From positions 1-30,512 of the IMG/VR virus record IMGVR_UViG_3300008110_000306: 30,512 nt of DNA. The stretch is one strand, 5' to 3'. This document shows, one piece after another, positions 1 through 30,512 of this stretch; the first letter of the stretch is position 1; every line of letters begins with the position of its first letter. This DNA is from a virus. The translations under genes and the position numbers were made by a program. The notes beneath the pieces are model-generated. The model was not told the DNA's origin. It made no database searches and saw only the letters and a list, made by a program, of their open reading frames with translations.

Positions 1-9
1 GTTTGCATA

Positions 10-1185
10 TTAGTATCTGTGTTGTCCTACTGTGATTGCATATCTACCTTTAGTTGTTGCCTTTTGAGTTAGTTTCATCATCCCAACATATCTAAGTGCG
101 TCTAAAAGATGGTCTAATCCCCCTTCTGGTATATCTGTCACATAACCATGTTTGTCAGTTGAATATTGATATGCATACATTTCGTTTATTAAATTCTGTG
201 ATGTCTTTAATATATGTATGTTATAGTTTTGTAATGTTGATATACCAAATCTAATAGAGTCAGGTCCTTTAGTTACTGACTTTGCATTAAATCCCATTCT
301 GTATAACTCTTCTACGCTTCTGGGTTCTGAACTATCACACCATATCTCATAAGACTTATCAATTTCTTTTTTACTTAATTTGTCAGCAATGTCTTTCATC
401 ACTAATCCTTTTTCATATAGGACTTCTTCAACATATAAGTCATTTCCATTCTTATATACTGCAACTACTGCAGTTGGGTCATTACTATAACCCCAGTCTA
501 AACCAAACGCAACAAACTCTGCCTCAAAGTCATCAACAATATTAAACTTATAGATTGCCTTTTCATTTGGTGCAAACTCACCTTTACCATAGATTTTCCA
601 ATACTTAGGATTCTTAAACTCTAAGTCTTCAATTGCCTTAATCATTTCCTTTGGCAAGAATGTATTATCTTTATATGTTGTCACAAACCTTTCACAATCT
701 CCCATCTGTCTTAACCAATGAAATGGGGATATAGTAGGATTGTATGCAAGTATTATTCTACCTGTTGTTCTTATACTCAACTGAAAATAACTTTCTTCAT
801 CAATCTCACTTGCTTCATCTATAAAAAGAATGTCGGATTTAATACCTCTTAACTTCTCTGCATCATCTGTTGAAATAAATTGTATTGTTGAATCAAAGTA
901 TTTCCATATTCTATCAGTTGAATTATAATCATCTTCATTCCAAATATCCAATCTCTTAAGTATATCAGTAAAATCTTTGATTACAGTTCTCTTTAATGAT
1001 GGAATAGTTTTTCTTACAACTGTCACATTTAATCCATCCTTAGAAATCATCTGAACTAATAACCATTGTAGGATTGCATATGTTTTACCACTTCTAGTTC
1101 CACCTATATGTTGAGTGACTCTACTATTTGCATTCTCTATATGTCCGTATGTTATTGTTGTTTGTATATCAATTGCTTCCGGCAT
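10..1185 (-). CDS. terL: Terminase large subunit (TerL), packaging ATPase and nuclease
   Basis: This 391-aa protein is the motor that pumps DNA into the prohead and cuts the concatemer. The Walker A motif GGTRSGKT is at residues 28-35, the Walker B stretch DILFIDEA at 118-125, and a YNPT coupling-type motif at 148-151. The C-terminal RNase H-like nuclease shows acidic residues in the right order: GLDWG (D230), WCDSS (D284) and GGLDHLLDAL (D358/D362). The length is normal to slightly short for the family. The ATG overlaps the 3' end of the small-subunit gene by 17 nt, the usual coupled arrangement. The gene is complete, with its stop just inside the window edge. Known from the family: ATPase plus endonuclease. 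The packaging type (cos or pac) cannot be read from this sequence. Confidence 0.97.
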   Translation of the reverse strand: MPEAIDIQTTITYGHIENANSRVTQHIGGTRSGKTYAILQWLLVQMISKDGLNVTVVRKTIPSLKRTVIKDFTDILKRLDIWNEDDYNSTDRIWKYFDSTIQFISTDDAEKLRGIKSDILFIDEASEIDEESYFQLSIRTTGRIILAYNPTISPFHWLRQMGDCERFVTTYKDNTFLPKEMIKAIEDLEFKNPKYWKIYGKGEFAPNEKAIYKFNIVDDFEAEFVAFGLDWGYSNDPTAVVAVYKNGNDLYVEEVLYEKGLVMKDIADKLSKKEIDKSYEIWCDSSEPRSVEELYRMGFNAKSVTKGPDSIRFGISTLQNYNIHILKTSQNLINEMYAYQYSTDKHGYVTDIPEGGLDHLLDALRYVGMMKLTQKATTKGRYAITVGQHRY

Positions 1186-1468
1186 CTTTACTTTGTGTTA
1201 TGTTTACTGCAATCTGATGTATCTTTTGTTCTATCTCTGCTCTCATTTCTGTTCTGCTCAGTTTAGGTAAATTAAATTCTAATAACTTAATACTCAAATC
1301 AACTGCAGCCTTCGGGTCTTCTTTCATCAACTTATCCATTATTGTTGGCAAATCATCCAATACTCTATTTGTTGCACGAGCAATAGATAACTTCATTTGT
1401 TCTGTGCTTCTATTAACTGCACCTACTGGTCTTCCCTTTGCTAACTTATGTCCTTTTTGAAATGGCAT
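1169..1468 (-). CDS. terS: Terminase small subunit-like protein (TerS)
   Basis: A 99-aa protein directly upstream of and overlapping TerL. The N-terminus has the basic KGHKLAKGRPVGAVNR pattern, which I recognise at the start of many small TerS-like proteins of aquatic phages. It is followed by helices rich in Lys/Glu that could form the oligomerisation part. TerS normally recognises the packaging site and delivers the DNA to TerL. The assignment rests on position, size and this N-terminal pattern; no helix-turn-helix is obvious by eye. The ATG is preceded by an AT-rich leader without a Shine-Dalgarno motif. Confidence 0.8.
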   Translation of the reverse strand: MPFQKGHKLAKGRPVGAVNRSTEQMKLSIARATNRVLDDLPTIMDKLMKEDPKAAVDLSIKLLEFNLPKLSRTEMRAEIEQKIHQIAVNITQSKDAGSN

Positions 1469-1522
1469 ATATTAAATCTATATTATTTAAATGTGTTTAT
1501 ACTAATAATAACACCACTTAGT

Positions 1523-1633
1523 TTATTTTGTAGTATATACCTCAAATAGAATAGATAATCCAATAGTGAGAAGATATGCAATAATGAGTGGATATATTGG
1601 GTCTATCTCTTTATTCTTCTTTGTTATCTTCAT
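1523..1633 (-). CDS. Small single-pass membrane peptide, 36 aa
   Basis: Start MKITKKNKEID, then a hydrophobic stretch (about residues 12-30, PIYPLIIAYLLTIGLSILF) and a short polar tail EVYTTK. The ATG lies inside the 3' end of the 48-aa gene upstream, overlapping it by 23 nt, which suggests translational coupling. The charge pattern (Lys-rich N-terminus) fits an N-in membrane anchor. No family is recognised. It might be a lysis accessory protein or simply a small membrane protein; nothing in the sequence decides. Called because the frame is open, starts with ATG and has a clear membrane segment. Confidence 0.5.
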   Translation of the reverse strand: MKITKKNKEIDPIYPLIIAYLLTIGLSILFEVYTTK

Positions 1634-1757
1634 TTCCTTTTTTAATAATCTCATCAAATCTTTTTTCAATCTCTTGTAATTCTTCTTTAGTGAACATACC
1701 TTTCATCAATTCTGCAAGGTCACTAATTTGTTCATTCATTTTTTCTTCGTTTGTCAT
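1611..1757 (-). CDS. Hypothetical acidic helical protein, 48 aa
   Basis: The protein begins MTNEEKMNEQISDLAELM and continues with a charged, probably all-helical sequence ending GNEDNKEE. It lies between the tRNA-Gln gene and the 36-aa membrane peptide on the same strand, and its end overlaps that peptide's start. Heptad-like spacing of I/L residues suggests a short coiled coil. No function is recognised. Confidence 0.5.
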   Translation of the reverse strand: MTNEEKMNEQISDLAELMKGMFTKEELQEIEKRFDEIIKKGNEDNKEE

Positions 1758-1770
1758 ATTGTTGTTTTTG

Positions 1771-1841
1771 TAGTTCCTTTAGGATTTGAACCTAAACTGA
1801 CACAGTCAAAGTGTGTTGTGCTACCATTACACTAAGGAACA
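1771..1841 (-). tRNA. tRNA-Gln (anticodon UUG)
   Basis: The minus strand folds into a cloverleaf. The acceptor arm is GTTCCT/AGGAAC (positions 2-7 and 66-71) with an unpaired T1/T72. The D arm is GTG...CAC. The anticodon stem ACACA/TGTGT holds the loop CTTTGAC with anticodon TTG. The variable loop has 4 nt, and the T arm is TTAGG-TTCAAAT-CCTAA. The discriminator is A and CCA is not encoded. A weak first acceptor pair is also typical of bacterial tRNA-Gln. The gene sits 3 nt after the stop of the 55-aa gene and just before the 48-aa gene, so it is probably cut out of a longer mRNA. It would support translation of CAA codons. Confidence 0.9.
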
Positions 1842-1844
1842 TTG

Positions 1845-2012
1845 TTATTGTGATATCAATTCGTATGCATACATTCCAACTGCATTACCTTTATTGTCCA
1901 AAATGATTAACATACCACCATCTTTATTTCCTCTATGAATAATCTCTTTATCTCTTATCCATGTCCAATCAAAATTAAAATGTGCATAGTTATAGTCAAT
2001 TCTACTCTTCAT
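1845..2012 (-). CDS. Hypothetical protein, 55 aa
   Basis: Starts MKSRIDYNYAHFNFDWTWIR and ends AVGMYAYELISQ. It is rich in aromatic residues, with a central GGMLIILDNKGNAVGMY segment that looks like a beta hairpin. The ATG overlaps the end of the zinc-ribbon gene by 11 nt and the stop comes 3 nt before the tRNA-Gln. No family is recognised. The overlap with its neighbour and the sensible composition support a real gene. Confidence 0.55.
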   Translation of the reverse strand: MKSRIDYNYAHFNFDWTWIRDKEIIHRGNKDGGMLIILDNKGNAVGMYAYELISQ

Positions 2013-2457
2013 AATAGTTTCTAGTGTCTGGATAGTCAGTTTGAGTCATTGTCTTTGATTTAGCCTTTGTTTTCTTTACTGTTTCATCATCTCTTCTGTC
2101 CAAAATCCATTCCCATACTCCGTTATGCATTATCTCTTCTAATTGTTTTGCATAATGTTTTCGTCTTTCTTCTTTAGTCTTACATTGATTCAATTCTCTT
2201 TTAATCCTATCAAATCTTTTTCTATTTTCAAAACTACGGGTGTCAAATGGATATGGTTTCTTAAAAGGTAATCCTGCAAACTTTCCAGTTGGTATAATTC
2301 CTTCACCATACTTTTCCTTTGCATTATCATATATCTTTCTTGCAACACACTTTCTACATTGGTAAACAGGTTTATGTGTATGAAAATCAGTATCACATAC
2401 ATTACATTTCCTTATTTCTCCATTTACTCTATCAAATCTTTTTTGCTTAATGAACAT
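2002..2457 (-). CDS. Zinc-ribbon protein of unknown function, 151 aa
   Basis: Cys18-x2-Cys21 and Cys34-x2-Cys37 form a likely zinc knuckle near the N-terminus. A strongly basic and acidic helical region follows (about residues 70-120), then a Lys/Thr-rich tail. This resembles small phage nucleic-acid-binding proteins, but I do not recognise a named family. It lies 3 nt downstream of the sigma-like gene in what looks like one operon, so a role in transcription or packaging is possible; that is inference from position only. Confidence 0.75.
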   Translation of the reverse strand: MFIKQKRFDRVNGEIRKCNVCDTDFHTHKPVYQCRKCVARKIYDNAKEKYGEGIIPTGKFAGLPFKKPYPFDTRSFENRKRFDRIKRELNQCKTKEERRKHYAKQLEEIMHNGVWEWILDRRDDETVKKTKAKSKTMTQTDYPDTRNYYEE

Positions 2458-2460
2458 AAC

Positions 2461-3006
2461 TTATTTAAATGGATTATCCAATGTTGATTCCAAATACTTT
2501 CTAATCTTGCGCACAGAAATAAAAGTTGTTGATTTACTAATTCCTATCTTCTTTGCAACTTCATCTAATGTGTCCTCTGACATCCAATACAATTCAAAAA
2601 TACGGGCTTGTGGCCACATCTTTGTCACTTTTAACTTTTGTAATTCAGACATTACTTCTTCATGTGCCTGTTGCAATTGTAAATCCCATTCGTAATCATA
2701 AGGTATATCTTCTTCTGTATCTGGCATCTCTTCTATTAAGATAGTCTGATTTAATTTCTTTACCTTATTCATAAATCTACTATGTAAAAACTTATTACAA
2801 TAAAATAGATTGTAACTATCACCCCACCATATCTTAGGATTACATTTTAAATGCAAATATTCAAATAATTCACTACAAAGGTCTTCTGCTTCTTCTTGAT
2901 TCTTTGTAATCTTTTTTGCTTCATTAACTAACCAACCATTATGTGTGTTATATAGATTAGTCAATCTTTGATTACATTCCAATTGTAAACTACCTGAGTC
3001 TATCAT
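2461..3006 (-). CDS. Sigma-70/ECF-like RNA polymerase sigma factor
   Basis: The 181-aa protein has the two-domain plan of an extracytoplasmic-type sigma factor. Residues about 15-85 resemble region 2, with an EAEDLCSELFEYL helix that matches the conserved region 2.2 pattern. Residues about 135-173 form a region-4-like helix-turn-helix (TLDEVAKKIGISKSTTFISVRKIRKYLES). A linker rich in acidic residues joins them. Such factors redirect host RNA polymerase to phage promoters. The gene starts 1 nt inside the stop of the preceding gene (TAATG) and is followed by the zinc-ribbon gene and the terminase block. The natural hypothesis is that it drives late genes; the repeated element upstream of virion genes is a candidate target. 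Other HTH regulators with a sigma-like fold are the main alternative. Confidence 0.75.
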   Translation of the reverse strand: MIDSGSLQLECNQRLTNLYNTHNGWLVNEAKKITKNQEEAEDLCSELFEYLHLKCNPKIWWGDSYNLFYCNKFLHSRFMNKVKKLNQTILIEEMPDTEEDIPYDYEWDLQLQQAHEEVMSELQKLKVTKMWPQARIFELYWMSEDTLDEVAKKIGISKSTTFISVRKIRKYLESTLDNPFK

Positions 3007-3215
3007 TATTTATCTTTTACATAATCATGAAGAAAGTCAACTGCTCTTTTCCAATGATGTCCACTACTTCCACAAAGACATGGACGAGGTTCATTCTCAC
3101 CTCTTATATGATTAAATGTATTCCAAACATAAAATGCTTTATCTTCTGGCAATCTTGTCTTAATTTGACTCAATACACCTTTCAATTCTTGTAATTGTTC
3201 TTCTGTTAATTCCAT
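3006..3215 (-). CDS. Small CxCG-motif protein, 69 aa
   Basis: The N-terminal half is a helix rich in Leu/Glu (MELTEEQLQELKGVL). The C-terminal half carries RPCLCGSSGHHWKRAVDFL, with Cys46, Cys48, His53 and His54 as possible metal ligands. I recall similar short proteins with a CxC-SSG-xxW-xxAV pattern near terminase genes in Bacteroidota phages, but no function is known to me. Stop and next start overlap as TAATG, so it is translationally coupled to the sigma-like gene. Confidence 0.7.
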   Translation of the reverse strand: MELTEEQLQELKGVLSQIKTRLPEDKAFYVWNTFNHIRGENEPRPCLCGSSGHHWKRAVDFLHDYVKDK

Positions 3216-3216
3216 A

Positions 3217-3489
3217 TTACTTATTTAAGGTTTTCAACTTTGGTAATTTTAACTCTGCTGGTTTTGGTTGTTGAGGTTGTTCTCTTTCAATCGGATTTTC
3301 CAAATTTAAAAATGGTTTCAATTGTTCAATGTTTGGGTGGCTGCCTGGGAATGCAATCGCCATACTTGCTAAAATCAATACCATATCATTTACGGATTGC
3401 ATCTTTGTGAAATCAACCATATAGATTGAGTTTGGATTTACTTCTTTTTTCTGTTCTGTTCCTGCTAAGGAGAATGTTGTTTTTTCCAT
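3217..3489 (-). CDS. Hypothetical protein, 90 aa
   Basis: The N-terminus MEKTTFSLAGTEQKK is followed by a predicted helical part that is moderately hydrophobic (MVLILASMAIAFPG, about residues 36-49) and a Pro/Lys-rich C-terminal tail (QPKPAELKLPKLKTLNK). It lies 1 nt upstream of the 69-aa gene. No family recognised. The hydrophobic part is too short and broken for a confident membrane segment. Confidence 0.65.
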   Translation of the reverse strand: MEKTTFSLAGTEQKKEVNPNSIYMVDFTKMQSVNDMVLILASMAIAFPGSHPNIEQLKPFLNLENPIEREQPQQPKPAELKLPKLKTLNK

Positions 3490-3503
3490 TTTTATTTTTG
3501 TTT

Positions 3504-3686
3504 TTATAATTTAATTCCATCTGGACATCCAAACAATTCGTTAAGATAAATCTGTCTTTCTAAACATCCACATGATTGTTTATTGAATATTTTAATTGCA
3601 ATCCATCCAGCGATATCTTTTGCTCTACCTAAGAATAAGATATCTAAGATTGCTGACACTATGTTTCCTACTTTTATTATGCACAT
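3504..3686 (-). CDS. Small hydrophobic Cys-containing protein, 60 aa
   Basis: Hydrophobic N-terminal half (VGNIVSAILDILFLG, about residues 6-20, then GWIAIKIF) and a C-terminal SCGCLERQ...FGCPDGIKL with Cys39, Cys41 and Cys54. The pattern CGC-RQ-LN-LFGC resembles small proteins seen repeatedly in phages of aquatic Bacteroidota; function unknown. It follows the GIY-YIG gene by 7 nt. Confidence 0.65.
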   Translation of the reverse strand: MCIIKVGNIVSAILDILFLGRAKDIAGWIAIKIFNKQSCGCLERQIYLNELFGCPDGIKL

Positions 3687-3693
3687 ATTTTAA

Positions 3694-4179
3694 TTATTTA
3701 TATTGAAAGTAATAAGCACCAGCTCTTCTTTGTTTTCCACTTAACACATTATTTAAGTTTGTTACACCAAGTTTTTTCTGAGCTTGTCTTGTTGATTTAA
3801 ATTCACAAATGTATTCTTTAGTTTTGTAATCATAACATAATACAGGTCTACTATTACCAATCTTGTTAGACTTTAATAGTTTTATTCTTTTCTTTGCACC
3901 TGCAATTGCATTCTTAGCTAACTTTTCTTGGTCAGTTTCCAATCCATACTTCTTCTGTATTTTACATTGGAATTGAAACGCTTTCTTTTTGAAGTCTGCT
4001 GTTTTTACATTGAATTTTCTAATAATAACTAATTCAATATCTTTTCTACCTGTGAAATGTCCTTGACTGTTTTTGTGTCTACTTAATCTAATAATAGGGT
4101 TTGAACATTCTCCAACATATAATACATTATTATTGGAATCAATTATTTTGTAGACATAGTGCCACGTTGCCTTTTTCAT
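3694..4179 (-). CDS. GIY-YIG nuclease-like protein with NUMOD-type C-terminus, possibly inactive
   Basis: A 161-aa protein. The GIY-YIG core is visible as YVY (8-10) and YVG (21-23), followed by R31/R34 and H35, which match the conserved Arg and His of the family. The position of the catalytic Glu (E75 in I-TevI) is occupied by Gln71 in FQFQCKIQKK, whereas the paralogue at 4951-5394 has Glu there. Residues about 110-160 resemble a NUMOD1-type DNA-binding module: YDYKTKEYICEFKSTRQAQ, then NVLSGKQRRAGAYYFQY. Such proteins are usually free-standing homing endonucleases of phages. It follows its own promoter and begins the minus-strand transcript toward the terminase. Loss of the Glu suggests a decayed or repurposed binding protein. 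Confidence 0.88.
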   Translation of the reverse strand: MKKATWHYVYKIIDSNNNVLYVGECSNPIIRLSRHKNSQGHFTGRKDIELVIIRKFNVKTADFKKKAFQFQCKIQKKYGLETDQEKLAKNAIAGAKKRIKLLKSNKIGNSRPVLCYDYKTKEYICEFKSTRQAQKKLGVTNLNNVLSGKQRRAGAYYFQYK

Positions 4180-4229
4180 AATTTAGTTTTTGTTAATAAT
4201 TGTAATATAAGATAAATTCCTGATATTAC

Positions 4230-4263
4230 CAAATCTATTTGATATAAATATATAAATTCCAAA
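4230..4263 (-). promoter_or_regulatory. Bacteroidota-type promoter for the GIY-YIG/terminase-side block
   Basis: On the minus strand TTTG (4263-4260) is followed after 22 nt by TAGATTTG (4237-4230), an exact match to the TAnnTTTG -7 element. It lies between the terminator of the putative RNA and the ATG at 4179, with a leader of about 45 nt. Confidence 0.6.
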
Positions 4264-4271
4264 GTAAACGC

Positions 4272-4316
4272 AAAAAAGAACCCTGGTCAGATTTGGCACG
4301 TCACTGACACAGGGTT
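4272..4316 (-). terminator. Rho-independent terminator of the structured RNA
   Basis: On the minus strand AACCCTG (4316-4310) pairs with CAGGGTT (4285-4279). An inner GTCAG/CTGAC helix is separated by one bulged base. A C and six T (4277-4272) follow at once. The plus strand has no T-run after the hairpin, so it acts on the minus strand only. Confidence 0.85.
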
Positions 4317-4842
4317 AAGTATGTTAAATAGGACACTCTATAATAATTAGCTAAACAGCGATAGAGTATTGATTAAGTCCTACTTTATAATAACACACAA
4401 TTTTTTATTTATATTTAATTCTTATAAATTTATTTTTTACTTTATCAGTTTTTATTAGTGCTTTACTTTTTAGAAGTTACGACTTTTTTCTGATATTTCC
4501 AAATTATTCTTAAACTATTTTTAAATTATTTTTTGAACTTAATCACTGCTGCAACTGTTTTCGTTTATGCAGTAGATTTTGTTCAGTGTTGAATACACTT
4601 ATTCCATAAGGTAACTATACTCTTCATAAACTATTTAACTATCCTTTAGTCGTATGTTATGAAGGATTACCCAGAATAAGTAGAAGTTTCATGCAGTGAG
4701 TTTCATCCCAGCGTTGTTTCCACTTTGAACTTTCGTTCAGTAATGATTTCCACATTACATTCCACTTACTTTGATTAAGCACCCATTGTGGGTTTAACAC
4801 ATATCACTTATCATTTCGGATAAGGGTAGTAAGTTACCTATA
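4272..4842 (-). ncRNA. Large structured non-coding RNA, about 570 nt, class unknown
   Basis: No open frame fills this stretch, yet the minus strand is rich in complementary segments. Helices seen directly (plus coordinates): 4764-4770 with 4828-4834, enclosing hairpins 4781-4785/4789-4793 and 4807-4812/4819-4824; 4740-4745/4753-4758; 4726-4730/4735-4739 with a GAAA tetraloop on the minus strand; 4597-4604/4674-4681, 4610-4614/4667-4671 and 4622-4629/4657-4664 stacked as one long arm; 4544-4549/4693-4698 closing that arm; 4329-4341/4361-4382; and a 9-nt long-range match 4370-4378/4537-4545. Loops are purine-rich (GAAA, GGAAAT) only on the minus strand, which indicates the transcribed strand. 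A promoter lies at the 5' end and a terminator at the 3' end. Size and ornate folding recall ROOL/GOLLD RNAs, but no class is assigned. Confidence 0.7.
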
Positions 4843-4845
4843 TCA

Positions 4846-4877
4846 CTAAATATACAAAAACTTTTCAAAACCACCAA
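4846..4877 (-). promoter_or_regulatory. Promoter of the structured RNA (minus strand)
   Basis: TTG (4877-4875) and TATATTTA (4854-4847) are separated by 20 nt, close to the Bacteroidota TTG-N20-TAnnTTTG pattern. The predicted start falls at about 4840, where the first helix of the RNA begins. The -33 part lies in one arm of an ACCAAAT...ATTTGGT inverted repeat shared with the divergent promoter. Confidence 0.5.
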
Positions 4878-4898
4878 ATTCTAAAGAAATTATTTTAT

Positions 4899-4929
4899 TT
4901 GGTAGTTTAAGTTATTTTTCGTATATTGT
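4899..4929 (+). promoter_or_regulatory. Promoter of the plus-strand GIY-YIG gene
   Basis: TTG (4899-4901), 20 nt, then TATATTGT (4922-4929), near the TAnnTTTG consensus. The ATG follows at 4951. The -33 element lies in the second arm of the ACCAAAT (4873-4879) / ATTTGGT (4897-4903) inverted repeat, so the two divergent promoters are mirror images. Confidence 0.5.
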
Positions 4930-4950
4930 ATTATATCAAAATTAAAAGTT

Positions 4951-5394
4951 ATGTTTGTAGTTTATAAGTTAGTCAACTCTAAAAATGAAATTGAATATAT
5001 TGGGCATACTTCAAATATGATAAAAAGATTTAGAGTGCATAAATGTAAAAATGGAAAGTTTCATAATCGTAAAGATATATCTTATGAAATTATAAAATCA
5101 GGATTTCGTAAAAAAGAAAGAGCAATTGATTTTGAATGTAAATTGCAAAAGAAATTAGGTTTTGAAACTGATAGAGAAAAAATTAGTAGAAATATGAAAG
5201 AAGTGCAAAAAATAACTACTGAACAAAAAAGAATACCAATTGCTCAATATGACTTAAATGGTAATTTTATCAAAAAATACCCATCTATTTTAGCAGCTGA
5301 AAAAGAGCTAAAAATTAGGACAATTTGGAATGTCGTAAATGGACACCAAAAATCAACGAAAAACTTCGTATTTATACCCTTAGAAAATCTCTAA
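4951..5394 (+). CDS. GIY-YIG endonuclease with NUMOD-type DNA-binding tail
   Basis: A 147-aa protein with a complete-looking GIY-YIG core: VVY (3-5), YIG (16-18), R26/R28, H30, and Glu62 in DFECKLQKK at the catalytic position. Residues about 95-143 resemble a NUMOD1-type module (IAQYDLNGNFIKKYPS, then IWNVVNGHQKSTKNFVF). It is clearly related to the 3694-4179 protein (shared RKDI, KLQKK/KIQKK, G-x-ETD) but on the opposite strand, with the structured RNA between them. Known from the family: site-specific nicking or cutting that spreads the gene. It starts the plus-strand island, with an A-rich leader AAATTAAAAGTT before the ATG. A 15-bp direct repeat covers its stop codon, and a terminator follows at 5510. 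No interrupted gene is visible, so it is free-standing rather than intron-encoded. Confidence 0.9.
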   Translation: MFVVYKLVNSKNEIEYIGHTSNMIKRFRVHKCKNGKFHNRKDISYEIIKSGFRKKERAIDFECKLQKKLGFETDREKISRNMKEVQKITTEQKRIPIAQYDLNGNFIKKYPSILAAEKELKIRTIWNVVNGHQKSTKNFVFIPLENL

Positions 5395-5426
5395 AAAAAC
5401 CCCCTTTTTGTTAGAAAATCTCTAAT
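5380..5426 (+). repeat. 15-bp perfect direct repeat at the 3' end of the GIY-YIG gene
   Basis: TTAGAAAATCTCTAA occurs at 5380-5394 (the last codons and stop of the nuclease gene) and again at 5412-5426. The remaining intergenic stretch 5427-5684 holds a terminator, a 10-bp inverted match ATTTTGGTGC (5426-5435) / GCACCAAAAT (5590-5599) and the promoter-like site at 5614; I see no gene in it. Confidence 0.8.
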
Positions 5427-5509
5427 TTTGGTGCAACTAACTGGTTCCCAGACCGTTATATATGGGTTTTTTCACGATATTTAACCCCTTCATTATCAAT
5501 CGCTTATGA

Positions 5510-5534
5510 AAACCTCAATATATGAGGTTTTTTT
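5510..5534 (+). terminator. Rho-independent terminator after the plus-strand GIY-YIG gene
   Basis: AAACCTCA (5510-5517) and TGAGGTTT (5523-5530) form an 8-bp stem with a 5-nt loop, followed by four more T. It separates the nuclease from the rest of the plus-strand island. Confidence 0.8.
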
Positions 5535-5613
5535 ATATATGTAGTGTGTTGATTCCCAATAAAAACTTTCAAAAATAGTTCCAAAAAGAGCACCAAAATC
5601 CACGAAATTGTCG

Positions 5614-5639
5614 TATCTTTGGTATATCACCAACCAATT
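5614..5639 (+). promoter_or_regulatory. Promoter -7 motif overlapped by an inverted TTGG...CCAA element
   Basis: TATCTTTG (5614-5621) matches the TAnnTTTG element exactly, about 64 nt before the first ATG of the island. No TTG is found near -33, so activation or another factor may be needed. TTGGTATAT (5619-5627) with CCAATT (5634-5639) overlaps the -7 motif and has a near copy at 7630-7649, which makes an operator plausible. Confidence 0.45.
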
Positions 5640-5684
5640 AAGGTATGTGTGTATATTAAAATTTAAACTTTAAAACAAAGAATT

Positions 5685-6476
5685 ATGACAAAAGAGATTT
5701 ACATTGGAACTCGTAGTGATTTTAACACAATGGAAAAACTAATAAAAAAACCATTGGGTAGATTAAATCAGGGATTAGCAGAAAGTTTAAGAACCGCTGC
5801 ATTATCAAAAGGTATTAAAAAAACTGAACAAAAAAAGAGATTGGAGTTTTATTCAATAACTGAAATTGATTTGAAAAAACTAAATGATAAAGCAAGTCCT
5901 TTAGTTAAAGTAGATAAAACTAAAATGATTTCTGCTTTAAATAAGGTAAATGGAAAATATACACAAAGAATGGATTACAAAACTGCAGAAAAGTATAAAA
6001 AAGAACTTTCTACTGCTATGAGTAAGTGTATAGAAATTGTAGGTAAAGATAAAAATACTCGTAAAAAACCAAAAACATTTACAGGAACAAATCCATACAA
6101 AGTTGGTGATTGGATTAAATTATATTCAGGTTATAGTATTAAGAGTGTAGTAAGAATATGGAAGATTACACCAAAGGGATACTATATAGAATCTCCAATT
6201 ATGACAAATGTTTATGGTGATAAAATTCCTGTGGTTAGCAACATAAAATATGCAAAAATGCATTTTAAGAATGTAAATGGATATGAACAATTTGGTGAGC
6301 ATGATTTTACAATCCCATTTAAAGGTAATGAAGATAGAATGATATTTGAACAATCAAACATTCTACACCGATTGACAAAAAATGACATGAAATATATCAA
6401 AGAATATGGACATCCATTAAATATAATTAAAGACAATAAAGAAAAAGGATATAACTCACAACTAATGTTTAACTAA
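5685..6476 (+). CDS. Hypothetical protein of the early island, 263 aa
   Basis: The N-terminal half (about 1-130) is Lys-rich and helical (EKLIKKPLGRLNQGLAESL, then KKTEQKKRLEFY), typical of a nucleic-acid-binding or structural phage protein. The region about 138-200 has alternating hydrophobic/aromatic residues (YKVGDWIKLYSGYSIKSVVR, IWKITPKGYYIESP) that suggest a small beta-barrel. No motif of a known enzyme is seen. It is the first and longest gene of the plus-strand set and shares a 22-nt leader with the next gene, differing at one base. Early expression is inferred from its strand and its promoter motif; the function is unknown. Confidence 0.8.
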   Translation: MTKEIYIGTRSDFNTMEKLIKKPLGRLNQGLAESLRTAALSKGIKKTEQKKRLEFYSITEIDLKKLNDKASPLVKVDKTKMISALNKVNGKYTQRMDYKTAEKYKKELSTAMSKCIEIVGKDKNTRKKPKTFTGTNPYKVGDWIKLYSGYSIKSVVRIWKITPKGYYIESPIMTNVYGDKIPVVSNIKYAKMHFKNVNGYEQFGEHDFTIPFKGNEDRMIFEQSNILHRLTKNDMKYIKEYGHPLNIIKDNKEKGYNSQLMFN

Positions 6477-6504
6477 TAAAACTTAAAATTTAAAACAAAC
6501 AATT

Positions 6505-6912
6505 ATGACAACAAACAATTTACAAAACGGAATTAGAGAAGTAGTGTTTATTCACGAAAGAGGACACGAAGTGTTAATGATTAAAGAAAAATGGGACTTA
6601 CGAGAAGTTAGAATGATGGCTGGTGATAATAGTTTAACTCTTGTAGATAGACCTGTATTCAAATCAAATAATGGAGATTGGACAATAAAAGAAATGGAGA
6701 AATTATCTAATGTGGTTGTATTTGAAGAAAAAGCTAAAGTTTCAACTAGAACAGGTAATGAAACATTTAAGAATGAGGGATTGGCAGTTTATGATACTCT
6801 TGCAGGTATGATTAAGTTTGGTGATACAAAAGAGAAAGAAATTGCTAAGTCAATCTTTGAAAAGATGTTTCCAAAATTATCAATTAACAATGTTTATTCA
6901 CATTTAATATAA
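6505..6912 (+). CDS. Hypothetical protein, 135 aa
   Basis: The sequence is balanced in composition, with beta-rich N-terminal (REVVFIHERGHEVLMIKEKW) and helical C-terminal parts (GNETFKNEGLAVYDTLAGMI). There is no recognised domain and no membrane segment or signal peptide. The start is preceded by TTTAAAACAAACAATT, nearly the same leader as the 5685 gene. It lies 10 nt before the ribbon-helix-helix-like gene and is probably co-transcribed with it. Confidence 0.75.
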   Translation: MTTNNLQNGIREVVFIHERGHEVLMIKEKWDLREVRMMAGDNSLTLVDRPVFKSNNGDWTIKEMEKLSNVVVFEEKAKVSTRTGNETFKNEGLAVYDTLAGMIKFGDTKEKEIAKSIFEKMFPKLSINNVYSHLI

Positions 6913-6922
6913 AATAAAAGTT

Positions 6923-7090
6923 ATGACACAAGAGTTAAAAACAACAAAGAAAAAGAATATTCATATGGAAAAGTATGCACTACTAATGATACCAAAAGAT
7001 GTGCATGCTATTCTAAAAGCTTATTGTAATGAACATGGATATAAGATGGCTGGATTAGTATCCAACTTAATTAAAAAACAATGTAAATAA
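6923..7090 (+). CDS. Ribbon-helix-helix-like small DNA-binding protein, 55 aa
   Basis: After a basic N-terminus (KTTKKKN) the pattern KYALLMIPKDVHAILKAYC, then EHGYKMAGLVSNLIKKQ, follows the Arc/ParD-type fold: one beta strand, a helix ending before a Gly turn, and a second helix. Such proteins are usually dimeric repressors that bind inverted or tandem operators. The candidate operator is the TTGGTATAT...CCAATT element found at both ends of this gene island. The gene is short but has an ATG, the A-rich leader AAAATAAAAGTT and tight spacing to its neighbours. Function is inferred from the fold pattern only. Confidence 0.65.
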   Translation: MTQELKTTKKKNIHMEKYALLMIPKDVHAILKAYCNEHGYKMAGLVSNLIKKQCK

Positions 7091-7107
7091 AACTTAATAC
7101 AAAGTGT

Positions 7108-7197
7108 ATGATACATCCTTTAGAATGGGCACTAATCATTGTGGTTAGTGTCCTTTTATTTAGAAAACAAATTATAAAATTATTAAAAACAAAATAG
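7108..7197 (+). CDS. Tiny membrane peptide, 29 aa
   Basis: MIHPLEWALIIVVSVLLF (residues 1-18) is a hydrophobic segment followed by a strongly basic tail RKQIIKLLKTK, fitting an N-out, C-in single-pass peptide. The stop is 1 nt before the ATG of the next gene. Proposed from the clear membrane pattern and packing; it could also be non-coding leader. Confidence 0.4.
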   Translation: MIHPLEWALIIVVSVLLFRKQIIKLLKTK

Positions 7198-7198
7198 T

Positions 7199-7528
7199 AT
7201 GAAAGTAATAACAACATCGGGTAAACAATTTAACATAGATTTTCAAAGTGAAAATGGTTATCAACAAATGAGAGATATGCATGTATATCTACAATCAAAA
7301 GGATTTTTCAAAGAAATTGAAAGTGATGAAGATAAGTTAAAAGATATGATTGACTCATCATTAGTTCCAAACTTTCCAACAATTGATAGAGATGTTATTG
7401 AAATGGTTTCTAAACATTATCTTAATCAATTAAATCAAAAAAAGGAGTGGGGAGAGATAGATGATATTGATGTTGCAATCCAATTAGGTAAATTGGTTGT
7501 GATAGAGTTAGAAGAAAGATGGATATAG
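7199..7528 (+). CDS. Hypothetical protein, 109 aa, last gene of the plus island
   Basis: MKVITTSGKQFNIDFQSENG suggests a beta hairpin at the N-terminus; the rest is acidic and helical (DEDKLKDMIDSSLV, then DDIDVAIQLGKLVVIELEER). No recognised family. It ends 40 nt before the strong hairpins that stop transcription from both sides. Confidence 0.75.
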   Translation: MKVITTSGKQFNIDFQSENGYQQMRDMHVYLQSKGFFKEIESDEDKLKDMIDSSLVPNFPTIDRDVIEMVSKHYLNQLNQKKEWGEIDDIDVAIQLGKLVVIELEERWI

Positions 7529-7552
7529 GTATTTGTTTGTTCTCATAACTAG

Positions 7553-7605
7553 CGTTGTCTAAAAAACAACGAACCCCCTTCCTTAATTGGTTGGGGGTTT
7601 TCTTT
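7553..7605. terminator. Bidirectional terminator between convergent gene blocks
   Basis: AACCCCC (7572-7578) pairs with GGGGGTT (7593-7599) and is followed on the plus strand by TTCTTTG after the final T of the stem. A second hairpin CGTTGT/ACAACG (7553-7558 and 7566-7571) adds a T6 run on the minus strand. It lies where the plus island and the minus virion block meet. Confidence 0.8.
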
Positions 7606-7629
7606 GTTATTTTCCGTATATTCTCCGAT

Positions 7630-7649
7630 TTGGTATATACATACCAATT
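7630..7649. promoter_or_regulatory. Inverted repeat TTGGTAT-4-ATACCAA, operator-like
   Basis: TTGGTAT (7630-7636) and ATACCAA (7641-7647) form a perfect 7-bp inverted repeat with a 4-nt centre. The same TTGGTATAT...CCAATT layout occurs at 5619-5639. No gene lies between 7528 and 7703. Confidence 0.45.
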
Positions 7650-7702
7650 TCTTATTAAAGTGTCTGGAAATCGGTTATAACCTATTTTCCACCTATTCCT
7701 CA

Positions 7703-7834
7703 TTAACCTTGTCCTCTAGACTTCTTAGGTTTTTGAGAATGTTTATTATATGACTTCTTACCATTAGGTTGGCCTGTCTTTCTAGTTCCGAAAGATATTT
7801 TAACACTACCATTTGATGATTTACTTTTAGCCAT
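7703..7834 (-). CDS. Small basic Gly/Lys-rich protein, 43 aa
   Basis: Sequence pattern MAKSKSSNGSVKISFGTRKT, then KKSYNKHSQKPKKSRGQG. The net charge is strongly positive and no hydrophobic core is evident, so it is probably disordered until it binds nucleic acid or another partner. I recall very similar SVKISFGTRKTG...YNKH...RGQG proteins in other Bacteroidota phages, always without a known function. The ATG shares a base with the upstream stop (TAATG), a sign of coupling. It is the last gene of the virion block. Confidence 0.75.
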   Translation of the reverse strand: MAKSKSSNGSVKISFGTRKTGQPNGKKSYNKHSQKPKKSRGQG

Positions 7835-8004
7835 TACTTTAATGTATCTACTTTTAATGTATCAACTAATGTTGTGTCTTGCAAAGTTGAGTCAGTTTTC
7901 ACTTCGGTTTTTACACCTGTTTCACATCCCCATACTAAAAATGCAATTGCAGTTGCAACTACAAATGCTATTACTATCTTTTGTGTTTTTGTTAATTTTG
8001 TCAT
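7834..8004 (-). CDS. Putative small lipoprotein, 56 aa
   Basis: A basic start (MTKLTKTQK) is followed by a hydrophobic segment (residues 10-25) ending VWGC27, then a Thr/Asp-rich polar tail (TEVKTDSTLQDTTLVDTLK). This is the layout of a lipoprotein, although Trp before Gly-Cys is unusual for a lipobox. Position at the end of the late block would fit an outer spanin or superinfection-exclusion lipoprotein; both are guesses. It overlaps its neighbours on each side by 1-4 nt. Confidence 0.65.
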   Translation of the reverse strand: MTKLTKTQKIVIAFVVATAIAFLVWGCETGVKTEVKTDSTLQDTTLVDTLKVDTLK

Positions 8005-8186
8005 ATTGATTTACCGTATTTACTTTCTGTTAAATAATTTATTTCTATTTGTAATGTATTGATTTGTTTAGATAATTCTAAAACCAATACTCTTAATTCA
8101 TCTATTTGTCTTTGTTGTGCCTCTACTCTTAACTCTAAATCATAAAGATTTGAGTCAAATTTCTCCTTTCGGAATAAATGCATCAT
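8001..8186 (-). CDS. Short coiled-coil protein, 61 aa
   Basis: From about residue 14 to 52 the sequence shows heptads of Leu/Val/Ile (YDLELRVEAQQRQIDELRVL and on), a clear coiled coil. There is no membrane segment. Its stop overlaps the start of the putative lipoprotein as ATGA. Two adjacent ATG codons are possible starts. It may pair with a neighbouring protein; the function is unknown. Confidence 0.7.
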   Translation of the reverse strand: MMHLFRKEKFDSNLYDLELRVEAQQRQIDELRVLVLELSKQINTLQIEINYLTESKYGKSI

Positions 8187-8201
8187 AATTTTTTATTTTA
8201 G

Positions 8202-8861
8202 TTAAAGATAAGACTCAATCTTAGCTATATGTCCATCCATATAACTAACATCGTGTTGCATCATAACCTCTTCATCAATCTCTTCCATTATATCTTTGAA
8301 GTCCTCTACTAATATCATTGCCTGTTTTAATTCTTCAGTAGTTGCAATTCCTTTTTGGATTACTTCTTTTTCTATTCGGAATACATTATCTGCTACTTGT
8401 GCTGCACTTCTAACCATTCCAACAGTATCCTCATCTAAAGGCATTTGCATTAAATGATTAAATGTTGCAACTGCACCAGGACATAATGTAAAGTTTTTAG
8501 TTTTATATCCTAATACATCTATTTCCATTCCTTCTTCTTGCATGTTTTCACCTTCTGGCACACAATTTGGAACCATTCTATCCCCCATTGGTTTAAGTCC
8601 TACGGCAATGTAACCGTCCCAACACGCATCTTCTAATGATGGTTCTGCTAATAAGTTGATACCTCTAAACTTTGTATCGTATGCAACTTTAGCCATTACC
8701 TTAGATGTAGTGTCTTTTATTTTACTCATTTTATCTTTATCCCAATATGAATAACATATTGCTGCTGCTTGTGATTGTTCATATCCTGCAGATACTTCTT
8801 CTCCTATACAACGAGAGATAAAATCTTCTTCTCTTTCTCCTTTCTTTGGATTTACTGGCAT
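8202..8861 (-). CDS. Multi-module phage structural or accessory protein, 219 aa
   Basis: Three modules that recur in Bacteroidota phages can be told apart. Residues 1-45 carry the KKGEREEDFISRCIGEE, then QAAAICYSYW pattern, known from many phage proteins next to protease or portal genes. Residues about 75-105 hold WDGYIAVGLKPMGDRMVPNCV, split here by WDGYIAV and GDRMVPNCVP. Residues about 115-219 are acidic and helical, starting GYKTKNFTLCPGA and ending DVSYMDGHIAKIESYL. No catalytic motif is seen. It follows the protease-like gene and two small genes in the same direction, so a role in head maturation or virion assembly is likely but unproven. Confidence 0.75.
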   Translation of the reverse strand: MPVNPKKGEREEDFISRCIGEEVSAGYEQSQAAAICYSYWDKDKMSKIKDTTSKVMAKVAYDTKFRGINLLAEPSLEDACWDGYIAVGLKPMGDRMVPNCVPEGENMQEEGMEIDVLGYKTKNFTLCPGAVATFNHLMQMPLDEDTVGMVRSAAQVADNVFRIEKEVIQKGIATTEELKQAMILVEDFKDIMEEIDEEVMMQHDVSYMDGHIAKIESYL

Positions 8862-8862
8862 A

Positions 8863-8928
8863 CTATTTTGGTTTTTTAGGATGATAAATTTCTACTTCAT
8901 CTGTTTCTGGATTAACTCTAATTGGCAT
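8863..8928 (-). CDS. Possible 21-aa peptide
   Basis: MPIRVNPETDEVEIYHPKKPK is encoded between the 107-aa and 219-aa genes, with 1 nt to the next ATG and 6 nt after the previous stop. Similar short RVNPETDEVE-type peptides sit in tightly packed phage operons. Support is only packing and an ATG, so this is tentative. Confidence 0.35.
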   Translation of the reverse strand: MPIRVNPETDEVEIYHPKKPK

Positions 8929-8934
8929 AATCTT

Positions 8935-9258
8935 TTAATTTATTGTATATGTTTTACCCTCAAATCTAAATGAGGATATGTTATCGTATGTTAATGTTCT
9001 CCATCCTTCTGCAGTATTTGGTGCAACTAAGTTTACCATTCCTTCTTCTTCTTTAGTCATAGATTGGTCAGAATTACTAAAAAACTTTCCCCAATAAACT
9101 TCATGTGATGTTCTATGTGTTGGAGGTATTGCAGTTCTCCATTTTACAAACATAGGATTACTTGCTGAACTACTTTCCAACATAGATTTAAATTTACGCA
9201 TTGATACCGATGGTAATGCAAACTTCTCTATATTCTTTATGTAAGTATTTTGATTCAT
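8935..9258 (-). CDS. Hypothetical protein, 107 aa
   Basis: The N-terminal half is basic and helical (YIKNIEKFALPSVSMRKFKS). The middle has WRTAIPPTHRTSHEVYWGKFF, rich in aromatic and His residues, and the C-terminus ends in a beta-like FRFEGKTYTIN. No known domain is recognised. It starts 1 nt after the stop of the protease-like gene and is probably translated with it. Confidence 0.75.
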   Translation of the reverse strand: MNQNTYIKNIEKFALPSVSMRKFKSMLESSSASNPMFVKWRTAIPPTHRTSHEVYWGKFFSNSDQSMTKEEEGMVNLVAPNTAEGWRTLTYDNISSFRFEGKTYTIN

Positions 9259-9259
9259 A

Positions 9260-10312
9260 TTATTTCAATGCTGGTGCAACAATTAAATCTTTTTTGTCTT
9301 TCTTTTTTGCAACTTCACCTGGATAAGATGATGTAATAGATGGTTGTGCTTCAGTTTCAGTCAATAGACCTAATTCTCTTAATTTATTTCTACTCCAACC
9401 TAAACCTGCTTTTCCACCCCATGCATCATACATAAGTTTCCCGCAGCCTTCGTTATAAGTTGTTGATGTTTCTAAGTCTACTTCATGTCTACTCAAATAT
9501 GAATACATTCTTTTAATTGTATCTACTGAGATTGGTTCTCCTTTAGCTAATTGATTTGCTCTTTGTTTTCCAACAGGAGTTCCACAACTACCCCAACCAT
9601 TCTTATCTGCAAACTCCAATGCTCTTTTTGCATTATTCTTTACACCATCTGGATAGTCAGAATAACTTTCCATTTCTATTCTTTGACCTTTACCAAATCT
9701 TCTATCTTTTTTAATGATTGCTTTGATTTGTCCTAAGAATATTTCTGCTTCTGCATCTGTTAAATCTTCAATATCTTTTAATAGGATATCTTCTTTAGAA
9801 GCGTGAATTAAATTATGAGTAAATAATCCTTCAATGCTGAATCCCTTAACTTTTCCTGTTTTTACATAATCTTGCCAAATCTTAGGGTCAGTTATTTTAA
9901 ACATTCCCATCCATGCACCTTCAGGGACATTTAACCCGTATGAATTAGATTTGTCCAATTTACCTTCCTTAATCCAAGATTCAACGAGATGAACACCTTT
10001 AATACTCATGTCATGTTCCAATGTTGCCTTGTCAGTATACTTTTTCATTAAGTAATTCTGTGCAATCTTCTTTACTGTCTCTTTAGTAAAATAAACATGG
10101 TATGGTTGTCCTTCTCCGTCTACTCTTAGAATCTTTTTCTCGGGTATTAAAATTGGCCCTACTAACATTTGTTGCTCTTTATCAGTTGCAGCAAACATTA
10201 CTTCTTCTTTGTCAAAGAAAATGAAATCACTCTCTATTGCTGGACTCTCTACTAAAGAGATTGCAAATACTTCATCTTCGTTATCTTCTATTTTTAATTC
10301 GTATAGCTTCAT
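9260..10312 (-). CDS. XkdF-like prohead protease with an extra C-terminal domain
   Basis: A 350-aa protein. Residues about 1-165 fit the phage XkdF/serine-protease family: LYELKIEDNEDEVFAISLVE at the start, then HVYFTKETV, LEHD with His100, and GFSIEGLF with Ser159, the likely catalytic pair in family order. These enzymes cut scaffold and capsid N-termini during maturation. Residues about 205-320 form a separate module: YSDYPDGVKNNAKRALEFA, GWGSCGTPVGKQRANQLA, RMYSYLSRHEV and YDAWGGKAGLGWSRNKL, a conserved domain I recall attached to or beside phage head proteins, without known function. Unusually, the gene lies after the tape measure, about 13 kb from the capsid gene. Scaffold cleavage here is inferred from family, not from position. 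Confidence 0.82.
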   Translation of the reverse strand: MKLYELKIEDNEDEVFAISLVESPAIESDFIFFDKEEVMFAATDKEQQMLVGPILIPEKKILRVDGEGQPYHVYFTKETVKKIAQNYLMKKYTDKATLEHDMSIKGVHLVESWIKEGKLDKSNSYGLNVPEGAWMGMFKITDPKIWQDYVKTGKVKGFSIEGLFTHNLIHASKEDILLKDIEDLTDAEAEIFLGQIKAIIKKDRRFGKGQRIEMESYSDYPDGVKNNAKRALEFADKNGWGSCGTPVGKQRANQLAKGEPISVDTIKRMYSYLSRHEVDLETSTTYNEGCGKLMYDAWGGKAGLGWSRNKLRELGLLTETEAQPSITSSYPGEVAKKKDKKDLIVAPALK

Positions 10313-10343
10313 AGTATAATAACAATAAAATGTTTAAAAATGG

Positions 10344-12104
10344 TTATCCACCACTAAATGTAGCAGCTCTACTTGTTCTTCTATCCAATGCTTGTTGAGA
10401 ACTGATTTCTCCACTAACAACATATGCTTTGATAGGTTTTTGTGATGCTGCAAGTGTTTCTCCTATTTGTTGAGTAGGATTCATTCCACCTTGAGTTTGT
10501 ATTTGTGGTGCAGATATTGTTGGTAATGATGGTGGAGTAGGTGCAGTTGATGCTCCTTCCATACTTGTTCCACTTGTAGATTGAGTTGCACCTTTACCTT
10601 TACCTGCAGATAGAATTGCAGCAATCTGTGCAGCTGATGTAACACCAACTGTTGAAATCTGTGCAATACTATTTATTTTTGATGCAGCTTTACCAGCAGT
10701 TGCAGCACCTACTGCAGCTTTACCACTTGCTAATTGTGCAGCTGCAATACCTTGCATACCTGGTATGAATGCACTTGCAATACCCATAGCAATTGTTGCA
10801 TTACCAGCTGCAATTGCTTTGTTATATTCTGCTTGTGCTTGTTTGTTATTCAATATGATACTTCCTATTGCTGCTGCAGCGTTGATTGCAACCTGTGCAA
10901 CACCAAAAGCTTTTGCTGCATCTGAACCTTCACCAAATACATTTATCAAAGAACCAAAGACAGTTGCAATATTGTTACCTAAATCAACCCATGATTGTGC
11001 AATTGCCTGATTTGCTTTAAATGTGAAATCTTGTCTATCCTCATCTAACTTTTTTATCTTTTCATATTGGTCTAATTGGAACTTTGCTAATTCATCTGCT
11101 GCTTTCTTTCTATCTTCTGCTTCTTTATCTGCTTTTTCCTTTTCCTTTTGTTTGTATTTTGAATCAATCTCATCTAATGCATTTTGTTGTGCAAGTTTCA
11201 ATTGTTTTGTATCATCACCATACTTAGTTGCAAGATAAATAAGATTTGAATAATGTTCATTTACTTTAAATTCTTCTTTCTCTCTTTCAGAAAGTAATTC
11301 TAACATTGCTTCTTTCTGACCATCAACTAATTCTTTTAATTCAGCTTCTCTTTGTTGTTTTGCTTTCTCTGCAGCCTCATCTCTATCTTTCTTTTGTTTA
11401 TCTAAGTTTTCTTTTTGAGTTTTAGTCATTTTCTTTTGACCTGCCTCAAATCTTGTCACTGCTGCATCGTAGTTATCACTAAATGATGTTACTGATGATT
11501 TAGCATCTTCCCATGCACCTTTGAAATCTCCTTTGAATAATTTAACAACTGCACCACCTAATTTACCTAATGATTGGAATACTGCAGTTACTGCTGAATA
11601 AACTACTTTGAATGATTTTGTTACATAAGGCATTACATTTAATGCTAATTCAATAAATCCGTCAATCAAAGGTTCTAATGCACCTAATATACCATTCAAT
11701 GCCTGTTCAAACATAATAAGGATAGGTTCAAACTTTTTCATTGTCTCTTCAGACTTTGATAATGCTGCAACAAATCCTCCAATTAAAGATACAATAAGTC
11801 CTATTACAGATGCTTTCAATGCTGCATTAAAAGAAGAGAATGTTTTTTCTGCACTTCTAATTGCCTTACCAAATTGACCTAATGGACCTGATGCATTCTC
11901 TAAATACCCTGCAAAGTCATCAGATGTAGCAGCTGCATCTTTAATAGCATCATCCATATCTCTAATTTGTTGAGATATTCTTTTAAAATCTTCACTACCA
12001 GCAGCAGTTTCTCTTAATTCTTTTTTAAGTGCTTTAAGATTGGCAATAGTAGGTGCAAGATTTGCTTCTACATCAACTTTTACTTTTACTTTCTTTTCGG
12101 CCAT
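10344..12104 (-). CDS. Tail length tape measure protein
   Basis: A 586-aa protein. It begins with a basic-hydrophobic strand (KKVKVKVDVEANLAPTIANL) and helices, then hydrophobic segments at about 98-115 (ASVIGLIVSLIGGFVAAL) and 135-160. A long charged coiled coil at about 225-350 is full of Lys/Glu/Ala. An Ala/Gly-rich hydrophobic C-terminal region (about 380-490) and a Gly/Ser/Thr/Pro-rich linker follow, ending in AYVVSGEISSQQALDRR, a C-terminal motif I know from tape measures of Bacteroidota phages. It sets tail length and helps DNA pass into the cell. At roughly 1.5 angstrom per residue this predicts a tail of about 90 nm. The start overlaps a 50-aa gene by 19 nt. Confidence 0.9.
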   Translation of the reverse strand: MAEKKVKVKVDVEANLAPTIANLKALKKELRETAAGSEDFKRISQQIRDMDDAIKDAAATSDDFAGYLENASGPLGQFGKAIRSAEKTFSSFNAALKASVIGLIVSLIGGFVAALSKSEETMKKFEPILIMFEQALNGILGALEPLIDGFIELALNVMPYVTKSFKVVYSAVTAVFQSLGKLGGAVVKLFKGDFKGAWEDAKSSVTSFSDNYDAAVTRFEAGQKKMTKTQKENLDKQKKDRDEAAEKAKQQREAELKELVDGQKEAMLELLSEREKEEFKVNEHYSNLIYLATKYGDDTKQLKLAQQNALDEIDSKYKQKEKEKADKEAEDRKKAADELAKFQLDQYEKIKKLDEDRQDFTFKANQAIAQSWVDLGNNIATVFGSLINVFGEGSDAAKAFGVAQVAINAAAAIGSIILNNKQAQAEYNKAIAAGNATIAMGIASAFIPGMQGIAAAQLASGKAAVGAATAGKAASKINSIAQISTVGVTSAAQIAAILSAGKGKGATQSTSGTSMEGASTAPTPPSLPTISAPQIQTQGGMNPTQQIGETLAASQKPIKAYVVSGEISSQQALDRRTSRAATFSGG

Positions 12105-12238
12105 AATCTTCTTTTAATATTGTTAACTAAATCTTTCCATGTATACGGAATTGCATATTTACCTTTAGCTATATCAATAGTTTCAGTATGTCCATAGAAT
12201 TTATTTGTTTGCAGTAAATCTATTATATTCTTCATCAT
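12086..12238 (-). CDS. Small protein upstream of and overlapping the tape measure, 50 aa
   Basis: MMKNIIDLLQTNKFYGHTET, then KGKYAIPYTWKDLVNNIKRR, ending WPKRK. It has two adjacent ATG codons and reads 19 nt into the tape-measure gene in another frame. Tail-assembly chaperones usually occupy this position, but this protein is much shorter and I cannot assign it. A GTTATTACATT element, related to the proposed late-promoter motif, sits just upstream. Confidence 0.55.
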   Translation of the reverse strand: MMKNIIDLLQTNKFYGHTETIDIAKGKYAIPYTWKDLVNNIKRRLWPKRK

Positions 12239-12273
12239 AATGTAATAACATTTTTTTTGTTAAAAGTCAGTGA

Positions 12274-12786
12274 TTACTTACCATCCAATACATCAGGAAT
12301 AACTGGTCCTAATAATTGTAAATCACATTCACCTGTTTTAAGAGAATAGTTATTGATTGCTCTTAAATGCCAGTAGTTTCCTCTGAAATTAACAATATCA
12401 TTCAAAGACATTTTAAAATAATCTCCTAAAGGAATAATTGCTTTACAATTCAATACTCTTGTAATTGGGTCATATAAAAATGAAATATACTTTTCCCAAT
12501 ATGTAGTGTAAAGATTTTCAGTTGGTAATTGTCCGTATGCTGGTGCTTCGTTATTAAAAAGTAATGAACGAGAATCAGTTGTTGGAAAACTACCAGTTAC
12601 TACATTATAATTATCAAAATAAGGAAATGCATTTTGTGCACGAGCTGCACCATTTTCATCTTGAATATAGTATTGTTCACATTCTACCGTTCCATTAAAA
12701 AATAATAAACGAGGTAAAACTCTAGTAGGTGTATAATCTGCTGAGTTGATGTAAGTTGGAATGTATATTGGTATATTTTGACTCAT
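12274..12786 (-). CDS. Tail-tip/baseplate-like protein, 170 aa
   Basis: Contains RVLPRLLFFNGTVECEQYY near the N-terminus and YWEKYISFLYDPITRVLNC, then FKMSLNDIVNFRGNYWHLRA in the C-terminal half. I recognise this series as the C-terminal portion of larger tail-tip proteins in Bacteroidota phages. Here it is a separate gene 11 nt after the 667-aa tail protein, so the two probably form one functional protein that is split. It should sit near the tail tip, beside the tape measure; the function is inferred from context. Confidence 0.75.
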   Translation of the reverse strand: MSQNIPIYIPTYINSADYTPTRVLPRLLFFNGTVECEQYYIQDENGAARAQNAFPYFDNYNVVTGSFPTTDSRSLLFNNEAPAYGQLPTENLYTTYWEKYISFLYDPITRVLNCKAIIPLGDYFKMSLNDIVNFRGNYWHLRAINNYSLKTGECDLQLLGPVIPDVLDGK

Positions 12787-12797
12787 AATATTTTATT

Positions 12798-14801
12798 TTA
12801 ACATGTAAATCCTGTTGCTGCACCAACTTCACCTGTTGATGTATTTAAGTTATGAATTGGATTACTTCCACCACCAGTATTTTTAACTATATAAGAATAT
12901 CCGGTAACAGGTGTCACTCCATATGCATCGTAATACATAATCTTTCCTTGTGCAAATGTTCCATCATTAGTATATAATTGATAGAATGCAGCTTGAGTAA
13001 AGTTTCCACAAACTAAACTTGCAGAGTTTACATAAGATACTTTAAATGTTCCTGCTGAGAATTGTGTTGGAGGAGCAGTTCCACCACCAGTTACACTTCC
13101 TGATAAACCAGTTCCTGCAATTTGAATCAATGGGTCAGATGCAAATGTTGTTTTAACCTCAAACTTACCTTGTGAATAGAAATTAGTTGTGTCTGTATAA
13201 TATTGTTTACCAAACTCTCTATTTGCACCTTTTGCAAATTGTTGTGAAATATAATCACCATCTAATGTGTCACCAAAGTTTAATTGATTTACTGCTAGAT
13301 TATTTGCAGGTATAACTTCTAAACTCTCATCTAAATTGATATATTGATTGAAGTCTAAAACATTTCCTTTATTATACCAATTATTAAATGTTTCAACAAT
13401 AAAATTATTTGGTTTTGTATTATCAGGATAAATTACTAAATTAAATTTCTTTTGTATACCACTTATCCAATCAACTAATTTAATTCCAGTAGTTCCATAA
13501 GGCATATTTGATGGAATGTCTATAACTCTACCATCTGCTGCCTGATTTACTTTCTTAATTTGAATATAAGATTTAGTAGATGCACCTGGGTCTAAAGTTA
13601 CTGTTGGGTCAGTAGTTGCAAAATATTCATTCATCCATATTTGGAAATAATAAGTTCCAACAGGCACTGAACCAAAATAAAGTGGTGAAATCAACTCAAA
13701 TGTTTGATTTATACCACCCGTTCTACTTACTGCAGTCTGTCCTAAAAACTGATTCAAAGTAACTAGTGTATTTTCCCCTTGTGGTGTTGAAGAACCGGTG
13801 TTAATTAGTCTTACATTGATTTGGCCAGGTAAGTTATTAACCGAACAACTAACATTGAAATTTAGGTTTATAACACCACTTAAATTTGATTGTTTAGTTA
13901 CAGTATATGCACCATTATTCAAAAATCCACCTCTATCTTCCAATTCATTTCTCCATGGAAGTGTTGTCCATGTATTATTTGAAATAAGAATATCAGTGCT
14001 TCCTGTAAGTGCACCTAATTTAATTACACCAAATGTTTCCAAATCAACATTACTATAAACAGGATATTTCAATTGATTATTACAAATCATATAAACATCA
14101 TCTAACCAACTTTGTTCCCAAAATGAAGATGAGTAAGTATATCCTGCATAATCAAAGATTGCATCCCATACTGCTTTAACTCTAATTGCTGGTTTGTAAT
14201 CTTGAACAGATAATCCACCTTGTGCATCATCTACTCCAAAGAAATCATCACCAGTTGTGTATTGCCAACCACTACCATAGTCTGCAAATGGATAAACTAT
14301 ATCTCCACTAAATAAACTACCACTCCAACTTGCTTTAATATTGTCGTAAGAAGAAGTGTGATTATATTGTGAAAGAGAAGTTAAGTCTGTTAAATATGCA
14401 CGATTGATATCTCTACCAAATGAAGAAAGTAAACCATAAATAGTTATCTCATAAGATTCAATAAACTTATTTGCTAATACATTTACTTTATTTAATTGAA
14501 TGTATCCGTTAGACAAATAAAATCCACCAAAGTCAAAATAACAAGGAACTTTAATGTTCGTTGCAAATAAAAATGGTGATTCAACAGATATGTCATATAC
14601 ATGTTCAAAGAATGCATTATTTACTTTAGTTCCAGGTATTGTAATCTGTCTTGTAAAATCAGAAGGTAAAATACCAATATCAAATATACCTGTCACATTG
14701 TTAGATAAGTTAATATCCTCATCTGCAAACAAGTCTAATTGTTGATATGGTGTTCCTGCTAATAGTCTGAATTGAAACCCTTGTGTTGATATAACTCCCA
14801 T
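12798..14801 (-). CDS. Large tail-tip/baseplate-like protein, 667 aa
   Basis: The N-terminus (QLDLFADEDINLSNNVTGIF, then LPSDFTRQITIPGTKVN) matches a conserved beginning of tail-tip proteins in Bacteroidota phages. The middle is beta-rich with many aromatic residues. From about residue 580 a module begins with FKVSYVNSASLVCG and ends GYSYIVKNTGGG, then STGEVGAATGFTC. That module recurs in adhesin-like phage proteins and may bind carbohydrate. Its ATG overlaps the stop of the 387-aa gene as TAATG. The 170-aa gene that follows seems to be the missing C-terminal part. No enzymatic motif is visible. Confidence 0.8.
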   Translation of the reverse strand: MGVISTQGFQFRLLAGTPYQQLDLFADEDINLSNNVTGIFDIGILPSDFTRQITIPGTKVNNAFFEHVYDISVESPFLFATNIKVPCYFDFGGFYLSNGYIQLNKVNVLANKFIESYEITIYGLLSSFGRDINRAYLTDLTSLSQYNHTSSYDNIKASWSGSLFSGDIVYPFADYGSGWQYTTGDDFFGVDDAQGGLSVQDYKPAIRVKAVWDAIFDYAGYTYSSSFWEQSWLDDVYMICNNQLKYPVYSNVDLETFGVIKLGALTGSTDILISNNTWTTLPWRNELEDRGGFLNNGAYTVTKQSNLSGVINLNFNVSCSVNNLPGQINVRLINTGSSTPQGENTLVTLNQFLGQTAVSRTGGINQTFELISPLYFGSVPVGTYYFQIWMNEYFATTDPTVTLDPGASTKSYIQIKKVNQAADGRVIDIPSNMPYGTTGIKLVDWISGIQKKFNLVIYPDNTKPNNFIVETFNNWYNKGNVLDFNQYINLDESLEVIPANNLAVNQLNFGDTLDGDYISQQFAKGANREFGKQYYTDTTNFYSQGKFEVKTTFASDPLIQIAGTGLSGSVTGGGTAPPTQFSAGTFKVSYVNSASLVCGNFTQAAFYQLYTNDGTFAQGKIMYYDAYGVTPVTGYSYIVKNTGGGSNPIHNLNTSTGEVGAATGFTC

Positions 14802-15964
14802 TAGATTATAAGTTTGTATGCCTGTCCGTAATCAAAATCAAATTGATATTGTATTAGTTTGTCTACTACGCCTGTTTTAAATACAATATTTGAAGTTTGC
14901 ATTGTTAAAGGTCTTACATAGTTGTTTGCTTCATCGTATACCCAATAAATTTCATCAGATACCATCAATTCTTTTAATATATCATTATAAGATTCTGACA
15001 TCCAAAAAGAGTTTACTTGAATTGCTTGTTTACTATCTACAATATAATTTAATACACCACTATCAGGTTTTGCATAAGATAAAGTTGAACTTTCCCATGT
15101 TCCTAATTGTGGTTGATAAGTTTTCTTTTCAGTTTGTAATGATTGTTTGTTTACCATATAGAAATTAAAGAAATCAAACTGACCAAATCTATTTTTCCAT
15201 TTGATTCTTACATTAGGATATTTTTGTTGACAATCCACAACATATTTAATTGCACTACCTAAAGCAGTTCCTCCATTGAAAGCTCTTACTGTAAAATATT
15301 CCATACCTGTCGTAGATAATGGAAATCCACTTTGTAATGGCCCAATTGGATATTGTGCAATTTGACCAGATGTAGAAGTTGTTGCAGATAATGTATAATC
15401 AGCACTTCCTAAATTAGATGTATAAACTATCTTAGTTGGTGCAGTAGAACCTGCATCTCCAACATAAACACCTGCAGTTCCGTAATTATCTAAAAATACA
15501 GATTGTGTTGCAGGGCCATCAGTCATCAAAGGCCAATGTGGAGTTTTATCGTATACTTGCTGACCAATTGGTTCTTGAAATATACCATAACCATCCAATG
15601 CTTTATAAGTTGATGATTTAAGATGACTACCAGTTACATATGAAGTTCCATTATAATATTGTGGATAAAAATCTACTGCAAAATAAATTACATTTGATTT
15701 ATTTACTTCTGCTAAGTCTGTAAGAGTTGAATTGATAATTCTATTTAAGTCAAAAATACCTACATTTGAAGTGTTAGGATATTTTGTAATTGTATAGTCT
15801 GAACTACCAGATGCAGTCATAGACCCTGTCCAATAATACAATTCACCAACATATTGAAATGAAGATGATGAAAGTAATGCAGTGCTAGACTCTGATACCG
15901 AAAATATAATCGGTGATTGTGCTAAGTTAACTGACGCTGGAGTTTGTAATAATGATAAAGCCAT
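14801..15964 (-). CDS. Distal tail/baseplate-like protein, 387 aa
   Basis: Ser/Thr-rich, beta-strand-dominated protein. Its C-terminal third carries a conserved series I recall from Bacteroidota phage tails: RIKWKNRFGQFDFFNFYMVN, KQAIQVNSFWMSESYNDILK, SDEIYWVYDE and FDFDYGQAYKLII. It is likely a distal-tail or hub component that joins tube and tip. It starts a new cluster: a 19-nt element identical to one at 29815-29833 lies 7 nt upstream of the ATG, and it is coupled to the 667-aa gene by TAATG. Confidence 0.75.
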   Translation of the reverse strand: MALSLLQTPASVNLAQSPIIFSVSESSTALLSSSSFQYVGELYYWTGSMTASGSSDYTITKYPNTSNVGIFDLNRIINSTLTDLAEVNKSNVIYFAVDFYPQYYNGTSYVTGSHLKSSTYKALDGYGIFQEPIGQQVYDKTPHWPLMTDGPATQSVFLDNYGTAGVYVGDAGSTAPTKIVYTSNLGSADYTLSATTSTSGQIAQYPIGPLQSGFPLSTTGMEYFTVRAFNGGTALGSAIKYVVDCQQKYPNVRIKWKNRFGQFDFFNFYMVNKQSLQTEKKTYQPQLGTWESSTLSYAKPDSGVLNYIVDSKQAIQVNSFWMSESYNDILKELMVSDEIYWVYDEANNYVRPLTMQTSNIVFKTGVVDKLIQYQFDFDYGQAYKLII

Positions 15965-15970
15965 TATGTA

Positions 15971-15989
15971 TATCGTTTAATATAATAAC
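15971..15989 (-). promoter_or_regulatory. Candidate late-promoter element, copy 1
   Basis: On the minus strand GTTATTATATTAAACGATA, identical over 19 nt to 29815-29833 and similar to 22816-22835. It lies just upstream of the ATG at 15964. It does not match TAnnTTTG, so a phage sigma factor is a possible reader. Confidence 0.5.
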
Positions 15990-16015
15990 CACTTTTTCAA
16001 TAAAAGTATTTGATA

Positions 16016-16399
16016 CTAATATTCAGCTTCCATTTCATCTAACTCTTTTGCAATATTTCCAACTATCAATTTGTCAACCATATCCTCATAATATTGATTT
16101 AACATTGCTTCAACAGTTGGGTCATTTAGTGCATTATCAGCAAAAGGTCTTGCAGCCATTTTAGAAGTTCCATCGTTTACAAACTTACCATACTCTGCTC
16201 CTTGTGGTGCATAATCTAATTCAATTTCAAACGAATAAGAATCTTTAGTTTTTATCTCCTTTACCATTTTTGCAGGAGTATTTGCATCTTTAACCTTTCT
16301 AAGTAAATTACCCGTTTTAATTGCACGAGTAGGTTTTCTTTGAAGATTAAGTTGTGCTAAAGAACTAATCTGTTTTGCTATATCTTGTAATGTAGGCAT
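16016..16399 (-). CDS. HK97 gp10-like head-tail/tail completion protein
   Basis: The 127-aa protein contains the family pattern: ALKTGNLL-type segment (AIKTGNLLRKVKDA), a beta strand YSFEIELDYAPQGAEYGKFV, then FVNDGTSKMAARPF and a C-terminal helix. HK97 gp10-like proteins cap the connector and the tail end before joining. Size fits the family. It lies between the adhesin and baseplate genes, not next to the connector, which is unusual. Confidence 0.8.
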   Translation of the reverse strand: MPTLQDIAKQISSLAQLNLQRKPTRAIKTGNLLRKVKDANTPAKMVKEIKTKDSYSFEIELDYAPQGAEYGKFVNDGTSKMAARPFADNALNDPTVEAMLNQYYEDMVDKLIVGNIAKELDEMEAEY

Positions 16400-16409
16400 A
16401 TTAAATTAT

Positions 16410-18104
16410 TTAAGGATAAGTGCAACATGTTCCACTTTGTCTTATGTTTAATCCAACACAACTACCTAATGCACAACTTCCATTTCTTATACTTCCAGGA
16501 ACTCCACAAAAAGGACTTGGACTAGAACTACCTCTTTGTGTTACACCATTACAATCAGTATAATCAAAATCATATCTACCACTAAATACATTTACAAATA
16601 ATGCTTGACATGGACAAGGTGGTGTGTTTGTATTTGATGGAGTTATATCACATCCTATTACAGAACATTGAGTTCCTAAACTACTTGCACTACCTGTTGC
16701 AACTGATATGGTAGAACCACTCACACATAAATCAAATGTTCCTGCAACATATGTAGTTGTTGTTGATGTTTCGTTACAAGGTATATAATCTACTTTTGAA
16801 ATTTTATTTGTATCAGAAGTTACTCTATATGTATTACAATTTGTGCAACCACTATTTGATGATGTAAATGCAGTATCACAAGATTGTGATAATGCAACAT
16901 AAGTTGCACCTGTTGCTACAACCGGCGTAATACTTCCTGAAAATACTTTTAGACAAGCTACTATATCAAATCCACTTGTTAAAGTTGTTGAACTTGTAAA
17001 TTGATTATTACATTCTAAGAATGATGCTTGTGCTCCACTTCCTGTGATTGCAAATTCTCTACAACTAAATGCAGCTGCACATCTTGGTATAGTTATTATT
17101 ACGATACCACCATATCCAATAGTTAGATTGTCAGTTGACCCAATTCTAGATGTTCCACCACTACCCCACGTAGCACTACCTTTACTTCCTCTTTGAGATT
17201 GAGCAACTCCTCCTCCACCTGCTCCAACAACTATTGGAGTTCCTGTTAAATTAAATGTTAAACCTGCACCACCATTTGTAACTCTTGTTCCAAAAGCTTG
17301 CATAGTTTTTGTTACATTATCACCAGCTGCACCAGCACCTCCTCCACCTGCACCTGCAGTAGCACTAAAATCATTACCAGATGATTCGGTATCACCTCCT
17401 TTATTTCCCTGATTTGCGGAATTTAATCCACCAAATCCATTATAAGATGGACTAACACCAGTTTGTCCTGTTGTATTAAATTTACCTCCACCTCCACCAC
17501 TTGCTGCCGGTAATGGTGTAGAATAAGGCCCAAATTGAGAAGTGCCTGAATATGAACCGGAATATATTGCAACTTGTAAATTATTTGTTACACCACCTTG
17601 AACCATCAGTGCACCACCTCCTCCACCATAAGCAGTTATAAATGAAGATGTAAATGGTGTATAAGTAGAATTATTTGGTAACTTAACATATGATGGTTGA
17701 CCTAAAACACCTGCAGAATTTTGACCAGCTGGTGCAGTTGCTTTACCAATTCCAATTTCAAAACTTCCAGATGATATTGGAAAATTATTATAGTAAACAA
17801 CACCACCACCACCACCACCACCAGCTCCAAATGGATATGAACTTCCAGCATTCACACCGCTACCTCCTGCACCTACAACTAATAATTTACCTTGGCCTGT
17901 TGAGCCACTTAATATATTTAAAGATGCTGTAAATGAAGTAAGAGTTGTGTCATCTATATCACTCATTTCAAATTGATAATAATCCCAATAAATACCACCT
18001 GAAATAAAACTTCCGGTAGTTATCAATCCACTACCTGATATAGATGTTGTTGTTGTCGTAAAACAACTGCCTTGTGTTCCAAAAAATGTTACTGGTATAT
18101 ACAT
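16410..18104 (-). CDS. Glycine-rich tail adhesin with Cys-rich C-terminus
   Basis: A 564-aa protein. After a short N-terminal domain, residues about 75-345 are a glycine-rich domain: LLVVGAGGSGVNAG, a run of seven Gly near residue 93, AYGGGGGAL and VVGAGGGGVAQS. This type occurs in receptor-binding phage tail proteins. From about residue 345 the C-terminal part changes to Cys/Thr/Ser-rich sequence with some 20 Cys, often paired (CTNCNTY, PPCPCQ, SGTCCTYP); this is uncommon for a virion protein made in the cytoplasm. Likely function: host surface binding. It follows the 537-aa fibre gene by 2 nt. Confidence 0.8.
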   Translation of the reverse strand: MYIPVTFFGTQGSCFTTTTTSISGSGLITTGSFISGGIYWDYYQFEMSDIDDTTLTSFTASLNILSGSTGQGKLLVVGAGGSGVNAGSSYPFGAGGGGGGGVVYYNNFPISSGSFEIGIGKATAPAGQNSAGVLGQPSYVKLPNNSTYTPFTSSFITAYGGGGGALMVQGGVTNNLQVAIYSGSYSGTSQFGPYSTPLPAASGGGGGKFNTTGQTGVSPSYNGFGGLNSANQGNKGGDTESSGNDFSATAGAGGGGAGAAGDNVTKTMQAFGTRVTNGGAGLTFNLTGTPIVVGAGGGGVAQSQRGSKGSATWGSGGTSRIGSTDNLTIGYGGIVIITIPRCAAAFSCREFAITGSGAQASFLECNNQFTSSTTLTSGFDIVACLKVFSGSITPVVATGATYVALSQSCDTAFTSSNSGCTNCNTYRVTSDTNKISKVDYIPCNETSTTTTYVAGTFDLCVSGSTISVATGSASSLGTQCSVIGCDITPSNTNTPPCPCQALFVNVFSGRYDFDYTDCNGVTQRGSSSPSPFCGVPGSIRNGSCALGSCVGLNIRQSGTCCTYP

Positions 18105-18106
18105 AA

Positions 18107-19720
18107 TTATCTCATAGTATTTACAGCCACACCATATACAAATGATGCGTCGTATGTTTGGAATGAAATTATATCTACTGCACTTCCTGATGGAGTTGCT
18201 ATATATGGAAACGCTTGTGGGAATCTAACATTCGGTGAGAATGATACAGTTCCATATGAACCAACTGGTTGTGTTACTCTAAGTGATATAGTTTGTCCAT
18301 CTGTAGCACCACTTGCAGAAATATGTGTATTGCTTCCTGAAGCCAATGTAATTGTAAAGAAATTAGCTTTTGATAAATCCATACTTGCAGTTTGTGAACT
18401 TATAGATAATGATATAACACTACCTTCAACACTACCTGAAAATATTTGATTACCTATAAAATAATTGGAACCGGTAGTTGCATAACTTCCTGTAAATGAT
18501 GCTAATTGATTTATTCTTACAGTTTGTGCATTATCAGTAACTGCAATTGACGCAGATACATCCAATAATGATGAACTAATAGATGCAGTAAATGCATTAA
18601 AAGATGAAGTAAATACTTTTTGGTCTATTTGACTTTGTAAGAATGATGCAGTTACACTCATCTCACCTTCAATCAAAGAACGAGTTGCAGTTAATTCTGC
18701 TTGAGTTGCAAAATTAGTTTGTATAGATGAACTCCATGCTTCTAATTCGTCTAATCTAAAATCAACCGATGTAGAGAATGGCCCTTCTAAAAAGTCTAAT
18801 CTACTATCAACACTTTGTGAATATAAAGTTACATTACCAATTCCACTAATTGTAGAAGAAGAAATATTTCCAGTTGCAGTTAAATCACCTATAAAACTAC
18901 CACTTCCACCAAATGTTCCAGCACCACCAACATTTAAGTTGCCTGTAATACCCATAGAACCGGTTAATTGACCGCTTCCTGACATTATCACAGAACCGAT
19001 AAAGGTTTGTGTATCTGCAGTAGTATCTCCCAATATATTAGACCCAGATGAGAATATAACGGATGCTGATTCTATCGTTGTTATTATCTCATATGCGTTA
19101 ATTGTTCCACTTACTACTAAATCACCTTGTATCCATGCATTTGATGCAGTTACATCACCTGTAATATCAATACTACCTGTAATTTCAACACCATCTTCAA
19201 TTGTTAAATGTCCACCAACAAATAAATCATCAGAAACACTTAAATCACCAGTTATTTCAATTGGTCTTTCAATACTACCCGTAAATGTATAAGTTACACC
19301 ATTTGCAGTATAATATTGGTCTATTAAATAAGTTACATCAACATTTGGAGTTCCTGTTATACCAATTACTCTACCATTTTGTAATGCACCACCATTAACA
19401 ACCCAACCAATTCCTATTTCAGTTATTGCTGCTTCATTTCCATAAGGAGTATATGACCCAGTAATTCTGATTTCATTATTGATTGAACTTTGGTTAATAT
19501 ATCCTTGTGTAGAAGAACTAAAATTTGTGTTTATATCAACTGCACCTGATACTAACAATCCTTTAGATGAAAGTAATCCGTTTGTGTTGAATGCCACACC
19601 TAAATCTTGTCCAACACCATCTTGAATGTTTGTCAAAGTAGTAGATGCAGAAGAATCATTACCGAAGTGTAATAAACTTTGGTATGATTGTGAAATATAT
19701 AAGTTACTTAAACTTCCCAT
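18107..19720 (-). CDS. Tail fibre-like repetitive protein, 537 aa
   Basis: N-terminal globular part (about 1-160), then short beta-helical repeats of the type ITGSIDITGDVTAS, DLSVSDDLFVGGHLTIEDGV and NLNVGGAGTFGGSGSFIGDL. These alternate with a coiled-coil-like region (about 320-410), followed by a C-terminal beta domain ending AVNTMR. The segment SSGSNILGDTTADTQTFIG is shared in type with the 1397-aa fibre. Such repeats form long trimeric fibres. No intramolecular chaperone or peptidase is visible. It is probably a side fibre or whisker. Confidence 0.8.
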   Translation of the reverse strand: MGSLSNLYISQSYQSLLHFGNDSSASTTLTNIQDGVGQDLGVAFNTNGLLSSKGLLVSGAVDINTNFSSSTQGYINQSSINNEIRITGSYTPYGNEAAITEIGIGWVVNGGALQNGRVIGITGTPNVDVTYLIDQYYTANGVTYTFTGSIERPIEITGDLSVSDDLFVGGHLTIEDGVEITGSIDITGDVTASNAWIQGDLVVSGTINAYEIITTIESASVIFSSGSNILGDTTADTQTFIGSVIMSGSGQLTGSMGITGNLNVGGAGTFGGSGSFIGDLTATGNISSSTISGIGNVTLYSQSVDSRLDFLEGPFSTSVDFRLDELEAWSSSIQTNFATQAELTATRSLIEGEMSVTASFLQSQIDQKVFTSSFNAFTASISSSLLDVSASIAVTDNAQTVRINQLASFTGSYATTGSNYFIGNQIFSGSVEGSVISLSISSQTASMDLSKANFFTITLASGSNTHISASGATDGQTISLRVTQPVGSYGTVSFSPNVRFPQAFPYIATPSGSAVDIISFQTYDASFVYGVAVNTMR

Positions 19721-19738
19721 TTATTTTTATTTTATATT

Positions 19739-20620
19739 TTAATCATATTGCCACTTTCTAAATGCTACATCACTTCCTTGTCCCCATTTCTGTGGTGTCG
19801 TAGACCATACTTGTGGATTTGCCCATAATAAACAATATTCACATGTCACAAAATCTTCATATGGTAATTCCAATACTGGTAAATTAACATAATCAAAATC
19901 ATCTTCTCCACTAAATGTATCTACAATTGTATAACAATGATAATCATAATAAGTAGTAATGTCACCTGAAGAATTTGGGAATGGTCTACTCAAAAAGACT
20001 TGACCTATACTACCCGTATTAAATCCTTCGTTAGTTCTTAATACTGCTTTATATCTTTCATCAGTTACACAATCTTCAATTATATATCCACTTCCCGATG
20101 GGTTAATTAAAAAAAAAAGACAACGATTTCTATCATTGTGGGTAGTTAACTCAAAGGTTGCAACCCATCCGGCCAATCCATTATTAAATTGGTCAGAGAA
20201 TGATGAACACACAATATCTCCGTTTATCTCAAAACCAGCAACTCCTCTTTGCGTATATGAAGTTAAATCGTTTAAGATACCTAATGTGTTTGCATGAATA
20301 TCAACTGTATCATCTACTCCATAGAATGGAACAGTCTGTGCGTTGGTTCTTGCATCACTTTCGTTATTTTTGTTTTTAATTTTATCTGCAACCGTCAACT
20401 GAATTGTATAGTTTGTTACATTGCTACCAAAGTTAGTTTCGGTTATTAAAATATTCCCTAACGGATATGCAGGAAACTGGTCTACATCTATCTTTGTAAT
20501 ATCACCTTGTGTTACTACTTGAATAGATGGATGATTACTCATTATTGTTTTGAAATAATTCAAAGCATTGTAATAAAGAGTATAGTTTACACCTGTATTA
20601 TGAACAATTTGTTGACTCAT
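19739..20620 (-). CDS. Tail terminator/completion-like protein, 293 aa
   Basis: The N-terminal part (HNTGVNYTLYYNALNYFKTI, VVTQGDITKIDVDQFPAYPL, TETNFGSNVTNYTIQLTVAD) resembles the proteins that follow the head-tail connector gene in Bacteroidota phages and are thought to terminate the tail. It extends beyond the usual 150-170 aa with a C-terminal domain (about 160-293) that is aromatic-rich and contains CEYCLLWANPQVW. That second part is unfamiliar to me; it might be a decoration fused to the terminator. It lies 6 nt from the connector gene. Confidence 0.65.
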   Translation of the reverse strand: MSQQIVHNTGVNYTLYYNALNYFKTIMSNHPSIQVVTQGDITKIDVDQFPAYPLGNILITETNFGSNVTNYTIQLTVADKIKNKNNESDARTNAQTVPFYGVDDTVDIHANTLGILNDLTSYTQRGVAGFEINGDIVCSSFSDQFNNGLAGWVATFELTTHNDRNRCLFFLINPSGSGYIIEDCVTDERYKAVLRTNEGFNTGSIGQVFLSRPFPNSSGDITTYYDYHCYTIVDTFSGEDDFDYVNLPVLELPYEDFVTCEYCLLWANPQVWSTTPQKWGQGSDVAFRKWQYD

Positions 20621-20626
20621 AGTTTA

Positions 20627-21145
20627 TTATAATTGAATACCACCAAAATATTGATTAGACTGGTCAGGATATATCTGAGTTTGATTTCCAACAGTCTCTA
20701 AGTATTGAGGTATATTTTGAGAATAAGCAATTAAGTAATTTTGTAATCTCAATGCGTAATAGTCTGCATTGTTTAGAGCTTTTGTTAAAAGATAATCAAT
20801 TTCAGATTTAGCAGGTGCAATACCTTGTTCACTTTGTTGTTTAACTGCTCCATTTGATTTAAACTGAACAGAACTAAAAGGAATATATTCAACACATGCA
20901 TACCACAATAAAGTATATTTGATGTGGTCATCCATTAAGTCTTGATAATAAGAACTTAAAGAACTAAATGTGTTTGCAGTGATTTGTGCTTGTAAGTATT
21001 CAAACAAAACAGTTCCTAAAAGATTCTTTAGGTATTTGTCTTGTGCAGTTCTTACGAATGGTAATAAAGCATCTGCATCAATTGCACCTTGCAATGGAGA
21101 GTTCTTTATAATATCATTTCTATTTATGAATAATGCGTATGACAT
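20627..21145 (-). CDS. Head-tail connector (gp6-like) protein, 172 aa
   Basis: An all-helical protein directly downstream of the portal gene. Features: SYALFINRNDIIKNSPLQGA at the start, FVRTAQDKYLKNLLGTVLFE, and DHIKYTLLWYACVEYIPF. This matches the connector proteins of Bacteroidota phages (about 170 aa) that sit below the portal. The gap to the portal stop is 5 nt, so they are co-translated. The family assignment is by size, order and helix pattern. Confidence 0.75.
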   Translation of the reverse strand: MSYALFINRNDIIKNSPLQGAIDADALLPFVRTAQDKYLKNLLGTVLFEYLQAQITANTFSSLSSYYQDLMDDHIKYTLLWYACVEYIPFSSVQFKSNGAVKQQSEQGIAPAKSEIDYLLTKALNNADYYALRLQNYLIAYSQNIPQYLETVGNQTQIYPDQSNQYFGGIQL

Positions 21146-21150
21146 AGTTA

Positions 21151-22443
21151 TTATTTATATATTTCGTATTCTTTACTTAATATTGTTGGCATTGTAAACT
21201 TTTCCATTTCTTCATCTTTACCTGGTATTGGTTCTAATGGAGTTTGGTCAGTAGTATCTTCTGTTGTTGCTGGATTTTCCATAGCATCATTCGTTTCATC
21301 TTCAACTTGTGCAATTGTTTTACCAGTTTCTTCTGCAGTTTGTGATAAGATTACTAATGGAGTCAATTGTTCAAAGTATAATTGAGCATCACTATATCCA
21401 GATAATTTCATTGCATAATCCAAAGAGTTTAATATTAAGTTTTGGAAAGGTGCAATAGTCATTGTTTGTAAGATACTAAATGCAGTTTTCATTTCTTCTG
21501 ATTGTGAAGAGAAACCATTATTCTTAGTTCTTATACCAAATAAAAGTGGAGATGTTACTCTATGTGCAACTAATATTCTATCTTGAACATATTCTGCAAC
21601 ATAATCATACTTCTCATGTAAGTTTGTAATATCAATCACATCAATTGTAGGTTTAGTTGCAGGGTCATCGTTAAATGATAACATAAATCTACCTGCATTA
21701 TCTGTTCCTGTAAATTTAGCTTGAACTAAGTCTTCTATTGTTTGTCTTTCTTCAGGTGCAGGAACTCCATTGTTGAAGTTTAACATTACTGCTGGTAAGA
21801 AACCATTTGTAATATTATTAAAGTGTAAATTAGATATTTCACCTTCAGACATTGCTAATTGTAATGCAGAAACCCAATCAGGTAAACTATAATAGTATAA
21901 ACCTGGACAATAATTCTTAATATAAAGGATTTCCATTTTCTCATTAGATGTGTCAAATGCAGGTATTTTCTTTTTATCTTTTACCTTTCTTTGGTCATTC
22001 CAATCAGTGCAATAATAGTAATTTTCAATTCTAGGATTACCATATATCTTCTCTGCTCTTAAAGTTTGAACAGGAACGTGATACATTTTTTTAATCTTAG
22101 TATGTGTATCATCCCAATATACTTGGAATGCAGCATTACCAAATAATTTTAAATCAAATGCAACTCTTTTAACTTCTTCCTGTGGAATCATCTTTTGTAG
22201 AGTTTCATTGAATACTTCATCTTTTGAGTAAACACCTTTACCAAATATTAAATCTGCAATACCTTCAATAGATGCTGCATTAGTAGTTGATACATTAAAT
22301 GCGGTAGTAACTGCATCAAAAAAATCGTCATGGCCATAAACACCGAAAGGCACCCATGAGTAACGAGTTTTAGTATCTTCCTGTATAACTGGAAGTGAGT
22401 TATTGTTTACATTAACGATTGAAAATTTCTGTTGTTCTTTCAT
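21151..22443 (-). CDS. Portal protein
   Basis: A 430-aa protein of the PBSX/HK97-like portal type: N-terminal VPFGVYGHDDFFDAVTTAFN, the helical DLKLFGNAAFQVYWDD segment typical of the portal wing, MYHVPVQTLRAEKIYG, and the ILVAHRVTSPLLFGI helix followed by SSQSEEMKTAF, typical of the family. The tail about 375-430 is acidic (ATTEDTTDQTPLEPIPG). The portal ring is the entry and exit channel for DNA and the docking site for TerL. It overlaps nothing but begins 2 nt after the 121-aa gene's stop. Confidence 0.92.
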   Translation of the reverse strand: MKEQQKFSIVNVNNNSLPVIQEDTKTRYSWVPFGVYGHDDFFDAVTTAFNVSTTNAASIEGIADLIFGKGVYSKDEVFNETLQKMIPQEEVKRVAFDLKLFGNAAFQVYWDDTHTKIKKMYHVPVQTLRAEKIYGNPRIENYYYCTDWNDQRKVKDKKKIPAFDTSNEKMEILYIKNYCPGLYYYSLPDWVSALQLAMSEGEISNLHFNNITNGFLPAVMLNFNNGVPAPEERQTIEDLVQAKFTGTDNAGRFMLSFNDDPATKPTIDVIDITNLHEKYDYVAEYVQDRILVAHRVTSPLLFGIRTKNNGFSSQSEEMKTAFSILQTMTIAPFQNLILNSLDYAMKLSGYSDAQLYFEQLTPLVILSQTAEETGKTIAQVEDETNDAMENPATTEDTTDQTPLEPIPGKDEEMEKFTMPTILSKEYEIYK

Positions 22444-22444
22444 A

Positions 22445-22810
22445 TTAGTCCATTATGATATATCTATTTTCACTTTCATGTGAAATATATTGTGTATTTT
22501 GGTTTTCGTATCCAGATTTGTCCATTGATTCAGATGCATATACTTGTAAACTTCCATGCCAGATATCAATTGAAGCACTACCTGATTGATTGTATAAAAC
22601 TGCACGATATTCACCACCAACACTTGCACTACTAATACTTGCAGTAAATTCAAGTATACTTTCGTATGAAGTATATGATGCAGATGTTATTGATGCAGTA
22701 AGTGTGTTTAATCCCATCATATCAGTCAAACTCATAGTAAATTCATTACTACCTGTTATCTCTGTTCTTATTGTATATGAATTGGATTTACCTATGTAAT
22801 AGCTCAGCAT
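22445..22810 (-). CDS. Small virion-associated protein, 121 aa
   Basis: Start chosen at the ATG giving MLSYYIGKSNSYTIRTEITG; the open frame extends 9 codons further only through a TTG start. The body is beta-rich and Ser/Thr-rich. The conserved end GSLQVYASESMDKSGYENQN, then HESENRYIIMD, matches a small protein found beside portal genes in many phages of aquatic Bacteroidota. A candidate late-promoter element lies 5 nt upstream. Function is unknown; a decoration or neck protein is possible. Confidence 0.75.
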   Translation of the reverse strand: MLSYYIGKSNSYTIRTEITGSNEFTMSLTDMMGLNTLTASITSASYTSYESILEFTASISSASVGGEYRAVLYNQSGSASIDIWHGSLQVYASESMDKSGYENQNTQYISHESENRYIIMD

Positions 22811-22815
22811 TATCT

Positions 22816-22835
22816 TATCTTTATAATATAATAAC
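22816..22835 (-). promoter_or_regulatory. Candidate late-promoter element, copy 2
   Basis: GTTATTATATTATAAAGATA on the minus strand shares the 12-nt core GTTATTATATTA and the final GATA with the copies at 15971 and 29815. It comes right after the terminator at 22862-22890, where transcription of the portal cluster must restart. Confidence 0.5.
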
Positions 22836-22861
22836 AACTAAATCAACAATAATAGTTAAAT

Positions 22862-22890
22862 AAAAAACCCCACTCCGAAGAGTAGGGTTA
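22862..22890 (-). terminator. Terminator after the tail-tube gene
   Basis: On the minus strand AACCCTACTC, loop TTCG, GAGTGGGGTT form a stem of about 10 bp (one G-T pair) with a stable UUCG-type tetraloop, followed by TTTT. Confidence 0.88.
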
Positions 22891-22918
22891 ATATTTTTAG
22901 TGTTTATACCGAATGATA

Positions 22919-23482
22919 TTAAGCAGGAGTTCCATAAACTACTGTGTAGTTTGCAGTTAATCCACCTAATGCATTTGAAGTAGTGCTTCCAGATAAGAAT
23001 TGAGCAGGGAATTGTTCTTGACCTGTGAAAGTTAAAGAGTATCCGTAAAGGTCTCCTAACGCTCCACCAGTTGAGATAGTTCCAGCTGTCATATCTGCAC
23101 CTTCTTTCTTACCTACTAAGAATGCATCACCATTGTTAGTCCAAACGATAATTTGAGGTCTACCATAAGCCATAAGCTTTAATTGAGTAGTCATTTCGTT
23201 TGTTAACTTCTTTAAGTTAAGAGTTAATTCTTGGTTAAAGAATGTAGTTCCGTTCTCTCTTGAAGTGTTAACAGTTTCAGTATATGCACTAGTTCCTTTC
23301 AATTCGTAATAATACAAAATTGACCCAGAAGGAACACCTGTCAACAATCCTGATGGAGTTGCTGTTTGAGCTGCTGATTCTGTGAAAGAACCCGTAGTAT
23401 AGTTGATAAAGTAAACACCCTGTAAACCACCGATGCTTTCTTTACATACTTCGTTTCTTCCTAGAGTTAATGAACAAGGCAT
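22919..23482 (-). CDS. Major tail tube-like protein, 187 aa
   Basis: MPCSLTLGRNEVCKESIGGL, the short LTLNLKKLTNEMTTQLKLMA helix, and a beta-rich remainder with FLVGKKEGADMTAG, LYGYSLTFTGQEQFP. This pattern, and its place right after the capsid gene between two strong terminators, fits an abundantly made virion protein; I recognise it as the likely tail-tube protein of Bacteroidota siphoviruses. The start MPCS is the only ATG near the 5' end. A decoration protein is the main alternative. Confidence 0.7.
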   Translation of the reverse strand: MPCSLTLGRNEVCKESIGGLQGVYFINYTTGSFTESAAQTATPSGLLTGVPSGSILYYYELKGTSAYTETVNTSRENGTTFFNQELTLNLKKLTNEMTTQLKLMAYGRPQIIVWTNNGDAFLVGKKEGADMTAGTISTGGALGDLYGYSLTFTGQEQFPAQFLSGSTTSNALGGLTANYTVVYGTPA

Positions 23483-23510
23483 ATATTTAATTTTTTAGTT
23501 TTGTTATTAA

Positions 23511-23540
23511 AAAAGGTGGGTGTTTAGACCCACCCTTTAA
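23511..23540 (-). terminator. Terminator after the major capsid gene
   Basis: On the minus strand AAAGGGTGGGT, loop CTAAAC, ACCCACCTTTTTT gives a GC-rich stem of at least 7 bp followed by T6. It lies between the capsid stop and the start of the tail-tube gene. Confidence 0.9.
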
Positions 23541-23546
23541 TTATTT

Positions 23547-24515
23547 TTAGTAAGCTCCGTAGTATACGATGTCTTGACCGATACCGAATTGAGTTCCACC
23601 TGTGTATCTCATTACAATTCTGTAATTTTGAGAACCATCAATGTTAGCCATATCAATTACCTTAACTTCATTGTAGTCAGATAATAAACCTGTTCCGAAG
23701 AATAAGTTTGATTTTTGAGCTGCAACAATCTTAGAAGAAGCCATACCTGGACACCATACAATCTCAATACCATTGAAGTTGAATGGTTTTTCACCCACGT
23801 TCATTTGGTTGTTCCATCCGTTTGCACCGATAGCACCACCTGCTAAAGCTTGTTGGTATGCTTTTGCTACATCAGTAGAAACATACAATAACAAATCAGG
23901 CTTACCATAAACTGTATCAGGGATAGTGTTTACTACTGAATTTAATTTGTCTATTACATTTGCAGAAGTTACACTACCAGAGATGATAGTAGAACCACTC
24001 AATGCAGCTTTAACTGCAGTTGCACCACCTGCTGCGATAGATGCAGAAAATGCTGTTTGGAAACCACCGAACTCACCATTCAATGCGTTGTTACCTTGCC
24101 AGATTGAATCTTCAGTTGCTTCAGCTACTTTACCACCTACATAAGAAATTAAGAAATCGTTGAAGTTCTTAGGAATTTCATCAAACGCAGAGAAACCTAA
24201 TTGTAAAGCTTCCCATGAGTCTACGAACTCTTGCTTACATAATAATAAGTTAACTTGTAACTCTTTTGGAGTTAATACTTGCTCAGAAATAGCTACGCTA
24301 CCTGAAGTTGTGAAATCACAACTAGCATCTTGAACGATACCGCTCACGTCTAATTTTTGGATTACTGACTTATACTTAACATTTGGCATGATAGTAACAA
24401 GCTTCTTATCCAAAGTGTTTGCACTTAACAACGCTGCTGCGATGTAACCACTAGCTGCTTCACCTGCGTAGGTAGAAGTGATAGTAGGCAATGCGAAATT
24501 TTGTCTTGCTTTCAT
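23547..24515 (-). CDS. Major capsid protein (HK97 fold)
   Basis: A 322-aa protein with an Ala-rich N-terminus (MKARQNFALPTITSTYAGEA) and features of major capsid proteins of Bacteroidota phages: LDKKLVTIMPNVKYKSVIQK, LTPKELQVNLLLCKQEFVDS (an E-loop/P-domain segment), VYGKPDLLLYVSTDVAKAYQ and NFNGIEIVWCPGMASSKIVA, ending in a beta strand YRIVMRYTGGTQFGIGQDIV. It forms the icosahedral shell. It follows the scaffold-like gene and precedes a strong terminator. The codons are richer in C and G at third positions than in neighbouring genes, as expected for a highly expressed gene. Confidence 0.9.
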   Translation of the reverse strand: MKARQNFALPTITSTYAGEAASGYIAAALLSANTLDKKLVTIMPNVKYKSVIQKLDVSGIVQDASCDFTTSGSVAISEQVLTPKELQVNLLLCKQEFVDSWEALQLGFSAFDEIPKNFNDFLISYVGGKVAEATEDSIWQGNNALNGEFGGFQTAFSASIAAGGATAVKAALSGSTIISGSVTSANVIDKLNSVVNTIPDTVYGKPDLLLYVSTDVAKAYQQALAGGAIGANGWNNQMNVGEKPFNFNGIEIVWCPGMASSKIVAAQKSNLFFGTGLLSDYNEVKVIDMANIDGSQNYRIVMRYTGGTQFGIGQDIVYYGAY

Positions 24516-24543
24516 TTTTTTAATTTAATGATTTTAAATAATT

Positions 24544-25272
24544 TTATTTATAAAGTTTAGATAAGAAAGAAGATTGTGCATCTTTATTTTTCTTACCATA
24601 ATTTTTTCTGTTTAAGTCTACTGCTGCAAACTTTTGTTCTTCTACTGGAGCACCATCTAATTTAGGTAACTCTTCTTCTTCCATTGCAACTTCTTCGTTA
24701 ACTGTTTGGTCAACTGGAGGCATCATAGCTTCTTCCATCTTCATCATCTTCTTTTCCATTTCTTCAATTCTGTAAGCCATTTCTTCTAACTTCTTACCTA
24801 ATTCAATTTCAATTTCTGGTTTCTCATCTTCAGGTTTTAATTCGGCTTCAGCATCTTCTGGTAAAGTATCTACTTCTTCAGTTACTTCTGCTGCTTTTAA
24901 AGTTCCTTTCTCAATTTGACCAGGCACTTCTGCAACTTCGTCTTCTTTTACATAAGTTCCAGCTTGTGGAATTTCTTTTACTTTTTCATCAGCCATGTCA
25001 ACTTCAACATTTTCTCTTTCAACGATTTTACCGTCTTCAGTTCTTACTTTGATTAAGTTTTCATTACCTGACTCATCTCTTAACATTAAGTCATGCATAC
25101 CATTAGGTGCTGGAGATTTAGTTCCATCTTCAGAAACTACGAATAATTCTTCACCTACATCAAATGTCTTTGATTCTACGATTGTTCCGTCTGCTAATTT
25201 TGCATAAGTTAATTCAACTTCTTCTGCTGATAAAAACTCAACAATCTTATTTAATACTTTTTTTGCGTTCAT
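24544..25272 (-). CDS. Putative scaffolding protein, 242 aa
   Basis: Start chosen at the ATG giving MNAKKVLNKIVEFLSAEEVE; an in-frame TTG nine codons upstream is the only alternative and lies in an AT-rich leader. The protein is very acidic (many EE/ED/EEE runs). It has a beta-rich N-terminal part (ELTYAKLADGTIVESKTFDV) and a Met/Glu-rich coiled coil at about 160-190 (KLEEMAYRIEEMEKKMMKME). The C-terminus is basic (DLNRKNYGKKNKDAQSSFLS), as in scaffolds that touch the capsid shell. Its position immediately before the major capsid gene supports scaffolding. It is a plausible substrate of the XkdF-like protease. Confidence 0.75.
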   Translation of the reverse strand: MNAKKVLNKIVEFLSAEEVELTYAKLADGTIVESKTFDVGEELFVVSEDGTKSPAPNGMHDLMLRDESGNENLIKVRTEDGKIVERENVEVDMADEKVKEIPQAGTYVKEDEVAEVPGQIEKGTLKAAEVTEEVDTLPEDAEAELKPEDEKPEIEIELGKKLEEMAYRIEEMEKKMMKMEEAMMPPVDQTVNEEVAMEEEELPKLDGAPVEEQKFAAVDLNRKNYGKKNKDAQSSFLSKLYK

Positions 25273-25323
25273 ATCTTTTTGTTTATATTGTAATAACAAT
25301 GATTTTTTAATTTATAGTTATTT

Positions 25324-28300
25324 TTAATCTAATTGTGTCCATGCTCCATTATAGAAGTAAATGTGTGAACCACTCACTGCTAAATCACCGATAGTTCCTG
25401 TTGGTAATGGGTCTTGTGCTTTTAAATTCATTACATTTGTTATAGATACACTACCTGTTACTGAAATACTTCTCTTAAATTGAGGTGCAGGATTATCTCC
25501 GTTATTAGGTGCTACTTCCATAAACGGAACATAGTTAAATGTAGTTCCATTATCCCAGTCAGCTAAACCTACACTTCCAGTTGATGCAAACATTGTCATT
25601 TCAACATCAACACTATAATCCGGAGTAATTGATGCAACTGTATTATAAGTTCTAGCATTAGTAGGACTAGCCGTATATATGAATGCACCTAAACCAGAAA
25701 CTTTACTTGTATCCAATGTTTGGAAACCTCTACCATATTCAGAATAAGCACCATCACTACCAGAGATAAATAATCTTGGAGTTAGTGCACCAGGTGCGTC
25801 ACTTATCAATACTCTATTTTGTATATGTGTTCCAACGGTTGCTCCATTTGGCCCACCAGGAAGTGAATTACTTCCAGATTGATAAAATTCTCCTCTTATA
25901 TTTGTGCTACCTGTGATTTCAACAGAACTATTTATTCCTTTCAAAATTCTAACAGGTGTGTCAAATACTACATTTGGAACTGTATCTAAAAATCTTACAC
26001 TATTGTTTTCAAATGATGAAGTTGCTGCAACACTACCAGCTAATGATAATACTTTAGTATTTGATACCCCACTTCTACTAAATGCCCAATCACCACTACC
26101 TGGATTTAATTGCATATTGTAGTAAGAACTACCAGATAAAAATCTAAAGTAAGTAGCATCTAACATTTCTAATCCTGATGTAACTTTCATTACACTTGCA
26201 CTTACGAAATAATTAGGTGCTAAAGTTATAGACCCACTTGCAGTTAAACTACCTGAAATGATTGTGTCTCTATATAAAGTGATATCACCTAGATTGGAAG
26301 TATTTGGAGATGTTCCTACTCCCATCCATGTCTTATATTCAACACCTGCTGGGAAGTCTTGGAATTTAGTTCCTTCACTTCCTGAGTTAACTAATACTTT
26401 GAATGTATCATAGTTTCCACCATTTGCAAATATTTCAATATTTGTTTCTTGATTACCACCCATTTGTAAAGAGGAAATAGATTTATCAGGATTTAAGTTA
26501 AATCCACCTCCTAAGAAATCGGTTGTGTATGTTCCAAATTCAAAATCAAATCCATTACCCCATGATTTAACCGTTCCAGATACAAATACACTTGCACTTA
26601 CTGTTTGATTGCCTGTGAATGTGTTACTACCTGTTGTTGCAAAACTACCTGTGTTTATTGTATCAATGAATGAAGATGTTGCAACTAATTTTGTTTTACC
26701 TGTATTATCTCCAACCCAAACATATCCTTCTTGTAAAGATGCAGTTAAACTACCTGATATGTTCACAGGAGTTTGAATTTCAATACCAATTGCACCATCT
26801 GCTTGTGAAATTCTTAATGTTTGTGAGTTTGGATTTTGGTCAAATGTAGTTGAACCATTCTTAGCTCCTAAAAATTCAGATGTTAATTTTAGATATGCGT
26901 ATTGGTCATTTATTTCTACACCACCACTAATATATTGATTACCTATAAATGTATTACTACCTGTTGTTGCAAAACTACCTGTATTAGTAGTTGTTCCAAA
27001 TGATGATGTTGCAACTGTTACAGTTCTACCAGTTGAGTCACCAACCCATACATATCCTTCTTGTAAAGATGCAGTCAATTGACCCATCTCAACATTTATA
27101 GCATTCAATTGAATACCACTTGCACCTGCTTGATTAACTACTAATTTGTTAGTTAATAAATCTTGCGAGAATTGAGTATAAATTAAAGGATTACCTTGTT
27201 CTTCAATGTATAAGAAGTTTTGTATATTTTGTTGACCAGTAAATGTATTTGAACCGGTAGTTGCATAACTTCCAGTTGCTGAAATCAATGAATTTACTTT
27301 TTGGTCGTTAGATTGTGTATATGCGTTAAATGACCCTGTAAATACTATACCAGGAGTTTGAACTAATGTTACAATATTTTCACCACCATTACCTAAATTA
27401 ACTTGGAATTGCAAAGGAGTTGTTGTTGCTCCAATATTCACAGCAAAACTACCAGTTTCAGATTCAGTTATCCAAGAACCAGATTGACTTGCTAAATTAC
27501 TCCATTTAGTATCATTAGATTGTGTATATGCATTGAATGATGCAGTTGTTGTGTATCCACTTAAGTTTTCTATAAATGAAGATGTTGCAACTGCTACTGG
27601 TTGATTGTTTCCGTTACCTACCCAAGCATATCCTGTTTGAATATTTGGTAAGTCAAATGGAGTTTCTGTCATTACAATACCCATACCATTATTAGCCTGT
27701 CTTGTCACAACTCCTAATGGTTGTATTGGAGTTGAACTACCAGTTGGACGAGTTGCAGTCCATCCACCACCAACCGCTACATAAACCGCAGTTCCTGCAG
27801 GATATGCGTTTGTATCTACTCCCTCTATGTGTCCAAAGATAATTGCTCTACCTGTTGCTCCAGATGCTAATGATGCATCACCTGCTATAAGTGTTGCTGG
27901 CATTCTTAAAGGATTACCTGCATCTGCAATATAAACATCTACATTATCACCTGTTGAGCCTGATGCAAATAAAGGAGTTCCTTTTAAAATTGTAGTAGCT
28001 TCTCTATTACGGATGTTCTGATAAATTGTTCTTACATTTTCAAAAGAAAGATTTCCAGCACCATCAGTAGAAAGGAATTGTTCAACCGTTCCATCAGTAG
28101 TAGGATAAAGTAAAGTATTATTACGGAATGACCCAGTAACACCTAAACTACCTGAAACTATTGTTTGTCCGTTTAATGATTGTGTATCAGTAATAGAGTC
28201 ACCGAATTGATTTGAACCACTAGAATAAATTACGCTAGAAGTTTCATAAGTTGTTTGAACATATGTAAACGATGCACTAACTGCAGTAATGTTTGTGAAT

Positions 28301-29517
28301 GTTTGATTTGCACTCCACGGATTACTTACATCATATCTTGCAAAACTACCTGTTTCACTTTCAGTCACCCAACTACCAGATTGTCCACCTAATGTAGACC
28401 ATTTAGTATCATTGTTAGTATTGTATGTTTGTTGAGATGAAGTAAATAATTCTAAGTTTTGTGTTTCAACTAATAAACTTGCAGTTGTTGATTCTATATT
28501 TGTTAATCTACTATTAGTAGAAGAAGTAAATTGTGTATTTGCACTTGCGGTAAATAATTCTAAGTTTTGTGTTTCAACTAATAAACTTGCAGTAGTCGTA
28601 TTCAAATTGTTTATACTAACTTGTTGAGATGCAGATGATGCATTCAATTGAGTTATAGATGAATTGATACTTGCAGTTGTTGATTCAATATTAGTTAATC
28701 TACTATTTGTAGACGATGTGTATGTATTATATCCAGTATTGATTGTCAACTGAGATGCTGTAAATGCATTCAAAGAAGTCAAATCAGCAGTTCCACCTCC
28801 ACCACTACCAGTATTAACTGTTATAGCAAATGTTGTGTTATTACCCTTAGTAAATGTAATTGTATTAAGATTTACACTTGCAGTAATTAAGAACGAACCA
28901 CTCTCACTTTCAGTTACCCATGAACCTGATTGAGTTCCCAATGTATTCCACTTAGTATTGTCAATTGATTGAGATGATGCTAAGTTAGTTAATTGAGTAT
29001 TAGCAGATTGAGTAAATGTATTTAAATTACTTAATGAATTATTTACACTACCAGTATAAGTTGCTAAAGTAGCATCTTTACTTAATTGAGATGCAGTAAA
29101 ATCGTTTAATGGAGTTAAGTTTGTAGTATCTGCAACCGTTACATCAAATGTAGAATTATCACCTTTAGTAAAAGTAATTACATTTGATAATGCAGAAGCA
29201 GTCACTAATAAACTACCTGTTGCAACTGAACTTACACTACCTGTAAATGCAATCAATTGATTTATTTGTGATTGTTGTGCTGCATCTACTGCTGCAACAG
29301 ATGCACTTATTGCATATGATGCAGTTTGTGCAGAAATAGAATTTATTGAATTAGTCCAACTTGAACTATCAGTATTATATACATCCTGATTAACTGTTGA
29401 GTCAATCATGTTTGTATTAAACGCTCTTAGTATAGATGGAGTAATTGCTCCGTTGTTATTGTTAGGGAAGGATTGATTGTTATCTACCTTCAATGCCTGT
29501 TTTGATAATTCAGCCAT
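25324..29517 (-). CDS. Giant repetitive tail fibre/receptor-binding protein, 1397 aa
   Basis: The N-terminus MAELSKQALKVDNNQSFPNN is a typical virion-attachment start. About residues 60-430 consist of coiled-coil-like repeats (TSSTNSRLTNIESTTAS, LVETQNLELFT, SQSGSWVTESE-type units), with a 36-residue exact duplication in one place. Next comes a module with SSGSNQFGDSITDTQ, also present in the 537-aa fibre. About residues 520-600 form a globular domain (IRNREATTILKGTPLFASGS, then AGTAVYVAVGGGWTAT). The C-terminal half holds three or more copies of an EGYVWVGD...VATSSF unit spaced by FATTGSNTFTGNQ-type segments, ending with FYNGAWTQLD. It is the longest gene here and the best candidate for host recognition. 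Its location upstream of the capsid cluster is unusual. Confidence 0.85.
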   Translation of the reverse strand: MAELSKQALKVDNNQSFPNNNNGAITPSILRAFNTNMIDSTVNQDVYNTDSSSWTNSINSISAQTASYAISASVAAVDAAQQSQINQLIAFTGSVSSVATGSLLVTASALSNVITFTKGDNSTFDVTVADTTNLTPLNDFTASQLSKDATLATYTGSVNNSLSNLNTFTQSANTQLTNLASSQSIDNTKWNTLGTQSGSWVTESESGSFLITASVNLNTITFTKGNNTTFAITVNTGSGGGGTADLTSLNAFTASQLTINTGYNTYTSSTNSRLTNIESTTASINSSITQLNASSASQQVSINNLNTTTASLLVETQNLELFTASANTQFTSSTNSRLTNIESTTASLLVETQNLELFTSSQQTYNTNNDTKWSTLGGQSGSWVTESETGSFARYDVSNPWSANQTFTNITAVSASFTYVQTTYETSSVIYSSGSNQFGDSITDTQSLNGQTIVSGSLGVTGSFRNNTLLYPTTDGTVEQFLSTDGAGNLSFENVRTIYQNIRNREATTILKGTPLFASGSTGDNVDVYIADAGNPLRMPATLIAGDASLASGATGRAIIFGHIEGVDTNAYPAGTAVYVAVGGGWTATRPTGSSTPIQPLGVVTRQANNGMGIVMTETPFDLPNIQTGYAWVGNGNNQPVAVATSSFIENLSGYTTTASFNAYTQSNDTKWSNLASQSGSWITESETGSFAVNIGATTTPLQFQVNLGNGGENIVTLVQTPGIVFTGSFNAYTQSNDQKVNSLISATGSYATTGSNTFTGQQNIQNFLYIEEQGNPLIYTQFSQDLLTNKLVVNQAGASGIQLNAINVEMGQLTASLQEGYVWVGDSTGRTVTVATSSFGTTTNTGSFATTGSNTFIGNQYISGGVEINDQYAYLKLTSEFLGAKNGSTTFDQNPNSQTLRISQADGAIGIEIQTPVNISGSLTASLQEGYVWVGDNTGKTKLVATSSFIDTINTGSFATTGSNTFTGNQTVSASVFVSGTVKSWGNGFDFEFGTYTTDFLGGGFNLNPDKSISSLQMGGNQETNIEIFANGGNYDTFKVLVNSGSEGTKFQDFPAGVEYKTWMGVGTSPNTSNLGDITLYRDTIISGSLTASGSITLAPNYFVSASVMKVTSGLEMLDATYFRFLSGSSYYNMQLNPGSGDWAFSRSGVSNTKVLSLAGSVAATSSFENNSVRFLDTVPNVVFDTPVRILKGINSSVEITGSTNIRGEFYQSGSNSLPGGPNGATVGTHIQNRVLISDAPGALTPRLFISGSDGAYSEYGRGFQTLDTSKVSGLGAFIYTASPTNARTYNTVASITPDYSVDVEMTMFASTGSVGLADWDNGTTFNYVPFMEVAPNNGDNPAPQFKRSISVTGSVSITNVMNLKAQDPLPTGTIGDLAVSGSHIYFYNGAWTQLD
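28442..28593 (-). repeat. 44-bp identical tandem-type repeat within the fibre gene
   Basis: The 44 bases at 28442-28485 recur exactly at 28550-28593, 108 nt (36 codons) apart, encoding TASLLVETQNLELFT twice. The spacing keeps frame. Further near-repeats occur at 26630-26740 and 26950-27070. Confidence 0.85.
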
Positions 29518-29532
29518 GTTATATTATATTTG

Positions 29533-29811
29533 TTAGTCTAAAATTATATCGTAACCATCACTGTATCCATCACTAAATCCTCCACCCTTAGTTCTATTAG
29601 GTGACTGAGTTTGTCCAATTCCTTGATTCATTAAAAATCCATTGCAACACTTAACATCATAAGTATTGGAATCTAAACAAAGACATCCTTGTCTACTATT
29701 TTTAGGTGATGATAGACCTTTAGTTGGCCCTATGTAAATACCCGAGTTATTCTCACGATTAACCGAGTATCTTAAATTTCCATTCCTACTATTGCTCCAT
29801 TTTCCAGCCAT
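29533..29811 (-). CDS. Small Cys-rich protein, 92 aa
   Basis: N-terminal half basic and Ser/Asn-rich (MAGKWSNSRNGNLRYSVNRE). The middle reads GCLCLDSNTYDVKCCNGFLM with four Cys, followed by NQGIGQTQS and a Gly/Asp/Tyr tail. I recall the CLCLD-x-TY-x-x-x-CC-G-x-L-x-x-QGIG pattern from a small protein beside fibre genes in aquatic phages; function unknown, perhaps a fibre hinge. One of the two exact 19-nt elements lies just upstream. Confidence 0.7.
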   Translation of the reverse strand: MAGKWSNSRNGNLRYSVNRENNSGIYIGPTKGLSSPKNSRQGCLCLDSNTYDVKCCNGFLMNQGIGQTQSPNRTKGGGFSDGYSDGYDIILD

Positions 29812-29814
29812 TGG

Positions 29815-29833
29815 TATCGTTTAATATAATAAC
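29815..29833 (-). promoter_or_regulatory. Candidate late-promoter element, copy 3
   Basis: GTTATTATATTAAACGATA on the minus strand, identical to the element at 15971-15989, 3 nt upstream of the ATG at 29811. Confidence 0.5.
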
Positions 29834-29853
29834 AATGAATTAGGAATAAATCG

Positions 29854-30123
29854 TTATCCCCCTTGCTGTTGTTTTTTAAGTGCCTCTCTATGTAGTAGGT
29901 TTTTTAGTGTAGTTTCGTCTGCTTTATATGCCAAATATAATAAACACTTCTCTAATGGTTGTTCTGTAACCCAATCTATACGCCCATATTGTCCGTCTGC
30001 AAGTTCAATAAGCGTTTGGTAATTTCCCCACTTTTTTCCAAAATTGATTTGATGTTGGGTGGGAGACCCTCCACCTTCAAAGATTTCAGGGTAACGCTCA
30101 ACAAGTCCGTTGACAAATTGAGA
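29854..30123 (-). CDS. Frameshifted C-terminal extension (-1 frame) of the upstream gene, 89 aa
   Basis: No start codon is needed: the -1 frame is open from the T9 run to a TAA at 29854. It encodes SQFVNGLVERYPEIFEGGG, then INFGKKWGNYQTLIELADGQ, IDWVTEQPLEKCLLYLAYK and a basic end. The FGKKWG-x-Y-x-x-x-x-x-LA...PL-x-KCL-x-YL pattern resembles a conserved domain I recall from Bacteroidota phages. Third codon positions in the doubly read part are about 30 percent G/C in this frame and about 60 percent in the other (hand count), so this frame looks like the truly coding one after the T-run. It may be a programmed -1 product or the result of one lost T. Confidence 0.7.
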   Translation of the reverse strand, partial: SQFVNGLVERYPEIFEGGGSPTQHQINFGKKWGNYQTLIELADGQYGRIDWVTEQPLEKCLLYLAYKADETTLKNLLHREALKKQQQGG

Positions 30124-30512
30124 AAAAAAAAGAGTGCTCCAAATTGCACATCCATTCCAACATTTAGAAATAACTTATCATCTATCTCACCTTTATATGC
30201 CTGAATAGAATACATATCACCTTTCTTTTCTACAATAGGTCTATAAAGAATTGACATTACCTTAGCCCAATTCTCATCTATGTTTAAATTACCATACTTA
30301 GAAATGTCCACATATGCACCATAAGAGATTTGAGATAAATTAGGTTCAAATCCATATTCTTTATCATTTATGGTAATTATTTTTTGTAGAGGATATTCCA
30401 CATTATTTACAAACCCTTCCAATGATTCTTTTATCATATTGTAATCTTCCATTGATATAGTATGCAAATATTCTGCATCTAAACCACATAGGTGAGATAA
30501 CATCAAAGCAGT
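29976..30512 (-). CDS. Tail-assembly-chaperone-like protein, 5' end outside the window, frame change at T9
   Basis: The frame is open to the window edge, so the true start is not seen; an ATG at 30503 is only an internal candidate. The visible part has MEDYNMIKESLEGFVNNVEY, YGAYVDISKYGNLNIDENWA, KVMSILYRPIVEKKGDMYSI and VGMDVQFGALFFFLN, a pattern typical of small helical proteins near tail genes of Bacteroidota phages. At 30131-30123 nine T are read as TTT-TTT-TTT; after that the zero frame runs only 48 more codons with unusually GC-rich third positions. A -1 shift here gives the 89-aa extension. In lambda-like phages G/GT chaperones are made this way; the match here is by mechanism and size only. 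Confidence 0.65.
   Translation of the reverse strand, partial: TALMLSHLCGLDAEYLHTISMEDYNMIKESLEGFVNNVEYPLQKIITINDKEYGFEPNLSQISYGAYVDISKYGNLNIDENWAKVMSILYRPIVEKKGDMYSIQAYKGEIDDKLFLNVGMDVQFGALFFFLNLSTDLLSVTLKSLKVEGLPPNIKSILEKSGEITKRLLNLQTDNMGV
30123..30131 (-). other. Candidate slippery site T9 for -1 frameshifting
   Basis: On the minus strand CTC TTT TTT TTT CTC in the zero frame contains T-TTT-TTT, which allows both tRNAs to re-pair after a -1 slip. Frames on both sides are open. Confidence 0.55.

Follow-up and report, generated by a model that had tools for sequence, protein, structure and literature searches.

A mosaic phage RNA with a terminator loop complementary to the start region of the neighboring gene, in most loci a homing endonuclease

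The C4 RNA of phages P1 and P7, the target of which is ant, is encoded beside its target. The sar RNA overlaps its target region, and its pairing concerns the start region of ant. C4 is a structured phage antisense RNA, the loops of which are complementary to the ribosome-binding region in its target, and sar of phage P22, of 68/69 nt, inhibits the translation product of the ant mRNA by pairing with it (PMC12197685). Among phage RNAs linked to homing endonuclease genes, CfrI is found in cyanophage S-PM2 (PMC2984593), and GOLLD combines a constant 3′ part with a variable 5′ part (PMC12286853).

The RNA described here is, like C4, a structured phage RNA with a loop complementary to an initiation region and with its target adjacent. 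Unlike C4, to which it has neither sequence nor Rfam similarity, its target is usually a homing endonuclease, the loop involved is that of the terminator and is predicted to pair with the AUG region (probably in Bacteroidota), there is a single bulged hairpin, and the 5′ modules are exchanged. In contrast to sar, the RNA gene lies adjacent to the target, mostly on the same strand, and the complementarity comprises ca. 6 to 12 nucleotides. The link to a homing endonuclease gene is shared with CfrI, which is, however, a cis-antisense RNA of ca. 225 nt opposite to the endonuclease gene and psbA. With ROOL and GOLLD it has in common that it is a large structured noncoding phage RNA, constant at the 3′ end and variable at the 5′ end as in GOLLD, but it matches neither covariance model, its conserved core is much smaller, and it is not part of a tRNA island, a single tRNA-Gln lying ca. 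2.4 kb off.

Scanning the window (the whole stretch of DNA analyzed, equal to the 30,512-base viral record) against Rfam 15 returned no family at threshold except this tRNA-Gln (1770 to 1841), and at an E value of ≤10 the RNA region gave four chance-level matches. Neither at threshold nor at E ≤ 10 did the covariance search find ROOL, GOLLD, OLE, or group I/II introns, so that the membership in a ROOL/GOLLD class suggested by the original prediction did not hold up; GOLLD was also without a match in ten relatives, and C4 when all 4,227 Rfam families were scanned. The C4-like trait itself, a loop complementary to the initiation region of the adjacent mRNA, was found in the tests on 33 loci detailed below. 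A collection of cultured phages had no BLAST match to the RNA region, and no exact 22-mer of the 5′ domain (module A) and no terminase relative were present in species-genome contigs. Apparently, this is an undescribed RNA family in uncultured phages.

The locus and its transcription signals

Terminase, portal, and tail genes were identified in the window, the terminase having 36% identity to the best phage record. On the minus strand, positions 4262 to 4878 form a unit without a gene and with a promoter and a terminator of its own, which would give an RNA of ca. 580 nt (Table 1). The gene-free gap, the promoter-like site, and the strong minus-strand terminator of the original prediction were all recovered: no open reading frame (ORF) of ≥50 amino acids (aa) exists within 4180 to 4950, the longest M-initiated ORF inside the RNA has 32 aa, and both signals are present on the minus strand. 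The terminator reads AACCCTG-GTCAG...CTGAC-CAGGGTT followed by T6; it was missed by an automatic scan, presumably because its loop is larger than the limit of 8 set there, and nearly all relatives have an equivalent at the same position.

Table 1. Coordinates of the features at the RNA locus (window positions)
Feature	Position	Strand	Basis or detail
GIY-YIG homing endonuclease, NUMOD-type C terminus, 161 aa	3694-4179	minus	Pfam GIY-YIG, 5.6e-07
Predicted mRNA target GGCAACGUGGC, endonuclease codons 3 to 7	4161-4171	minus	duplexfold
Putative downstream-operon promoter, TTTGGTAATATCAGGAATTTATCTTATATTAC	4202-4233	minus	pattern match; relatives arranged alike
Constant 3′ part (bulged hairpin, then terminator hairpin)	4272-4385	minus	
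Intrinsic terminator hairpin and U tract	4272-4316	minus	sequence; fold −16.5 kcal/mol
Predicted antisense loop GACGUGCCAAAUC in terminator hairpin	4290-4302	minus	best of 56 ORF starts (start region −15 to +30)
Conserved bulged hairpin	4326-4385	minus	covariance model R1, covariation
Hairpin stem 1	4377-4385 with 4326-4334	minus	
Hairpin bulge, 9 nt, UUAAUCAAU	4368-4376	minus	
Hairpin stem 2	4361-4367 with 4335-4341	minus	
Predicted second, internal promoter, TTTGGAAATATCAGAAAAAAGTCGTAACTTC	4473-4503	minus	block conserved
Module A, structured 5′ domain	4605-4842	minus	RNAalifold, 5 homologues
Module A helix UUCAUAA (4657-4663)/UUAUGAA (4623-4629)	4623-4663	minus	compensatory U-A/C-G at 4659/4627
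Module A hairpin, invariant AAGGA loop	4637-4651	minus	covarying stem
Putative RNA promoter, Bacteroidota primary-sigma type	4847-4878	minus	TTTGG-N19-TATATTTA
Putative divergent promoter of GIY-YIG gene 4951-5394	4898-4927	plus	pattern match
GIY-YIG gene	4951-5394	plus	Pfam GIY-YIG, 2.3e-08

The window contains five copies of the pattern TTTGG-N18-21-TATATT, compared with 0.28 expected; three of these lie at the RNA locus, where by pattern match they would serve the RNA, the divergent plus-strand gene, and the downstream operon. The same pattern is also found upstream of other 5′ modules. A −7 consensus TAnnTTTG has been established for Flavobacterium (PMC9723704), and the promoter type, which is that of Bacteroidota, points to this phylum as the probable host. 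From these signals, we infer that the unit is transcribed. Within 4847 to 4927, two of the putative promoters point away from each other on either side of a palindrome-like ACTACCAAAT...ATTTGGTGGT, which would allow shared regulation of the RNA and the plus-strand GIY-YIG gene.

The predicted internal promoter would probably yield a shorter 3′ RNA of ca. 200 nt. Its block is kept in 20 stretches of viral contigs with differing 5′ modules, and not universally, since TTTGG is changed to TTAGG in L089/L090. In another relative (L221:4800-5168, minus strand), the block stands directly before a 60-aa ORF (MKNMYKILTKEKTKEGYVWRH...) located between it and the constant hairpin, and the short transcript can thus be an mRNA.

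A constant 3′ domain under exchangeable 5′ modules

The minus strand folds at −137.9 kcal/mol (z = −4.56, 0/20 shuffles as low), compared with z = −3.17 for the plus strand. Folded by segments, module A has a z-score of −3.0 and the 3′ part one of −4.3, with an A-rich middle of 144 nt without structure between them. Homologues were sought among 80 IMG/VR relatives gathered via the terminase of the window, the RNA regions of which were compared by BLAST; the 3′ part was widely shared, and the 5′ part was found in few.

Across relatives, the 3′ domain is made of a stem of 8 to 9 bp, a bulge of 9 to 12 nt (mostly UUAAUNAAU), a 7-bp stem, a loop, and then the terminator. The covariance model built for the hairpin (R1) scored 69.5 bits in the window (E value 1.8e-11) and gave 48 matches in the loci, one per contig and each with E < 2e-4, the next one being at E of ca. 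1. In 24 sequences, 14 of the 16 hairpin pairs have changed on both sides; doubly changed cells number 103 versus 31 in shuffled alignments, and the covariation score is 0.735 versus 0.207 (slid controls, ≤0.16). Some of the loci had been selected by a script for which pairing was a requirement, so that the percentage paired is inflated and loci keeping the stem are favored; an nhmmer set collected without this rule (L011, L015, L021, L027, L033, L054, L080, and L081) also pairs. A pattern scan for the bulge returned mostly unrelated contigs. A protein or chaperone probably docks at the bulge, which is conserved in sequence.

Upstream of this constant domain, the modules are exchanged: depending on the locus, our computational comparison found module A, B, C, or D or a protein gene there. 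Module B is present in L009, L011, L033, L046, and about 12 more loci; module C in L008, L015, and L054; and module D in L080, with a diverged relative elsewhere in L044. A protein gene takes this place in L017, L021, L042, L044, L055, L065, L081, and L218. Finally, in L031 and L061, on the strand opposite to the terminase, a TAnnTTTG promoter immediately precedes the hairpin, which there would be a stand-alone RNA of ca. 100 nt; L032, L038, and L039 have the same orientation.

Some features of these modules can be described. Module B (L009:293-461, L011:449-617, and 14 more loci) begins with a covarying GAAA-tetraloop hairpin (UAGG-GAAA-CCUA, UCC-GAAA-GGA, or UAC-GAAA-GUA) and carries GAGGGGGGNNAGGGGGGUGUAAG, striking for an AT-rich phage; its alignment gave no clear covarying fold. 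Module C, of ca. 380 nt, is 92.5% identical between L015:130-509 and L008:4824-5185. Module D (L080:83-422) is 64% identical to its relative at L044:600-930, which has its own TTGG-N-TATATTTG promoter and precedes a protein gene. Modules B, C, and D produced nothing near a family threshold when compared with Rfam at permissive E values.

Module A forms an island of 84 to 99% identity between flanks of ca. 35 to 75%, and in the full comparison the five sequences had >90% identity to the window there. The limits of the island are roughly those of the 15-bp helix closing the domain (4828 to 4842 with 4605 to 4621). Its RNAalifold consensus from five homologues has 86 pairs, with 98.4% of the cells paired. 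Four pairs are doubly changed yet still pairing, where 1.1 would be expected from shuffles (2/500) and slid structures give 0 to 1, in a set (the window, L027, L029, L217, and L219) in which few positions vary. The hairpin with the invariant AAGGA loop has three stem versions in the five sequences (GACUA/UAGUU, GGAUA/UAUCU, and GAGUA/UACUU). Module A was also considered as a protein gene and rejected, as every frame is closed and indels are of 1 to 2 nt.

Promoter, terminator, z-score, homologues, and covariation across phage loci (14/16 hairpin pairs and four pairs of module A) agree on the autonomous structured minus-strand RNA that had been predicted. What had been taken for one large ornate RNA is indeed structured and conserved, but combines, as a mosaic, a 5′ domain that is exchanged between loci with a constant 3′ domain, which in other loci forms the end of protein-coding or other transcripts or follows a promoter of its own. 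The four helices named in the original prediction are all present and pair in the five module A sequences, with the exception of one end pair (4622/4664, C-G in the window only and A/G in the other sequences). The helix to which it belongs (4622-4629/4657-4664) is backed by a compensatory change (UUCAUAA/UUAUGAA versus UUCACAA/UUGUGAA). The remaining three (4597-4604/4674-4681, 4610-4614/4667-4671, and 4764-4770/4828-4834) do pair, but without compensatory change and in competition with the consensus fold and its closing helix. The 9-nt match 4370-4378/4537-4545, read as a possible pseudoknot, exists and lies on the conserved bulge, but its partner is not retained in type-B relatives (read by eye), and we rejected it as a conserved feature.

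Complementarity of the terminator loop and the neighboring gene start

In most loci, the downstream gene encodes a GIY-YIG or HNH endonuclease, that of the window being a GIY-YIG of another type. The zinc-finger GIY-YIG type corresponds to a PHROG homing endonuclease and has invariant Y, G, R, H, and E residues. Among the loci with coupled changes described below, L081 and L095 have HNH-like enzymes and others GIY-YIG enzymes. Pfam HNH_3 was detected in L015 and L088 and weakly in L080 and L095. Further along the operon behind the RNA, the window encodes a sigma-70-region-2-like protein (2461 to 3006, minus strand; Pfam 5.6e-4, below the cutoff). It may be a phage sigma factor, and similar proteins are found in relatives, for example, in L061 and L031.

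The best functional clue, absent from the original prediction, is the complementarity between the terminator loop and the start of this neighboring gene. Among relatives, this complementarity takes in the start codon itself. Many have the loop GUGCCAU, and the gene just downstream often starts with AUGGCAC; the start AUGACA goes with a loop GUCAU (L044, L055, L095, and L199), and AUGGCU with AGCCAU in L042, but not in L021. The longest matches include 12 nt in L015 (AUCGCAAUGGCA) and 11 nt in L011.

With the start codon excluded, 183 of 297 positions (−4 to −1 and +3 to +7) pair. When starts were swapped between loci 5,000 times, the mean was 154.5 and no swap exceeded 178; swaps of this kind leave shared descent in. 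Gene starts or loops were set by hand in L008, L027, L054, L089, L091, and L155. Duplex energy over the 33 loci averaged −11.84 kcal/mol for matched and −8.48 kcal/mol for swapped combinations, and −11.30 versus −8.22 after removal of near-duplicates, with 0/5,000 swaps as low in either case. The bulge, used as a control, gave a much weaker signal (−2.69 versus −2.28; 127/5,000 swaps), for which reason it was discarded as a second antisense site. Among all ORF starts of the contig, the adjacent gene was the top target in 18 of the 33 loci (1.4 expected), with a mean relative rank of 0.085; it came just 7th to 10th in L017, L021, L054, L095, and L155, and no clear best target was found in L061 and L031.

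Loop and start co-vary in these comparisons. The pair at +3 changes from G-C to A-U on both sides in L044, L055, L065, L087, L095, and L199; that at −1 from A-U to G-C in L011, L078, L081, L085, and L097; and that at −2 from A-U to C-G in L015, L044, L055, and L199, with further coupled changes at +4 in L155 and at +5 in L042. Coupled changes at several positions, together with the different endonuclease families, make several independent readjustments likely. In L008 (ca. 6062 to 6099), an HNH-type gene now adjoins the RNA, and immediately ahead of the ATG of the second gene stands TTGGCAC in place of the ATGGCAC of L046: the match to the loop is kept and that AUG is lost.

In the window, the match is located at codons 3 to 7 and not at the AUG, as a predicted duplex of 9 bp with one bulge and one mismatch (GGCA-A-CGU-G-GC; −13.9 kcal/mol). 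Using a narrow start region (−12 to +14), 17 of 29 other starts match as well and the match is 23rd of 33 in the duplex test; with −15 to +30, a region chosen after this failure and then applied to all loci, the adjacent gene is first of 56 ORF starts. In L117, L038, L032, and L039, RNA and operon are divergently oriented, and even so the best or nearly best match is to the first gene or the endonuclease, which implies action in trans.

Proposed mechanism and alternative explanations

Our preferred reading, held with moderate confidence, is that of a C4/sar-type antisense RNA blocking translation of the adjacent gene. The constant 3′ domain, with its bulged hairpin and terminator, would be the antisense RNA, and its terminator loop would pair with the translation initiation region of the gene that heads the neighboring operon (in most phages a homing endonuclease gene). 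Shine-Dalgarno sequences are missing in Flavobacterium, where initiation tends to be reduced by structure around the start codon (PMC6847099), so that several base pairs over the AUG should repress; masking of the start codon would then have repression of translation as its expected outcome. As a separate transcription unit that keeps its match in the divergent group, the RNA would act in trans. In the window, the 3′ domain would be joined to the separately folding module A; the exchangeable structured RNAs predicted upstream of the 3′ domain number at least four, module A being one. Given the endonucleases downstream in most loci, silencing of a selfish homing endonuclease is the leading reading.

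Its main rival is early-late control of the first gene of the operon, by which the antisense RNA would delay translation of the gene that comes first in the structural operon, whatever it encodes, and the endonucleases would merely tend to occupy the slot. Both in the window and in relatives, the element does lie where the terminase/structural operon begins, and the sigma-70-region-2-like gene follows in the operon. The divergent first gene of L117 and L032 encodes no endonuclease (in L032 it is of DUF6291 type) and starts with ATGGCAC, being the top target in L117. Nevertheless, we regard such a switch as unlikely, since the endonuclease is the target in most loci, also in L038, where it and not the first gene is the best target, and each operon has its own promoter past the terminator.

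We give still less credit to the complementarity being a by-product of ancestry, with loop and start traveling together as a homing cassette and the hairpin acting as a mere terminator or stabilizer of mRNA 3′ ends. Such an origin would fit the near identity of the module A island in phages that are otherwise diverged, a pattern that gene conversion would produce, and the 3′-UTR-like position of the 3′ domain after protein genes (L017, L021, L042, L044, L055, L065, and L081). However, complementarity is kept across the unrelated GIY-YIG and HNH families, the loop changes with the start (L081 versus L095), an unpaired terminator loop needs no conserved sequence, and a separate promoter serves the RNA in L031 and L061.

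A large RNA forming a scaffold or cage as in ROOL/GOLLD, in which module A would do the work, suggested by a phage RNA of ca. 580 nt with constant 3′ and variable 5′ regions, is very improbable given the lack of an Rfam match at E ≤ 10, the unstructured middle of 144 nt, and a constant part of just ca. 115 nt that stands alone in relatives. Equally remote is a DNA-level element (origin, cos, or pac site), which the gene-free, hairpin-rich sequence close to the terminase operon might recall, but against which speak the G-U pairs, the better structure of one strand, the asymmetric bulge with the terminator on the same strand, and the occurrence on either strand relative to the terminase.

Returning to the antisense reading, it could be extended to a plug-in platform, in which a constant antisense domain has its loop retuned for each captured endonuclease while the exchangeable heads A to D have functions of their own, for example, against host defense or rival phages; this extension is tentative, and we hold it as a possibility on the doubtful side. 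None of these structured, exchangeable heads, including module A, corresponds to a known RNA family.

Antisense RNAs directed at start regions have so far come from a few model phages. Here, the pairing between RNA and target seems to have been remade several times as the target gene was replaced, making the regulation readable from sequence alone, and this suggests that phages restrain selfish homing endonucleases by means of an adjacent RNA.
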